A stretch of 64,000 bases of DNA, taken from NCBI RefSeq assembly GCF_014653785.1, contig NZ_BNAS01000003.1:23193-87192 (forward strand). Direction: 5' to 3'. Below the pieces are notes generated by a model that worked only from the letters and a program-made list of their open reading frames with translations, ran no database searches and had not been told where the DNA came from. Source of the stretch: Promicromonospora soli. GTDB lineage: Bacteria; Actinomycetota; Actinomycetes; Actinomycetales; Cellulomonadaceae. Made by a program: the position numbers and the translations under genes. Of the stretch, positions 1-64,000 are shown one piece after another (within the stretch, counting starts at the first letter, position 1; every line of letters starts with the position of its first letter).

Positions 1-11
1 GCCGACGACGC

Positions 12-566
12 TTGTTCACCGCGGTACTGGTGCTCTTCGCCGCGATCTCGATCACCCGACTGATCATCACGATCCAGGGCGAGGGTGTCGAGGAGGCCAC
101 GATCTGGATCGCGGCCGTGATCGTGCTGGTGATCTGCGCGATCGTGATCGCCGTCGTGCTGGGCCGGGCGCGCGGCCTGGCCGCACACGTGGAGAAGCAG
201 CGCCCGGGCGCGCACGTCGTCCCGGCGTTCACGACGGCGGAGACCGTCGACCAGGCGCAGGCCGCAGGGGCCGCGGCGAGCGGCATGATGCCGATGGGCG
301 GGAGCCCGGTGGCCCTGGCGGTGTCGGGCGACGTCGTCGAGGTGTGGCTCGGGCGGGAGACCCAGCCGCGCTGGGTGGTGCGCCGCACGCCCGGGGGAGC
401 GCGGTCGACGTCGGGCAGCTACGGCGCCAGGGTCATCACCGCCCTGGAGGTCACGGACGGGAACGCGGCCGTGACCGTGGTCCCCGCCTACCGTCCCCTG
501 CGCGCCACGGGCGGCAAGGTAGGCGAGGACGTGGAGCGCGCGGTTCGCGAGATCGCGGTCGCCTGA
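12..566 (+). CDS. Hypothetical membrane protein, possibly 5' partial
   Basis: I do not recognise a family. The visible protein is 184 residues. Two hydrophobic segments near the N-terminus (about residues 1-20 and 30-50) look like a membrane hairpin. A soluble domain of about 130 residues follows, rich in Ala, Gly, Val and Arg and probably beta-structured. The frame is open to the window edge and the TTG at 12 has no clear ribosome-binding site, so the true start is probably upstream of the window. It ends 8 nt before the next small membrane-protein gene, so the two are probably co-transcribed. Confidence 0.55.
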   Translation: MFTAVLVLFAAISITRLIITIQGEGVEEATIWIAAVIVLVICAIVIAVVLGRARGLAAHVEKQRPGAHVVPAFTTAETVDQAQAAGAAASGMMPMGGSPVALAVSGDVVEVWLGRETQPRWVVRRTPGGARSTSGSYGARVITALEVTDGNAAVTVVPAYRPLRATGGKVGEDVERAVREIAVA

Positions 567-574
567 CCCCCGGT

Positions 575-802
575 ATGAGTGGCTTCGGCAAGTGGAACCT
601 CGGGATCGGCCTGGTGCTCGTGGTCGTGGCCCTGATCTGTAGGGCTCAGGGACTCATCCCGGCCACGGTCATCCTGAGCATCGTCGGGCTGCTGGGGCTC
701 GGCATGGCGGCGCACGACGTGGTCGACAACGTGCTCGAGCGGGCCGATCTCCGCCATCGGGCGGCCAGGGTGAAGCGCGAGCGCGAGCGAGAAGGCGCTT
801 GA
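575..802 (+). CDS. Small hypothetical two-TM membrane protein
   Basis: A 75-residue protein starting at ATG 575. Two hydrophobic stretches (about residues 9-24 and 27-46) are followed by a strongly basic, Arg-rich tail that should lie in the cytoplasm (positive-inside rule). It follows the preceding membrane-protein gene by 8 nt, which suggests one operon. No recognisable catalytic motif or family. A longer reading in the same frame from 344 would overlap the upstream gene out of frame and is not supported. Confidence 0.5.
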   Translation: MSGFGKWNLGIGLVLVVVALICRAQGLIPATVILSIVGLLGLGMAAHDVVDNVLERADLRHRAARVKREREREGA

Positions 803-881
803 GGTGCGTTGGGACGCCGATCCTCACAGGAACGCCACGTCCAGCCCCTGGGCGGGGATGAGGCTGGCCTTACCCGGTCGG

Positions 882-887
882 TAGAAT
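882..887 (+). promoter_or_regulatory. Candidate -10 box for fprA
   Basis: TAGAAT lies 52 nt upstream of the GTG start of the ferredoxin reductase gene and matches the sigma-70 type -10 consensus well. No convincing -35 hexamer is seen 16-18 nt upstream, so the assignment rests on the -10 and its position only. Confidence 0.35.
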
Positions 888-939
888 CGGGAGCGGCCTT
901 CGCTTCCCTCCTGACCTCGACCCGGAAGGCGCCCCTTTC

Positions 940-2340
940 GTGAGCACCACCCGACCCCTGCGCGTCGCCGTCGTCGGCGCCGGCCCTGCCGGCATCTACG
1001 CGAGCGACATCCTGTCCAAGACCGACCTCGACGTCAGCATCGACCTGTTCGAGCGCCTTCCCGCGCCGTTCGGTCTGGTGCGGTACGGCGTGGCTCCGGA
1101 TCACCCGCGCATCAAGCAGATCATCGTCGCGCTCCACAAGGTGCTGAGCCGCGGAGACATCCGCCTGATCGCCAACGTGGACTACGGCGTGGACGTGAAG
1201 CTCGAAGACCTGCGCCAGTTCTACGACGCCGTGATCTTCTCCACCGGCTCCATCAAGGACGCCGAGCTGGACATCCCCGGCATCGACCTCGACGGCTCCT
1301 ACGGCGCCGCGGACTTCGTGTCCTGGTACGACGGCCACCCCGACGTGCCGCGTACCTGGCCGCTGGAGGCGGAGCAGGTGGCCGTGATCGGCGCCGGCAA
1401 CGTCGCCCTCGACGTGGCCCGCATCCTCGCGAAGCACGCCGACGACCTGCTGCCCACCGAGATCCCGGCCAACGTGCACGAGATCCTGAAGGCCTCCCCG
1501 GTCAAGGACGTGCACGTCTTCGCACGCCGTGGCCCGGCGCAGGTCAAGTTCTCGCCGCTGGAGCTGCGCGAGCTCGGCCACGTGCCCGACGTCGACATCG
1601 TGGTGTACCCGGAGGACTTCGACTTCGACGAGGGCTCCGAGGCGGCCATCAACTCGTCGAACCAGACCAAGCAGGTCGTGAAGACCCTGGTGGACTGGAC
1701 CCTCAAGGACCCGGCGCAGAACACGGCGTCGCGCCGTCTGCACCTGCACTTCCTGCACGCCCCCGCCGAGGTGCTCGGCGAGGACGGCAAGGTGGTCGGA
1801 CTCCGCACGGAGCGCACAGCGCTCCAGGGCGACGGCACCGTCAAGGGCACCGGCGAGTTCACCGACTGGCCGGTCCAGGCCGTCTATCGCGCCGTCGGCT
1901 ACTTCGGCTCGTCCCTGCCGGAGATCCCGTACGACGACGTCAAGGGCGTCATCACGAACCGCGAGGGCCGGGTCGTCGACATCGACGGCAACCAGGTGCC
2001 CGGTGTGTACGCGACCGGCTGGATCAAGCGCGGCCCCGTCGGCCTGATCGGTCACACCAAGTCCGACGCGTCGGAGACCGTGCGCCACCTCGTCGAGGAC
2101 GTCACCGGCGTGGCCGACGGCGAGGCCCCGGGCGACCTTGAGGGCGGCCGCACCGCCCCGCAGGGTACGCCGGAGGCCGTGACCGAGTTCCTCGCCGGCA
2201 AGGGCGTGGAGTACATCGAGTGGTCCGGGTGGGAGCTCCTGGATGCGCACGAGCGTTCCCTCGGCGAGGCCGAGGGCCGTGAACGGGTCAAGGTCGTGCC
2301 GCGCCACGAGATGATCGAGATCGCGCGCAACGGCGGCTGA
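940..2340 (+). CDS. fprA: Ferredoxin/adrenodoxin-type NADP+ reductase FprA
   Basis: FAD flavoprotein (466 aa) expected to move electrons between NADPH and ferredoxin in the cytoplasm, supplying for example cytochromes P450. An N-terminal FAD Rossmann motif, VVGAGPAG, is at about residues 11-18. The family signature APFGLVRYGVAPDHP follows at about 42-56. A second dinucleotide motif, GAGNVALDVAR (about 151-161), binds NADPH. The C-terminal GPVGLIGHTKSDA segment is typical of mycobacterial FprA and mammalian adrenodoxin reductase. The length fits the family. The GTG start at 940 puts the FAD motif close to the N-terminus. The gene stands alone and ends at a strong terminator. Confidence 0.93.
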   Translation: MSTTRPLRVAVVGAGPAGIYASDILSKTDLDVSIDLFERLPAPFGLVRYGVAPDHPRIKQIIVALHKVLSRGDIRLIANVDYGVDVKLEDLRQFYDAVIFSTGSIKDAELDIPGIDLDGSYGAADFVSWYDGHPDVPRTWPLEAEQVAVIGAGNVALDVARILAKHADDLLPTEIPANVHEILKASPVKDVHVFARRGPAQVKFSPLELRELGHVPDVDIVVYPEDFDFDEGSEAAINSSNQTKQVVKTLVDWTLKDPAQNTASRRLHLHFLHAPAEVLGEDGKVVGLRTERTALQGDGTVKGTGEFTDWPVQAVYRAVGYFGSSLPEIPYDDVKGVITNREGRVVDIDGNQVPGVYATGWIKRGPVGLIGHTKSDASETVRHLVEDVTGVADGEAPGDLEGGRTAPQGTPEAVTEFLAGKGVEYIEWSGWELLDAHERSLGEAEGRERVKVVPRHEMIEIARNGG

Positions 2341-2362
2341 CGCTCCGCTGCCCGACGACTTA

Positions 2363-2395
2363 GGGGTCACCTTCCACACGGAAGGTGGCCCCTTT
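2363..2395 (+). terminator. Rho-independent terminator after fprA
   Basis: A 13-bp stem (2363-2375 with 2380-2392, one G-U pair) closes a 4-nt ACAC loop and is followed by TTTGTCTT. It begins 22 nt after the fprA stop and separates that gene from the pilus locus. Confidence 0.85.
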
Positions 2396-2582
2396 GTCTT
2401 GTATTCCGCTTGATCTCACCCCGCCAAATCCCGTTTGCGACGGCGGCTGCCCGGTCCCCGGGCTGCCGCCGTTTGTCGTCTCCGGAGTGGGTCTGGGCGC
2501 TCACAGCGCAACGTTGCGCGACTGGAAGAGACGATTGCATCCGTGTATTTTCGCAGGTGGCAAACATGCCGGGTGAAAGAGT
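2396..2582. other. Gene-free leader region upstream of the pilin genes
   Basis: No coding sequence with good codon use is seen between fprA and the first pilin gene (about 340 nt in all). The stretch contains an imperfect hairpin at 2440-2472: an 8-bp outer stem, a 2x2 internal loop and a 5-bp inner stem, followed by TTTGTC. It could be a second terminator for fprA or a structure in a long pilin leader. Which one depends on where the pilin transcript starts. Confidence 0.35.
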
Positions 2583-2612
2583 TTGCGTATCACGCATCTT
2601 TGCGCTTAGAGT
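2583..2612 (+). promoter_or_regulatory. Candidate promoter of the Tad pilus operon
   Basis: TTGCGT (2583-2588) and TAGAGT (2607-2612) are separated by 18 nt, an acceptable sigma-70 type promoter. Transcription would start near 2620, about 60 nt before the first pilin start codon. No transcript evidence is available from sequence alone. Confidence 0.4.
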
Positions 2613-2682
2613 TCATCTCGGTTGCACACCGCAACCAACTCGAAGCTCCGGACGTCGGAGCATGACCGCAAGGAAAACCAAC

Positions 2683-2892
2683 ATGTCTCGTGCTGCTGCA
2701 CTCCTCATGACCTCGCTCCACGTCCTCACGACGCGCCTCGAAGACGCGAAGAAGGACAAGGGCGCCACCGCCGTCGAGTACGGCCTGCTCGTCGGACTCA
2801 TCTCCATCGCGATCGTCGCCACGCTGCTGCTGCTCGGCCCGAAGCTGAACACCCTCTTCGTCAAGGTGCTCAACGCGCTGCCGACCGTCTGA
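2683..2892 (+). CDS. Flp-type pilin, copy 1
   Basis: Small Flp/Fap prepilin of 69 aa, the expected major subunit of the Tad pilus. A short basic leader ends in KDKG. The processed N-terminus, ATAVEYGLL, carries the Glu and Tyr typical of Flp pilins, and a hydrophobic helix follows (about residues 30-55). Cleavage is expected after that Gly by the TadV-like peptidase encoded at 9691. I chose ATG 2683 because AAGGA at 2670-2674 sits 8 nt upstream. The in-frame ATG at 2662 has no suitably spaced site. It heads the Tad operon and is nearly identical to the next pilin. Confidence 0.9.
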   Translation: MSRAAALLMTSLHVLTTRLEDAKKDKGATAVEYGLLVGLISIAIVATLLLLGPKLNTLFVKVLNALPTV

Positions 2893-2927
2893 GCCACACC
2901 CTGAACCACTGGCCGGCTCCCGCCGCC

Positions 2928-2972
2928 ACCACTCGTACCACCACTCGTACCACCACTCGTACCACCACTCGA
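2928..2972. repeat. 12-bp minisatellite between the two pilin genes
   Basis: About 3.7 copies of ACCACCACTCGT run from 2928 to 2972, directly before the second pilin unit. The array is non-coding on the operon strand. Such short tandem arrays can change copy number by slippage and would alter the spacing between the two pilin genes. Confidence 0.85.
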
Positions 2973-3012
2973 AAGCTCCGGACGTCGGAGCATGACCGCA
3001 AGGAAAACCAAC

Positions 3013-3222
3013 ATGTCTCGTGCTGCTGCACTCCTCATGACCTCGCTCCACGTCCTCACGACCCGCCTCGACGGCGCGAAGAAGGACAAGGGCGCCACCG
3101 CCGTCGAGTACGGCCTGCTCGTCGGACTCATCTCCATCGCGATCGTCGCCACGCTTCTGCTGCTCGGCCCGAAGCTGGACGCCCTCTTCGTCAAGGTGCT
3201 CAACGCGCTGCCGACCGTCTGA
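3013..3222 (+). CDS. Flp-type pilin, copy 2
   Basis: Second Flp-family prepilin of 69 aa, differing from copy 1 at only four residues (ED/DG in the leader and NT/DA near the C-terminus). The KDKG cleavage site, the following VEYGLL motif and the hydrophobic helix are unchanged, so it should be processed and assembled by the same machinery. The start at 3013 is chosen by the same AAGGA spacing as in copy 1. A hairpin follows at 3241, and TadE lies about 100 nt downstream. Confidence 0.9.
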   Translation: MSRAAALLMTSLHVLTTRLDGAKKDKGATAVEYGLLVGLISIAIVATLLLLGPKLDALFVKVLNALPTV

Positions 3223-3240
3223 GGCGACACGCCGAACCAC

Positions 3241-3279
3241 GGGCCGGCTCCCCTCCCACCCCCTAGGGGGAGCCGGCCC
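3241..3279 (+). terminator. Hairpin between pilin and assembly genes (attenuator)
   Basis: A perfect 13-bp inverted repeat (3241-3253 with 3267-3279) encloses a 13-nt loop. No U-rich tail follows. It begins 18 nt after the second pilin stop. It probably lets most transcripts stop, or be stabilised, after the pilin genes so that subunits are made in excess over the assembly proteins. That role is inferred from position. Confidence 0.6.
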
Positions 3280-3326
3280 GTCACCCGCACCAACCAAGAT
3301 CCACCACCACAGAGAACGGGAACGAC

Positions 3327-3716
3327 ATGCTTCGACTGACGCGAAGGCACCACGAGCGCGGCGCGGCCGCGGTCGAGTTCGCACTGGTCCTTCCCATCCT
3401 GCTGCTCTTGGTGATGGGCATCGTCGAGTGCGGCCGGGCTTACCACATCCAGACCGCCCTCTCGGGGGCGGCGCGCGAGGGCGTTCGCGTCATGGCTCTG
3501 CAGGACGACGTCGCGGAGGCCCGGGCCACAGCCAAGGCCGCCTCGCCCCAGCTCGCCCTGACCGACGGCCAGATCGGCGTCACACCCACTACGTGCTCGG
3601 GAACGAACCCCGGGACCGCCACGGTCACCGTGACGTACCCCTTCGAAATCATGTTCGGGCTCTTCGGGTCCGACTTCACCCTCACCGGAAAAGGGACAAT
3701 GCGATGCAAGGGATAA
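3327..3716 (+). CDS. tadE: TadE-like pseudopilin / pilus assembly protein
   Basis: A 129-aa bitopic membrane protein. The N-terminal motif RGAAAVEFALVLPILLLL (about residues 12-29) is the TadE signature and leads into one transmembrane helix, with the remainder outside the cytoplasm. TadE-family proteins act as minor or pseudopilins in Flp pilus assembly. Two Cys residues in the outer domain (CSG near residue 90 and CKG at the end) could form a disulfide. The start codon lies 13 nt after GAGAACGGGAA. The last 13 nt overlap the start of the TadG-like gene. Confidence 0.85.
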   Translation: MLRLTRRHHERGAAAVEFALVLPILLLLVMGIVECGRAYHIQTALSGAAREGVRVMALQDDVAEARATAKAASPQLALTDGQIGVTPTTCSGTNPGTATVTVTYPFEIMFGLFGSDFTLTGKGTMRCKG

Positions 3717-4669
3717 CGCACGCTCTGTCGCGCCCACGGGAGCGGGGCGCCGTGAACGTCATGGTCGCTCTGCTGATCATCCCGCTCATCGGCTTCGCCG
3801 CGATCGCCGTGGACGTCGCCTCCGTCTGGGCCGACCGCCAGCAGCTCCAGACCGGGGCTGACGCGGCCGCGCTGGGCATCGCCCAGGACTGTGCCAAGAA
3901 CGATTGTGGCGTGCCCGCCACGACCGCGCAGGACCTCGCCACACCGAACAAGAACGACAGCGAGGTGACCGCGACGGTCGTCACGTCCCCGCTCACGCCC
4001 GCAACCGGGTCCGTGACCGTGGAGACCGCCAGCCTCCGCGAGCACTGGTTCGCGCCAGTACTGGGTTTTGACCAGAGCGACGTCGGAGCGAGCGCCACCG
4101 CGTCGTGGGGGGTGCCGTCCGGCGGCGTCTCCGTATTGCCGCTCGCCTTCTCCTGGTGCGAGTTCCAGCTCCAGACGGGCGGCGGGCTGCCGTCCACCAC
4201 AGTCGAGCACACGATCTTCTTCACGAAGGCCTCGAAAACCGAGTGCACAGGGCCGTCCAACAACGTCGTTCCTGGCGGCTTCGGCTGGCTGGAGGACGAC
4301 ATCGACGGGTGCACAACGAGCACCAGCGTCGACGACATAGTCGATTCGAGCACCGGCGCTTCCGTGCCCAGCGACTGTTCCACGGCCGACTTCGCCGCGC
4401 TCCAGGGGCGCACCGTGCTCCTGCCCATCTTCGACGACGCCGGCGACGTGGGTGGCAACGCCTGGTACCGGCTCTACGGGTACGCGGCCTTCACGATCAC
4501 CGGCTACCACTTCGTCGGGCAGTTCTCGTGGAGCAACACGGGGGAGTGCAAGGGCGGCAAGCAATGCGTCCAGGGTTACTTCACCGAGTTCGTCGACCTC
4601 GACGACGCCTTCGAGTACAGCACGACCGCACCGTCCCTGGGCGCGTCCGTCGTCGCCCTCGAGCCGTAG
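3704..4669 (+). CDS. TadG-like pilus assembly protein
   Basis: A 321-aa secreted or membrane-anchored protein. An N-terminal RERGAVNVMVALLIIPLIGFAA-like segment is followed by VDVASVWADRQQLQTGADAAAL, the typical start of putative Flp pilus-assembly TadE/G-like proteins, with a single transmembrane helix. The large outer domain has several Cys residues (for example DCAKNDC and CKGGKQC) that may form disulfides. I chose ATG 3704 because AAGGGA lies 7-8 nt upstream. It overlaps tadE by 13 nt, so translation is probably coupled. It follows TadE and precedes CpaB, as expected for the locus. Confidence 0.82.
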   Translation: MQGITHALSRPRERGAVNVMVALLIIPLIGFAAIAVDVASVWADRQQLQTGADAAALGIAQDCAKNDCGVPATTAQDLATPNKNDSEVTATVVTSPLTPATGSVTVETASLREHWFAPVLGFDQSDVGASATASWGVPSGGVSVLPLAFSWCEFQLQTGGGLPSTTVEHTIFFTKASKTECTGPSNNVVPGGFGWLEDDIDGCTTSTSVDDIVDSSTGASVPSDCSTADFAALQGRTVLLPIFDDAGDVGGNAWYRLYGYAAFTITGYHFVGQFSWSNTGECKGGKQCVQGYFTEFVDLDDAFEYSTTAPSLGASVVALEP

Positions 4670-4714
4670 TCACAACCCCCCAACCTGCATCGTCATCTCG
4701 GAAGGACCAGACCT

Positions 4715-5464
4715 GTGCGCAGTCGAATCATCGCCGCAGTCGCGGCCATATTGCTCGCCATCGTCGGCGTGGTGCTGTTGACCGGCTATGTCGTGGGCGC
4801 AGACCAGCGCGCGATGGCCGGGATGAAGACCACCAGCGTGCTGGTGGTGACCGGACCGGTCAAAGCTGGCACTCCTGCCAAGGACCTCGCCGAGCTGGTG
4901 GAGCCCAAGGTGCTGCCGGCCAAGGCCGTCGCCCCCGGTGCGCTGACCAGCTTGGAGGACGTGGCCGGCAAGGTCGCGACCGCCGACCTCGTCGCCGGCG
5001 AGCAGCTGCTCGCCAACCGGTTCGACGCACCCGAGAAGGAGAAGGACAAGGACGCCGTCGAGGTTCCCGAGGACATGCAGGAGATCTCGATCATGCTCGA
5101 GTCCCAGCGCGTGGTCGGCAGCACCATCACCGCCGGCGAGACGGTCGGCGTCTTCACCACCTACCACGACAGCCCCAAGCCGACGCACCAGGTCCTGCAC
5201 CAGGCGCTCGTCACGCGCGTCGAGGTCGGCTTGCCGCCGTCGAACGCAGCACCAGAGGCCGATCCCGAAGCCGAAGAAGGCGCTGAACCAGAGGGCCCCG
5301 CCGTGCCGGAGGGCAACGTCTTGGTGACCCTGGCGTTGTCCGCTCCCGACGCCGAGGTGCTCGTCTGGAGCCAGGAGATCGGCACCATCTGGCTGTCCCG
5401 GGAGCCGGAAGGCACCCCGCGTGGCGGCACCCGCACCGTGACCGAGGGGGTCCTGTTCCGATGA
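4715..5464 (+). CDS. cpaB: CpaB/RcpC-like Flp pilus assembly protein (SAF domain)
   Basis: A 249-aa protein with an N-terminal transmembrane helix (about residues 4-27) and an outer SAF-like domain (about 35-110). In Gram-negative bacteria CpaB/RcpC works at the secretin. No secretin gene is present here, as expected for a Gram-positive cell, so it probably has a cell-wall or pilus-base role. An acidic Pro/Glu-rich linker (about 172-196) separates the last beta-rich part. The GTG start has GGAAGGA 9 nt upstream. The stop overlaps the next ATG as ATGA, so it is translationally coupled to TadZ. Confidence 0.82.
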   Translation: MRSRIIAAVAAILLAIVGVVLLTGYVVGADQRAMAGMKTTSVLVVTGPVKAGTPAKDLAELVEPKVLPAKAVAPGALTSLEDVAGKVATADLVAGEQLLANRFDAPEKEKDKDAVEVPEDMQEISIMLESQRVVGSTITAGETVGVFTTYHDSPKPTHQVLHQALVTRVEVGLPPSNAAPEADPEAEEGAEPEGPAVPEGNVLVTLALSAPDAEVLVWSQEIGTIWLSREPEGTPRGGTRTVTEGVLFR

Positions 5465-6291
5465 GCACAACTGTGATGGCCGCGACCGCGGCCGACGGCT
5501 CGCAGCAGTACTCGCCGACGACCCGGGGCCGGGTGATCAGCGTGCTCTCGCCCAAGGGCGGGGTCGGCAAGACGACAGTCGCGACGAACCTGGCCGTGGG
5601 TCTCGCCAAGGAGGAGCCGGGCTCCACCGTGCTGGTCGACCTCGACGTCCAGTTCGGCGACGTGGCCTCGGCGCTCAACCTCACGCCGCAGCACAGCCTC
5701 GCCGACACCGTCCAGGGATCTGCGGGCACCGACACGATGGTCCTCAAGACGTTCCTCACCCAGCACGAGACCGGGCTGCACGTCATCTGCGGCGTCGACT
5801 CGCCCGCCGCTGCGGACGGGGTGACGGCCGAGGACGTGAGTCGCCTGCTCGCGACGCTGGCAACGGAGTTCCGCTACGTCGTGGTGGACACCGCGCCCGG
5901 CCTGCTCGAGCACACGCTCGCCGCGCTGGACGAGACCACCGACCCGCTCTTCGTCACGACGATGGACGTGCCGGGCGTTCGCGGTCTGCGCAAGGAGCTG
6001 CAGACCCTCGACGACCTCGGCATGTTCATCGGCTCGCGCTACATCGCGCTCAACCTCACCGGCCAGCGCAGCGGGATGTCGATAGCCGACGTCGAGGCCA
6101 CGATCGGCACCGGCGTCGACCTGCAGCTGCCCCGGTCGAAGGCCACCCCCACGTCCGTCAACCTCGGCGTGCCGCTGCTTCAGAGCGGTGTGCGGGATCC
6201 CATGACCAAGAAGCTGCACACCCTCGTGGACCACTACACGGGGCGCCGCGACAGGCGCCTCCGTGGACGACACATTGGAGCGCGACGATGA
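5461..6291 (+). CDS. tadZ: TadZ/CpaE-type ParA-like ATPase
   Basis: MinD/ParA-superfamily ATPase of 276 aa thought to place the Tad pilus machine in the cell. The deviant Walker A motif KGGVGKTT is at residues 32-39, and the Walker B-like VLVDLDVQFGD follows at about 59-69. Unlike many CpaE proteins there is only a short stretch before the ATPase domain, so the N-terminal receiver-like domain is absent. The C-terminus is basic ([15 protein letters not shown]). Its start overlaps cpaB and its stop overlaps tadA, both as ATGA. Confidence 0.87.
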   Translation: MSTTVMAATAADGSQQYSPTTRGRVISVLSPKGGVGKTTVATNLAVGLAKEEPGSTVLVDLDVQFGDVASALNLTPQHSLADTVQGSAGTDTMVLKTFLTQHETGLHVICGVDSPAAADGVTAEDVSRLLATLATEFRYVVVDTAPGLLEHTLAALDETTDPLFVTTMDVPGVRGLRKELQTLDDLGMFIGSRYIALNLTGQRSGMSIADVEATIGTGVDLQLPRSKATPTSVNLGVPLLQSGVRDPMTKKLHTLVDHYTGRRDRRLRGRHIGARR

Positions 6292-7826
6292 AGCTGACCG
6301 AACGCATGGCCGCCAAGGGCCGGTCCGGCGACGACCGCGGAGACGCCCCGGAAACGGGCTCCGCGGCCGGGCAGGCCGTTCCGACCCCGCCGGCCGAGGC
6401 GCCGGCCGCCGAACCGGCGGCCCCCGCCCAGACCGCCGTTCCGGTCGCTCCGGTGCCCGCCGAGCCGGCCGACACCGGCCGCAGCCTGTCCGCGCGCACG
6501 TCCACTCCTGTCGCCGCCCCGGCGGTGTCGTCGTCCGGTAGTGACGCGCTGACCCGGCTCAAGGACACCGCGGCGTCGGCCCTGTTCGAGCGCCTCGGGA
6601 CCCGCCTCCATGACCCTTCGATGAGCGAGGAGAAGCTGCACACCATCGTGCGCAGCGAGCTGAACCACGTCGTCGAGGAGCAGGACGTCCCGCTCACGGC
6701 GGCGCAGCAGCAGCGCCTCATCAGCGACGTGGAGGACGACGTGCTGGGCCACGGCCCGCTGCAGCGCTTCCTCGACGACCCGGACGTCACGGAGATCATG
6801 GTCAACGGTCCCGACCAGATCTACGTCGAGCAGGCCGGCAAGCTGCAGCGCAGCGACGCACGCTTCAAGTCCGAGGAGCACCTGCGCCGAATCATCGAGC
6901 GCATCGTGTTCCGCGTCGGCCGACGGATCGACGAGTCGTCCCCGCTGGTCGACGCCCGTCTTCCCGACGGCTCGCGTGTCAACGCGGTCGTCCCGCCCCT
7001 GGCCTTCAACGGTTCCTCGCTGACGATCCGAAAGTTCTCCAGGGACCCCTTCAAGGTGCACGACCTCATCCGGTTCGGGACGCTGACCTCCGACATGGCC
7101 GAGCTCCTGCGGGCGTGCGTACAGGCGCGGCTCAACGTCATCGTCTCCGGCGGAACGGGCACCGGTAAGACGACGCTCCTCAACGTGCTCTCCTCGTTCA
7201 TCCCCGAGAACGAGCGCATCGTCACCATCGAGGACGCTATCGAGCTCCAGCTCCAGCAGGATCACGTAGTGCGGCTGGAGAGCCGCCCGCCGAACGTCGA
7301 GGGCAAGGGCGAGGTCAACATCCGCGAGCTGGTCCGCAACTCCCTGCGAATGCGGCCCGACCGCATCGTGGTGGGTGAGGTCCGCGGTGGCGAGACGCTC
7401 GACATGCTCCAGGCGATGAACACCGGCCACGACGGCTCGCTCTCGACCGTGCACGCCAACTCGCCTCGGGACGCCATAGCCCGCCTCGAGACGCTCGTCC
7501 TCATGGCCGGCATGGACCTGCCCCTGCGCGCCATCCGCGAGCAGATCGCGTCGGCGGTGGACGTCGTCGTGCAGCTCACGCGCCTGAAGGACGGCACGCG
7601 ACGGGTCACCGCCGTGACGGAGGTGCAGGGCATGGAGGGCCAGACCGTGACGCTCCAGGACGCGTTCCTCTTCGACTACTCGGCCGGCGTGGACGTCAAT
7701 GGCCGGTTCCGTGGCACGCCCGTCGCCACCGGCGTACGGCCCCGGTTCACCGACCGGTTCGCCGACCTCGGAATCGTGCTCTCGCCGTCCGTCTTCGGCA
7801 CCGTCGAGACGGGGGCACACCGATGA
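6288..7826 (+). CDS. tadA: Tad secretion ATPase TadA/CpaF
   Basis: Hexameric type II/IV secretion ATPase (512 aa) that powers Flp pilus assembly at the cytoplasmic face of the membrane. A low-complexity Ala/Pro-rich N-terminal tail of about 85 residues precedes the conserved N-terminal domain. Walker [10 protein letters not shown] is at residues 288-296, and an Asp box, TIEDAIEL, follows about 20 residues later. The Walker B region is [15 protein letters not shown], and the His-box-like [12 protein letters not shown] is present. The order TadZ-TadA-TadB-TadC is canonical, with ATGA overlaps on both sides. Confidence 0.93.
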
Positions 7827-8755
7827 ACGGCATCGCAATCTTCGGGATCGCCGCCGTCGGTGTGGCCGCCCTGGCCGCCCTCTATGCGGTGCTCGGGGCG
7901 GGCAACCGCCTGCCGCTCGAACGCCGTCGCCCCGTGTCCGAGTCGCGCTCGGGGGTCCTCGAGCGCGGCGCGGCCGCGGCGACCACCGCGCTCGACGTCA
8001 TGCTGCAACGGCGCGGCACGAAGGTAGCCGCCGACCTCCTCGAGCGCGCGGGCGTGCGCATGCGCCTCCAGGATCTCGTGTTCTTCCAGATCATCGGCGT
8101 GGTCTGCGTCTTCGCGGCCGGGCTGCTGCTCGGGAACATCTTCGTGGCTATCCTGCTCGCAGTCCTCGTCCCGGTCGGGACCCGGCTCGGCCTGGCCGTG
8201 CGCATCAAGCGTCGGCAGGCCGCGTTCGCCGACCAGCTCGACGACTCGCTGCAGCTCATGGCCGGCAGCCTGCGTGCAGGGCACAGCCTCCTGCAGTCCC
8301 TTGCCTCGGTCGCGCGCGAGAGCGAACAGCCCACGTCGGAGGAGTTCTCCCGAGTCATCAACGAGGTCCGCGTCGGGCGTGACCTCGGCGAGGTGCTGGA
8401 CGAGGCCGGTGCCCGGATGGCCAGCGAGGACTTCGTCTGGGTCTCCCAGGCTATCGAGATCAACCGCGAGGTCGGCGGGAACCTCGCCGATGTGCTCGAC
8501 GGCGTCGGCAACACCATCCGCGAGCGCAACACCGTGCGGCGGCAGGTCAAGGCCCTCGCCGCCGAGGGGAAGCTCTCCGCCTACGTCCTGATGGCGCTCC
8601 CCTTCGCCATCATCGGCGTTCTGGCGCTTCTCAGCCCCAGCTACCTCTCTGCCTTCACCAGCGGCCTCCTCGGATACCTCATGATGGCCGCGAGCGTCGT
8701 CCTGCTGGTCGTCGGCGGTCTCTGGCTCCGCAAGTCCGTCCGAGTCACCTTCTGA
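7823..8755 (+). CDS. tadB: TadB inner-membrane platform protein (T2SF)
   Basis: A 310-aa integral membrane protein of the type II secretion F family. It has an N-terminal transmembrane helix, two helices near residues 90-125, a cytoplasmic GspF-like domain (about 135-245) containing LDDSLQLMAGSLRAGHSLLQSL, and two C-terminal helices. TadB with TadC should form the platform on which the TadA ATPase acts. It starts inside the tadA stop (ATGA) and is followed after 16 nt by tadC. Confidence 0.9.
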   Translation: MNGIAIFGIAAVGVAALAALYAVLGAGNRLPLERRRPVSESRSGVLERGAAAATTALDVMLQRRGTKVAADLLERAGVRMRLQDLVFFQIIGVVCVFAAGLLLGNIFVAILLAVLVPVGTRLGLAVRIKRRQAAFADQLDDSLQLMAGSLRAGHSLLQSLASVARESEQPTSEEFSRVINEVRVGRDLGEVLDEAGARMASEDFVWVSQAIEINREVGGNLADVLDGVGNTIRERNTVRRQVKALAAEGKLSAYVLMALPFAIIGVLALLSPSYLSAFTSGLLGYLMMAASVVLLVVGGLWLRKSVRVTF

Positions 8756-8771
8756 TCCGGAGGATCACACC

Positions 8772-9683
8772 ATGTCACCCATCGCCCTGACACCGGTCGC
8801 GCTGACCGCCATCGTCGCCATCGGACTGTCGCTCGCCCTGCTCGTCCTGGTCTTCCTCGACCCAGCCGGTCGCGAGCGCCGGATGGTTCGCGCGAACCTC
8901 GATCGCGGGCTGACGTCGCACGGTCCTGCCGGCTCCGGCCCCGCCGACGCCGGCGCCCCTGGCGGCGCCGCCCTGCTCGTCCGCCGACTCACGCCCCCGA
9001 AAGCCGCAGCGGGTCTCGAGAAGCTGCTGAGCCGCGCGGGGCGGCCGCCGGCCTGGCCGCTCGAACGCCTCCTGGCGGCCAAGGTCCTCCTCGCGGCCGG
9101 AGCCGTGACGCTGAGCCTCCTGTTCGCGACCGCAGTTCCCGGCACGCTCGCCGTCGTCCTCGGGATCGTCCTCACCCTGGTGGCGTACTTTCTGCCCGAG
9201 CTGCTCCTGTACAGCCGCGGCCAGGAACGCAGCAAGGCGATCGGGCTCGAGCTGGCGGACACCCTGGACCAGATGACGATCGCCGTCGAGGCCGGTCTGG
9301 GATTCGAGGCGGCGATGGCGCGTGCGGGGAAGACCGGCACGGGCCCCCTGGCCGAGGAGCTGGTCCGCACGCTCCAGGACATGCGGATGGGTCTGTCCCG
9401 CCGGGAGGCGTACGACCTGCTCGCCATCCGGGCCGACGTGAAAGACCTGCGCCGGTTCGTCCGCGCCGTCGTCCAGGCGGACAACCACGGCATCGCGATC
9501 GCCGACGTGCTGCGCACGCAGGCCGACGAGATGCGGAAGAAGCGGCGTCAGCGTGCCGAGGAGAAGGCGATGCAGATCCCGGTCAAGGTGATCTTTCCGC
9601 TGATGCTGTGCATCCTGCCGGTCCTGTTCATCGTGATGCTCGGTCCGGTGGTCATCGGCGTCCTCGACGCGTTCAGCGGCTGA
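8772..9683 (+). CDS. tadC: TadC inner-membrane platform protein (T2SF)
   Basis: A 303-aa T2SF-domain membrane protein, partner of TadB. A first transmembrane helix lies at about residues 5-27 and a pair at about 95-135. The cytoplasmic GspF-like domain (about 155-260) contains ADTLDQMTIAVEAGLGFEAAMAR, and a C-terminal helix follows. A GGAGG sequence lies 8 nt upstream of the ATG. It is encoded directly between tadB and the prepilin peptidase gene, the usual platform position in Tad loci. Confidence 0.9.
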   Translation: MSPIALTPVALTAIVAIGLSLALLVLVFLDPAGRERRMVRANLDRGLTSHGPAGSGPADAGAPGGAALLVRRLTPPKAAAGLEKLLSRAGRPPAWPLERLLAAKVLLAAGAVTLSLLFATAVPGTLAVVLGIVLTLVAYFLPELLLYSRGQERSKAIGLELADTLDQMTIAVEAGLGFEAAMARAGKTGTGPLAEELVRTLQDMRMGLSRREAYDLLAIRADVKDLRRFVRAVVQADNHGIAIADVLRTQADEMRKKRRQRAEEKAMQIPVKVIFPLMLCILPVLFIVMLGPVVIGVLDAFSG

Positions 9684-9690
9684 CCGCGCC

Positions 9691-10332
9691 ATGGAACCCA
9701 TCCCCATCCTCCTCGCCGCGGTCGTCACCGGCGGCATCGCGGCCGCGTGCGGCCCCTGGGTACGGAGCAAGGTAGCCACGACTCGTTCCGTGTGGCTGCG
9801 TACCCCGGCGCTCGCGGCCCTGGCTGCTGCGGGCGGCGCCGGTGCCGTGGCCCTGGCCGCGACCTGGCCGGAGGCAGTGGCCTTCGCCATCCTGGGCCTG
9901 GCCTGCGCGCTGCTGGTGGCCGTCGACCTCGCCGAGCACCGGATCCCGGACCGCATCCTGGGGCCGGCCTACCCGGCGTTCTTCGCCGCGCTGGCCCTGG
10001 CTGCGGCCGTGTCGGGGGAATGGCCGCGGCTGGGGCGTGCGATGCTCGCCGCTGTCGTCGTGTGCGCGGTGTACCTCCTGCTCGCCCTCATCTCGCCGTC
10101 TGGGCTGGGCCTGGGGGACGTGAAGCTCTCCGGGCTGCTCGGAGCCTTCCTCGGCTGGCTCGGCTGGCCGCAGGTGCTGTTCGGCACGTTGGCAGCCTTT
10201 GTGATCGTCGCGATCCTGGCGGCGGGGCTGCTCCTCGCCCGCCGGCGGTCGCGGCGGTCGGACGTAGCGTTCGGGCCCGCGATGGTCTTGGGGGCCGCGG
10301 TCGCCGGCTGGTGGATACCCGCCATTTTCTAG
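9691..10332 (+). CDS. tadV: Prepilin peptidase of A24 family (TadV/CpaA-like)
   Basis: A 213-aa polytopic membrane aspartyl protease expected to cleave the Flp pilins encoded at 2683 and 3013 after their KDKG sites. The catalytic aspartates are visible: D79 in the first motif (VDLAEHRIPD) and D143 in the GLGDVKL motif. Both are at the cytoplasmic ends of transmembrane helices, of which about six are predicted. It lacks the long N-terminal methylase domain of PilD, as is usual for TadV. It is the last gene of the Tad operon, 7 nt after tadC. Confidence 0.9.
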   Translation: MEPIPILLAAVVTGGIAAACGPWVRSKVATTRSVWLRTPALAALAAAGGAGAVALAATWPEAVAFAILGLACALLVAVDLAEHRIPDRILGPAYPAFFAALALAAAVSGEWPRLGRAMLAAVVVCAVYLLLALISPSGLGLGDVKLSGLLGAFLGWLGWPQVLFGTLAAFVIVAILAAGLLLARRRSRRSDVAFGPAMVLGAAVAGWWIPAIF

Positions 10333-10336
10333 ACCG

Positions 10337-10367
10337 GGTGAAAGGTTGCCGATATGGCAAATTCACC
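10337..10367. promoter_or_regulatory. Imperfect inverted repeat, candidate TetR operator or terminator
   Basis: GGTGAA and TTGCC (10337-10342, 10346-10350) mirror GGCAA and TTCACC (10356-10360, 10362-10367) around GATAT. It lies between the Tad operon end and the TetR gene, 26 nt before the TetR ATG. It could be the self-operator of that regulator or a weak terminator of the pilus operon. The sequence does not decide between them. Confidence 0.35.
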
Positions 10368-10392
10368 GGAAGCGCGAGAATTGGAGTAGATT

Positions 10393-11043
10393 ATGGTCAT
10401 GAGCGCAGAGGAGACCTCCCCGGACGAAGTGCCCGCCCAGGGACTCAGGGAGCTGAAGAAACAGATGACGCGCGGCGCGATCGCGGCCGCGGCATTCAAG
10501 CTCACCCTGGAGAAGGGACTCGACCACGTCACGGTCGAGGAGATCTCACGCGTGGCCATCGTGTCGCCTCGCACGTTCTCCAACTACTTCTCCTCCAAGG
10601 AGGAGGCTGTCGTCTCGGCCGGTGGGCAAGACCCCGAGCAGTTCTTGCCCGCGTTTCGCGAGGCCGTGCGGGAGGTACCTCCGCTGGAGGCGCTCCGCGA
10701 GGTGTTCGCCGACTACTTCATGAACCTGACGGACGACCAGCTCGACCAGATCCGCCAGATGCTCGGCCTGGTGGTGCAGTACCCCTCCTTGCTCGACGTC
10801 CAGGCGGCCCGGTTCGGGAACCTGGAGGCAGAGCTGCGCGGCGTGGTTGCCGAGCACACCGGCGCCGACGAAGAGACCGAGATGTATCCGTGGCTCGTGG
10901 CCTCCGCGGGGATCGCGGCGGTCAGGGCGGCGCTGCGTGTGTGGGGGGCGTCCCCGGCCGACGGGCGTGACAAGCTCGTCAAGCTCGTCCAGGAGGCGCT
11001 CAGCCTCTTCAGTGCTGGGCTGCCTGCGCCTGCGCCTCGCTGA
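10393..11043 (+). CDS. TetR-family transcriptional regulator
   Basis: A 216-aa repressor-type protein. The N-terminal helix-turn-helix (about residues 28-70) contains [39 protein letters not shown], close to the TetR_N consensus. The ligand-binding helical C-terminal domain is not assignable to a known ligand. Start choice is between ATG 10393 and the ATG two codons later, with no strong Shine-Dalgarno signal for either. It is a lone gene between the Tad locus and htpX, ends at its own terminator, and has no obvious target transporter next to it. Confidence 0.85.
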
Positions 11044-11058
11044 GGCCGGTATCGGAGC

Positions 11059-11089
11059 GGCGCAGATCTCATGATCTGCGCCTCTTCCG
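11059..11089 (+). terminator. Terminator after the TetR gene
   Basis: A perfect 10-bp stem (11059-11068 with 11073-11082) has a TCAT loop and a TCTTCCG tail. It starts 16 nt after the TetR stop codon and separates it from htpX. Confidence 0.7.
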
Positions 11090-11171
11090 TGCCCGCAACC
11101 GGAGTGAGCGATCATTGCCTCCGGGAACCGCCACCCCGCGTGGCGCGTTCGGCTGGGTGGAAAGGAGTGCG

Positions 11172-12113
11172 ATGCACAGGCACTACAACGGGCTGAAGAC
11201 CGCCGCGCTGTTCGGTGGGATGTGGGCCGTGATCCTCGGGCTCTGGGCGCTCTTCGGAGCACGTTCCAGCATGCTGTGGATCTTCGTGCTCATCGGGCTG
11301 GGAACCACCGCCTACGGCTACTGGAACTCCGACAAGCTCGCGATCCGAGCGATGCACGCGTATCCGGTCACGGAGCTGCAGGCGCCGGAGATGCACCGCA
11401 TCGTGCGCGAGCTCTCCACGGCGGCGCGCCAGCCGATGCCGCGGCTGTACATATCGCCCACCAAGGCGCCCAACGCGTTCGCCACCGGGCGCAACCCGCA
11501 GAACGCCGCTGTGTGCTGCACGGAGGGAATCCTGCAGCTGCTGAACGAGCGCGAGCTGCGCGGTGTGCTGGGGCACGAGCTCATGCACGTCTACAACCGG
11601 GACATCCTGACGTCGTCGGTCGCGTCCGCGATGGCGGGCCTCATCACCGCGCTGGCGCAGTTCCTGCTGTTCTTCGGCGGCGGTGACCGCCGCGAGGGCG
11701 GCAACCCGCTCGCCGCGCTCGCCATGGCGTTCCTCGCCCCGGTCGCGGCGATGCTCATCCAGATGGCGATCTCCCGCACCCGCGAGTACGACGCCGACGA
11801 GGACGGCGCCCGCCTGACGGGCGACCCCCTGGCCCTGGCCTCGGCGCTGCGGAAGCTGGAACAGGGCACGCAGCGTGCGCCGCTGCCCCAGGACCGCAAC
11901 CTCACCAACGTGTCGCACCTGATGATCGCCAACCCGTTCCGCGGCGCCGGGATCGGCCGCCTGTTCGCCACGCACCCGCCGATGCCGGACCGCATCCGCC
12001 GCCTCGAGACGATGGCGGGCGGCCCGTCGGGCGGTTACGGCCCGGGCGGGATCGGCGGTCCGACGTCGGGCCCGGACGCGCCGCCGTGGGGCACCCCACC
12101 GGGGATGCTCTGA
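11172..12113 (+). CDS. htpX: Membrane zinc metalloprotease HtpX (M48B)
   Basis: A 313-aa membrane protease for quality control of membrane proteins under stress. Two N-terminal transmembrane helices (about residues 9-50) precede the M48 domain. The zinc site HELMH is at residues 135-139, and the third ligand region is [10 protein letters not shown] (Glu near residue 200). Two further hydrophobic stretches lie between them (about 152-196). The C-terminal tail is Gly/Pro-rich and probably disordered. ATG 11172 was chosen because AAGGAG (11162-11167) sits 4-5 nt upstream. The upstream in-frame start at 11115 adds residues with no family match. Confidence 0.92.
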
Positions 12114-12231
12114 ACCCACTCCTCGTCGCTCATGGAATGCGTTCGTCGCTGTCCGTGGGGGCGGATACGGTGGTCCAAGATCCCGACCGGACGTGCAGCG
12201 GCGTCCGGGTGTTACGCAGAAGGAGCACCAC

Positions 12232-12726
12232 ATGGCCGACTCGTCGTTCGACATCGTCAGCAAGGTCGACCGCCAGGAGGTCGACAACGCGCTGAACCAG
12301 GCGTCGAAGGAGATCTCGCAGCGGTACGACTTCAAGAATGTCGGCGCCTCGATCGCCTGGAGCGGCGAGAGCATCGTGATCGTCGCCAACTCGTCGGAGC
12401 GCGTGCTCGCCGCCCTCGACGTCTTCGAGATCAAGCTGATCAAGCGCGGCATCTCGCTCAAGGCGCTCGACGTCGGCGAGCGTGAGCCCAGGCCCTCCGG
12501 CAAGGAGTACCGCCTCGCCGCCACCCTCAAGGAGGGCCTGGCCGGCGAGTCCGCGAAGAAGGTCACCAAGATCATCCGCGAAGAGGGCCCGAAGGGCGTG
12601 AAGACGCAGATCACGGGCGACGAGGTGCGCGTGACCAGCAAGTCCCGCGACCAGCTTCAGGAGGTCATGGCTCTCCTGAAGGGCTCGGACCTGGACTTCG
12701 CCCTGCAGTTCACGAACTACCGCTGA
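12232..12726 (+). CDS. YajQ family cyclic-di-GMP/nucleotide-binding protein
   Basis: A 164-aa cytoplasmic protein of the UPF0234/YajQ family. The family start [20 protein letters not shown] and the paired alpha-beta repeats ([12 protein letters not shown] near the front, [19 protein letters not shown] in the middle) are intact. The conserved C-terminal segment [12 protein letters not shown] ends the protein. Members bind nucleotides, and some bind cyclic-di-GMP, but the role in actinobacteria is unclear. ATG 12232 has AGAAGGAG 6-7 nt upstream. It is a single gene that ends facing the membrane-protein/PadR pair, with a shared hairpin between. Confidence 0.93.
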
Positions 12727-12795
12727 CGGTCAGCGGCCACAGCGTGCCTGGCGATCAGCAGACGGCGGTCAAGAGCCGGCGCTGAGCGTGCGGGA

Positions 12796-12828
12796 CGGGC
12801 GGTCGCCGGGTGAACCGGCGACCGCCCG
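12796..12828. terminator. Bidirectional terminator between yajQ and a membrane-protein gene
   Basis: A perfect 14-bp stem (12796-12809 with 12815-12828) has a GTGAA loop. It lies between two convergent genes, so either transcript would form the hairpin. U-runs are weak on both sides, which is common for high-GC actinobacterial terminators. Confidence 0.72.
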
Positions 12829-12834
12829 CTCCCT

Positions 12835-13386
12835 TCAGTCGCGCGCCACGTCCTGCGGGCCCCGCCGGGCAAGCAGGACGCACAGGACGAGCAGGACCAC
12901 GATGAACGGCGCCCACCCGTAGCGCTCCCAGGGGCTCGACGACGCGACGTTCATGACCGCTCCGAGCGCGAGCACCGCGACGAGCACGCGGACTCCCACC
13001 CGGCCGACGGTCGCAGGGAGGCGCACGCCCATGCCCCCGCGTGCGAGGACGACGAGCGCGGCGAGCAGCCACACGACCGCAGAGACGCTGCTCGCAACCC
13101 GCAGATCCTCCGGAAGCCGGCCGGTGTGAGCCCCGCTCCAGGCGGCGGCGGCGAGCGGTGCCCCGGCTGCGAGGGCGACCTGGAAGGCGACGACTAGACC
13201 GAAGCCAGCCGCGGCCGCGGTCGCGAGCCATCGCGTCCGGGCCGATGGGGTCCCGTGCGCGGGACGGCCTCGTGTCGGGGTGACCCCCTGCGTCGGGTCA
13301 CCGTCAAGCCGTGGCGTGTCGGGTGTCGCGCCCTGGGGTGTCGAGTCACGTGAGGTCGAGCGCGCCTCGTTGCCGGTGGCTGTCAT
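12835..13386 (-). CDS. Hypothetical four-TM membrane protein coupled to PadR
   Basis: A 183-aa protein with a polar, Thr/Pro-rich cytoplasmic N-terminus of about 52 residues and four hydrophobic segments (about 53-80, 95-115, 125-142 and 155-172). I do not recognise a domain. Its ATG (13384-13386) overlaps the stop of the upstream PadR gene as ATGA. The pair is therefore translationally coupled, and this protein is the likely target or effector of that regulator. PadR regulators often control a small adjacent membrane protein or transporter. The function here is unknown. Confidence 0.65.
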   Translation of the reverse strand: MTATGNEARSTSRDSTPQGATPDTPRLDGDPTQGVTPTRGRPAHGTPSARTRWLATAAAAGFGLVVAFQVALAAGAPLAAAAWSGAHTGRLPEDLRVASSVSAVVWLLAALVVLARGGMGVRLPATVGRVGVRVLVAVLALGAVMNVASSSPWERYGWAPFIVVLLVLCVLLARRGPQDVARD

Positions 13387-13970
13387 GGCGTCTCCTTCGT
13401 CGAGGTCGGGGGTTCTCCGTCGTGGCCGTGGCCATCGGCGGCGAGGGTGGCGAGAGTCGCGAGCGCCTCGTCGGCCCAGGCGATCGTGGCGCGCGCCGCG
13501 TGCTCGCCCGCGGAGATGGTCAGCAGCCAGTAGGGGCTGTCGTCCGCGTGCTCGGTGTGGTCGGTGTCCGTGCGCTCGGTGGCGAGCCCGGCGAGCTGGC
13601 GTTCCGCCCGGTCCCGCGCGTCCTGCACCAGCTCGGCGCACGCCTCGGGCCCCAGGGCCCGGCCGAAGAAGAGGCGCAGGAGGACGCCGTTGCGCGGCGG
13701 GTCGGCTTGCGGCGGTTCGGCGAGCAGGGTGCGCAGGTGCGCGCGGCCGGCCGAAGTGAGGGCGAACGCGGAGGAGCCGGTCCGGGTACCCCCGCGGCGT
13801 TCGACGAGCCCTTCCTGCTCGAGCTCCGCGAGCGTTGGGTAGATCTGCCCGAAGCTCTCGCTCCAGAAGTGCCCGAGGGTCTCGCGGATCGCCTCGCGCA
13901 GGGCATAGCCGGTCATCGGCTGGATGCTCAGGGCTCCCAGGACTGCGGTGCGGGTCTGTCTGGCGCGCAT
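13383..13970 (-). CDS. PadR-family transcriptional regulator
   Basis: A 195-aa regulator. The N-terminal winged-helix domain (about residues 5-80) has the PadR pattern AVLGALSIQPMTGYALREAI, then GQIYPTLAELEQEGLV and the wing. The C-terminal helical half (about 95-180) includes the conserved WLLTIS segment and resembles the Vir/PadR_C dimerisation domain. The ATG at 13968-13970 is preceded by a GAGGTGAGG-like site. A longer in-frame reading upstream has no support. It overlaps the downstream membrane protein as ATGA. PadR proteins commonly repress their own operon. Confidence 0.9.
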   Translation of the reverse strand: MRARQTRTAVLGALSIQPMTGYALREAIRETLGHFWSESFGQIYPTLAELEQEGLVERRGGTRTGSSAFALTSAGRAHLRTLLAEPPQADPPRNGVLLRLFFGRALGPEACAELVQDARDRAERQLAGLATERTDTDHTEHADDSPYWLLTISAGEHAARATIAWADEALATLATLAADGHGHDGEPPTSTKETP

Positions 13971-14067
13971 GGCCTCACCTCTCTCGGAGATATTTCTACC
14001 AGATACAAACGGCGAAGGGGTCCGATGCTCCGATAACAACCTGGTAACGCGTCGGCCTCGACCGGGA

Positions 14068-14442
14068 CTACCCGTGACGCCGTAAGTCGCGTAGGGCCAC
14101 GACGGTGAGGGTGGCGAGCGCGATTCCCAGTGCTGCGGCGCCCACCACCCACCACGCGTCAGCGAGGAACACCGACGCGATGACCAGACCGGCGCCGAGC
14201 CCGCCGAGGACGCCCAGCCCGAACAGCGTCCGCGGCCCGAACCCGAGCCCTGGGAGCCGGGCGACCAGGGCGATCTCGAGCCAGGTCCCGCCGACGGCCA
14301 GCAGGGTCGCACCGGCGGCGTCGAGCATTGACAGCCCGTGCAGCGCGCTGATGGGCGCGACGATCCCACCCTCCCAGGCCGTGGGCAGGCCGAGCAGCGC
14401 GAGCCCGAGAGCGATGAGCCCGAGTGGGACATAGAAGACCAT
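14068..14442 (-). CDS. Small four-TM hypothetical membrane protein
   Basis: A 124-aa very hydrophobic protein with four predicted transmembrane helices (about residues 2-20, 38-60, 68-92 and 94-115), ending in a basic RDLRRHG tail. No family is recognised and no catalytic residues stand out. It lies 33 nt downstream of the DHA2-type efflux transporter on the same strand, so it may be co-transcribed with that pump. ATG 14442 is the first plausible start. Codon use is like its neighbours. Confidence 0.6.
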   Translation of the reverse strand: MVFYVPLGLIALGLALLGLPTAWEGGIVAPISALHGLSMLDAAGATLLAVGGTWLEIALVARLPGLGFGPRTLFGLGVLGGLGAGLVIASVFLADAWWVVGAAALGIALATLTVVALRDLRRHG

Positions 14443-14475
14443 AGCTCAAGGTAGCGGCCCCAGGAGGGCTGTGGC

Positions 14476-15975
14476 TCAGCCGACGGGCACGGGTTCTGGG
14501 GCGGATTCGGCGGAGGCCGGACGGGTGTCGGTGAGCGAGAGCCCCTGGCCGCGGCGCCGGAACAGCAGGGCCGACAGCACCGCCCCCAGGGCGAAGAACC
14601 CCGCGCCCCACCAGTACGCGGTCGAATAGCTGGCGATCGCCGCCTCCACGCCGATCGCCTCGGTCACCGGCGTGTGGGCCGCAAGGTAGTCGGCCGCGGC
14701 GGTGGCGGCCAGCGTGTTGAGCAGAGCCGTGCCGATCGAGCCGCCGACCTGCTGGCTCGTGTTCACCATCGCCGACGCGACGCCGGCGAACTGCCGGTCG
14801 ACGCCGAGCGTTGCGGTCTGCATGGAGGCGGGCATGATCGTCCCCATCGCGAAGCCGATGACCATCAGCGGCGGCAGGACGTTCGCGGCGTAGGTGCTCG
14901 ACGCGTCCAGGAACGTGAGGGAGACCATGCCGATCGCGCCCAGCGTCATGCCGACCGGCACCAGGAGCTTGGGACCGTACCGGGGCACGAACAGGTTGGT
15001 GCCGAGCTGCGCGGCGACCACGAGCATCGCGATCATGGGCAGGAAGGCGAGGCCCGTCTGGATCGGCGAGTAGTCGAGCGTGAGCTGCAGGTAGTAGGTC
15101 ACGAAGAGGAAGATGCCGAACATCCCGGCGCCGGCGATCAGCACCGAGGTGTACGCGGCGCCGCGGTTGCGGTCGAGGACTATCGACAGCGGCAGGAGCG
15201 GGTGCGCTGCTCGCCTCTGCCAGGCGACGAAAGCCGTCAGCAGGACGGCGGCGCCGGCCAGCATGCCCCACGTCAGGGGTGCGTCCCAGCCTCCGGTCTC
15301 GGCGTTCGAGAAGCCGTAGACGAGGCCGAAGAGCGCGCCGGACACCAGCACGGTCCCCGGGACGTCCAGCTTCGGCCGCGGCCCGCTGCGGGTGATGCGC
15401 GGGACGAAGACCAGGGCCCCGACGAGGGCGAACGCGGCGATGAAGACGTTGATGTAGAGGTTCCAGCGCCAGTCGAGGGACTCCGTCAGGATGCCGCCGA
15501 GGAGCAGCCCGACCGCGCCGCCGGCGCCGGCGATCGCACCGAAGACGCCGAACGCTCGGGCGCGTTCCTTCGGCACAGTGAAGGTGGTGGTCAGAACGGC
15601 GAGCGCCGTGGGAGCGAGAAGTGCACCGAACGCGCCCTGCAGCGCGCGGGCGGCCACGAGCAGGTCGAACGAGCCGGCGGCGCCCCCCAGCGCGGAGGCG
15701 ATGGCGAAACCGATGAGGCCGATGATGAAGGTGCGCTTGCGGCCGATGAGGTCGGAGAGCCGCCCGCCGAGCAGGAGGAGGCTTGCGAACGCGAGCGAGT
15801 ATGCGGTGATGACCCACTGACGCTGACCGTCCGAGAAGCCGAGGTCGGCCTGGGCCGAGGGAAGTGCGATGTTCACGACCGTCGCGTCGAGCACGACCAT
15901 GAGCTGGGCCAGCCCGACCACGACGAGCGTGATCCAGCGACGACGGTCGGTCGCGGGTGTTGAGGTTTCGGACAT
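14476..15975 (-). CDS. MFS drug/proton antiporter, DHA2 (EmrB/QacA) family
   Basis: A 499-aa transporter with about 14 transmembrane helices, as in the DHA2 family. Motif A (GGRLSDLIGRKR) lies between helices 2 and 3, the DATVVNIALP motif is in helix 1, and the long 14-helix layout distinguishes it from the 12-helix DHA1 class. Likely role: proton-driven export of toxic compounds. The TetR gene at 16075 is divergent and probably represses it. ATG 15975 gives the usual MSETSTP-type start. ATG 15987 in the same frame is an alternative. Neither has a clear ribosome-binding site, so a leaderless transcript is possible. Confidence 0.9.
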   Translation of the reverse strand: MSETSTPATDRRRWITLVVVGLAQLMVVLDATVVNIALPSAQADLGFSDGQRQWVITAYSLAFASLLLLGGRLSDLIGRKRTFIIGLIGFAIASALGGAAGSFDLLVAARALQGAFGALLAPTALAVLTTTFTVPKERARAFGVFGAIAGAGGAVGLLLGGILTESLDWRWNLYINVFIAAFALVGALVFVPRITRSGPRPKLDVPGTVLVSGALFGLVYGFSNAETGGWDAPLTWGMLAGAAVLLTAFVAWQRRAAHPLLPLSIVLDRNRGAAYTSVLIAGAGMFGIFLFVTYYLQLTLDYSPIQTGLAFLPMIAMLVVAAQLGTNLFVPRYGPKLLVPVGMTLGAIGMVSLTFLDASSTYAANVLPPLMVIGFAMGTIMPASMQTATLGVDRQFAGVASAMVNTSQQVGGSIGTALLNTLAATAAADYLAAHTPVTEAIGVEAAIASYSTAYWWGAGFFALGAVLSALLFRRRGQGLSLTDTRPASAESAPEPVPVG

Positions 15976-16027
15976 GCGGGCCACCATATACGGTACTGTC
16001 GAGTTCCGGAAATGGTTGGTTCAATAA

Positions 16028-16042
16028 TTAACCCGCCGTTAA
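16028..16042. promoter_or_regulatory. Candidate TetR operator between efflux pump and regulator
   Basis: A perfect TTAAC-CCGCC-GTTAA inverted repeat (5-bp arms) sits in the intergenic region shared by the DHA2 transporter and its TetR regulator. An overlapping GGTT...AACC pair (16018-16033) extends the symmetry. The position suits repression of both divergent genes. This is inference from symmetry and location. Confidence 0.45.
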
Positions 16043-16074
16043 AGTTGGACCGGACAGAGGGGAGGGCGACCGCG

Positions 16075-16695
16075 ATGACGCAGACCGAGCAGGTCGAGGC
16101 GAAGCCCCGGCTCGGACGCAAGAGGGACCACACCCGTGATCCCGAGATCCTGGACGCCGCGCTCGACGTGCTGTCGGAGACCGGTTATGACGGCATGACC
16201 ATCGACATGGTCGCGGCGCGGGCCAAGGCCGGCAAGGCGACTCTCTACCGCAGGTGGCCGTCCAAGGCCGAGCTCGTGCTCGACGCCGTCGTGTGCATGA
16301 AGTCGAGGGATATCGACCTCGCCGCTCTGCCGGACACGGGGACCCTGCGGGGGGACCTCGTGGCGATGATCAGGCCGCCGAGCATCCGCGACAGTGAGCG
16401 CAAGCTCAAGGTGATGGCCGGGATCGCGTCCATGATCGCCCGGAGCCCCGAGCTTGCCGCCGCCGCGCAGGAGGCGCTCGTCGAGCCGCGCGCGTCCGCC
16501 AACCGCATCTTCTTCCGGCGCGCGATCGAACGCGGCGAGATCCCGGCGGACGCCGACATCGAGCGGCTCTGCATGATCGGCCCGGCGATGGTCGCGTACA
16601 GCGTGCTCATGCTGGGCAAGCCCGTCGACCGCGAGTTCCTGATCTCGACCATCGACGGGGTCATCCTGCCGGCCGCAGGGCTGCGCACCGCCTGA
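16075..16695 (+). CDS. TetR-family regulator of the divergent efflux pump
   Basis: A 206-aa TetR protein with a strong N-terminal helix-turn-helix (about residues 20-66: ILDAALDVLSETGYDGMTIDMVAARAKAGKATLYRRWPSKAELV) and a C-terminal domain of the TetR_C_11/16-like kind. It is transcribed away from the DHA2 efflux gene, the arrangement expected for a local drug-responsive repressor. I prefer ATG 16075 because AGGGGAGGG lies about 9 nt upstream. A GTG/ATG-like start at 16012 would include unconserved residues and overlap the putative operator. Confidence 0.9.
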   Translation: MTQTEQVEAKPRLGRKRDHTRDPEILDAALDVLSETGYDGMTIDMVAARAKAGKATLYRRWPSKAELVLDAVVCMKSRDIDLAALPDTGTLRGDLVAMIRPPSIRDSERKLKVMAGIASMIARSPELAAAAQEALVEPRASANRIFFRRAIERGEIPADADIERLCMIGPAMVAYSVLMLGKPVDREFLISTIDGVILPAAGLRTA

Positions 16696-16756
16696 GCCTG
16701 TGCGGCCGGACGGCGCCGTACTGTTCAGCGTGGCGCTGGCACCGTTGACGGCGTAC

Positions 16757-16774
16757 TGTAGGTACGTACCTACA
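16757..16774. promoter_or_regulatory. 18-bp perfect palindrome, operator of the toxin-antitoxin operon
   Basis: TGTAGGTACGTACCTACA is a perfect 18-bp palindrome ending 16 nt before the antitoxin start codon. A TTGACG hexamer at 16745-16750 could be the -35 box, which would put the palindrome over the -10 region. Antitoxin-toxin complexes of this class bind such sites to repress their own operon, so it is the likely autoregulatory operator. Confidence 0.75.
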
Positions 16775-16790
16775 TTGGAGGTGGTCGGAG

Positions 16791-17030
16791 ATGAGTGTCG
16801 TTACGTCTCGCGAGCTGAATCACGACGTGAGTGCGGTCAAGCGTGCCGCGGCCCGCGGTCCGGTAGTCATCACCGACCATGGTCGGCCGTCGCACGTGCT
16901 ACTCACCTTCGCGGACTATCAGCGGCTCACGGGCACAGACGTCAGCTTGGCCGATGCATTCGTGATGCCTGAAGAGATCGAGTTCGAGCCGGTGCGCCCT
17001 GAAGGATCGGCGCGTGAGGTCGACTGGTGA
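16791..17030 (+). CDS. Type II antitoxin, Phd/YefM family
   Basis: A 79-aa antitoxin. The N-terminal DNA-binding fold shows the Phd/YefM pattern SRELNHDVSAVKRAAARGPVVITDHGRPSHVLLTFADYQRL (residues 5-45). The C-terminal acidic tail (about 55-79), disordered when free, should wrap and neutralise the toxin. GGAGGTGG lies just upstream and an 18-bp palindrome lies in front. The stop overlaps the toxin GTG start as GTGA, which keeps the two proteins in proportion. Confidence 0.9.
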   Translation: MSVVTSRELNHDVSAVKRAAARGPVVITDHGRPSHVLLTFADYQRLTGTDVSLADAFVMPEEIEFEPVRPEGSAREVDW

Positions 17031-17449
17031 AGTTCCTGCTGGACACCAACGTCGTGTCCGAGCTCCGGAAGTCCGGCGAGCGCAGGACTGAGCGGTTCAA
17101 CGACTGGGCGGAACGCCTGTCGCCGTCGGACACATCGCTCTCCGTCATCACGGTGCTGGAACTGCGGGCCGGGATCGAGTCGAAGCGGCGGAACGACTCG
17201 CGGCAGGCGGAGGTCCTGGACGTCTGGCTGGAGAAAAGTGTTCTGCCGAGCTACTCGGGGCGGCTCCTGGACGTTGATCAGGACGTTGCCGACGCCGCCG
17301 CGCGACTCCATGTACCGCACCGCCGCCCAGCCCATGACGCGCTCATCGCCGCGACTGCGCTGGTGCACGGTCTAACCCTCGTGACGCGGAACGCGGCGGA
17401 CTTCGAGCCCATGGGTGTCTCGTTCGTGAACCCTTGGGACGCGCCTTGA
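17027..17449 (+). CDS. PIN-domain ribonuclease toxin (VapC-like)
   Basis: A 140-aa PIN-domain toxin, probably a Mg2+-dependent RNase acting on tRNA or other structured RNA. The acidic residues are visible: first Asp in LLDTNVVSE (D6), Glu in ITVLELRAGI (about E46), Asp in PAHDALIAATA (about D103) and a final Asn/Asp pair in TRNAADF. The GTG start overlaps the antitoxin stop (GTGA). Its own stop overlaps the HAD gene TTG start. Phd-type antitoxins with PIN toxins (FitAB/VapBC-like) are known. Confidence 0.9.
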   Translation: MKFLLDTNVVSELRKSGERRTERFNDWAERLSPSDTSLSVITVLELRAGIESKRRNDSRQAEVLDVWLEKSVLPSYSGRLLDVDQDVADAAARLHVPHRRPAHDALIAATALVHGLTLVTRNAADFEPMGVSFVNPWDAP

Positions 17450-18342
17450 CCCGCCTGCCCCGCGTCGTCGCCACCGACCTCGACGGCACGCTGCTCCGCA
17501 GCGACGGCAAGGTCTCCGACCGCACCCGGCAGGTCCTCGCCGACCTGGACGCGGCCGGCGTCGAGGTGGTCTTCGTGACCGCCCGCCCGCCACGCTGGCT
17601 GACCCACCTCGCCGACACCGTCGGCGGGCACGGCCGCGTCATCTGCATCGGCGGTGCATGCGTGCTGGACGTCGCCTCCGGCGAGACGCTCGACACCTTC
17701 GGGTTCGACGACGACGCCGTGCGCGCCGTCGTGGCCGCCATCCGGGCGGCGCTGCCCCACGCCGCGCTCGCCTTCGAGCGGCCCGACGGCGTCACGTTCG
17801 ACCCGACCTACCCGAACCGGGAGCCGGCGCTCGACCCCGTCCTGTGGTCGGTGCCGGTCGAGGACACACTCGGCCTGGTCGGCGCTCGCGGACCGGTGTC
17901 CAAGATCCTCGCGCTCGACCCAGCGCGCATCCCTCCGCCGGGTATCCTCGCGGACCCGCCGGAGGAGATCCGTCTGGCGCAGGAGGAGTTCTTCGCAGCG
18001 GTGCGCGCCGCCGTGGGTGAGCATGCGCACCTGGCGTACTCGGGCGCCGTCGGCCTGGCCGAGCTCATGCCGCCCGGGGTCGACAAGGCTGCCGCCCTGG
18101 CCCGCTGGTGCGCGCGGCTCGGCGTCGACGCCGCCGACGTCTGGGCCTTCGGCGACATGCCCAACGACCTGCCGATGCTCACCTGGGCGGGCCGCGGTAT
18201 CGCCGTGGCGAACGCCCACCGCGATGTGCTGGCCGGCGCGGACGCCGTCGTCGGGCACCACGATGCCGACGGCGTGGCAGAGGAGCTGGCGGCCGTGCTG
18301 GCCCGGTCGGCCGGGGCGAGCGTGGGGGACCGGCGGGCCTAG
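17446..18342 (+). CDS. HAD-IIB (Cof-type) phosphatase
   Basis: A 298-aa cytoplasmic phosphatase of the HAD superfamily. Motif I, VVATDLDGTLL, carries the catalytic Asp pair. Motif II (VFVTARP), the motif III Lys (SKIL or DKAAAL) and motif IV (FGDMPNDLPML) are all present, with a large C2 cap between them typical of the Cof/YbiV class. The substrate is probably a sugar phosphate or nucleotide but cannot be set from sequence. TTG 17446 overlaps the toxin stop codon. TTG 17434 is an alternative. The overlap means it is translated from the toxin-antitoxin message. It ends convergent with, and overlapping, the PfkB gene. Confidence 0.85.
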   Translation: MTRLPRVVATDLDGTLLRSDGKVSDRTRQVLADLDAAGVEVVFVTARPPRWLTHLADTVGGHGRVICIGGACVLDVASGETLDTFGFDDDAVRAVVAAIRAALPHAALAFERPDGVTFDPTYPNREPALDPVLWSVPVEDTLGLVGARGPVSKILALDPARIPPPGILADPPEEIRLAQEEFFAAVRAAVGEHAHLAYSGAVGLAELMPPGVDKAAALARWCARLGVDAADVWAFGDMPNDLPMLTWAGRGIAVANAHRDVLAGADAVVGHHDADGVAEELAAVLARSAGASVGDRRA

Positions 18343-19196
18343 CCGTCCTCGTCGAGGAGCGGGCTCAGGTGCCGGCTGCCCAGGGCACGGGTCGCCTGGC
18401 GCGCACCCGCTCGGAGGCATTCCGCCGTGCCCGCGCCGCTGAGATGCGCCCCGAAGAAACCGGCGAAGAACGCGTCGCCGGCGCCGTTGGTGTCGAGCAC
18501 CTCCGCGCGCTCCGCAGGGCACTCGAACCAGCCCTCGGCGGTACGCGCGACGGCCCCGCGGGCGCCCAGCGTGCACACCACGGTGCTCGCCCCCCGCTCC
18601 AGCAGGGACGTCATGAGCTCGCGGTGGTCGTCCGTGCCGTCGTCGTTGAGGAAGACGTACGAGCACGCGTCGGCGAACGGCTGGTGGAACTCGGCGACGC
18701 CGTCGTAGTCATGCAGGTCGGTCCAGAGCGTGGCGCCGCTCGCGACGGCGGCCGGCAGCAGGTTCCGCCCGACGGCGCCCAGGTCCAGCACCACATGCTC
18801 AGCCGTAGCGACACGTGAGACGGCAGCGGGGTCGGGCTCGGGCGACGTGCCCGGGAGTGCGAGGTAGATCGAGAGGCGCTCGCCGGCGTCGGTCATGAGG
18901 TTCAGGTGCTGCTCGGACGGCCCGGCGACCCGGCGGGCCAGCACCTCGGCACCCAGCGCGTGCCTTAGCGCCGCGAGGATCAGGTCCCCCTCCGGATCGG
19001 TCCCGACGTCGGCGACGAGCGTGGCCACCACACCGAGGTCGGCGAGGTGCAGGACCTTGCCGGCGCTCGTACCGCCCAGCGTGCGCACGGACCCGCGCGC
19101 GAACACCGCATGCGGCCGGGGCTCGGGGAGGCGGTCGAGCAGGACCATCGTGTTCCACGCCGCAGGCCCGGCCACCACGATGCGAGGAGTGTTCAT
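18339..19196 (-). CDS. PfkB-family carbohydrate kinase
   Basis: A 285-aa ribokinase-fold sugar or nucleoside kinase. The N-terminal part has GGTSAGKVLHLADLGV (about residues 42-57), resembling the PfkB glycine-rich signature. The C-terminal signature DTNGAGDAFFAGFFGAHL (about 234-251) holds the catalytic Asp of the GAGD motif and the anion hole. The substrate is not determined. ATG 19196 is the first good start. The 3' end overlaps the convergent HAD phosphatase gene by 4 nt. No sugar transporter is adjacent, so the pathway is open. Confidence 0.87.
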   Translation of the reverse strand: MNTPRIVVAGPAAWNTMVLLDRLPEPRPHAVFARGSVRTLGGTSAGKVLHLADLGVVATLVADVGTDPEGDLILAALRHALGAEVLARRVAGPSEQHLNLMTDAGERLSIYLALPGTSPEPDPAAVSRVATAEHVVLDLGAVGRNLLPAAVASGATLWTDLHDYDGVAEFHQPFADACSYVFLNDDGTDDHRELMTSLLERGASTVVCTLGARGAVARTAEGWFECPAERAEVLDTNGAGDAFFAGFFGAHLSGAGTAECLRAGARQATRALGSRHLSPLLDEDG

Positions 19197-19252
19197 GCGC
19201 CCAACCCTGCCATCGGTCACCTCACCCTCGTCCCGCGCCGCGGTCCACACGA

Positions 19253-20206
19253 CTACTTCGGCGTCTCGAGCAGCACCACGTGCAGCTCCGCGAGGGCGGA
19301 CGGGTCGCTCACCAGGTCGACGGCGGCGATCCGCCCGTCGTGCACCACGAGGGCGAACACGCTGCGCGGCTCTCCGCCCGGCGCCCAGGCGAACCCGACC
19401 GAGCCACCGATCAGCGCGGGCACGGCAGCCGTCGCCCGACCCCGGAACGCCTCCGCCACCGCCGCCGCCCCGCGGACCTCGCGCGCCAGCAGGGGAGCGC
19501 CCCGGTCGGCGAACGCGGCCGCCGCCTCGACGGCGGACTGGTCGGCGCGCAGCACCACCTCCGGCGCGAGCAGTGCGAGCAGGCCCGCGAGGTCGCCCGT
19601 GCGCGAGGCCAGGAGGAACGCCTCGACCACCTGCCGGTCGGTTCGCGCGTCGCCGGCGGTCCGCGCCTCGGCGTCGGCACCACCCGCGGCGGCCTGAGCG
19701 GCAGGCCCGGACTGCACCCGACGCCGCCCGCGGCTCGCGAGCTGGCGCGCCGCCGCCACGGACCGGCCCAGCACGGGCGCTATCTGCTCGTACGGGACGG
19801 CGAACAGGTCGTGCAGCACGAACGCCAGGCGCTCGGCAGGGTCGAGGCTCTCCAGCACGATCTGCATCGCCACCCCGACGACGTCGGCCAGCTCCGCCTC
19901 CCGCGCCGGATCCGGGGAGCCCTCGTCCAGGATCTCCGGCGCGGTGTCGTCGGGCAGGCCGGACGGCAGGGGGCCCTCGCGGCGCGTCGACCGCGAGCGG
20001 AGCATGTCGAGGCAGATCCGGCCGGTGACCGTGGTCAGCCAGGCGGCGAGGTTGTCGATGTCCGCGTCGCCGGTGCGGTTCAGGCGCAGCCAGGTCTCCT
20101 GGAGCGCGTCGTCGGCGTCGTCGGGATTGCCGAGCAGCCGGTAGGCCACCGCACGCAGGCGGGGGCGGTGCTGCTCGAAGGCGGTGGCGAGTTCGTCGGG
20201 GCTCAT
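19253..20206 (-). CDS. ECF sigma factor with fused SnoaL-like domain (ECF41/SigJ type)
   Basis: A 317-aa sigma factor. Region 2 (about residues 8-75) includes DDADDALQETWLRL and AAWLTTVTGRICLDMLRSR. Region 4 (about 110-165) includes LDPAERLAFVLHDLFAVPYEQIAPVLGRSVAAARQLASRGR. A C-terminal NTF2/SnoaL-like domain (about 195-317) follows, ending near DPSALAEL. This fused domain marks the ECF41/SigJ groups, where it controls activity in place of a separate anti-sigma factor. The divergent neighbour is a carboxymuconolactone decarboxylase gene, the classic ECF41 partner, and an ECF41-type promoter motif lies between them. Confidence 0.9.
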   Translation of the reverse strand: MSPDELATAFEQHRPRLRAVAYRLLGNPDDADDALQETWLRLNRTGDADIDNLAAWLTTVTGRICLDMLRSRSTRREGPLPSGLPDDTAPEILDEGSPDPAREAELADVVGVAMQIVLESLDPAERLAFVLHDLFAVPYEQIAPVLGRSVAAARQLASRGRRRVQSGPAAQAAAGGADAEARTAGDARTDRQVVEAFLLASRTGDLAGLLALLAPEVVLRADQSAVEAAAAFADRGAPLLAREVRGAAAVAEAFRGRATAAVPALIGGSVGFAWAPGGEPRSVFALVVHDGRIAAVDLVSDPSALAELHVVLLETPK

Positions 20207-20207
20207 C

Positions 20208-20234
20208 TGTCACATCCTGCGTGTCGGGGGCGTC
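20208..20234 (+). promoter_or_regulatory. ECF41-type promoter of the CMD gene
   Basis: TGTCACA (20208-20214), 16 nt, then CGTC (20231-20234). This matches the -35 and -10 motif described for ECF41 sigma factors. It points toward the carboxymuconolactone decarboxylase gene, with transcription expected to start near 20241, about 60 nt before that gene. It lies 2 nt upstream of the sigma gene start codon on the other strand. Confidence 0.75.
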
Positions 20235-20302
20235 AAGGGTCTGACGGCGCGCAGAGCGCCGATGTGACCGGCCGGACCCTCGGCCACGACGATTGGATCG
20301 CG

Positions 20303-20821
20303 ATGACCACCGAGACTGCCACCCACGGCTTCGCTCCCGAAGCATCCGGCACGCCGCACCTGCGGACCGTGACACCCCGCATGAAGAACCCGGCCATGCT
20401 CGTCCCCGGCGGTGTGAAGGCGCTGGCCGGGCTGGGACAGATGGTCCACGGGCAGGGTGTGCCCGCGGCCACGCTCGAGCTCGTGCACCTCCGCGCCAGC
20501 CAGATCAACGGCTGCGGCTGGTGCATCGAGTACGGGATGCGGCAGGCGCGCAAGGCCGGCGAGTCGGAGGACCGTCTCGCGTCGGTGGCCGCCTGGCGCG
20601 AGTCGCCCTACCTCACCGAGGCAGAGTGCGCGGCGCTCGCGCTCGCGGAGGCGATGACTCGCCTCGCGGACAGCTCCGACCCGGTGCCCGACGACGTCTG
20701 GGCCGGCGCCGCGGAGCACTTCGACGAGCAGGCGCTCGCCGCGCTGGTGCTGCACATCGGGGTCACCAACCTCTACAACCGGCTCAACGTGACGACCCGC
20801 CAGGTGCCCGGCACCTGGTGA
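20303..20821 (+). CDS. Carboxymuconolactone decarboxylase/AhpD-like protein
   Basis: A 172-aa protein of the CMD/AhpD superfamily. The redox-type motif CGWCIEYG (about residues 71-78) has the CxxC pair followed by the usual E and downstream pattern of alkylhydroperoxidase-like proteins. Helices with LVHLRASQINGC precede it. The likely role is peroxide or electrophile defence rather than aromatic degradation, since no beta-ketoadipate genes are near. ATG 20303 gives MTTETATHG. It is divergent from the ECF41-type sigma gene and has its promoter motif, so it is the probable main target of that sigma factor. Confidence 0.9.
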   Translation: MTTETATHGFAPEASGTPHLRTVTPRMKNPAMLVPGGVKALAGLGQMVHGQGVPAATLELVHLRASQINGCGWCIEYGMRQARKAGESEDRLASVAAWRESPYLTEAECAALALAEAMTRLADSSDPVPDDVWAGAAEHFDEQALAALVLHIGVTNLYNRLNVTTRQVPGTW

Positions 20822-20829
20822 GCCCCCGT

Positions 20830-20873
20830 TGGTCGAGCTCGTCGAGACCCGGTGGTCTCGACAAGCTCGACCA
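20830..20873. repeat. Palindromic repeat of the GGTCGAGCTTGTCGAGACC family
   Basis: A 20-bp arm (20830-20849) is mirrored at 20854-20873 with one mismatch around CGGT. It lies between two convergent genes and can act as a bidirectional terminator. Single arms of the same sequence occur at 39516-39535 and 40568-40587, so it belongs to a dispersed repeat family. Confidence 0.8.
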
Positions 20874-20904
20874 GCGACACAAGCTCGGCCGGCGAAGCCC
20901 GAGG

Positions 20905-21861
20905 TCAGTGCACCCGGGGAACCGTCCGGGCCTGGCGGATCCCGTCGGCAGTGAGCAGCACGAGCGCCACCCACACGAGGAAGAACCCGACCCAGCGCGC
21001 CGGCGGCATGTGTTCCCCGAAGACGAGCAGCCCCACCAGGAACTGCAGGGCCGGGGCGAGGTACTGCAGCATGCCGACCACGGACAGCGGCAGACGGCGC
21101 GCCGCGGCGCTGAACATGAGCAGGGGCAGGGCGGTGATCACGCCCGCCGACATGAGGAGCAGCGAGTGGCCGACGCCGTGCCCGGTGAACGTCCCCGAAT
21201 CACCGAGCCACACCAGGTAGGCGATCGCGAACGGGGTGGCGACGACCGTCTCGACCGCCAGGCCGGGCAACGCTTGCACGGTGCGGCCCACGCGGTTCTT
21301 CACGAGACCGTACAAGCCGAAGGAGAGCGCGAGGCACAGCGAGATCCACGGCAGCCCGCCGAGCCCGGTGGACAGCACGACCACCGACGCGACGCCGCAG
21401 GCCACCGCCACCCACTGCACGGGGCGCAGCCGTTCGCGCAGGATCAGCACGCCGAGCAGCACCGTGATCACCGGGTTGATGAAGTAGCCGAGGGCGGCGT
21501 CGATCACACGGTCGGTGAGGACGGCGTGCACGTAGACCACCCAGTTGACGACGACCAGGGCCGACGCCGCAGCGAGGGTGCCAAGGGTGCGGGGCGAGCG
21601 CAGGGCAGTGCGGAAGTCGCCGAGCTGCCGGAGCACAGCAAGGGCGATGAGGCAGAACACGAGGCTCCACACGATGCGGTTGGCCACGACCTCGACGGCG
21701 CCCGCCGGCTGGAGCAGCGGGAAGAACAGGGGCATCCCGCCCCAGATCGCGAAAGCGCCGATACCGAGCGGCAGTCCCCAGCGATCACGGTGTTGTGTCA
21801 CGGCGTCACGATAGGTCTCGCGCGGCGGCCCCACCGCGGCGTCCGCTGTGGGCCTCGTCAC
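20905..21861 (-). CDS. rarD: EamA-family permease RarD
   Basis: A 318-aa membrane protein with ten predicted helices in two EamA repeats. The N-terminal half has the RarD signature region GAFAIWGGMPLFFPLLQPAGAVEVVANRIVWS-like (about residues 35-66). The mid-protein IDAALGYFINPVITVLLGVLILRERL (about 120-145) is conserved in RarD proteins. Substrates are not established for the family. ATG 21861 gives a polar N-terminal tail of about 28 residues. A shorter start is possible. It is convergent with the CMD gene. Confidence 0.88.
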   Translation of the reverse strand: MTRPTADAAVGPPRETYRDAVTQHRDRWGLPLGIGAFAIWGGMPLFFPLLQPAGAVEVVANRIVWSLVFCLIALAVLRQLGDFRTALRSPRTLGTLAAASALVVVNWVVYVHAVLTDRVIDAALGYFINPVITVLLGVLILRERLRPVQWVAVACGVASVVVLSTGLGGLPWISLCLALSFGLYGLVKNRVGRTVQALPGLAVETVVATPFAIAYLVWLGDSGTFTGHGVGHSLLLMSAGVITALPLLMFSAAARRLPLSVVGMLQYLAPALQFLVGLLVFGEHMPPARWVGFFLVWVALVLLTADGIRQARTVPRVH

Positions 21862-21926
21862 CTGGGCAGGGCATCAATTCGATTTCTCGCCGAGGCACGT
21901 GGGGCGCTATGGTTGGCTCCGTTCAC

Positions 21927-22008
21927 GGCTGGTTGCCCGAGCGGCCAAAGGGATCTGACTGTAAATCAGACGGCTCAGCCTTCGGGGGTTCGAATCCCTC
22001 ACCAGCCA
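21927..22008 (+). tRNA. tRNA-Tyr (anticodon GTA)
   Basis: The 82-nt gene folds with acceptor arms GGCTGGT/ACCAGCC, a TCTGA/TCAGA anticodon stem and anticodon GTA at 21961-21963. It has the long variable arm (about 13 nt) of bacterial tRNA-Tyr and a GGGTTCGAATCCC T-arm region. CCA is not encoded. A strong terminator follows 10 nt downstream. Confidence 0.95.
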
Positions 22009-22017
22009 CGTGAGTAA

Positions 22018-22058
22018 AAGTAGGGCGTGACCAGCGGAACGCTGGTCACGCCCTACTT
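22018..22058 (+). terminator. Terminator after tRNA-Tyr
   Basis: A perfect 19-bp stem (22018-22036 with 22040-22058) with a GAA loop starts 10 nt after the tRNA. The tail is TTCGTTGCC. The arm begins with AAGT and ends with ACTT, so the last pairs are A-U as in intrinsic terminators. Confidence 0.85.
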
Positions 22059-22201
22059 CGTTGCCAGCCGGTTGGCCCTTATCGCGGGGAGTGGGCCGAC
22101 GCCTTGGCCCAACCGGGCCGACCCCGCACAGAGCCCTGTCGGGCGGGTGGATCGACTCCGGTCTAGCCTCGATTTCATGGGTGGGGCATGTCGGGGGAAT
22201 C

Positions 22202-22594
22202 GTGGCGATTGACCAGCGGTCCATCGCCCAGGAGCCAGTTCAGCTGCTCGACGACGAGGAGCTGACCCACTACGGCTGCGCGGCGACCGGCCCGACGGTC
22301 TTCCGTGGGCCGAAGAGCGACGAGACCGAGGCGTCGATGCTCCGTGGGCGGATCACCGCGGCGGAGGCGGCCATCCTGGTTCGCAAGAAGTGGACTCCGG
22401 ACCCGCGCGACCGTGTCCGCTACACGACCGTCGGACACCTGCGCGACCTGAAGTTCGATGTGGTGCACACCCCGAACCCGAGCAACCCGGATCACGTCTC
22501 GGTGCGCGTTCCCCGCGTCGAGGGCCCGTGGAACGACGACGAGAGGGCCGAGCTCGAGAAGGCGTTCGACCTGTACGGGGATGGTGCGGCGTGA
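22202..22594 (+). CDS. Hypothetical protein, first of an unknown pair between tRNA genes
   Basis: A 130-aa protein of no family known to me. It is acidic, apparently soluble, and has no signal or membrane segment. The C-terminal half (RYTTVGHLRDLKFDVVHTPNPSN then HVSVRVPR) looks beta-rich and ends in an acidic helix. GTG 22202 is preceded by GGGGGA 5 nt upstream. It overlaps the next gene as GTGA, so the two proteins are made together. A small coupled pair between tRNA genes is typical of acquired cargo. A toxin-immunity or similar pair is possible but not shown. Confidence 0.6.
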   Translation: MAIDQRSIAQEPVQLLDDEELTHYGCAATGPTVFRGPKSDETEASMLRGRITAAEAAILVRKKWTPDPRDRVRYTTVGHLRDLKFDVVHTPNPSNPDHVSVRVPRVEGPWNDDERAELEKAFDLYGDGAA

Positions 22595-23046
22595 GCGTCA
22601 TCAACGGTGGTCGCGTCCACGACAGCTGGAGTGGTCACGTGGACGGGGGTCTTGTGCTCGACCTCTGGAACGGCCGCCCGACGGAGATACTCCTTCGTAC
22701 GGACGGGCAGCACTTCCTGCGTTGGCTCGTACTCGGCCAGAGCGAATCGGTCGACGTGTGGCTCCAGCTCGAGCTTCGTCCGGGGGAACCGGAGGACCTG
22801 CTGTACCCGGGCCCTCGCGATCTATGGGCCTTCGTGGGGGACCACAAGGAGTCCCAGGTCCTGATGTCACTCGTGCTCGACGACGTCGGGGTGCAGGCGT
22901 CGTTCGAGAACCCAGGCGGCGTCGAAGCGGTGACGAAGCTCCTTGCCTCGTTTGTCGAGTGGACCACTGCGCTCGCACATGAGGAAGGGCCGCAGAGCGC
23001 CGTCCTTCGTCGCGCGATCGAGGAGATTCAGGGCTTCCTGGGCTGA
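22591..23046 (+). CDS. Hypothetical protein, second of an unknown pair between tRNA genes
   Basis: A 151-aa acidic, apparently cytoplasmic protein (no signal peptide). The middle (about residues 30-105) alternates short beta-like strands and turns, with several Trp residues. The C-terminus is helical. I recognise no family. Size, acidity and tight GTGA coupling to the gene before it recall immunity proteins, but that is only an analogy. The next feature is the tRNA-Thr promoter, with no hairpin terminator between. Confidence 0.6.
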   Translation: MSVINGGRVHDSWSGHVDGGLVLDLWNGRPTEILLRTDGQHFLRWLVLGQSESVDVWLQLELRPGEPEDLLYPGPRDLWAFVGDHKESQVLMSLVLDDVGVQASFENPGGVEAVTKLLASFVEWTTALAHEEGPQSAVLRRAIEEIQGFLG

Positions 23047-23109
23047 CCAGTCTCGTTCCCGGGGACCCTCGGGCCGTCCCCTCCGGAACTCGCGAGCAAG
23101 GCGGCACAA

Positions 23110-23155
23110 CTCACACCCGATTCGATTTCACGCCAGGCCGGAGGCCATGTAGAGT
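23110..23155 (+). promoter_or_regulatory. Promoter of tRNA-Thr with upstream block shared with rpsL
   Basis: TTTCAC (23126-23131) and TAGAGT (23150-23155) are 18 nt apart and end 10 nt before the tRNA. The 15-nt block CTCACACCCGATTCG at 23110-23124 lies directly upstream. The same block occurs at 61378-61392 at the same distance from the rpsL promoter hexamers. Confidence 0.6.
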
Positions 23156-23165
23156 CTTCCTCGCC

Positions 23166-23238
23166 GCCCCGATAGCTCAGTCGGCAGAGCGTCTCCATGG
23201 TAAGGAGAAGGTCAAGGGTTCGATTCCCTTTCGGGGCT
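23166..23238 (+). tRNA. tRNA-Thr (anticodon GGT)
   Basis: A 73-nt gene with acceptor arms GCCCCGA/TCGGGGC, anticodon stem TCTCC/GGAGA and anticodon GGT. The T-arm is AGGGTTCGATTCCCT. The discriminator base is T. CCA is not encoded. Confidence 0.95.
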
Positions 23239-23324
23239 CTGTGATCGACGCGGGGTCGTCCGTCCCGCTCAGCGGCTTGCCGCTGGGGGAACAACGGCGG
23301 ACAACCTCGCGTTCAGTCACGCGC

Positions 23325-23398
23325 GGCGGGGTAGCTCAGCTGGTCAGAGCGCACGACTCATAATCGTGAGGTCGCGGGTTCGAGCCCCGCCCTCGCTA
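23325..23398 (+). tRNA. tRNA-Met, elongator type (anticodon CAT)
   Basis: A 74-nt gene with acceptor GGCGGGG pairing CCTCGCT through two G-U pairs. Anticodon stem CACGA/TCGTG and anticodon CAT at 23359-23361. Base 1 pairs with base 72, unlike the initiator tRNA, so this is the elongator form. A lysidine-modified tRNA-Ile(CAU) is formally possible. CCA follows in the genome sequence. Confidence 0.92.
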
Positions 23399-23484
23399 CC
23401 AAGCAAGTACATCCGTTCGGCGTCCACTGCCGGACGACGAGAAGACACATGGCGCCTCTCCCTCGAGGCGCGGAGGTGAGAGCC

Positions 23485-23655
23485 ATGGCAAGCAAGAGCG
23501 CGGATGTCCGCCCGAAGATCACGCTGGCGTGCGTGGACTGCAAGGAGCGGAACTACATCACGAAGAAGAACCGTCGTAACGACCCAGACCGCCTGGAGCT
23601 GGCGAAGTTCTGCCCGCGCTGCGGCAAGCACACGTCGCACCGCGAGACTCGCTGA
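23485..23655 (+). CDS. rpmG: 50S ribosomal protein L33 (zinc-ribbon form)
   Basis: A 56-aa protein of the large ribosomal subunit. The Cys pairs CVDC (about residues 15-18) and CPRC (about 38-41) mark the zinc-binding C+ paralogue. [23 protein letters not shown] is the standard L33 C-terminal core. ATG 23485 is chosen because GGAGGTGAG lies 5 nt upstream. The longer reading from 23449 is not conserved. It is followed by hadA and hadB, the same order as in mycobacteria. Confidence 0.95.
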
Positions 23656-23680
23656 GTCTCGGTAGCAAGCTCACACCGAC

Positions 23681-24166
23681 GTGGCGAACGCTGACTTCGA
23701 GGGCCGGGCTTACCCGGCCAACGCTCCCTACTCCGTAGGCCGCGAGAAGATCCGCGAGTTCGCCAGTGCCGTCGGTGCCATGCACCCCGCGCACCACGAT
23801 CTCGTGGCGGCGCGGGGTTCTGGCTATCCGGACCTGGTCGCCCCGCCCACGTTCGCCGTGATCGTGGCGCAGCGCGCCGAGTCGCAGTACATCAGCGACC
23901 CCGAGGCGCAGATCGACTTCTCGCGCGTGGTCCACGCGGACGAACGCTTCACGCACCACCGCCCGATCGTCGCCGGTGACGAGCTGACGACGGTGCTGCA
24001 CGTGGACCGGATCGTCTCCCGCGGCCCCATCAGCATGGTGACCACGCGCTGCGAGATCTTCGCGCTCCCGGCGGGTGCCGAGGCCCCGGACCCGGAGGCT
24101 GATGCTCCCGGCGAGCCCGTCGCCACCGTCACCTCCACGCTCGCGATCCGCGGTGAGGACGCATGA
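23681..24166 (+). CDS. hadA: Hydroxyacyl-ACP dehydratase-like subunit A (FAS1-like/MaoC)
   Basis: A 161-aa single hot-dog protein similar to mycobacterial HadA. In HadAB the A subunit stabilises and positions the substrate while HadB carries the catalytic residues. The N-terminal YSVGREKIREFASAVG and the middle PPTFAVIVAQRAE segments are typical. Without mycolic acids the substrate is probably an ordinary or branched acyl chain, which is inference. Start is GTG 23681. The stop overlaps hadB (ATGA). Confidence 0.85.
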   Translation: MANADFEGRAYPANAPYSVGREKIREFASAVGAMHPAHHDLVAARGSGYPDLVAPPTFAVIVAQRAESQYISDPEAQIDFSRVVHADERFTHHRPIVAGDELTTVLHVDRIVSRGPISMVTTRCEIFALPAGAEAPDPEADAPGEPVATVTSTLAIRGEDA

Positions 24167-24585
24167 CCCGCCCCGACATCGCGACCCTCGCCGTCGGCGA
24201 CACGATCGGCAAGCGCACCGTCGCCTTCGACCGCGCGGCCCTCGTCCGCTACGCGGGCGCCAGCGGCGACTTCAACCCGATCCACTGGAACGACAAGTTC
24301 GCAGAGAGTGTCGGCCTGCCCGGCGTCATCGCGCACGGCATGCTCACCATGGGCACCGTCGTCGGCGTGGTGGCGGACTGGGCGGGCGACCCGGGCGCCG
24401 TCGTCGACTACCAGACACGGTTCACCAAGCCCGTCGAGGTGCCCAACCCGGGCACCGCGTCGATCGAGGTCACGGGCACCATCGGCGTGATCGACGCCGA
24501 GGCCGGCACGGTCCGTGTGGACCTCGCCGTCACCGTCGACGGGGCCAAGGTCCTGGGCCGCACGCAGGTGCTCGTCCGCCTCTGA
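24163..24585 (+). CDS. hadB: MaoC-type dehydratase (HadB-like catalytic subunit)
   Basis: A 140-aa hot-dog dehydratase. The hydratase 2 motif YAGASGDFNPIHWND (residues 26-40) carries the catalytic Asp and His. VIAHGMLTMG (about 50-59) is the conserved following segment. It should act with HadA to remove water from (R)-3-hydroxyacyl thioesters. ATG overlaps the hadA stop. The two genes follow rpmG as in M. tuberculosis, but the tRNA-Trp and secE that follow there are about 16 kb further on here. A palindromic repeat follows. Confidence 0.9.
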   Translation: MTRPDIATLAVGDTIGKRTVAFDRAALVRYAGASGDFNPIHWNDKFAESVGLPGVIAHGMLTMGTVVGVVADWAGDPGAVVDYQTRFTKPVEVPNPGTASIEVTGTIGVIDAEAGTVRVDLAVTVDGAKVLGRTQVLVRL

Positions 24586-24622
24586 GCATCAGACCCCAAG
24601 CTGACCCCCAAGTAGCCTTCCT

Positions 24623-24687
24623 TTGTTGTGGGCGCGATCGTTGCGCCTAAAACGGGCGCGTAGGCGCAACGATCACGCCCACAACAA
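24623..24687. repeat. Palindromic repeat, family A copy 1
   Basis: 26-bp arms (24623-24648 with 24662-24687, one mismatch) close a 13-nt loop AAAACGGGCGCGT. It sits between two convergent genes. Closely similar elements are at 28067-28135 and 42722-42788, with the loop and inner stem conserved. A role as bidirectional terminator or REP-like mobile element is likely. Confidence 0.85.
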
Positions 24688-24701
24688 CGAGGGACCGGCG
24701 G

Positions 24702-26048
24702 TTACCAGTTCGGGGTGACTCCCGGGAGGTTGGCCGGGAGCGCGACGTCGCGCGGGTGGTAGACGTACATGATGCCGTCGGTCGAGGTCTGCCACACGCG
24801 CTCGAAGTTCTCCCGCGTGTACACGGAGCGCACCGCCTCGTTGCTCGCCTTGTTCGGGTCGTTGAGGATCGGGTCGCCGTCGGCGGTGAACCCGGTCAGC
24901 ACGACGATGTGCCCGTTGGTGCCGTACCCGGCCTCCGGCATCTCCTCCTCCGCGAAGTTGATCGAGAAGACGAGCGGGATACCGGCCTCGATGAACTTCT
25001 CCGCCTCCGCGAGGGATCGGAGCCGGGTCACGAACGACTCCACGCCGAACGTGTATGCGTAAGCCGCGTTGAACGGCCAGTTGCCCGCGCCCTCGTAGGT
25101 GTAGTCCCAGGTGTGCATGGCCGCGTAGTCGACCTGCGGGTCGCCGTTCGGCGCCACGATGCCCTCGAGCTCGGAGTCCGGCACCTCGCGCCCGTAGGAG
25201 TAGAGCACCATCGCCGACGACGTCGGCGAGCACCACACCTGACCGCCGCCCCCGAACTCGGGGTACTCGCCGCGGTGGATGTTCTGGCTGAACCGCGGCA
25301 CGTCGAGCTCGACCTCGCGCCCGAGCGTGAAGTCGCTGGTGCCCGTGTAGCGGGAGTCCGGCAGGTACTCGTTGGTCAGGGTGCTCACGGAGTCCAGCCG
25401 CGGGGACACGCTGGTGCCCTGGGGCCGGTACAGCGTGGCCCGGGTCTGGAACGCGTCCGGCTCGTGGCCCGACTTCGCGACGTAGGTGTCGGTGAAGAGG
25501 TACGCGTCGGCGTCGGTCTGGCCGTTCACGGAAGTGCGGTGGATGTCGCCGACCGTGCCGTCCGCAGGCGAGTAGTCGTCGCCCGACGCCCAGCGGCCCA
25601 TCACGAACCACTTGGTCCACGTCCCGTCGGCCTTGCGGCCGCGGAACTCGATCTCGACCCAGGTTCCGGTGGGCGTGCGCGCGTTCCACGAGCTCACGGA
25701 CTCGTCGATCGAGTATCCGGCCTCGACGACGGGCGACGTCCACGTGCCCGTCTCGTAGGAGACGGGTGTTCCGTCGCCGAACGGGTCCGTGTACTCGACG
25801 GTGTCTCCCGCGCCGCGTAGCACGAGCCCGCCGCGGGCGCCCGGCCGCAGGTTCGCGGTCTTGCCCGCGCGCAGCTCGGCGTACCCGTCCCAGGCGGTCA
25901 GCGTGATCTGGTTGTCCGACGCCGCCGCGCCCGCCTCTGGCGCTCCCGACGCCGGCACGGCACTCGCCGCTATCCCCGCCTGCACCACGAGCGCTCCCGT
26001 CGCCGCCAGCGCGAACGTCCTGGTCCGCAGCTCTCCTCGTATCGACAT
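24702..26048 (-). CDS. Secreted C39-like cysteine peptidase
   Basis: A 448-aa exported protein. The N-terminus has a basic start and a hydrophobic stretch (about residues 10-33) ending in ASA/SGA, a Sec signal peptide. Residues about 45-240 form an uncharacterised beta-rich region with Trp-rich repeats. The C-terminal part (about 247-445) is a papain-fold C39-like domain: candidate nucleophile C273 in VWCSPTSSAM, H380 in NGHIVVLTGF, and Asn396/Asp397 in LNDPN. ATG 26048 was chosen since it starts the signal peptide. The reading upstream has none. It is divergent from thiC. The substrate is unknown, but peptides or wall components are possible. Confidence 0.85.
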   Translation of the reverse strand: MSIRGELRTRTFALAATGALVVQAGIAASAVPASGAPEAGAAASDNQITLTAWDGYAELRAGKTANLRPGARGGLVLRGAGDTVEYTDPFGDGTPVSYETGTWTSPVVEAGYSIDESVSSWNARTPTGTWVEIEFRGRKADGTWTKWFVMGRWASGDDYSPADGTVGDIHRTSVNGQTDADAYLFTDTYVAKSGHEPDAFQTRATLYRPQGTSVSPRLDSVSTLTNEYLPDSRYTGTSDFTLGREVELDVPRFSQNIHRGEYPEFGGGGQVWCSPTSSAMVLYSYGREVPDSELEGIVAPNGDPQVDYAAMHTWDYTYEGAGNWPFNAAYAYTFGVESFVTRLRSLAEAEKFIEAGIPLVFSINFAEEEMPEAGYGTNGHIVVLTGFTADGDPILNDPNKASNEAVRSVYTRENFERVWQTSTDGIMYVYHPRDVALPANLPGVTPNW

Positions 26049-26182
26049 GCCTGCCTCCACGTCCTCGGGCCCACCGGGTGAAACGGGCCGTGGTGCCTCT
26101 CTACCAGAGCGGAAAAGGTATGGCTCCGAAAGAGGACGCAGGCGACCGCCGGCTGCCCGGGGTGCTAACGTCGCTCGCGATC

Positions 26183-28061
<1,879 letters not shown>

Positions 28062-28066
28062 TCCGT

Positions 28067-28135
28067 CATGGTTGTGGGCGCGATCGTTGCGGCTAAAACG
28101 GGCAGGTAGTCGCAACGATCACGCCCACAACCATG
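28067..28135. repeat. Palindromic repeat, family A copy 2
   Basis: 28-bp arms (28067-28094 with 28108-28135, two mismatches) and loop AAAACGGGCAGGT. It is 5 nt after the thiC stop and before the convergent LacI gene. The outermost bases (CATGG/CCATG) differ from the other copies yet still pair, so base changes are compensated. Confidence 0.85.
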
Positions 28136-28158
28136 CGGGTGCGGGTCAGGGGAGGGTG

Positions 28159-29283
28159 CTAGCTCAAGTCGGGAACGGGCCCCGTCGTCGTGCCCTCCAC
28201 AAGATTCACGGGCAGCACCACCGACGAGGGCTCTTCACCGGCGAGGAGCGCGACGACGGCCAGGCCGAGCGCCCGTCCCTTCTCGACGAGCGGCTGGTGC
28301 ACGCTGGTGAGCACGTCGGGGGAGAGCCACGGCAGGTCGAGCCCGTCGAACCCGGCCACCGACACGTCCTCGGGCACGCGCAGCCCGAGCTCGCGCGCGG
28401 CGATCACCGCTCCGGCGGCGAGCAGGTCGGAGTGCGCGACGATCGCCGTCGGACGGTCCCGGGCCGGTGCCCACTCGGACAGGATCTCGGTAGCGGCGTC
28501 GCGCCCGTGCTCGACGAGCGAGGCCGGTGTCTCCCACGACATGACCGGCTCGATGACGTCCCGTACACCGGCCAGCCGGTTGCGGGTGGGCGTGCGTTCC
28601 ACGGTGGCGAGCCGGGCGGCGTCGACCAGGCCCGAGCGCTCGTCCCGGCCGAAGGGCAGCGTGATCTCCGCGATGCGCGTGTGCCCCAGCTCGACGAGGT
28701 GCCGCACCGCCTCGGCCGCGCCGCGCCGGTCGTCGACACCCACCACGGGCACGCCGGGCACGTTCTGCCCCTCGCCGATCACGACGGGTACGCCCCTGCG
28801 CTGCAGCGCCGCGAGGTTCGGGTCGTCCTTGAGGGTGCCCCACACGAGCACGGCCACGTCCATCGCGGCGGCCTCGACCAGCGGGTCGACGGCGGCGGGC
28901 AGCCCAGCCTCGGCGGCGAGCCCGACGGACTGCGCCGTGGCACCCTGCGGCATCCCGGGTACGAGCAGGACGCCCAGCCCCTGCTCGCCGATCGCGGAGA
29001 CCAGGCCGTGGAGCACCTGCGTGGACACGGGGTCCCGGAACGACCGGCCCAGCTGGTCGCCGATCACCACGCCCACGATTCCGGAGCGCCCCGACCGGAG
29101 CTGCCGCCCTAGTGGGTTGGGCCCGGAGTACTCGAGCTCGCGGGCGGCGGCCAGCACCTTCTCCCGGGTCTCGGGCGTGATCGGCCCTGCCCCCGAGAAC
29201 GCGAGCGACGCAGTGGAGACGGAGACACCTGCCAGCTCGGCGACCTTTGCGAGGGTCGGCCGGCCTACGGTCTGGCGGCTCAT
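28159..29283 (-). CDS. LacI-family transcriptional regulator
   Basis: A 374-aa regulator. The N-terminal HTH (residues about 9-34: PTLAKVAELAGVSVSTASLAFSG) and hinge PNPLGRQLRSGRSG precede a periplasmic-binding-like sensor domain (about 68-370). The C-terminal VPEDVSVAGFDGLDLPWLSPDVLTSVHQP segment is typical of sugar-responsive LacI proteins. ATG 29283 gives MSRQTVGRPTLAKVAE. It is transcribed away from the MFS transporter at 29395 and is its likely repressor. The inducer is not predictable. A CTGGG-CTGAT-CCCAG repeat lies in the shared region. Confidence 0.92.
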   Translation of the reverse strand: MSRQTVGRPTLAKVAELAGVSVSTASLAFSGAGPITPETREKVLAAARELEYSGPNPLGRQLRSGRSGIVGVVIGDQLGRSFRDPVSTQVLHGLVSAIGEQGLGVLLVPGMPQGATAQSVGLAAEAGLPAAVDPLVEAAAMDVAVLVWGTLKDDPNLAALQRRGVPVVIGEGQNVPGVPVVGVDDRRGAAEAVRHLVELGHTRIAEITLPFGRDERSGLVDAARLATVERTPTRNRLAGVRDVIEPVMSWETPASLVEHGRDAATEILSEWAPARDRPTAIVAHSDLLAAGAVIAARELGLRVPEDVSVAGFDGLDLPWLSPDVLTSVHQPLVEKGRALGLAVVALLAGEEPSSVVLPVNLVEGTTTGPVPDLS

Positions 29284-29394
29284 CGCTGTTCCTTCTCTCG
29301 CATCGGGCACCGGTGGTGCAGGACCCGGGAATCTGCTGGGCTGATCCCAGACTGTGGCTTACGGTCGGGAGATTCAATCGCACCAAGGAGTTCA

Positions 29395-30639
29395 GTGCCT
29401 ACTGCACACGCCGCCGCCCGCGCGGTCTTCGTCGTCTTTGCTGCCAGCGGGTTCGCATTCGCGAGCTGGGCATCGCGTCTCCCGGCGGTCCGGGACGGCC
29501 TGTCCTTCTCCGAGCAGGAGATGGGCCTCCTGCTGCTCACGGGGTCCATCGGCTCGGTAGCTGCCATCCCCCTGTCGGGCCTGGTCGCGGAGCGGTTCGG
29601 CACCGCGCGGACGGTCCTGGCCTTCGCGGGTGTCCTCGTGGCCGGGCTCGCCGTGGCCGGGTACGGCGTCGCCGCGGGGGAGCACCTCGCGGTGCGGCTC
29701 GGCCTGATCCTGTTCGGCGTGGGGGCAGGGGTCTGGGACGCCGCGATGAACCTCGAGGGCGCCGCGGTGGAGCAGCGTCTCGGCCGTGCGGTCATGCCGA
29801 TCTTTCACGCCGGGTTCTCGTTCGGCACAGTAGTCGGCGCCGGCATCGGCATCCCGGTGGCCAACGCGCACATCCCGGTCGTCTGGCACATCGTGGCGGC
29901 GGGGGCAGTGGCCCTCCTGTCAGTGGTGATCGCGGTCCGCTACTTCTCGCCGAGCGTCGTCTCGGCAGCCGTGCCCCACGGCGTCGCCACCGCCGGGGCG
30001 GGCAGCGCGGACGGTGCCGACCCGGGAGAGGTGACGCCGCCGGCGTCGGGCTTGGCCGGGCTGCTCGCCGCGTGGCGAGAGCCACGCACGCTCGCGATCG
30101 GGCTCGTGGTGCTCGGTGCGGCCCTCACCGAGGGCGTGGCCAACGACTGGGTGGGCCTCGCGGTCGTGGACGGATTCGGCACGTCCGACGGCATGGGCGC
30201 GGTCGGCCTCGCGGTCTTCCTCACCGCCATGACGACCGCCCGGCTCGCCGGGACGCGCGCCATCGACCGGTTCGGGCGGGTGCCGGTGCTCGTACTCTCC
30301 GCGGCGCTTGCGTTCGTGGGTGTGCTCACGTTCTCGCTGGTGCCGGTGCTTTGGCTGGCCCTGGTCGGCGTCGGCCTGTGGGGCCTCGGCGCGGCGATGG
30401 GCTTCCCGATGGGTATGAGCGCGGCGTCCGACGAGCCCAAGCGGGCCGCGATGCGGGTGGCGGCCGTCTCGACCATCGCGTACACCGCGTTCTTCGTCGG
30501 GCCGCCGCTCATCGGCTTCGTCGCGGACGCGACGGGCTACCGCCTGGCGGTGCTGGTGCTCCTGGTCCCGATGGCGCTCGGGCTGGCCATGGCGCGGTCT
30601 GTCCGGCCGTTGCCGACGGCGGCGGGTGTGAAGAGGTAG
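29395..30639 (+). CDS. MFS transporter, YbjJ/fucose-permease-like
   Basis: A 414-aa 12-helix MFS protein. The first helix region (FAASGFAFASWASRLPAVRDGLSFSEQEMGLLLL) resembles the YbjJ-like group, and EGVANDWVGLAVVDGFG lies at the start of the second half. Substrates of the group are poorly known. Regulation by the divergent LacI gene suggests a sugar or related compound. GTG 29395 follows AAGGAG (about 8 nt upstream). A Gly/Ala/Asp-rich loop links the two six-helix halves. Confidence 0.87.
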   Translation: MPTAHAAARAVFVVFAASGFAFASWASRLPAVRDGLSFSEQEMGLLLLTGSIGSVAAIPLSGLVAERFGTARTVLAFAGVLVAGLAVAGYGVAAGEHLAVRLGLILFGVGAGVWDAAMNLEGAAVEQRLGRAVMPIFHAGFSFGTVVGAGIGIPVANAHIPVVWHIVAAGAVALLSVVIAVRYFSPSVVSAAVPHGVATAGAGSADGADPGEVTPPASGLAGLLAAWREPRTLAIGLVVLGAALTEGVANDWVGLAVVDGFGTSDGMGAVGLAVFLTAMTTARLAGTRAIDRFGRVPVLVLSAALAFVGVLTFSLVPVLWLALVGVGLWGLGAAMGFPMGMSAASDEPKRAAMRVAAVSTIAYTAFFVGPPLIGFVADATGYRLAVLVLLVPMALGLAMARSVRPLPTAAGVKR

Positions 30640-30795
30640 CGCAGGCCTGCGACAAGCGTCTGCCGAGGCCAGGGCGCCGAAGTCGAGCAGTGAACACGTA
30701 TGCGGACACCAAAAGGTTCCAGAATTGGCAGACATCACCCACGCTATGGCGAAGATGTGCACAAATCCATCGCGACGGGTAGATAGGCTTGCACG

Positions 30796-31989
30796 GTGAG
30801 CCCATACCCGGCAGACACCGTCCAGGCGCAAGCGGTGGTCCCCAGCCTCGCCGACCTCACCACTCTGCGAGTAGGTGGACCGGCTGCCTCGTACGTGGAG
30901 GCCGAGGAAGAGGCCGCACTGATCGAGGCGGTGAGCACCGCCGACGACGACGGGGTGCCGCTGCTGGTCGTGGGTGGCGGGTCGAACCTGCTGGTGGCTG
31001 ACGAGGGCTTTGACGGCGTCGTCGTACGCGACACCCGCACCGGGCTCACCGTCGAGTCGGACGACTCCTGCGGTGGCGCCGTGGTGAGCGCGCCGGCCGG
31101 CCAGAACTGGGACGAGCTCGTGGAGCGCGCGGTCGACGAGGGCTGGGTAGGGGTCGAGTCGCTGTCAGGCATCCCGGGGACCGTCGGCGCCGCCCCGGTC
31201 CAGAACATCGGTGCGTACGGCCAGGAGCTCTCCGGTGTGGTCTCGCTGGTCCGCACGTGGGACCGGGGGGAGCGGCGGGTGCGCACCTTCGCCGTCGGGG
31301 AGCTGGGCTTCGGGTACCGCACGTCGTTGCTCAAGCGCTCCATGCACACCGAAGGCCGTGACGGTGATCCGCGTGCCCCCTGGTACCCGTCGCCGCGCTA
31401 CGTGGTGCTGAACGTCCAGTTCCAGTTCCGGCTCGGCACGCTGTCCGCGCCCGTGGGCTACGGGGAGCTGGCCCGCCGCCTCGGCGTCGAGGTGGGGCAG
31501 CGCGCCCCGATGAAGGATGTCCGCGAGACCGTGCTGGGCCTGCGTGGCGGCAAGGGCATGCTGCTCGACAGCCCGATGTTCGGTGCGGAGCCGGACCACG
31601 ACCGCTGGAACTCGGGGTCGTTCTTCACCAACCCCGTGATCCCCGTGGAGCACCTGGAGCACCTGCCCGCGGACGCCCCTCGTTACCCGGTCCGCTCCGC
31701 GACGCCGGAGACGACCACGGGCCCGAGCCTCGGCGCCATCGACCCCACGCTCGTGAAGACCAGTGCGGCCTGGCTCATCGAGCGGGCCGGCTTCGGCAAG
31801 GGCTTCGGCCTTGCGGGGGAGCTCAGCCCGGCGCGGCTGTCGACCAAGCACACGCTGGCGATGACCAACCGCGGCGGTGCCCGGGCCGAGGACGTCATCG
31901 CCCTCGCTCGCGCGGTGCGCGACGGGGTCCGCGACCGGTTCGGCGTGACCCTGGTGCCGGAGACGGTCCTGGTCGGCCTTTCCCTCTGA
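30796..31989 (+). CDS. murB: UDP-N-acetylenolpyruvoylglucosamine reductase MurB
   Basis: A 397-aa flavoenzyme that makes UDP-N-acetylmuramate for peptidoglycan. FAD-binding features LRVGGPAASYVEAE and VVGGGSNLLV (about residues 24-37 and 55-64), the SGIPGTVGAAPVQNIGAYG segment (about 123-141), and the catalytic Ser region NSGSFFTNPVI are present. Start is GTG 30796. No Shine-Dalgarno is seen, and a TAGGCT box (30784-30789) lies 6 nt before the start, so the transcript may be leaderless. It is convergent with the L,D-transpeptidase gene across an inverted repeat. Confidence 0.95.
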   Translation: MSPYPADTVQAQAVVPSLADLTTLRVGGPAASYVEAEEEAALIEAVSTADDDGVPLLVVGGGSNLLVADEGFDGVVVRDTRTGLTVESDDSCGGAVVSAPAGQNWDELVERAVDEGWVGVESLSGIPGTVGAAPVQNIGAYGQELSGVVSLVRTWDRGERRVRTFAVGELGFGYRTSLLKRSMHTEGRDGDPRAPWYPSPRYVVLNVQFQFRLGTLSAPVGYGELARRLGVEVGQRAPMKDVRETVLGLRGGKGMLLDSPMFGAEPDHDRWNSGSFFTNPVIPVEHLEHLPADAPRYPVRSATPETTTGPSLGAIDPTLVKTSAAWLIERAGFGKGFGLAGELSPARLSTKHTLAMTNRGGARAEDVIALARAVRDGVRDRFGVTLVPETVLVGLSL

Positions 31990-32099
31990 CCTCTTCGTGG
32001 CGAGATAGAACCCTGGCGAAGTAGAACCACAGTTCCCGCTGCGGCTCTACTTCGCCAGGGTTCTATCTCGCCCCAGCTCTACTTCGGCAGAGAGGTCAG
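31986..32099. repeat. Large compound inverted repeat, family B copy 1 (bidirectional terminator)
   Basis: An inner 30-bp inverted repeat (31999-32028 with 32043-32072, one mismatch) is framed by an outer 9-bp pair (CTGACCTCT at 31986-31994 with AGAGGTCAG at 32091-32099). The outer arms overlap the stop codons of both convergent genes. The modules GAAGTAGAACC and GAGATAGAACC recur in the palindrome after rpoC at 61269-61360. Confidence 0.85.
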
Positions 32100-33118
32100 T
32101 AGACGACGACCGGGGTGCCCGACGGAGCGCCCCAGCTGTCCCAGATCCAGTTCATCGCGCTGTTCGACACCCGCACGCACCCGTGCGACGCCGGGAACGC
32201 GGGTACCGACGCCGAGCCGTGCACCGCGATTCCGCCGGTGAAGAACTTGGGCCGCCACATGTCGCCCAGCTCGAGCGACGACGGGTAATTCCGATCCTCC
32301 TCGCGGTACACCGCGAACGAGCCGCGCGGCGTGTACGCCGTGTAGGTGGCGCCCTTGGCCTCGTACGTCTCCCCGTTGCCGGACGACGCGTTGATGATCT
32401 TCACGACCTGGCCGTCCTCGACAGCCAGCACGAGCTGCCGGTCGATGTCGATCTCGAGCACCTTGCCCGACGACGTCTGCGCCTGCGGCACCAGGCCGTC
32501 GTCCAGCGCGGCCTGAGTCGCGTCGCCGACCACTCCGTCGCGGTACAGGCCGCCGGCCTTCTGCAGCGCGAACACCGCCTGCTGCGTCTCGCCGCCGTAC
32601 GACCTGTCGACGGACGTCACGAAGTAGCCGAGGTCCTGCAGACGCTGCTGCAGATCGCCTACGCGGTCGCTGACCTCGCCGTACTCGACGTAGTCGGGCT
32701 CCTCCGGCTGGTCGTCCTTGTCCTTTTCGCCGCCGTTGCCCTTGCCCTTGTCCTCGGACTGGTCGCCGCCCTGAGACTTGCCGTTGCCCTCGTCGGTCTT
32801 CCCGTCGTCGTCGCCCTCGTTCGCGTCGCCGGGCGCGTCCGTGCTGTCGTCGGCGCCCTCGTCGGCGTCGTCCAGCGGCGATTCGCTCGCCTCCGGCTCC
32901 TCCGACGGGTCGCTCGCGCTGGGCTCCGGGCTCGGGGCGCTCTCTTCCGGTGACGGGGAGCTCGTCGTCCTGTCCGCCTCCGCCGGGGGGTCCTGCTCCT
33001 CGCCGCAGCCGGACAGCAGGGTCGCTGCCAGCGCTACCGCGCCCAGCGTGCCCATGACTCTCCTGCCGCCGACCCGCTTGCTCACACCGTTGGCCGACCT
33101 ACCGTGCACTACCCGCAT
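32096..33118 (-). CDS. L,D-transpeptidase (YkuD) lipoprotein with peptidoglycan-binding domain
   Basis: A 340-aa exported lipoprotein expected to cross-link peptidoglycan. The lipobox LLSGC occurs near residues 34-38. A long acidic Ser/Glu/Asp linker (about 40-150) follows. A peptidoglycan-binding type 1 domain (about 155-215) contains VGDLQQRLQDLGYFV and GVVGDATQAALDDG. The YkuD catalytic domain ends the protein with H300, H312 and nucleophile C314 in SHGCVRVSN. ATG 33118 has GAGGAGGAG about 6 nt upstream. It is convergent with murB, the cell-wall precursor gene. Confidence 0.92.
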   Translation of the reverse strand: MRVVHGRSANGVSKRVGGRRVMGTLGAVALAATLLSGCGEEQDPPAEADRTTSSPSPEESAPSPEPSASDPSEEPEASESPLDDADEGADDSTDAPGDANEGDDDGKTDEGNGKSQGGDQSEDKGKGNGGEKDKDDQPEEPDYVEYGEVSDRVGDLQQRLQDLGYFVTSVDRSYGGETQQAVFALQKAGGLYRDGVVGDATQAALDDGLVPQAQTSSGKVLEIDIDRQLVLAVEDGQVVKIINASSGNGETYEAKGATYTAYTPRGSFAVYREEDRNYPSSLELGDMWRPKFFTGGIAVHGSASVPAFPASHGCVRVSNSAMNWIWDSWGAPSGTPVVVY

Positions 33119-33248
33119 CGTGACTCCTCCTCGGCCGCACCTTCTGGGGTGGCGCGGCACGCACACGCGAGACGACTTCGTCCCCTCGCGAGTGTCCCGT
33201 ACCTCCCACTGACGCACGGGCGCCCGGGATGGTTGGGTCGGTCGATCG

Positions 33249-34322
33249 TCACCCAATCGTGACAGTGCCACCCGTGGGGAGGGCATTCAGGACATCATCG
33301 GCATCCGGAGCAGCCAGCCACGCGTCGACGTCGGCCAGAAGCCGCGCCTTGGTGGCCGACGACGCCCGGCTCGCCCGGATCGACGACCCCGCCAGCGCCG
33401 CGAGCTCGGCATCCGTGAACCCGTGCGCCGTGCGCGCGATCTCGTACTGGTCCACGAGCCGCGACCCGAACAGGAGCGGGTCGTCGGCGCCGAGCGCCAC
33501 GAGGGCACCCGCGTTCACCAGGGTACGCAGCGGCACCTCGCCCGCCTCGCTGTACACACCGAGACCGATGTTCGAGCCGGGGTTCACCTCCAGGGCAACG
33601 CCACGCTCCACGATGTCCGCGAGGACACGCTCGTCCTCGGCGGCGCGCACACCATGCCCGATCCGGTCGGGGACGAGCTCACGCATGACCTCGCTGATGT
33701 GGTCCGGCCCCAGCAGCTCACCGCCGTGTGGCACGGCCGCGAGACCCGCCCGCCGCGCGATGTCGAACGCGGGCCCGAACTGGGACGTGTCCCCGCGGCG
33801 CTCGTCGTTCGACAGGCCGAAGCCCACCACCTCGCCGACGCCGTCGCCCGCATACCGGGCAGCGAGCCGGGCGAGCGTGCGCGCGTCGAGCGGATGCCTC
33901 ATGCGCGACGCCGCGATGATGACGCCCACCTCGATACCGTGCGCGGCGCTCGCCGCCTTGGCGGCGTCGATGACTACCTCCACGGCGGGGGTGATGCCGC
34001 CCACGAACGGCGCGTAGGAGGTGGGGTCGACCTGGATCTCGAGCCGGCCGGAGCCCTCGGCGGCGTCGTCGGCCGCCGCCTCGTGGACCAGGCGGCGCAT
34101 GTCGGCCTCGGAGCGCACGCACGCGCGGGCGGCGTCGTACAAGCGCTGGAAGCGGAACCAGCCACGCTCGGTGGCGGGAAGGCGCAAGGGGTCGTTGTCG
34201 ACGAGCGCCTCAGGCAGCCGGACGCCGTAAGCGGTAGCCATGTCGACGAGGGTCGGCACCCGCATGGATCCGGTGAAGTGCAGGTGGAGGTGCGCTTTGG
34301 GGAGAAGTGCGAGGTCTCGCAT
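33249..34322 (-). CDS. Adenosine deaminase family protein
   Basis: A 357-aa zinc-dependent hydrolase of the adenosine/adenine deaminase family. The metal motif KAHLHLHFTGS (about residues 9-19), a conserved catalytic Glu/His segment AAVPHGGELLG (middle), GHGVRA and LGADDPLLF (metal Asp region) are all present. The substrate could be adenosine, adenine or a related compound, so I do not assign add with confidence. ATG 34322 gives MRDLALLPKAHLHLH. A start further upstream is not conserved. It is divergent from the kinase gene. Confidence 0.87.
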   Translation of the reverse strand: MRDLALLPKAHLHLHFTGSMRVPTLVDMATAYGVRLPEALVDNDPLRLPATERGWFRFQRLYDAARACVRSEADMRRLVHEAAADDAAEGSGRLEIQVDPTSYAPFVGGITPAVEVVIDAAKAASAAHGIEVGVIIAASRMRHPLDARTLARLAARYAGDGVGEVVGFGLSNDERRGDTSQFGPAFDIARRAGLAAVPHGGELLGPDHISEVMRELVPDRIGHGVRAAEDERVLADIVERGVALEVNPGSNIGLGVYSEAGEVPLRTLVNAGALVALGADDPLLFGSRLVDQYEIARTAHGFTDAELAALAGSSIRASRASSATKARLLADVDAWLAAPDADDVLNALPTGGTVTIG

Positions 34323-34487
34323 CTGCGTAGTCTGGCAAAGTGGCAGCTCTGTGGCAGCCACGAGCGTGATACTCCGCACTACTCACACATCCCGACATCC
34401 AACTTTGGTGTCCATGCGCTCCGCTACATATCCTAAGAAGAACATGCCCCAGATAGCCGAAAAGACTGATTTGCTCGATGCGCAACC

Positions 34488-36326
34488 ATGGACACCGGTG
34501 AACCAGTGAACGAAGAGACCACGGGCGAGGACAACGCCGCAGACCTCCCGGTTCACGCGGTCCTCGGCGGAAAGTACGAGCTGGTCGACGTTCTCGGCAC
34601 CGGAGCGACGTTCACCGTCTATGAGGCGCAGCGGGTAGCAGCTCCGGCGGTTCCGGAGCCCACGCCGGACGACGACGCCGAGGCGGCCGATGCCGAGGCG
34701 GCCGACGCCGATGACGCCGTCGCCGAGGCGGCAGGCTCCGACCCCGATGCAGACGCGGAAGCGGACGACAGTGCCGGCGCCGACGCGACGGCCGAGATCG
34801 CCGAGCCCGGGGAACCCGCCGAGCCCGAGATCGACCCGGACCTGCCCCTCGTGGTCAAGGTGCTGCACCCCCACCTGGTCGACGACCAGAGCGCGCGTGC
34901 CTCCCTGCGGCGCGAGGTAGAGGCGTCGGCGCTGGTGACGCACCCGGGCGTCGTGAAGGTGCTGGACTCCGGCGAGGAAGAGGTCGCGGGCGCGAGCGTC
35001 CCCTGGACCGTCATGAACCGGATGGCCGGCGTGTCCCTGTCCGACTTCGCCGGGGACAGCGGCGTGCCGTGGCGCGACGCCCTCGCGATCATCGACGGCC
35101 TGCTGGAGGCGCTCGCCGCCGTGCACGCGGCGGGCCTGGTGCACCGGGACGTCGCCCCGCGCAACGTGATGGTCGACAAGCGCCCCGACGGCACTTTCGT
35201 CGTCGGGCTGCTGGACCTCGGCCTGACCCGGCCCGCCGGCGGCGAGGGCGACGGCGCCACCGTGGCCGGCTCGGTCATCGGGATGTCGCCCGAGCAGGCC
35301 CGCGGCAAGCCCCTCGACGCGCGCAGCGACATCTACGCCGTCGGTGCGCTCGCCTATTACACGCTGACCGGGCACGCGCCGTACGAGCGCGCGCAGGCGG
35401 AGGACGTCCTGCGGGCGCACGTGAACGCCCCGGTGCCGGCCGCGTCGGCCCGTCGCGCCGCGGTCCCGGCGTCGGTGGACCGCCTCGTGTCCCGGGCGAT
35501 GGCCAAGGACCCGGGCCGGCGGTTCCCCACGGCCGAGGCGATGCGGGGGACCGTCACGATCCTGCTCGGCGGCCCCGCGGGCCGGATGGGCACCAGCGGC
35601 GAGACCATGCAGCTCGGCGTGGGCGCAGGCGGCACCGAGGTGATCGACCCGGTCGCCGGGGCAGCCGGGTCGGGCACGATGAAGCTGGGCCAGGTCGCCG
35701 AGGGCGGCGACCGCACCACGGTCGTCGGCGCGATCGGCGCCGCGGGCGTAGCCGCCGCTGGCGTAGCCGGCGCCGAGGCCGCAGCGGCGTCCGGGCCGCC
35801 GGTCGGGCCACCCCCGGTGGGGCCGCCTCCGGTCGGGCCACCCGCCGAGGAGCGCAAGTGGTGGCACGCCATGACGACGGGGCGCGGCCGCGTGGCCACC
35901 GTCATCGTGTTCGCGCTGCTCGTGTTCGGCGGGGCGGGCCTGGTGATCGCGAACATCCTCGACGACGGACCGCCGCCGGAGGTCAACCCGAGCGTCAGCC
36001 CGTCGTCGCAGGCGCCGTCGCGGACCCCGTCGTCGTCGCCCACCCCCAGCCAGACCGACGACGAGGAGGACGACTTCACCCCCCTCCCGTCGTCCACTCC
36101 GTCGCCGACGCCGACGCCGTCGGCCACTCCGACGCCGAGCCCGACGCCCACGCCGACCCCGACGGCGACTCCTACCCCCGACCCCGAGCCGACCCCGACG
36201 GTGACGGTCACGGAGGAGCCGACGCCGACCCCGACGGTGACGGTCACGGAGGAGCCGACGGGCGAGCCGACCGACGGCGGCGAGGCCGGCGGGGACCCGT
36301 CCGCGCCCGCCGCCGGGAGCCGCTAG
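34488..36326 (+). CDS. Atypical Ser/Thr protein kinase with N-lobe insertion and extracellular Pro/Thr-rich tail
   Basis: A 612-aa membrane-bound kinase. A kinase-like domain starts near residue 30 ([20 protein letters not shown]-loop). The catalytic Lys is K124 in LVVKVL. Between them is an acidic Ala/Asp/Glu insert of about 68 residues (51-118), which is unusual. The catalytic loop reads HRDVAPRN (219-226) with Ala in place of Lys, and the metal motif is DLG (243-245). After a PPVGPP repeat and a transmembrane helix (about 465-487) comes a Pro/Thr/Ser-rich external tail with a 36-bp DNA repeat. Activity is uncertain. The next genes are a two-component/ABC operon on the other strand. Confidence 0.85.
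36191..36256 (+). repeat. 36-bp in-frame repeat in the kinase tail
   Basis: A 30-nt unit (36191-36220) recurs identically at 36227-36256 at an offset of 36 nt. In frame it encodes a doubled [12 protein letters not shown]-like 12-residue period in the external tail. Copy number may vary between strains. Confidence 0.8.
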
Positions 36327-36336
36327 GCCGCGGCCC

Positions 36337-36360
36337 GGGGCGGCGTAATCGCGTCGCCCC
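36337..36360. terminator. Bidirectional hairpin between kinase and small gene
   Basis: A 9-bp stem (36337-36345 with 36352-36360, one G-U) with a TAATCG loop lies between two convergent genes. No U-run is present, so its terminator function is only probable. Confidence 0.5.
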
Positions 36361-36363
36361 TGG

Positions 36364-36660
36364 TCACAGCTCCTTGAGGCGCTCCTTCAGGGCCATCGCG
36401 GCCCGCGCCCGGAGCATCGGCCCCTCGGCCTCGTCGTCCGACGCCGCGGCCGCGACGGTCGCCATGTGCGCCGCGAACCGGGCGTCGGCCGCGGCGAGGG
36501 TGGCGTCCGGCTCGGCGCGGTACGCCTCGGTGACGTCGTTCAGAGCGCCGTCGTGGAAGGTCACGCCCATGGTGTCGATCGGCAGCGCCACGTCGTAGAT
36601 CGCCGATGCGACCGCCGCCTCGACGCGTGCCGGAATGTCGATCTTGCCCGAGTTGTTCAT
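36364..36660 (-). CDS. Hypothetical protein, 98 aa
   Basis: A 98-residue acidic, mostly helical protein (Ala-rich, no Cys, no membrane segment). I recognise no family. It lies 43 nt downstream of the response regulator gene on the same strand, so it may be the last gene of that operon. ATG 36660 lacks a good Shine-Dalgarno site, so the start is unsure. Codon use is similar to its neighbours. It is convergent with the kinase gene across a hairpin. Confidence 0.5.
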   Translation of the reverse strand: MNNSGKIDIPARVEAAVASAIYDVALPIDTMGVTFHDGALNDVTEAYRAEPDATLAAADARFAAHMATVAAAASDDEAEGPMLRARAAMALKERLKEL

Positions 36661-36703
36661 GCGGGCAACCTACCGGCAGGAGCCAGGCCGCGTCCCGGAA
36701 AGG

Positions 36704-37315
36704 TCAGGCGATCCAGCCGCGCTCCCGGGCCACCGTCACGGCCGCCGTCCGGTCGGCGACGCCGAGCTTGGCGAACGCCCGGATGAGGTGCGTCTTGACC
36801 GTGGCCTCGGTGATGGACAGCTCCCGCCCGACCTCGGCGTTCGACCGGCCGCGTGCCACGAGCGTGAGCACCTCGGCCTCCCGCGCCGAGGGCCGCTCTG
36901 CGGCCGAGCGGACCGAGCTGACCAGGCGCGTCGCCACGCTCGGCGCCAGCACCGTCTCGCCCCGGGCCGCCGCCCGGACACCAGCGACGAGCACCGCGCG
37001 GGGCGTGTCCTTCAGCAGGTACCCGGTCGCCCCGGCCTCGACGGCGCGGAGGATGTCGGCGTCGGTGTCGTACGTCGTCAGCACCACGACGCGCGGCCCG
37101 GTCCCGACGATCCCGGCGGTCGCCGCGACCCCGTCGAGCACCGGCATCCGCAGGTCCATGAGCACGACGTCGGGCAGCAGCGACGCCGCCAGCTCGACGG
37201 CCTCTCGCCCGTCGGCGGCCTCGCCCACCACCTCGAGGTCGTCCTCGACGGCGAGCATTCCCGCCAGCCCGGACCGCACCACCGGGTGGTCGTCCACCAC
37301 CAGCACTCGGATCAT
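36704..37315 (-). CDS. Response regulator, NarL/LuxR family
   Basis: A 203-aa two-component response regulator. The receiver domain (residues 1-117) has VVDDH near the N-terminus, the phospho-acceptor Asp in VVLMDLRMP and Lys in LLKD. A LuxR/GerE HTH (about 140-200) contains SAREAEVLTLVARGRSNAEVGRELSITEATVKTHL. Its ATG overlaps the sensor kinase stop (ATGA). It probably controls the upstream ABC transporter genes, like DesR-type regulators, but no operator was identified. Confidence 0.92.
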   Translation of the reverse strand: MIRVLVVDDHPVVRSGLAGMLAVEDDLEVVGEAADGREAVELAASLLPDVVLMDLRMPVLDGVAATAGIVGTGPRVVVLTTYDTDADILRAVEAGATGYLLKDTPRAVLVAGVRAAARGETVLAPSVATRLVSSVRSAAERPSAREAEVLTLVARGRSNAEVGRELSITEATVKTHLIRAFAKLGVADRTAAVTVARERGWIA

Positions 37316-38694
37316 CGCGCCACCCCCTGGGTCCCGTCGTGTGCTCGGGCTGGTGAGCCGGCGCCCGCGTCGTCGGCCTCCGCGTCGTCGCCTCCTGCGT
37401 CGACCTGCGCATGGATCTTCGCATCGTCGACCTGCGCGTCGACCCGCGCGTCGACCCGCGCATCGACCTGCGCGTCGACCGGGACGCGGGCGCACAGCGT
37501 GGTGCCGCCGTCCTCCCCCGGCCCGACCGCCAGCGTGCCGCCCGCCGACCGCACCCGGTCCCGCATCCCGGCCAGCCCGAACCCGTCGGCGGCGTCCGGG
37601 CCCAGTCCCCGCCCGTCGTCGGACACCGTGAGCGTCACCTCCCCGCCGGCCTGCCCCAGCCGCACGACGACGGAGCCGGCCTGGGCGTGCCGGCGCACGT
37701 TCGCGAACGCCTCCTGCGCGGCCCTGAGAAGCACCACCTCGACCGCCGGCGGGAGGGCCCCGACGCCCTCGGCCTCGACTCTCACGATCAGTCCGGTCTC
37801 CTCGGCGAACCGGGTCCCGAGGCGGCCCAGCGCCTGGGGGAGCGAGGCATCCTGCAGCGCAACGGGCGCGAACGCGGCCACCAGGGCGCGGGCCTCGGCG
37901 AGGTTGTCGCGTGCGGTCTCCTCGACGACGTGCAGGCGCTCGCGCACTGCGTCGTCGTTCTTGACGTCGAGGGCGGCCGCCGCGGCTTGCGCCTGCATGA
38001 TCACGCTCGTGAACCCCTGGGCGAGGGTGTCGTGGATCTCACGGGCGAGGCGCTCGCGCTCGGCCGTGACGCCGGCCTCGTGGTTCGTCCGCGCCAGCTC
38101 GGACTGCGCGGCCTGCAGCTCGCCGAGGAGGCGCGCGTGCTCCTCCGCGCGCTGCATCGCGACGTGGAACCAGAGCCCCAGCCCGATCGAGAACACGAGC
38201 GTCACCAGCATCTGCGGCACCACCTCGCCAACGACGGCGGGGTCGAATCCGAATCGCGCCGCGATGCCGAACGCCACCACCACCGCCAGCACGGCGCAGC
38301 CGATCACGCCGTACCGGATCGACTCGAGCAGCATCCACAGTTGTGCGAACGCGATGAACAGCAGGAGCGACGCCACCCCGGCCTGCGACACCGTCACCCC
38401 TGTGCCGAGGACCAGCACCACCAGATACATCCCGGCCAGCCGCTGGTCCCGGGTCCGCGCGGCCTTCGCGCCCCACAGCAGGTAGGCCACGACGATCGCG
38501 GCCATCGCCCCGAAGGCCACGGCGAGCTGCACGCCGCGCGTGCCCTCCAGCAGCAGGGCGACGGCGGTGAGGGCGACGATCACGTAGAACGCCGCGTCCC
38601 ACCACCGCACCTGCTGGTCCCACCCGGCGTGCAGGCTCTCGACGGCGCGCTCGCCGTGCGCCGCGCCGTCGTCAGTGGTCACATCAGCCGTCAT
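37312..38694 (-). CDS. Sensor histidine kinase, DesK-like (HisKA_3)
   Basis: A 460-aa membrane sensor. About five or six transmembrane helices occupy residues 35-190. A coiled-coil and the HisKA_3 box EREIHD-like (ERERLAREIHDTLAQGF) carry the phosphorylated His, and the HATPase domain has DDGRGLGPDAADGFGLAGMRDRV. The C-terminus carries a Val-Asp-Ala-Gln/Arg repeat and an acidic tail, not usual for the family. ATG 38694 overlaps the permease end by 11 nt. The stop overlaps the response regulator. Together these genes should sense membrane or cell-envelope stress. Confidence 0.9.
   Translation of the reverse strand: MTADVTTDDGAAHGERAVESLHAGWDQQVRWWDAAFYVIVALTAVALLLEGTRGVQLAVAFGAMAAIVVAYLLWGAKAARTRDQRLAGMYLVVLVLGTGVTVSQAGVASLLLFIAFAQLWMLLESIRYGVIGCAVLAVVVAFGIAARFGFDPAVVGEVVPQMLVTLVFSIGLGLWFHVAMQRAEEHARLLGELQAAQSELARTNHEAGVTAERERLAREIHDTLAQGFTSVIMQAQAAAAALDVKNDDAVRERLHVVEETARDNLAEARALVAAFAPVALQDASLPQALGRLGTRFAEETGLIVRVEAEGVGALPPAVEVVLLRAAQEAFANVRRHAQAGSVVVRLGQAGGEVTLTVSDDGRGLGPDAADGFGLAGMRDRVRSAGGTLAVGPGEDGGTTLCARVPVDAQVDARVDARVDAQVDDAKIHAQVDAGGDDAEADDAGAGSPARAHDGTQGVAR
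37429..37480. repeat. 12-bp tandem repeat within the sensor kinase gene
   Basis: About 4.3 copies of a 12-nt unit (GACCTGCGCGTC and one-base variants) encode an in-frame Asp-Ala-Gln/Arg-Val period just past the ATPase domain. Since 12 is a multiple of 3, copy-number change keeps the frame. Confidence 0.8.
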
Positions 38695-39559
38695 CGTGCC
38701 GTCGCCACCGGAACGTCCGAGTGCCGACCACGAGCGCCACCAGCAGCCATGTCGCCAGTACAGCAGCCGTCGCACCGTGCTGCCAGGCCCCGGATGGTTC
38801 GGCGGCCGCGAAGCTGTCCGGGAGGAACACCGACCGCATGCCCTGGGCTATCCACTTGAGCGGGAACAGGGACGACAGGTCGAGCATCCAGCCCGGCAGC
38901 TGGCCGACCGGGAAGAACACTCCCGACGTGAACTGCAGCACCAGGATCGGCGTGACCACCACCGCGCTCGCGGACCGGCCGGAGCGGGGCACCGACGAGT
39001 ACGCGACGCCGCACACAGCTCCCGTCGCCGTCCCGAGCACGAATACCCAGGCGAACGTGGCCCAGTGGCCGGCGTCGTCGGGCAGCGGGACATCGAAGAG
39101 CAGCGCGGCGACCGCGAGCAGCAGGGCGGTCTGCACCAGCACGGTGACCAGCGACAGGAACACCTTGCCCAGGAAGTACGACGTAGCGGGCAGGGGCGTG
39201 GCACGGAGGCGCTTGAGCGTCCCGTCGTCCCGCTCGACGGCGATCGACATGGCGAGCGTCTGGTAGGTGGAGAGCATGATGCCGGTCGCGACCATGCCGG
39301 GCAAGAAGTACTGCGCGAAGCTGACGGTGACGCCGTTCGCGACGATCGGGTCGTCGTCGCCGAAGACCGTCGCGAAGATCGCGAGCATGACGATCGGGTA
39401 GGCGAAGCCGAAGATCATCGAGTCGCGCTCGCGCACGAACTGCAGAAGCTCGACGCCCCCGCGCACCAGCCCGAGCCGGAGCGTGCCGGGCAGCCGCCTC
39501 GCGGTGGCCCCTGTCTGGTCGAGCCTGTTGAGACCTGTCGTGCTGGCTGTCGTGCTCAT
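38684..39559 (-). CDS. ABC-2 type transporter permease
   Basis: A 291-aa six-helix ABC-2 permease that pairs with the ATPase encoded just upstream. Hydrophobic segments at about residues 50-70, 83-103, 133-158, 170-192, 200-222 and 262-282 fit the ABC2_membrane fold. RLRATPLPATSYFLGK is the conserved coupling region. The first 20 residues (STTGLNRLDQTG) are encoded by a copy of the GGTCGAG-type repeat at 39516-39535. Start ATG (39557-39559) overlaps the ATPase stop (TGATG). It is probably a drug or envelope-lipid exporter. Confidence 0.88.
   Translation of the reverse strand: MSTTASTTGLNRLDQTGATARRLPGTLRLGLVRGGVELLQFVRERDSMIFGFAYPIVMLAIFATVFGDDDPIVANGVTVSFAQYFLPGMVATGIMLSTYQTLAMSIAVERDDGTLKRLRATPLPATSYFLGKVFLSLVTVLVQTALLLAVAALLFDVPLPDDAGHWATFAWVFVLGTATGAVCGVAYSSVPRSGRSASAVVVTPILVLQFTSGVFFPVGQLPGWMLDLSSLFPLKWIAQGMRSVFLPDSFAAAEPSGAWQHGATAAVLATWLLVALVVGTRTFRWRRHDDG
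39516..39535. repeat. Dispersed repeat arm inside the permease N-terminus
   Basis: TGGTCGAGCCTGTTGAGACC matches the 20-nt arm TGGTCGAGCTTGTCGAGACC of the repeat at 20830-20873 at 18 of 20 positions. It lies within the first 15 codons of the permease gene, where it encodes part of the leader peptide-like N-terminus. Confidence 0.6.
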
Positions 39560-40461
39560 CACGCCGCTCCCCTTTCTTCGTCGTTGATCGGGGCCTCGCC
39601 GATCAGGGACAGGTACACGTCCTCGAGGGTCGGGCGGGACACGGACAGGCCGGGCACCTCGCCGTCGGGTCCGGCTGCCGCGATCAGGCGCGCGACGACG
39701 GCGGTGGGCCGGTCGGTCCGTTCGACGCGGCGCACCCCGTCGTCGTCCCACGCCACCACGGGGGTGCGGGCCCCGGGCCCGCCCAGGGCGTCGGGCGTGC
39801 CCTCGGCGACCACGACGCCGTCCCGGACGACGACCACGCGGTCGGCGAGCTGGGCGGCCTCGTCCAGGTAGTGGGTGGTCAGCAGGATCGTGGTGCCGTC
39901 GTCCCGCAGCCCGGTCACGAGGTCCCAGAAGGATCGGCGAGCCTGCGGGTCGAACCCGGTGGTGGGCTCGTCCAGGAACAGCAGCTCGGGCCGGCCGACG
40001 ATCCCGAGCGCCACGTCCAGCCGACGCCGCTGCCCACCGGACAGCCCGCGCGTCCGCGCCCGTGCCTTCTCTGTGAGCCCGACCGCGGCGATCACCTCCG
40101 CCGGGTCGCGCGGGTCGGGATAGGAAGCCGCGGCGGCCCGCACCTTCTCCGCGACCGTGAGCTCGCTCAGGTCCCGGGAGTCCTGCATGACGACGCCGAT
40201 CCGCGCCCGCCACGCGCGACCGGCGTCCCGGGGGTCCTCGCCGAGCACGACGACGTCGCCGTCGTCCCGGTCGCGGAAGCCCTCGAGGATCTCGACGGTG
40301 GTGGTCTTGCCCGCGCCGTTGGGGCCCAGGACGGCAACGATCTCGCCGGTGGAGACGTCGAGGTCCAGGCCCGCCACGGCGTCCTTGAACCCGGTACGTG
40401 CGTTGCCGTATCGCTTGCGGAGGCCGCGTACTTGCACGGCCGGGGAGCCGGATGTCTGCAT
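39559..40461 (-). CDS. ABC transporter ATP-binding protein
   Basis: A 300-aa ABC ATPase, first gene of the ABC-permease-sensor-regulator operon. Walker A GPNGAGKTT (about residues 47-55), signature LSGGQRRRLD, Walker B LLFLDEPTTG and the H-loop TTHYLDEA are intact. A short C-terminal extension (about 220-300) includes a DDGVRRVERTDRP segment, as in DrrA-like exporters. ATG 40461 gives MQTSGSPAVQV. Longer upstream readings have a less typical sequence. It probably powers drug or lipid export. Confidence 0.93.
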   Translation of the reverse strand: MQTSGSPAVQVRGLRKRYGNARTGFKDAVAGLDLDVSTGEIVAVLGPNGAGKTTTVEILEGFRDRDDGDVVVLGEDPRDAGRAWRARIGVVMQDSRDLSELTVAEKVRAAAASYPDPRDPAEVIAAVGLTEKARARTRGLSGGQRRRLDVALGIVGRPELLFLDEPTTGFDPQARRSFWDLVTGLRDDGTTILLTTHYLDEAAQLADRVVVVRDGVVVAEGTPDALGGPGARTPVVAWDDDGVRRVERTDRPTAVVARLIAAAGPDGEVPGLSVSRPTLEDVYLSLIGEAPINDEERGAA

Positions 40462-40567
40462 GCCTCGAGCATGGCCCGCGCGGTCCCCGTGGCGGGACGC
40501 CCGTTCGGCTACATCTGCTGTCCACCGTTCGATGGACGGTGCCCCTTTGGTCAAGCCGCCCCTCCGG

Positions 40568-40587
40568 TGGTCGAGCTTGTCGAGACC
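40568..40587. repeat. Dispersed repeat arm upstream of the ABC operon and tRNA-Trp
   Basis: TGGTCGAGCTTGTCGAGACC is a perfect copy of the right arm (reversed) of the repeat at 20830-20873. No opposing arm is adjacent, so it is a solo element in the region between divergent transcription units. Confidence 0.7.
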
Positions 40588-40610
40588 CTCGCAGGGCCAC
40601 CCGGAACGAG

Positions 40611-40640
40611 TTCGACCTACGGCCGTGGGTACCGTACAGT
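40611..40640 (+). promoter_or_regulatory. Candidate promoter for tRNA-Trp and secE
   Basis: TTCGAC (40611-40616) and TACAGT (40635-40640) with an 18-nt spacer precede the tRNA gene by about 83 nt. This gives a 5' leader for tRNA-Trp. The match is moderate, so it remains a candidate only. Confidence 0.4.
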
Positions 40641-40723
40641 TGTGCCTCGGTGATCGATGCTCACCTGATGTGGCGCGCCTCTCACGGGCTCGCAGCAGTG
40701 CATGTCAAAGGCATCGGACACAA

Positions 40724-40796
40724 AGGGTAGTGGCGCAATTGGTAGCGCAGCGGTCTCCAAAACCGCAGGTTGCAGGTTCGAGTCCTGTCTACCCTG
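40724..40796 (+). tRNA. tRNA-Trp (anticodon CCA)
   Basis: A 73-nt gene with acceptor arms AGGGTAG/CTACCCT, anticodon stem GCGGT/ACCGC with loop CTCCAAA, and anticodon CCA. The T-arm is GCAGGTTCGAGTCCTGT. CCA is encoded immediately after (40797-40799). It lies directly before secE, as in mycobacteria. Confidence 0.95.
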
Positions 40797-40900
40797 CCAG
40801 CGTGAACCCCAGCGGGGCCGCGCGCAGCGGGCCCACGTGAGTGGACCTGGAACGCCAGTCCGCGCCGCCCGGCGCGCCGGGCCACAGGAGTGGGGTAGCA

Positions 40901-41146
40901 GTGAGCGACACCGAGGTGATCCAGAGCGCCGCGGAGCGTCCGAGCAAGGGCGGCGGCAACATCTTCGCCCGAATCGCGCTCTTCGTGCGCCAGGTGGTGG
41001 CCGAGCTCAAGAAGGTCGTCTCGCCGACGCGTTCCGAGCTCATCACGTACACGACAGTCGTGCTTGTCTTCCTGGTCGTCGTCATGATCTTCGTGGTGGC
41101 GCTGGACTACGGCTTCGGCCTTCTCGCCGGCTGGGTCTTCGCCTGA
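40901..41146 (+). CDS. secE: Preprotein translocase subunit SecE
   Basis: An 81-aa SecE with one C-terminal transmembrane helix (about residues 50-72) preceded by the conserved amphipathic segment FVRQVVAELKKVVSPTRSEL. It clamps SecY in the inner membrane. I chose GTG 40901 because CAGGAG lies 10 nt upstream. The longer GTG 40841 reading begins right after the tRNA and is less likely. nusG follows after a 248-nt gap, so it may have its own promoter. Confidence 0.93.
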   Translation: MSDTEVIQSAAERPSKGGGNIFARIALFVRQVVAELKKVVSPTRSELITYTTVVLVFLVVVMIFVVALDYGFGLLAGWVFA

Positions 41147-41394
41147 TCAAGCTCGTCGGAGACGGCAGCTGACGCAGTCGTGGACGGGGCCTGATCGCGG
41201 GCCCGCGACGGTCCGGGTGCGCCGGACGAGCACATGGGGCACGCTGCGCAGTACTTCGCTGTGACCGTTCTCGCTCGTTGCTGATTGTCCCTTCGCGGTA
41301 CTTTCGCGCGACAATGGGCGGACACAGCTCGTAGAGGTACGCACACCCGTGCCGGGCGCAGCCCCGGCGCACGAAGAGAAAGCAGGTTCGTTTC

Positions 41395-42210
41395 GTGTCC
41401 CAGGACTCTCTGGACCAGACGGAGAACGTCTCGCCGTCCGACGCCTCCGATGCGGCTGTCGACGCGCCCCTGGACGCCGAGAACGCTGACGTGCCTGCGG
41501 ACGCCGAGACTCCGGCCGAGAACGACGCCGAGACCACGGACGAGGGCGACGCCACCGACGAGCGCCCCGTCGACGCCGACGGCGACGTCATCGTGGACGA
41601 GGTCGAGGAGTTCAAGCGAACCCTCCGCGGCCTGCCGGGCGACTGGTACGTCATCCACTCGTACGCGGGTTACGAGAAGCGCGTGAAGACCAATCTCGAG
41701 AACCGCATCCAGAGCCTGAACATGGAGGACTACATCTTCCAGGTCGAGGTTCCGATGGAGGAAGTCGCCGAGATCAAGAACGCTCAGAAGAAGATTGTGA
41801 GCCGGGTCCGCATCCCGGGCTACGTCCTCGTGCGCATGGACCTGACCGACGAGTCGTGGGGCGCCGTGCGGCACACGCCGGGCGTCACGGGCTTCGTCGG
41901 GCACACGCACCAGCCGGTGCCGCTGAGCTTCGACGAGATCTACTCGATGCTCGCGCCGTCGATGCTGCCCCAGCCGGCCCACGCCGGCCAGCAGGCCGCC
42001 GGTGGCGGTGCGACGACCGGTGGCAAGGCTCCAGTCCACGTCGACTTCGAGGTCGGCGAGTCGGTGACCGTGACCGACGGGCCGTTCGACACGCTGCCCG
42101 CCTCGATCTCCGAGATCAACGTCGAGGCCCAGAAGCTCAAGGTCCTCGTTTCAATCTTCGGCCGGGAGACCCCGGTCGAGCTGGGGTTCAACCAGGTCGC
42201 CAAGATCTGA
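41395..42210 (+). CDS. nusG: Transcription termination/antitermination protein NusG
   Basis: A 271-aa NusG. An acidic low-complexity N-terminal extension (residues about 1-75) precedes the NGN domain (about 80-185: [23 protein letters not shown], and [10 protein letters not shown]). A Gly/Ala/Gln-rich linker then leads to the KOW domain (about 215-271: [22 protein letters not shown]). Actinobacterial NusG commonly has such an acidic extension. It binds RNA polymerase and influences pausing and Rho. GTG 41395 starts in the conserved place. rplK follows after 74 nt. Confidence 0.95.
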
Positions 42211-42284
42211 TCCGTTCGTCCCCTCAGCATTGCAACCGGGTCATCGCCCACGGCGTCGGCCCACCGAACAGAAGGTAGACAAGC

Positions 42285-42716
42285 ATGCCCCCGAAGAAGA
42301 AGGTCTCCGGCCTCATCAAGCTGCAGATCCAGGCCGGCGCCGCGACGCCGGCTCCGCCGATCGGCCCCGCGCTGGGCCAGCACGGCGTGAACATCATGGA
42401 GTTCTGCAAGGCGTACAACGCGGCGACCGAGTCGCAGCGCGGCAACGTCGTTCCGGTCGAGATCACGGTGTACGAGGACCGCTCGTTCACGTTCATCACC
42501 AAGACGCCGCCGGCCGCTGAGCTGATCAAGAAGGCCGCGGGCGTGCCCAAGGGCTCGCCGACGCCGCACACGGTCAAGGTCGCCTCGATCACGAAGGCTC
42601 AGGTCCGCGAGATCGCCACGACCAAGCTGCCGGACCTCAACGCGAACGACCTCGACGCCGCATCGCTGATCATCGCGGGCACGGCCCGCTCCATGGGCAT
42701 CACCGTCTCGGAGTGA
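42285..42716 (+). CDS. rplK: 50S ribosomal protein L11
   Basis: A 143-aa L11 at the ribosomal GTPase centre. It has the classic [35 protein letters not shown] start region and the C-terminal RNA-binding domain ending [16 protein letters not shown]11 interacts with 23S rRNA and elongation factors, and is the thiopeptide site partner. AGAAGG lies 7-8 nt before ATG 42285. The stop is followed immediately by a family A palindrome, which separates it from rplA. Confidence 0.97.
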
Positions 42717-42721
42717 TCCCC

Positions 42722-42788
42722 CTCGTTGTGGGCGCGATCGTTGCGCCTATAACGGGCGCGTAGTCTCAACGATCACGCGCACAACGAG
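42722..42788. repeat. Palindromic repeat, family A copy 3, between rplK and rplA
   Basis: Arms 42722-42748 and 42762-42788 pair with a few mismatches around loop ATAACGGGCGCGT. It lies inside the usual rplK-rplA operon. It could attenuate or process the message between the genes, so it is notable that the element was tolerated here. Confidence 0.8.
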
Positions 42789-42878
42789 ACCTGACAGACC
42801 AGAGTGACCGGCGGACGTCGTCGGGCACCAGCAGTGGCAGGGCATACCGGGCCCGCTACGACCACAAGGAGAGAAAAC

Positions 42879-43595
42879 ATGGCAAAGCGCAGCAAGGCGT
42901 ACCTCGCCGCCGCGGAGAAGATCGACAGCGACACGCTGTACGCGCCGCTGGACGCGATCCGTCTCGCCAAGGAGACCGCCACCGTCAAGTACGACGCGAC
43001 CGTCGAGGTCGCGTTCCGCCTCAGCGTCGACCCGCGCAAGGCTGACCAGATGGTCCGTGGCACGGTCAACCTGCCGAACGGCACGGGTAAGACCGCCAAG
43101 GTCATCGTGTTCGCCAACGCCGCCAAGGCGGAGGAGGCCCGCGCGGCCGGTGCCGACGAGGTCGGCGGCGACGACCTGATCGAGAAGGTGGCCGCCGGCT
43201 ACACCGACTTCGACGCGGCCGTCGCCACGCCGGACCTCATGGGCAAGGTCGGTCGCCTCGGTAAGGTGCTGGGTCCCCGTGGCCTCATGCCGAACCCGAA
43301 GACCGGCACCGTGACGATGGACGTGACCAAGGCCGTCACCGACATCAAGGGCGGCAAGATCGAGTTCCGTGTCGACAAGCACGCGAACCTGCACTTCATC
43401 ATCGGCAAGGCCTCCTTCTCGGAGACCCAGCTGCTGGAGAACTACGCGGCCGCGCTCGACGAGGTCCTGCGCCTCAAGCCGTCGTCCTCGAAGGGTCGCT
43501 ACATCAGCAAGGCGACCATGACCACGACGATGGGCCCCGGCATCCCGCTGGACCAGAGCAAGACCACCAAGCTGCTGGAAGACGCCTCGGCCTGA
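42879..43595 (+). CDS. rplA: 50S ribosomal protein L1
   Basis: A 238-aa L1 of the L1 stalk. The conserved [15 protein letters not shown] segment, [22 protein letters not shown] and the C-terminal [16 protein letters not shown] are present. It binds 23S rRNA and, in E. coli, its own mRNA. ATG 42879 has AAGGAGAG 6-9 nt upstream. A longer reading from 42804 runs back into the repeat and is not supported. A perfect terminator follows within 25 nt. Confidence 0.97.
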
Positions 43596-43617
43596 TCCGA
43601 GCGCTCCTGAGCGCAAG

Positions 43618-43659
43618 AAGGCCCGCATCCCCTCGACGGGATGCGGGCCTTCGTGTTTC
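43618..43659 (+). terminator. Rho-independent terminator after rplA
   Basis: A perfect 14-bp stem (43618-43631 with 43638-43651), loop CTCGAC, and a tail CGTGTTTCTTTT. It closes the secE-nusG-rplK-rplA group before the inserted island. Confidence 0.93.
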
Positions 43660-43872
43660 TTTTCCACACTATGTATCGAACCGGCCATTAGCCCCTCTTG
43701 TCTGATGAGCGGCATGGCGCCGACGTGAGCCGAGGAGAGAGGGGAGCGCCCGTTGGGCACTATCTTCGTCCTCCCCGGTTCCGTGATCTCGGCCGTAGAC
43801 TCGGCTGGTCCAAGTGGTCCACGTCCGGAACCGGGCCTGGAAACATCCGCCAGCAGAGAATCCCGTGGTGCA

Positions 43873-44505
43873 ATGACAGGATCAAGGGAGGCCCTGCCCG
43901 ACGTCGACGGGTCCGGGCTCACGTTGGGCGATCGCGCTGCGATCGCCCTGACCGAGTACCGCGAGGGCAACCGGCAGGCGCTCGGCGAGCTCGTCCGCGA
44001 GGCGACGCCGCTGCTCTGGCACACGGTCCGCGCGCAGGGCGTCGACCAGGACGCCGCCGAGGACGTGGTGCAGAGCACCTGGGTCGCGCTCGTGCGGCAC
44101 GCGGAGACGATCGCGGAGCCCAAGGCCGTGCTGAAGTGGCTCCTGGTGACGGCGAAGCGCGCCGCCTGGGAGTCCGTGCGCAAGCACCGTGACGACGAGA
44201 AGCGCCGCACCGAGCTACCGGACGACAGCCCAGAGCATCCGATGGCGCTCCCCGCGAAGGATCCGCTGCCCGACGCCGAGGTGCTGCGCGACGAACGCGA
44301 TCGCATCCTGTGGATGTCGCTCCAGAAACTTCCCGGACGCTGCCAGGAACTGCTGCGTCTGGTTTCGCTCGCCGATCGGCCGGACTACCGGCACATCTCG
44401 GCGGCGATCGGAATGCCGATGGGCTCCATCGGCTCGACCCGTGGCCGCTGCTTGGCGAAGCTGCGCACCATCCTCGACGAGCAAGGGGACTTCTCGTGGA
44501 TCTGA
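43873..44505 (+). CDS. ECF-like sigma-70 family sigma factor of the CHAT island
   Basis: A 210-aa sigma factor. Region 2 (about residues 30-95) contains EDVVQSTWVALVRHAETI and PKAVLKWLLVTAKRAAWESVRKH. Region 4 (about 140-205) contains LWMSLQKLPGRCQELLRLVSLADRPDYRHISAAIGMPMGSIGSTRGRCLAKLR. ATG 43873 is a sensible start. A TTG at 43753 with GAGGGGAG upstream is an alternative adding 40 unconserved residues. The gene overlaps the next (GTG 44496) by 10 nt. It is likely to direct transcription of the island, possibly including itself. Confidence 0.85.
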   Translation: MTGSREALPDVDGSGLTLGDRAAIALTEYREGNRQALGELVREATPLLWHTVRAQGVDQDAAEDVVQSTWVALVRHAETIAEPKAVLKWLLVTAKRAAWESVRKHRDDEKRRTELPDDSPEHPMALPAKDPLPDAEVLRDERDRILWMSLQKLPGRCQELLRLVSLADRPDYRHISAAIGMPMGSIGSTRGRCLAKLRTILDEQGDFSWI

Positions 44506-45056
44506 CGCCGGAATCCAACCAGGACGACGAGGCCGTGGGGGACCTCTCGTTCGACCCGAAGGGCGCGCTGGACGCCGGGGACGGCGCCGTGCTGACCCGT
44601 CTCGCCCGCGCCGTCGAGGCGGTGGATCCCGTGCCGGACGACCTGGTCGAGCGGTCGCTGTTCGCGATCACGCTGGCCGGCCTCGAGGCCGACCTGATGG
44701 AGGCCGTCTACCTCGACACCCCGCTGGCCGGCGTCCGGGGGGCCGCCGCAGCTGCCCGCGCCGACGACACCGCGCCCGCCGAGGCGAAGACGATCACCTT
44801 CACGCACGACTCGCTGACCGTCATGATCAGCCTGTCTCCGGCCGCGGGTGGCCGGGTACGGATCGACGGCTGGGCCGCGCCGGCGGCCGGCCTGGACGTG
44901 GAGCTGCACCGACCGGGAGTCGACGTCGTCACTGTTGCCTCCGACGAGGACGGCCGGTTCGCCTTCGACTCCGTCGAGCGCGGCCGAGCCAGCCTGGTAG
45001 TCCGCCGGACCGACGGCGGTGGCGGGGCCGTGAGCACGCCGGTCATCGAACTTTGA
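44496..45056 (+). CDS. Sigma-linked protein with carboxypeptidase-regulatory-like domain
   Basis: A 186-aa cytoplasmic protein. The N-terminal half (about residues 30-75) is helical (VPDDLVERSLFAITLAGLEADLMEAVYL). The C-terminal half (about 98-186) is beta-rich and resembles a carboxypeptidase regulatory/Ig-like domain: VRIDGWAAPAAGLDVELHR followed by ASDEDGRFAFDSVERGRASLVVRR. It lacks the HxxxCxxC zinc motif and has no membrane segment. Its 10-nt overlap with the sigma gene suggests an anti-sigma or co-factor role, which is inference. GTG 44496 has AAGGGG about 8 nt upstream. It precedes the subtilisin gene by 90 nt. Confidence 0.72.
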   Translation: MDLTPESNQDDEAVGDLSFDPKGALDAGDGAVLTRLARAVEAVDPVPDDLVERSLFAITLAGLEADLMEAVYLDTPLAGVRGAAAAARADDTAPAEAKTITFTHDSLTVMISLSPAAGGRVRIDGWAAPAAGLDVELHRPGVDVVTVASDEDGRFAFDSVERGRASLVVRRTDGGGGAVSTPVIEL

Positions 45057-45146
45057 CTGCCTGACCTCTGAATCTCTGACCTTCAGACCCGGCCAAGGGG
45101 CTTGGCAGGGTCTCTCAAGTACGCCTATCGATCGAGAGGTACTGCT

Positions 45147-46670
45147 GTGAGTGAGCCAATGCCCGAGGGCATGCGCGTCCGGGACCACGCGGGTGGATGG
45201 CGGCCGGTCCGGGAACTGGATCCGGCGTCGGACCGGCTTCCCGGTGGGGGTCGCGCCGCGCCGACTCGTTACGTTCGTGACCGCGTGATCATCCGCGGCG
45301 ATGTCGAGGGGGGCCACAACGCGCTCCTCGACATGATCACGGCTCGCGCCCGCGAGAACGGCGTATCTGTGACCGTGGGGGAGTTTGACCAGGCGCCGTC
45401 GCGCGAGGCTGCCGACGTCCTCGGAGCGCGGCCCGATGTCGAGGTGCGGCTCGACGCGGTGCGGGACGACTGGGACGCACTCGGGCTCATGGTATCGGTC
45501 GTGCAGGACGCCGGGGAGAGCCGCAAGCGGGTTTCACTGGACCATGTAGTGACGGGCCACAAGAATCATGCCGGATTTGGCGACCCGCACAAGCGGGTTC
45601 CTGCGGTATTTCCGGGGACGCCGCCTGTCCGCACCGCCAACGGGACGTCGCCCCTGGTGACGTCGGACGGGGTCGACCGGCCGGTTGTGGCGATCCTCGA
45701 TACCGGCATCGGGCAGCACCCGTGGTTCGACGAGCCCGGGACGGTCGTCCTTCGCGGCGCAGAACTTGACGGCCAGCCCATCGGGACCTACCCCGAGGAG
45801 GACGTGGATGCAGAGCGCGAGGGACGCCGCGACGGTGCGACGTCACCGCTCGACCCTTATGCGGGCCACGGCACCTTCATTGCCGGGGTTGTCCACCAGA
45901 CGTGCCCTGACGCGGCACTGCTCCCGGTCCGCGTCTACGGCGGGGACGGCACGGCTTCCGAGTGGGACTTCGCACGATCGGTGGAGCGGCTCCTGGAGTT
46001 CCACCTGCGCGGACTCGCAGGAGTCCCGGGGTACTTTCCCGTCGACGTCATGGTGATCGCCAGCGGCTACTACCTGGAGCACCCCGAGGACGATGACGAC
46101 TACGAGGGTGTCTACCGCGGCCGACTCCGGGATCTGCGCCGGGCGGGCGTGCTCGTGGTGGCGTCAGCGGGCAATGACGGATCCACCCGGAGGACCTTTC
46201 CCGCTGGCTGGGCACCGCCGGTTCGGCGCACGAGCAACGGGGTGGTGCCCGCCGACGCACATGACCTCAGCCCCGAGTACACGCCGTTGCTGGGCGTGGC
46301 CGCGTCCAACCCGGACGGCACCCTGGCCGACTTCAGCAACGATGGCGCCTGGATCTCGGCAGTCCGCCCGGGCGTCCAGGTCCTGAGCACGATGCCCACC
46401 ACGTTCGACGGGGCGGCGGAGGGCGAGCGGTCGGCGGACGGACTGCGGCACGCTATCGACCCGGACGACTTCACGCACGGCTACGGGACGTGGAGCGGAA
46501 CCTCGTTCTCGGCACCCCACCTCGCGGGTGAGCTCGCGGCGGTGATTTTCGCGGGCCGAGCCGCCGGTCAGCTGCCAGCGGCGAATGCTCTGGGCCGTGT
46601 CAGCGACGCCTGGCATGCTGTGACTCAGGTCGGGGATCTCTACTCGGAGGTGCCCGGGGTGCCAGTGTGA
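45147..46670 (+). CDS. Cytoplasmic S8 subtilisin-family serine protease
   Basis: A 507-aa S8 protease. The triad is visible: D185 (VAILDTGIG), H241 (GHGTFIAG) and S453 (GTSFSAPHLAG), with oxyanion-hole N343 (ASAGNDG). The first 180 residues hold no signal peptide or transmembrane segment, so the enzyme is probably intracellular. The region at about 45-150 may be a regulatory domain or propeptide. GTG 45147 is chosen because GAGAGG lies 7 nt upstream. It is followed after 26 nt by the first CHAT gene, so the two proteases belong to one transcript. Confidence 0.92.
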   Translation: MSEPMPEGMRVRDHAGGWRPVRELDPASDRLPGGGRAAPTRYVRDRVIIRGDVEGGHNALLDMITARARENGVSVTVGEFDQAPSREAADVLGARPDVEVRLDAVRDDWDALGLMVSVVQDAGESRKRVSLDHVVTGHKNHAGFGDPHKRVPAVFPGTPPVRTANGTSPLVTSDGVDRPVVAILDTGIGQHPWFDEPGTVVLRGAELDGQPIGTYPEEDVDAEREGRRDGATSPLDPYAGHGTFIAGVVHQTCPDAALLPVRVYGGDGTASEWDFARSVERLLEFHLRGLAGVPGYFPVDVMVIASGYYLEHPEDDDDYEGVYRGRLRDLRRAGVLVVASAGNDGSTRRTFPAGWAPPVRRTSNGVVPADAHDLSPEYTPLLGVAASNPDGTLADFSNDGAWISAVRPGVQVLSTMPTTFDGAAEGERSADGLRHAIDPDDFTHGYGTWSGTSFSAPHLAGELAAVIFAGRAAGQLPAANALGRVSDAWHAVTQVGDLYSEVPGVPV

Positions 46671-46696
46671 TGTCCTGAGGGGTGCGGTGAGTAGAG

Positions 46697-49312
46697 GTGG
46701 GTAGGAGTGCGGCGGGCTTCAGGGTGCTCGCCGAGCGATTCGAGCGGGCGCGGGAATGGAACATCCGCGCCCGCCCGCGTCGTGCTCGCCGCGAGTTTCA
46801 GGCTCTCCTTCGCGACCTCGACAGCTACGACGAAGCGGATCTCGCCACTGACGAGCGCGTCACGTGGGCGTGGCTTCTCGCGCGGTCCTGGATGGGACTT
46901 GCCCAGGCGGACCTCGCATGTACCGGAGATCTTCAGGCTGCGCTCGGATCGCTCGACCGGGCTCTGGGCGCCGCACAATTGGTCGACGGCGTGGAGCGTC
47001 GTCGCATCGAGGCCGTGACCTCGGGGCAACGGGGGATGTTTCTGCTCAACGCCGGGGAGCTTGAGGAGGCGGTGCGGCTCTTCGATCGGGTGCTCGCAGT
47101 CAGCGACGACGGGGAACCCCGAGATCTGGCCGTTGCGTACCTCAACCGGGCCTCCGCCCTGTCGGATCTCGGCGACGTTGAGGGAGCCCTGGCGGACAAC
47201 CTAGCGGCGGTGCGGCATGCTGAGGCGGCCGGAACTCCGGTGCTCGTGGCCTTCGCGCGGCACAACTCAGGCTTCTACCTGAGCATGTTGGGCGATGCAC
47301 CCGCGGCCCTCGCGGAGATGGCGGCCGCACGCATGTTTGCTCCGGATCAGGATGACGGTATTCCGCTTCTGGGCCGGGCTGAAGTGCTGTACAGCGTGGG
47401 CTTGCTGGACGAGGCGGAGACACTGTTAGGTGAGGCGATCCCGCAATTGCTCAAGGCCGGACTGCGCACCGATCGTGCTATTGCCGAGTACTTCCGGGCC
47501 CGGTGCCTGCTCGCGCTGCTTCGATTCGAGGAGGCGTCCGCCTTTGCTGCCCGCGCACGTAGGCACTTCACGTCCGCGGGCTACGAGCAGTGGGCCGTAC
47601 TGGCGCGGGTCCTTGAGCTTGAGGCAGCACTTGCTCCGGTTCGCCGAGGTGTACAAGCTCCGACGACGCGTACTACCTACATCCGGGGAGCGCAGGCGCT
47701 CGCTGCCGCACGAGACGGGGACGCGGCGGGGCTCGTCCTCGGCCAGCATCCAGGCCACGCGGCGCGGCTGGTAGCAGCACAGTGGTTCCTGCTCGGACGC
47801 GACCTCGATGCAGCCCGAGCCGCGCTCGCGGAACTTCCCCGCGGTCTGACAAGTGCCCCGCTGACCATGCGGATCCAGCACTACACGGTCCAGGCGGAAC
47901 TCTCGTTTGCGACGGGCGACCGCGCGAAGGGTCTGCGCGCGGTGCGTGCAGGTCTGGGCCTCCTCGCCAACCATCGCAGCCGACTCGGTTCGGTCGAGTC
48001 AGTCACGGCCGCAGCGGCGCACGGCGAGGACCTGAACCGCATCGACGTCACGGCCGCCGCACGAACTGGCCGTCCCGCCGCCCTGTTCGACGCGCTTGAG
48101 CGCGGACGCGCCACCTTCGCCGGCACGGGCCGCGTCACCCCGCCCGACGACGCCGAGGCCGCTGCACTCCTCACCGAGGCACGGGGCCTCCTGGCCAGGG
48201 CGCGCGAGCTGCCCGGAGGGCACGCGAGGGAGCGGGAGCGACTCTCCGGCCGTGCTCGCCGCATCCAGGACGAGGTGCGGGAGCGCTCGTGGCGGCACGC
48301 GGGCAACGCGGGCGCCGTTCAACGCCCGGTCACGGCCCGCGAACTGCGCCGAATCCTTGCTGAGCGAGGCGATGACGCATCCGTGGTGGCGAACTTCTTT
48401 GTGCTCGACAGCATGCTGCGCTGCGTCCGGGTGGACGCCAACGGCCTGACGACCATCGAGTTCGGCCCGGCGGAGGACGTGACCGAGCGGGTCCGCCGCG
48501 TCGGAGCGGACTTTGCCATGGCGGCCAACGAGTTGATCCCGGCGCCGCTTCGTGCCGCCGCCAGTTCGTCGTTGGAGCGCAACCTCAAGGCACTCGACAC
48601 CATCCTTCTCGCCCCGGTGCGCGCCCAGGGCGACCTCTATGTCGTGGCACGGGAACCACTCCTCAGGGTGCCGTGGTCGGCGCTCCCGTCTCGTGGTGCG
48701 CTGCGCACCGCCGTGAATTCGTATGTCGCGCGTGGCCGCACGCATGCGCGACCCAGTGGGAAGCGGCGTCTGCTCGCAGCGGCGGGTCCGGGCGTCGCCC
48801 AAGGGGCAGACGAAGCCGCCGCCGTCGGACTGCAGTGGGCGGGTGCAACCGTGTTGACCGGGGACGATGCCGTCACCGAGCACATTCGCACGGCCCTCGC
48901 CACGCACGACGTCGTACACCTGGCAACCCACGGCCAGCACGACGCCGACAACCCTCTCTTCGCGAGCATCGACCTCGCCGACGGTCCGCTGTTCGCCCAC
49001 GAGCTCGACGGCACGCCGTTGCCAGGTTCGGTGGTGATCCTGTCCTCGTGCGAGGTCGGCGGTTCCACCCAGGTGCTCGGCGGTGAGGTCCTGGGCCTGA
49101 CCTCGGTGCTCCTGCGCCTGGGTGCCCGCGCGGTCATCGCGTCGGTCGCCAAGCTCTCGGACGAGCTCGCGGCCCGCGTCATGCCACGCCTGCACGCCCA
49201 TCTCCGCGAGACCGACGACCCGGAAGCAGCGCTCGCAGCGGCCCTCAAGGACGTTGCCGAGCCGGTACCGCTGGTCTGCTTCAGCTCGGTCGAAGGCCTG
49301 GCAGTCACCTGA
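46697..49312 (+). CDS. TPR-CHAT caspase-like protease 1
   Basis: An 871-aa protein. The N-terminal half (about residues 90-340) is a superhelix of TPR-like helical pairs, with ASALSDLGDVEGALADN and FARHNSGFYLSMLGDAPAALAEM as clear repeats. A linker of charged helices follows. The C-terminal CHAT domain (about 650-868) has the caspase-like dyad H745 in LATHGQHD and C785 in ILSSCEVGG, so it should be an active cysteine protease. GTG 46697 has only a weak ribosome-binding site. It is likely cytoplasmic. The downstream paralogue has the same domain plan. Confidence 0.9.
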   Translation: MGRSAAGFRVLAERFERAREWNIRARPRRARREFQALLRDLDSYDEADLATDERVTWAWLLARSWMGLAQADLACTGDLQAALGSLDRALGAAQLVDGVERRRIEAVTSGQRGMFLLNAGELEEAVRLFDRVLAVSDDGEPRDLAVAYLNRASALSDLGDVEGALADNLAAVRHAEAAGTPVLVAFARHNSGFYLSMLGDAPAALAEMAAARMFAPDQDDGIPLLGRAEVLYSVGLLDEAETLLGEAIPQLLKAGLRTDRAIAEYFRARCLLALLRFEEASAFAARARRHFTSAGYEQWAVLARVLELEAALAPVRRGVQAPTTRTTYIRGAQALAAARDGDAAGLVLGQHPGHAARLVAAQWFLLGRDLDAARAALAELPRGLTSAPLTMRIQHYTVQAELSFATGDRAKGLRAVRAGLGLLANHRSRLGSVESVTAAAAHGEDLNRIDVTAAARTGRPAALFDALERGRATFAGTGRVTPPDDAEAAALLTEARGLLARARELPGGHARERERLSGRARRIQDEVRERSWRHAGNAGAVQRPVTARELRRILAERGDDASVVANFFVLDSMLRCVRVDANGLTTIEFGPAEDVTERVRRVGADFAMAANELIPAPLRAAASSSLERNLKALDTILLAPVRAQGDLYVVAREPLLRVPWSALPSRGALRTAVNSYVARGRTHARPSGKRRLLAAAGPGVAQGADEAAAVGLQWAGATVLTGDDAVTEHIRTALATHDVVHLATHGQHDADNPLFASIDLADGPLFAHELDGTPLPGSVVILSSCEVGGSTQVLGGEVLGLTSVLLRLGARAVIASVAKLSDELAARVMPRLHAHLRETDDPEAALAAALKDVAEPVPLVCFSSVEGLAVT

Positions 49313-49369
49313 TCGGTTCCCGAGGCAACCACACTCGAGCCTCCGACCTGCAACGTCGCACGGGCCGGT

Positions 49370-49387
49370 GACATGACCTGCCATGTC
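49370..49387. promoter_or_regulatory. Inverted repeat between the two CHAT genes
   Basis: GACATG-ACCTGC-CATGTC is a perfect 6-bp inverted repeat in the 129-nt gap before the second CHAT gene. It could be a regulator site or part of an internal promoter. Nothing else in the gap is strongly marked. Confidence 0.3.
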
Positions 49388-49441
49388 CCGCTACCGTGTC
49401 CCGCCTGAGCCCACGGGCGCGTGGAGATGGTAGGGGGCAAC

Positions 49442-52036
49442 ATGTGGCCCGAACTCGAGGCGGAGCTGCTGGCCGCCCGGGATCTGAACTCCCGGTCGCT
49501 GCCCGGCGAAGCCCTGCCCCGGTTCCGGCACGTGCTCGACCGGCTCCGAGTCATGGACCCGAGCGGCCTCGCTCCCACTGACCACGAGCGCTGGGCCGAG
49601 GGCATGATGCGCTCCCTGACGGGGGAGGCCGTGGCGGTGCAGGCGGTCGAGGACGCGCTGGACAAGCCGCTCGCCCTGCTCGACGACGCCGAGGGCCGTG
49701 CAGCCGCGGCGCCGTCCCAGAGCCAGGGACGCCTGGCCGCCGTCATCGCCGCGACGCGGGGCCTGCTCCTGCAGCGCGCGGGTCGGCTCACCGACGCCAT
49801 GGCCGCCTACGACCAGGTGCTCGCAGATCCGGAGGTGCTCCCGGCGCGGGACCGGGCGGCGGCCCTGCTCAACCGCGGTGCCACCGCCATCGAGCTCGGC
49901 CGGCTGGACGCGGCGCTCCGTGACTTCGACGCCTGCCGCGAGCAGGCGATGCGCGCCGGCCTGTCCAACATCGCTTCCCTGGCCCTGCACAACACGGGGT
50001 TCGTGCGGTACGCGCTCGGGGACCTGCCCGGTGCGCTGCAGGCCATGGCCGCCGCCCGCGCGGTCGACCCGGAGCGCGCCGACGGGGTGCTCGACATCGG
50101 CCGTGGCGCCGTCCTCTACGAGGCCGGCCTGATCGAGGAAGCTGAGCAGGTCCTCACCCAGGCGATCTCCCGAATGTCCGTGCCCGGCCGCGCGCAGCAC
50201 CGGGCGGAAGCCGAGTACTTTCGCGCCCGCTGCCTGATGGCGCTGCATCGCTGGGACGAGGCCCGCGTTTGTGCGGCCTTCGTCCGGCAGTACTACGCCG
50301 GCGTCGGTCACCCGCAGCGGGCCGCGGTAGCTCGCGTCGCGGAGCTGGAGGCGATCCTCCTGCCGATCCGGCGCGGTGAGACGCCCGTGCCGAGCGACGC
50401 CCTCCGCCGCGCAGAGCAGGCGCTCGAAGCGGCCGAGGCGGGAGACGAGGTGGACCCGCTGCTCGGGCAGCACCCCGGCCTCGCCGCGCGGTTCGTCGCC
50501 GCTCAGTGGTATCTCCTGGCCGACGACGTCGGCGCCGCCCGCGCCGTCCTCGACAACCTCCCGGACGGCATGGCCGACGCCCCGCTGACCACCCGGATCC
50601 AGCAGCAGACGGTGCTCGCCCAGCTCGCGTTCGCGTCCGGGGATCGCGCCGGCGGCGTGGCGGCCGTGCGCGCTGGGTTCGGGATGATGGCGGATCACAG
50701 CCTGGGCCTCGGCTCGGTGGAGTCCGTGACCGCCGCGGCGGCGCACGGCGTCGACCTGCAGCGGACCGACATCGCGGCCGCCGTGCGCACCGGCCGGCCC
50801 GATGCGCTCTTCGAGGCGGTCGAGCGGGGTCGTGCCACGTTCGCCGGGGCGGGGTGGGCCGCCGCGCCGGACGACCCCGCGGTGGGAGCACTCCTCACGG
50901 AGGCCCGCGGACTCGTCGTCCGGGCTCGAACACTCACGAACCGGGAGAGTGCGGCCGAGCGTGAGCAGCTGTTCGGACGCTCCCGCAGGCTCCTGGCGGC
51001 CGCCCGCGAACGCGCCTGGCACCGCACCGGCGACGACGCCGCGACCGGGGAGCGCCCCGCCACCGCGGCGGAGGTGCGCACCCTCCTGGCCGCCCGCGAC
51101 GACGGCGCGGTGCTCGCCAACTTCATGGTGATCGACGGCGTCCTGCGGTGCGTCCGTCTGGACGCGCACGGTGCTCGCACCCTGGACCTCGCGCCCCACG
51201 CCGCGGTCGCTGAACGGGTGCTGCGCGCTCGCGCCGACCTCGGGGTGTGTGCCAACGACCTCGTGCCCACGGCGTTGCGCGACGTCGCCCGCCGCTCGCT
51301 GACCCGCAACCTCGACGCACTCGACACGCTCCTGGCGATCCCGCTGGAGGCGGACGGCCCGCTTTACGTCGCAGGCCGGGATCCGCTGGTCGGCGTGCCG
51401 TGGACGGCTCTCCCGTCCCGGCGGGGCCAGCGCACGACCATGCGCTCGTACGTCGCACGGGGACGCGCCCACCCCCGGCCGGGGGAGGGGCGCCGGCTCC
51501 TCGCGGCGCACGGCCCCGGCGTGACGCTCGGAGCGAGCGAGGTGCGGGCCGTGGGCGAGGTCTGGGCGGGCGCGACCGTCCTCACGGGAGGGGCCGCGAC
51601 CACGGCCGCGGTGCGCGAGGCGCTCGCGACCCACGACGTCGTGCACCTCGCGACACATGGCAGGCACGACGCCGACAACCCTCTCTTCGCCTCGATCGAC
51701 CTGGCCGACGGCCCGCTGTTCGCGCACGAGCTCGACGGCACGCGGCTGCCGGGCTCCGTGGTGATCCTGTCCGCGTGCGAGGTCGGTGGCTCGTCCCAGG
51801 TGGTCGGCGGCGAGGTGCTCGGCCTGACGTCGGTCCTTCTGCGGCTCGGCGCCCGCGCCGTCGTCGCGGCCGTCGCACCGCTCTCCGACGCCGTCGCCGC
51901 CCGCGTGATGCCACGGTTCCACGCCCACCTGCGCGCGACGGACGACCCGGAGGCCGCGCTGGCGGCGGCGCTCGCGGACGAGCCCGAGCCCGCGCCGCTG
52001 GTGTGCTTCGGCTCCCTGGAGGGACTCCCGCGCTGA
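49442..52036 (+). CDS. TPR-CHAT caspase-like protease 2
   Basis: An 864-aa paralogue of the previous protein. The TPR-like half (about residues 80-330; LLNRGATAIELGRLDAALRDFD and LHNTGFVRYALGDLPGALQAM) has diverged. The CHAT domain keeps H739 (LATHGRHD) and C779 (ILSACEVGG) and long shared blocks such as NPLFASIDLADGPLFAHELD. I chose ATG 49442 because TAGGGGG lies about 5-6 nt upstream. The GTG at 49421 is an alternative. It ends 332 nt before rplJ. Base composition is more GC-rich than CHAT 1, so the copies may have separate histories. Confidence 0.9.
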   Translation: MWPELEAELLAARDLNSRSLPGEALPRFRHVLDRLRVMDPSGLAPTDHERWAEGMMRSLTGEAVAVQAVEDALDKPLALLDDAEGRAAAAPSQSQGRLAAVIAATRGLLLQRAGRLTDAMAAYDQVLADPEVLPARDRAAALLNRGATAIELGRLDAALRDFDACREQAMRAGLSNIASLALHNTGFVRYALGDLPGALQAMAAARAVDPERADGVLDIGRGAVLYEAGLIEEAEQVLTQAISRMSVPGRAQHRAEAEYFRARCLMALHRWDEARVCAAFVRQYYAGVGHPQRAAVARVAELEAILLPIRRGETPVPSDALRRAEQALEAAEAGDEVDPLLGQHPGLAARFVAAQWYLLADDVGAARAVLDNLPDGMADAPLTTRIQQQTVLAQLAFASGDRAGGVAAVRAGFGMMADHSLGLGSVESVTAAAAHGVDLQRTDIAAAVRTGRPDALFEAVERGRATFAGAGWAAAPDDPAVGALLTEARGLVVRARTLTNRESAAEREQLFGRSRRLLAAARERAWHRTGDDAATGERPATAAEVRTLLAARDDGAVLANFMVIDGVLRCVRLDAHGARTLDLAPHAAVAERVLRARADLGVCANDLVPTALRDVARRSLTRNLDALDTLLAIPLEADGPLYVAGRDPLVGVPWTALPSRRGQRTTMRSYVARGRAHPRPGEGRRLLAAHGPGVTLGASEVRAVGEVWAGATVLTGGAATTAAVREALATHDVVHLATHGRHDADNPLFASIDLADGPLFAHELDGTRLPGSVVILSACEVGGSSQVVGGEVLGLTSVLLRLGARAVVAAVAPLSDAVAARVMPRFHAHLRATDDPEAALAAALADEPEPAPLVCFGSLEGLPR

Positions 52037-52124
52037 CGGCCGGCGTCCGGGCGTGGCGGGCGGCGTCGGGCAGCGTGTGGCGAGGGCCACCGCCCGCCGG
52101 TGCGGCACCACCCCAGGGATCGTG

Positions 52125-52130
52125 TAACCT
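52125..52130 (+). promoter_or_regulatory. Candidate -10 box of the rplJ-rplL transcript
   Basis: TAACCT preceded by GTG lies about 90 nt after the second CHAT gene and would start transcription near 52137. The same TAACCT is the -10 box of the rpsL promoter. No clear -35 is seen at 17-18 nt upstream. Confidence 0.4.
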
Positions 52131-52136
52131 TCTCAG

Positions 52137-52299
52137 GTAACCCAAGACCGCCGGTCGTCCGACGCTGCCCGCTCTTCACGAGCACAGGGCGGAAGAAGAC
52201 CGAAGTCCCGCTGAGAGCGGGGGCCTGCGCAGGTGACGAACTCGAGTGTGGCCCTGCCGCACGAACCGAGCCCCGTGCGCCTGCGCCGGGGCTCTTTTT
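52137..52299 (+). ncRNA. L10 leader RNA upstream of rplJ
   Basis: The region between the second CHAT gene and rplJ has no coding sequence but contains a structured leader. A short GACCG-C-CGGTC repeat is near 52147, then a GAAGAAGACCGAAGTCCCGC-like segment, ending in a terminator. The position and layout fit the ribosomal protein L10 leader, where L10 (with L12) binds to control its own mRNA. The exact fold is inferred. Confidence 0.6.
52268..52299 (+). terminator. Attenuator terminator in the L10 leader
   Basis: GAGCCCCG (52268-52275) pairs with CGGGGCTC (52287-52294) across an 11-nt loop and is followed by TTTTT. It lies 70 nt upstream of the rplJ start. An intrinsic terminator placed inside the leader suggests transcription attenuation of rplJ-rplL. 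Confidence 0.85.
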
Positions 52300-52368
52300 C
52301 TCGTTCCGGGGCAACGCCCGGGGCTCACGCCCCAGGGGGCCGGTGGTACCACCACCGGAAGGATTGCC

Positions 52369-52899
52369 ATGGCGAGGCCGGAGAAGGCAGCCGCTGTCGC
52401 AGAGCTGGCGGGCAAGTTCCGCGGCTCGAGCGCAGCCGTGCTGACCGAGTACCGCGGGCTCACCGTCGCGCAGCTCAAGGAGCTGCGTCGGTCGCTCAGC
52501 GGCAACGCAACCTACGCCGTGGTGAAGAACACGCTGACCAACATCGCGGCCAAGGAAGCCGGCATCGACTCGCTCGACGCCGACCTCAAGGGTCCCTCCG
52601 CGATCGCGTTCGTGACCGGTGACCCGGTCGAGGCCGCCAAGGGTCTGCGTGACTTCGCCAAGGCGAACCCTGCTCTGGTCATCAAGGGCGGCGTGCTCGA
52701 CGGCCGCCCGATGTCCGCTGCAGAGATCACGAAGCTCGCGGACCTCGAGTCCCGCGAGGTTCTGCTGGCCAAGGTGGCCGGCGGTCTGAAGGCCACGCTG
52801 ACGCGTGCCGCGTACGCCTTCACCGCCAAGCCCGCCCAGGTCGCTCGCGTTATCGATGCCCTGCGTCAGAAGCAGGAGTCGGAGGGCGCTGCCGCCTGA
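52369..52899 (+). CDS. rplJ: 50S ribosomal protein L10
   Basis: A 176-aa L10 that anchors L7/L12 dimers at the ribosome stalk base. It has [17 protein letters not shown], the RNA-binding [16 protein letters not shown]-like helix, [13 protein letters not shown] and the C-terminal L12-binding helix. ATG 52369 is supported by GGAAGGA 6-12 nt upstream. It is co-transcribed with rplL after 84 nt. L10 expression is likely controlled by the leader described above. Confidence 0.96.
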
Positions 52900-52983
52900 T
52901 CGGGCGGTCGCGCTAGAACAAAACCCCCTGCTTCTGGCGGGCCGGAACCGGCCCGCGAAGCGCCTACTGAAAGGAACGCCATC

Positions 52984-53367
52984 ATGGCGAAGCTCTCCAC
53001 CGACGAGCTCCTGTCCGCCTTCGAGGAGCTCACCCTCATCGAGCTCTCCGACTTCGTGAAGGCTTTCGAGGAGAAGTTCGACGTCACCGCTGCCGCCCCC
53101 GTTGCCGCCGCCGCGGCCGGTCCGGCTGCTGCCGCCGCTGAGGCTGTCGAGGAGAAGACGGAGTTCGACGTCATCCTCGAGGCCGCCGGTGAGAAGAAGA
53201 TCCAGGTCATCAAGGAGGTGCGCGCGCTCACGTCCCTCGGTCTCAAGGAGGCCAAGGACCTGGTCGACGGCGCGCCGAAGCCGGTTCTCGAAGGCGCCGA
53301 CAAGGACGCCGCCGAGAAGGCCAAGGCTGCCCTCGAGGGCGCCGGCGCCACCGTCACCCTCAAGTGA
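52984..53367 (+). CDS. rplL: 50S ribosomal protein L7/L12
   Basis: A 127-aa stalk protein that recruits translational GTPases. The N-terminal dimerisation domain ([32 protein letters not shown]) is followed by the Ala-rich hinge and the C-terminal domain [47 protein letters not shown] lies upstream of ATG 52984. Perfect hairpin after the gene at 53441. Confidence 0.97.
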
Positions 53368-53440
53368 CCTCTGGTCTGACCGCCTTCGGGCTGGTGTGAC
53401 GGCTGCCCGGGTTCGTCCCGGGCGGCGTCCGCCGACTGCA

Positions 53441-53470
53441 GAGGCCCGCACCCTTCGGGGTGCGGGCCTC
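53441..53470 (+). terminator. Terminator hairpin after rplL
   Basis: A perfect 13-bp stem (53441-53453 with 53458-53470) with a TTCG tetraloop. A further GCCCGGG-type hairpin is at about 53404-53423. The tail lacks a U-run (TCGTGCTCTCC). It separates rplL from rpoB transcription. Confidence 0.8.
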
Positions 53471-53564
53471 TCGTGCTCTCCAGGCTCGTGCGTGCGCCGC
53501 GGCGGTGCGGATACGCAACGATTCGAGGATTCGTACCGTCTCGACATGCAGGTCCTGGGGCGAC

Positions 53565-53593
53565 TGGACATACTTAAGGGAGATAGGTATGCT
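53565..53593 (+). promoter_or_regulatory. Promoter of rpoB-rpoC
   Basis: TGGACA (53565-53570) and TATGCT (53588-53593) have a 17-nt spacer, a strong sigma-70 type match. It lies in the 394-nt gene-free gap after rplL. Transcription would start near 53600, leaving a leader of about 160 nt before the rpoB TTG start. Confidence 0.75.
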
Positions 53594-53761
53594 AGCGCTT
53601 TGCGCCCGCGTGTGCCCTCGACGCCTCCCCCTGCTTCCCCGAATGTCCTGGTTGCATCCCCATTTGCGGGATGCCCTCCGGCGACCGGTGAAGTCCGGCA
53701 GAGCTTCCTGCAGCACCGCAGAGCGTACAGCGTTCACCCGAACTGCAGGGAAGGACCCCTC

Positions 53762-56700
53762 TTGGCTGCCTCGCGCACCCCTTCAGCTCCGTCCGCCGAA
53801 GCCATTGCGAACCGTACCGCTTCCCGTCGCGTTTCTTTCGCAAAGATCTATGAGCCACTCGAGGTCCCCGACCTGCTTGGCCTTCAGACCGAGAGCTTCG
53901 ACTGGCTTCTTGGTAACCCAGCCTGGCAGGCCAGGGTAGAAACTGCCAAGGCGGCTGGCCGTAATGATGTCCCGGAAACTTCGGGGCTGGAGGAGATCTT
54001 CGAGGAGATCTCCCCGATCGAGGACTTCGGGTCCTCGATGTCCCTCTCCTTCTCGAACCACCGCTTCGAGCCGCCGAAGTACACGGCGGACGAGTGCAAG
54101 GAGAAGGACTTCACCTACGCGGCTCCGCTGTTCGTCACCGCGGAGTTCGTCAACTACACCACCGGTGAGATCAAGAGCCAGACGGTCTTCATGGGCGACT
54201 TCCCGCTCATGACGGCACGCGGCACCTTCATCATCAACGGCACCGAGCGTGTCGTCGTCTCCCAGCTGGTGCGTTCGCCGGGCGTCTACTTCGAGCGCAC
54301 GCCGGACAAGACCAGCGACAAGGACGTCTTCTCCGCGAAGATCATCCCGTCGCGTGGTGCCTGGCTGGAGTTCGAGATCGACAAGCGCGACGCCGTCGGC
54401 GTCCGCGTCGACCGCAAGCGCAAGCAGTCCGTCACCGTGCTGCTCAAGGCCCTCGGCATGAGCGAGGCGGAGATCCGCGAGGAGTTCGCCGAGTTCCCGT
54501 CCGTGCTCGACACGCTCGAGAAGGACCACGTCCACACCGAGGACGAGGCTCTTGTGGACCTGTACCGCAAGATCCGCCCGGGCGAGCCGCCCACGGTCGA
54601 GGCCGGTCGCGCGCTGCTCGAGAACTTCTACTTCAACCCCAAGCGTTACGACCTCGCGAAGGTCGGGCGCTACAAGGCGAACAAGAAGCTCGGTGTCGAC
54701 GCGGAGCTGGCCGAGTCCACGCTGTCGCTGACCGACGTCGTCGCGACGATCAAGTACCTCGCTGCCCTGCACGCGGACAAGGCGATCCTGTCCGGCGTCC
54801 GCAACGGCAAGGCCGTCGAGGTGCGCGTCGAGACCGACGACATCGACCACTTCGGCAACCGCCGCATCCGCGCCGTCGGTGAGCTCATCCAGAACCAGGT
54901 GCGCACGGGTCTCTCCCGTATGGAGCGCGTGGTTCGTGAGCGCATGACCACGCAGGACGTCGAAGCCATCACGCCGCAGACGCTGATCAACATCCGTCCG
55001 GTTGTCGCGTCGATCCGTGAGTTCTTCGGCACCTCGCAGCTGTCGCAGTTCATGGACCAGAACAACCCGCTGGCCGGCCTGACGCACAAGCGGCGCCTGA
55101 ACGCGCTGGGCCCGGGTGGTCTGTCCCGCGACCGCGCCGGCATGGAGGTCCGTGACGTCCACCCGTCGCACTACGGCCGCATGTGCCCGATCGAGACCCC
55201 TGAGGGTCCGAACATCGGTCTGATCGGTTCGCTCGCGTCGTTCGGTCGCATCAACCCGTTCGGCTTCATCGAGACGCCGTACCGCAAGGTCGAGAACGGC
55301 AAGGTCACCGACAACATCGAGTACCTGACGGCCGATGACGAGGACCGTTACATCATCGCGCAGGCGAACACGCCGCTGCTCGAGGACGGCACCTTCGTGC
55401 TCGACCGTGTCCTGGTCCGCACCAAGGGTGGCGAGACCAACGACATCCCGGGTGCCGAGGTCGACTACATGGACATCTCGCCGCGCCAGATGGTGTCGGT
55501 CGCGACTGCCCTGATCCCGTTCCTCGAGCACGACGACGCCAACCGTGCCCTCATGGGTGCGAACATGCAGCGTCAGGCGGTGCCGCTGGTCCGGTCCGAG
55601 GCTCCTGTGGTCGGTACCGGCATGGAGCGCCGTGCGGCTGTCGACGCCGGCGACGTCGTCGTGGCGACCAAGCCCGGTGTCGTCACCGAGGTCTCGGCCG
55701 ACCTGGTGCTCGTGGCGAACGACGACGGCACCACGGGCTCGTACCGCATCCACAAGTTCGTGCGCTCGAACCAGGGCACGAGCTACAACCAGCGCGTGCT
55801 GGTCGACGAGGGTGCACGCATCGAGGTCGGCTCCGTCCTCGCGGACGGCCCGGCCACGGACGAGGGCGAGCTCGCGCTCGGACGCAACCTGCTCGTCGCG
55901 TTCATGTCGTGGGAGGGCCACAACTACGAGGACGCGATCATCCTGTCGCAGCGCCTCGTGGAGGACGACGTCCTCTCCTCGATCCACATCGAGGAGCACG
56001 AGGTCGACGCTCGCGACACCAAGCTGGGCCCCGAGGAGATCACGCGGGACATCCCGAACGTCTCCGAGGAGGTCCTGGCGGACCTCGACGAGCGCGGCGT
56101 GATCCGCATCGGTGCCGAGGTCGGCGCCGGCGACATCCTGGTCGGCAAGGTCACCCCCAAGGGTGAGACCGAGCTGACCCCGGAGGAGCGACTGCTGCGT
56201 GCGATCTTCGGCGAGAAGGCGCGCGAGGTGCGCGACACCTCGCTCAAGGTGCCTCACGGCGAGCAGGGCACGGTCATCGCGGTGCGCGAGTTCAACCGGG
56301 AGGACGGCGACGAGCTGCCCGCCGGCGTGAACCAGCTGGTGCGCGTGTACATCGCGCAGCGCCGCAAGATCACGGTCGGTGACAAGCTGGCCGGCCGTCA
56401 CGGCAACAAGGGCGTCATCTCGAAGATCCTCCCGCAGGAGGACATGCCGTTCCTCGAGGACGGCACGCCCGTCGACGTCATCCTGAACCCGCTTGGTGTG
56501 CCGGGCCGCATGAACGTGGGCCAGGTGCTGGAGACCCACCTCGGGTGGATCGCCAAGCAGGGCTGGGACGTCTCCCTCGCCGAGGACAAGGGCGGGGAGT
56601 GGCTGAAGAGCCTCCCCGAGGTCGCTCACACGAGCGAGCCGGGCCGCCCTGTCGCCACTCCGGTGTTCGACGGTCTGGAGGAGGTCGCGCTCCGCGGTCT

Positions 56701-57274
56701 CTTCGGGGCGACCCTGCCCAACCGGGACGGCCAGCGCATGGTCGACCACGACGGCAAGGCGATGCTGTTCGACGGCCGCTCCGGCGAGCCGTTCCCCGAG
56801 CCCGTCTCGACCGGCTACATGTACATCCTGAAGCTGCACCACCTGGTCGACGACAAGATCCACGCGCGTTCGACCGGCCCGTACTCGATGATCACGCAGC
56901 AGCCGCTGGGTGGTAAGGCGCAGTTCGGTGGTCAGCGATTCGGTGAGATGGAGGTCTGGGCACTCGAGGCGTACGGCGCCGCGTACACGCTCCAGGAGCT
57001 CCTCACCATCAAGTCCGACGACGTCCCGGGCCGTGTCAAGGTCTACGAGGCGATCGTCAAGGGCGAGAACATCCCCGACTCGGGCATCCCGGAGTCCTTC
57101 AAGGTTCTACTCAAGGAGATGCAGTCGCTGTGCCTGAACGTCGAGGTGCTCTCGAGCGACGGTGTCTCCATCGAGATGAAGGAGTCCGACGACGAGGTGT
57201 ACCGCGCCGCTGAGGAGCTCGGGATCGACCTCTCGCGGCGGCCCAACGCCGCCTCCAGCGTCGACGAGATCTGA
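53762..57274 (+). CDS. rpoB: RNA polymerase beta subunit
   Basis: A 1170-aa beta subunit. The start is TTG 53762 ([11 protein letters not shown]...), preceded by GGGAAGGACC, as in mycobacteria. The rifampicin region [24 protein letters not shown] ends RLNALGPGG. Asn 447 replaces the usual Ser at the E. coli Ser531 position, while the Asp of MDQN and His of THKRR are kept. Conserved polymerase motifs such as [17 protein letters not shown] and [13 protein letters not shown] are present. rpoC follows after a 95-nt gap with imperfect repeats. The long reading from 53102 is only an extension of the same frame through rplL. Confidence 0.97.
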
Positions 57275-57369
57275 CACCGGTCCGCGCCCGGGGCACCGGG
57301 CGCGGACCCGGACACCAGGCGCGGTCCTGGACACCAAGGATTTTCGAGAACTTCAGGAAGTAGGACATC

Positions 57370-61254
<3,885 letters not shown>

Positions 61255-61268
61255 GCTAGCTCCCCCTC

Positions 61269-61360
61269 GCCGAAGTAGAACCGTGGCGAGATAGAACTGG
61301 GGCTGAGGTGCTGATCAGCGCCTCAGCCCCAGTTCTATCTCGCCACGGTTCTACTTCGGC
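61269..61360. repeat. 92-bp near-perfect palindrome, family B copy 2, after rpoC
   Basis: 46-nt halves (61269-61314 and 61315-61360) are complementary except for one G-T pair (61309/61320). The first 40 nt of each arm are perfectly complementary. The modules GAAGTAGAACC and GAGATAGAAC are the same as in the repeat at 31986-32099. It lies 15 nt after the rpoC stop. It would fold to a very stable RNA hairpin or cruciform and probably terminates the rpoBC message. Confidence 0.92.
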
Positions 61361-61377
61361 GGAACGCCCGGGTGCAT

Positions 61378-61423
61378 CTCACACCCGATTCGTTTTGACC
61401 CCCCGTAAACACGCGGGTAACCT
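61378..61423 (+). promoter_or_regulatory. Promoter of rpsL-rpsG
   Basis: TTTGAC (61394-61399) or TTGACC (61395-61400), then an 18- or 17-nt spacer to TAACCT (61418-61423). CTCACACCCGATTCG at 61378-61392 is the same 15-nt block as upstream of tRNA-Thr, at the same spacing from the -35. The leader to the GTG start of rpsL is about 270 nt with no coding sequence seen. Confidence 0.7.
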
Positions 61424-61700
61424 AGGAATCCGTGCCTGCGCCGTCGGGCCGCACCTCTTGAAGGCCGCCGCAAGGCAGGCTTCGGAAGCGGCCGATGTGA
61501 GTGCGTGGGCATCCCGGCGAGAACCTCCCGGGGCACGTCGTGCCCCGATGGTGGAGCCGGGCCATCGAGCCGGTGGTACGTGGCGTAGCAGTCCCCGTGG
61601 GGGCTGTGGGTGCCGCATGCGATCGGCACGCACAAGCCAGAACCATCGACGGGGACGCCGGCAGGGCGTCGCCGAAGCTCAAGAAGACGACGGAGACGTA
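61424..61700 (+). other. Gene-free leader of rpsL
   Basis: About 275 nt between the rpsL promoter and GTG start. Short inverted segments are scattered through it, but I see no ordered riboswitch or known leader. It belongs to the rpoC-rpsL intergenic gap of about 446 nt, which also holds the palindrome and promoter. Confidence 0.4.
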
Positions 61701-62075
61701 GTGCCTACGATCCAGCAGCTCGTCCGCAAGGGGCGGACCTCGAAGGCCGGGAAGTCGAAGACTCCGGCCCTCAAGGGTTCCCCCCAGCGGCGCGGCGTGT
61801 GCACCCGTGTGTACACCACCACCCCTAAGAAGCCGAACTCGGCCCTCCGCAAGGTCGCCCGTGTGAAGCTTTCCTCGCAGGTCGAGGTCACCGCGTACAT
61901 CCCCGGTGTCGGCCACAACCTGCAGGAGCACTCGATCGTGCTCGTGCGTGGCGGCCGTGTGAAGGACCTTCCCGGTGTTCGTTACAAGATCGTCCGTGGC
62001 GCGCTCGACACGCAGGGCGTGAAGGGTCGCAAGCAGGCCCGGTCCCGTTACGGCGCCAAGAAGGAGAAGAGCTGA
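61701..62075 (+). CDS. rpsL: 30S ribosomal protein S12
   Basis: A 124-aa S12 at the decoding centre. It carries [13 protein letters not shown] and [13 protein letters not shown], with Lys at the two positions (43 and 88) whose change gives streptomycin resistance, so no such mutation is present. GTG 61701 follows CGGAGA. The stop overlaps the rpsG ATG as TGATG. Confidence 0.97.
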
Positions 62076-62545
62076 TGCCCCGCAAGGGTCCGGCCCCGAA
62101 GCGGCCGCTCATCGTTGACCCGGTGTACGGGTCCCCTGTTGTCACGCAGCTGATCAACAAGGTCCTGCTCGACGGCAAGAAGTCGACCGCCGAGGCGATC
62201 GTCTACGGCGCCCTCGAGGGCGTCCGTGCCAAGACTGATGGCGACCCGGTCGTGGTGCTCAAGCGCGCGCTCGACAACGTCCGCCCGGCTCTCGAGGTGC
62301 GTTCCCGCCGTGTCGGTGGCGCCACCTACCAGGTGCCGGTCGACGTGCGTCCGACGCGTGCCACCACGCTCGCGCTCCGCTGGCTCACCGACTTCTCCCG
62401 CGCTCGTCGCGAGAAGACGATGACCGAGCGTCTCATGAACGAGATCCTCGACGCGTCGAACGGTCTCGGTGCTGCGGTCAAGCGCCGCGAGGACATGCAC
62501 AAGATGGCCGACTCCAACAAGGCCTTCGCGCACTACCGCTGGTAG
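62075..62545 (+). CDS. rpsG: 30S ribosomal protein S7
   Basis: A 156-aa S7 that initiates assembly of the 30S head. It starts [21 protein letters not shown], and ends [20 protein letters not shown], as in other actinobacteria. It overlaps rpsL by one nt (TGATG), so it is translationally coupled. fusA follows after 93 nt with a hairpin between. Confidence 0.97.
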
Positions 62546-62556
62546 TAGCTTCCGAG

Positions 62557-62580
62557 CGGCCCCGGGTCACCCCGGGGCCG
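62557..62580 (+). terminator. Hairpin between rpsG and fusA
   Basis: A perfect 10-bp stem (62557-62566 with 62571-62580) and TCAC loop, without a U-run. It probably adjusts the ratio of ribosomal to elongation-factor transcripts rather than fully stopping transcription. Confidence 0.55.
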
Positions 62581-62638
62581 TCGGTGGATGCATAACCGCC
62601 GGCCCCCAGCCCACCTTTAGACCAAGGGGTAAGACACC

Positions 62639-64000
<1,362 letters not shown>

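Follow-up and report, generated by a model that had tools for sequence, protein, structure and literature searches.

The 62-bp segment at 20208-20269 of the window (the whole 64-kb stretch of DNA that was analysed) is probably one symmetric, bidirectional promoter serving both an ECF41-like sigma factor gene and its target, a divergent CMD/AhpD-like gene. Comparison of related loci has shown both predicted half-promoters, their facing orientation, and a fixed 8-bp centre to be present in many relatives. As far as literature searches show, it is this fixed 8-bp facing geometry that is new; the ECF41 motif was known already, as was its occurrence before both genes.

Architecture of the divergent gene pair

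The sigma and CMD genes are divergent, and their ORFs leave an intergenic gap of 96 nt (20207-20302), as described in the initial annotation, the positions of which were confirmed. Pfam supports both genes: the sigma protein matches Sigma70_r2 and Sigma70_r4_2, and the CMD protein matches the CMD domain (E 7.5e-17). The sigma protein had also been described as carrying a fused SnoaL-like domain. Although Pfam reports no SnoaL domain in it at E <= 0.001, such a C-terminal domain is supported by similarity to SigJ and by the predicted fold. Residues 8-303 align to M. tuberculosis SigJ (5xe7) with an E value of 1.3e-36. The AlphaFold2 model has a mean pLDDT of 84 and a pTM of 0.46, values at which the domains are reliable and their mutual arrangement is not, and it displays a predicted alpha/beta C-terminal domain. 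Its best Foldseek matches are SigJ and, in second place, SigG1 (7qh5), followed by other sigma factors and by NTF2/ketosteroid-isomerase folds. The best NCBIfam models are SigJ and SigX4, both under their cut-off (216.6 bits for SigJ, against a cut-off of 271). The closest named relatives of the window sigma are from Promicromonospora, with 81-84% identity.

Table 1. Features of the gene pair and of the region between the genes, in window coordinates.
Feature	Positions	Strand	Remarks
ECF41-like sigma gene	19253-20206	minus	317 aa, ATG; sigma2, sigma4 and a supported C-terminal SnoaL/NTF2-like domain; without WLPEP and without NPDKL
CMD-ward -35, TGTCACA	20208-20214	plus	between Shine-Dalgarno and ATG of the sigma gene; 1 nt away from the latter
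Likely sigma Shine-Dalgarno, AGGA	20215-20218	minus	within the CMD-ward spacer (16 nt)
CMD-ward -10, CGTC	20231-20234	plus	spacer 16 nt
Predicted sigma mRNA start, G	20234	minus	by the same 9-nt rule as for the CMD mRNA; leader 28 nt
8-nt centre between the facing -10 elements	20235-20242	no strand	length conserved, sequence hardly
Predicted CMD mRNA start, G	20243	plus	from the published -10-to-+1 distance of 9 nt; leader ~60 nt
Sigma-ward -10, CGTC (GACG on plus)	20243-20246	minus	
Sigma-ward -35, GGTCACA	20263-20269	minus	one mismatch; spacer 16 nt
CMD/AhpD-like gene	20303-20821	plus	172 aa, ATG; CxxC motif (CGWC)

Two further features adjoin the pair. A PfkB-type kinase gene (18339-19196) lies on the same strand as the sigma gene, 56 nt downstream of it, and may be co-transcribed. 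Directly past the CMD stop codon stands a strong inverted repeat at 20831-20872 (GGTCGAGCTCGTCGAGACC / GGTCTCGACAAGCTCGACC); the fold energy of 20822-20895 is -45.3 kcal/mol (z -5.5). The arms of this repeat recur singly at 39517-39535 and 40569-40587 (4 matches against 0.04 expected), which suggests a palindromic repeat of the dispersed type, possibly with a terminator function.

Two facing promoter motifs

The published ECF41 promoter, TGTCACA-N16-CGTC with a spacing of 16 +/- 1 bp, has been found to be sigma-dependent in two species (PMC3426412). The initial annotation recognised this motif as aimed at the CMD gene, and an exact match is indeed present on the plus strand at 20208-20234. It missed a second motif, GGTCACA-N16-CGTC, which differs from the consensus by one mismatch, lies on the minus strand at 20269-20243, and is directed to the sigma gene. 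Together they form a module that reads TGTCACA-N16-CGTC-N8-GACG-N16-TGTGACC, with the order, from left to right, of CMD-ward -35, CMD-ward -10, 8 nt, sigma-ward -10 and sigma-ward -35, the facing -10 elements being separated by exactly 8 nt. As the facing motif aims at the sigma gene, self-activation is predicted just as well as activation of the CMD gene, and the view of the motif as a promoter for the CMD gene only, with the CMD gene as primary target, is not supported. TGTCACA-N14-18-CGTC is expected 0.28 times per 64 kb; the motif alone is therefore weak evidence, and its placement in the 96-nt gap is what counts. A third such motif, another GGTCACA-N16-CGTC, is found in the window at 38677-38703 on the plus strand.

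A genome scan for further targets, as had been suggested, does return eight matches of TGTCACA-N15-17-CGTC in the genome of the window. About 14 would be expected (scaled from dinucleotide shuffles of the window), and the reversed-pattern control gives 0; since the two controls disagree, no enrichment is claimed. By ORF inspection, only two of the eight matches look to be placed as promoters: the window site, and a site on contig C12 before a second SnoaL-type sigma gene. This second sigma (L012 / L008), which also lacks the WLPEP motif considered below, has an exact ECF41 motif before it. Its divergent neighbour, recognised by sequence as DoxX-like, has a one-mismatch motif; there, the two motifs are 1 nt apart and back to back, not facing.

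Constancy of the geometry among relatives

Loci for comparison were protein-selected, i.e., chosen by similarity of the sigma factor and independently of the motif. In a first set of 61 such loci, with gaps of -27 to 60 allowed, a facing pair is present in 15, and the gap is 8 in all 15; none of 12,200 shuffles yields one. An enlarged, overlapping set comprises 78 window-clade loci without WLPEP (of 83 listed loci, five carrying WLPEP were left out; L052-L057 were set aside as genus duplicates and L082-L086 as too remote). With gaps of 0 to 30 allowed, it contains 17 strict pairs, again all with gap 8 (shuffles 0/3,900). These loci are not independent, since the window's own genus supplies nine of the 17 strict pairs; the other eight come from a second genus (two) and a third genus (one) of the same family, Rhodococcus (two), Pseudactinotalea (one), and other members of the same class (two). 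Under relaxed matching, the 78 loci give 33 pairs, of which 23 have gap 8, five gap 9, two gap 12, and one each gaps 21, 26 and 29 (shuffles 2/3,900), and no facing pair is seen in the remaining 45.

Pattern searches in which the gap was left free between 0 and 30 extend this picture. The class-wide search finds 25 places in 24 of 394 genomes, with gap 8 in 21, gap 24 in three and gap 20 in one; the gap-8 modules span six families by the codes of the search tool, and the gap-20 locus, next to a WLPEP sigma, is regarded as due to chance. The phylum-wide search is positive in nine of 396 genomes, with gap 8 in three (each of which the class-wide search had returned too), gap 9 in two and gap 11 in four, and the reversed-pattern control gives 0 in both searches. 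Thirty pattern-search loci were fetched; the module has a sigma gene next to it in 29, and the last one runs off a contig end. Other centre lengths are grouped: 11 nt in L092-L095 (four loci, one family), 9 nt in L090 and L091 (two families), and 24 nt in the related loci L111, L112 and L113, the partners of which are FAD-binding oxidoreductases.

The module is also found on plasmids. Plasmid records with a relative of the window sigma number 155, of which 119 are from Rhizobium. Eleven of the 12 Rhizobium plasmid loci fetched harbor the module, always with gap 8 (gaps 6-12 allowed), and a full module occurs in 0 of the 6 actinobacterial plasmid loci fetched. In three Rhizobium modules checked against the annotated start, the sigma gene begins 1 nt away, just as it does in the window, and the partner is a divergent CMD gene in all eight Rhizobium records with gene tables. 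Perfect or near-perfect copies are present in two laboratory-tractable species, in Rhizobium johnstonii 3841 (pRL11; RL_RS31870/RL_RS31875) and in R. etli.

The partner genes beside the module vary, and include CMD, NmrA/epimerase-like, FAD_binding_4, MMPL, Polyketide_cyc2, ABC_tran, and a DUF1059-like small protein. These assignments rely on Pfam for nine proteins and on BLAST to the window CMD or inspection for the rest; the DUF1059-like match scores 20.2 bits, just under the cut-off, and the protein from L064 gives no Pfam match. In L098, L099, L103 and L104, all from one family, an MMPL-family transporter (Pfam on one of them) replaces the CMD gene beside the module.

The 38 gap-8 modules reduce to 19 non-redundant ones at 75% sigma identity. 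In most of these 19, the centre reads A-N6-T; its six inner columns hold 0.02-0.53 bits, against 2 bits for the box cores, which the pattern itself required. The CMD-ward spacer is pyrimidine-rich, as would be expected of a stretch whose opposite strand encodes the sigma Shine-Dalgarno.

Placement of the sigma factor among ECF groups

The window pair shares several traits with the ECF41/COE systems described in PMC3426412: sigma2 and sigma4 followed by a C-terminal extension, here a SnoaL/NTF2-like domain; a neighbouring CxxC CMD gene as the COE gene; and the same predicted promoter, the motif being exact toward the CMD gene and having one mismatch toward the sigma gene. In contrast to those systems, the window sigma has neither WLPEP nor NPDKL. 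WLPEP is absent from its sigma2-sigma4 linker (RREGPLPSGLPDDTAPEI); the genome encodes five further ECF41-type sigmas, which do have it (L010, L011, L013, L014 and L015). No NPDKL-type motif is seen near its C-terminus, where the corresponding position reads SDPSAL, DPERL-like in many relatives. A sigma tree of 135 sequences separates a window side, with 95 sequences without and one with WLPEP, from another side with 36 sequences with and three without it (SH-aLRT 99); this is a quick LG+G4 tree, which includes pattern-selected loci and leaves out sequences shorter than 220 aa. The window sigma is hence best described, from its sequence, as ECF41-like and outside the clade of WLPEP-bearing sigmas. 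Full ECF41 membership, as initially annotated, overstates the case: the architecture, the CMD partner and the promoter agree with it, whereas WLPEP, NPDKL, the SigJ cut-off and the WLPEP clade do not.

No sigma that stands next to a module with a gap of 8 to 11 carries WLPEP, and on the tree the gap-8 modules occur here and there across the window side and nowhere on the WLPEP side. A single origin of the geometry was considered and rejected, the tree needing at least 17 changes between gap 8 and other states, a number at which gain and loss of gap 8 are not distinguishable. WLPEP loci, taken as a control, show a facing pair in 0/32, and in 0/36 when both directions are searched with at most one mismatch; two of the 34 loci of the canonical control set were left out for lacking WLPEP. 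This control is weak because few such loci have any motif upstream of the sigma gene (partner-ward in two and sigma-ward in five of the 36).

A SnoaL_2 fusion without NPDKL, as in the window sigma, is also known from the ECF56 sigma SigG1 of Streptomyces tsukubaensis, which has a cognate, co-transcribed anti-sigma, RsfG (PMC7730460). The window pair differs from SigG1-RsfG in that no RsfG-like anti-sigma gene adjoins it: the co-oriented gene downstream of the sigma gene encodes the PfkB kinase, and neither this nor the other flanking gene scanned, a RarD-type EamA transporter, is anti-sigma-like. The expectation, drawn from the domain fusion, that there is no separate anti-sigma goes too far, SigG1 having RsfG in spite of the same fusion.

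Other explanations of the module

The promoter at 20208-20234 might drive the CMD gene only, the opposite motif being a chance resemblance. This would agree with the CMD-ward motif being the only exact one in the window and the sigma-ward one having a mismatch, and with the best studied ECF41 systems, in which the sole target is the CMD gene, whether transcribed by itself or in one operon with the sigma gene (PMC3426412). However, the sigma-ward motif is kept at the same offset in 9/9 Promicromonospora-type loci, two of which (L027 and L028) match it without a mismatch, and perfect double modules are present in Rhodococcus and Rhizobium, which makes a one-way promoter very unlikely. It is scarcely credible that the inverted repeat made by the boxes serves a dimeric regulator as its operator, or folds into a hairpin, instead of being a sigma-dependent promoter pair. 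Each arm fits a promoter shown to depend on ECF41 sigmas, in its two boxes as well as in the 16 nt between them. Moreover, 48 bp separate the outer boxes, and the spacers, unlike the strands of a stem, show free variation and no mutual complementarity.

Two separate, non-interacting promoters may also have come to lie in a short gap, the 8 bp being a side effect of the leader length and of where the Shine-Dalgarno sits, or else a legacy of common descent. The distance between the sigma start codon and the module hardly varies, which, together with the sigma Shine-Dalgarno in the CMD-ward spacer, suggests that the region is compact for other reasons, and Wecke et al. give the motif as frequent before both genes (PMC3426412). 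Nevertheless, leader limits would fix one arm to the sigma gene and leave the exact 8 bp to the other arm unexplained, the distance to the partner being variable. Gap 8 also persists across sigmas down to ~41% identity, across different partner families and across two phyla, while the spacers change. Independent promoters are consequently considered unlikely.

Comparison with known promoters

The divergent arrangement accounts for 55 of 373 ECF41 loci in the survey of Wecke et al. (2012, PMC3426412), with the motif preceding the sigma gene in 36 and the COE gene in 41 of these 55. In the accessible text of that paper, neither a fixed distance between the sigma and COE motifs nor a treatment of both as a single promoter was found, and the terms "bidirectional", "symmetr" and "palindrom" are absent from its main text. 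RpoE9 (ECF41) of S. meliloti and its target SMb20029 share the promoter motif and a CMD target, the sole one there, with a start 9 nt after the -10 (PMC6180224, PMC3616915). Unlike in the window, the S. meliloti CMD and sigma genes are co-oriented and probably form an operon.

Bidirectional sigma70 promoters give rise to divergent starts from one pseudo-symmetric site, which polymerase can occupy in either orientation but on which opposed polymerases cannot bind together (PMC10268837, PMC12825309). Their preferred start separations are 18, and also 10 and 23 bp (PMC12825309), for a reason comparable to the one proposed below for the window. The 9 bp predicted for the window are near their 10-bp class and fall within the 7-25 bp by which bidirectional promoters are defined; the predicted site likewise has the sequence symmetry. 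The two kinds differ in the origin of this symmetry, which in sigma70 promoters is that of the common AT-rich -10 of the housekeeping sigma (PMC10268837, PMC12825309), whereas the window would hold two complete ECF promoters that face each other, each having a -35 box to itself. They also differ in that one of the window products would be the very sigma that reads the site. No description of an alternative sigma using a bidirectional promoter to couple its own synthesis with that of its target was found in the literature searched, which is not proof of absence.

Proposed mode of action

In the bidirectional promoter proposed here, polymerase carrying the window sigma would sit on the module in either orientation, and nearly the same DNA stretch would be melted in both. 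Each firing would start either the CMD mRNA (+1 G20243) or the sigma mRNA (+1 G20234, minus strand), from starts predicted to be 9 bp apart. The underlying distance was taken over from outside the window clade, namely from ECF41 systems of the operon type in proteobacteria and Bacillus. In S. meliloti, the motif ends 9 nt upstream of a mapped start (PMC3616915), and the promoter is printed as CGTC, eight bases and G (PMC6180224, Table 1, the bold mark of which is not legible in text form). In PMC3426412, leaders of 22 and 23 nt after the start G stand against tabulated distances of 31 and 32, and our own subtraction suggests the same 8-base distance.

With a gap of 8 and eight bases between -10 and +1, each +1 G would pair with the terminal C of the opposite CGTC, and the two starts would thus define each other. 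Since the start regions would overlap, the two orientations are expected to exclude each other. The sigma would switch on itself and its target from one common site, with self-activation limited by competition, and its activity would presumably be gated by the SnoaL-like domain sensing some signal. For the CxxC CMD protein, a role in peroxide/disulfide chemistry is probable.

A broader proposal, to which we give an even chance, is that of a self-wired reciprocal ECF promoter, at which polymerase picks sigma or target at each firing. Module and sigma would then constitute a portable cassette that both Actinomycetota and Rhizobiaceae have retained, and that is used, over gaps of 8 to 11, with no fewer than seven kinds of partner. 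If this is true, a 62-bp element would set the ratio of regulator to product and limit runaway self-activation, all without a separate regulator. The geometry would also provide a sequence rule for finding the targets of this uncharacterised ECF41-like clade.
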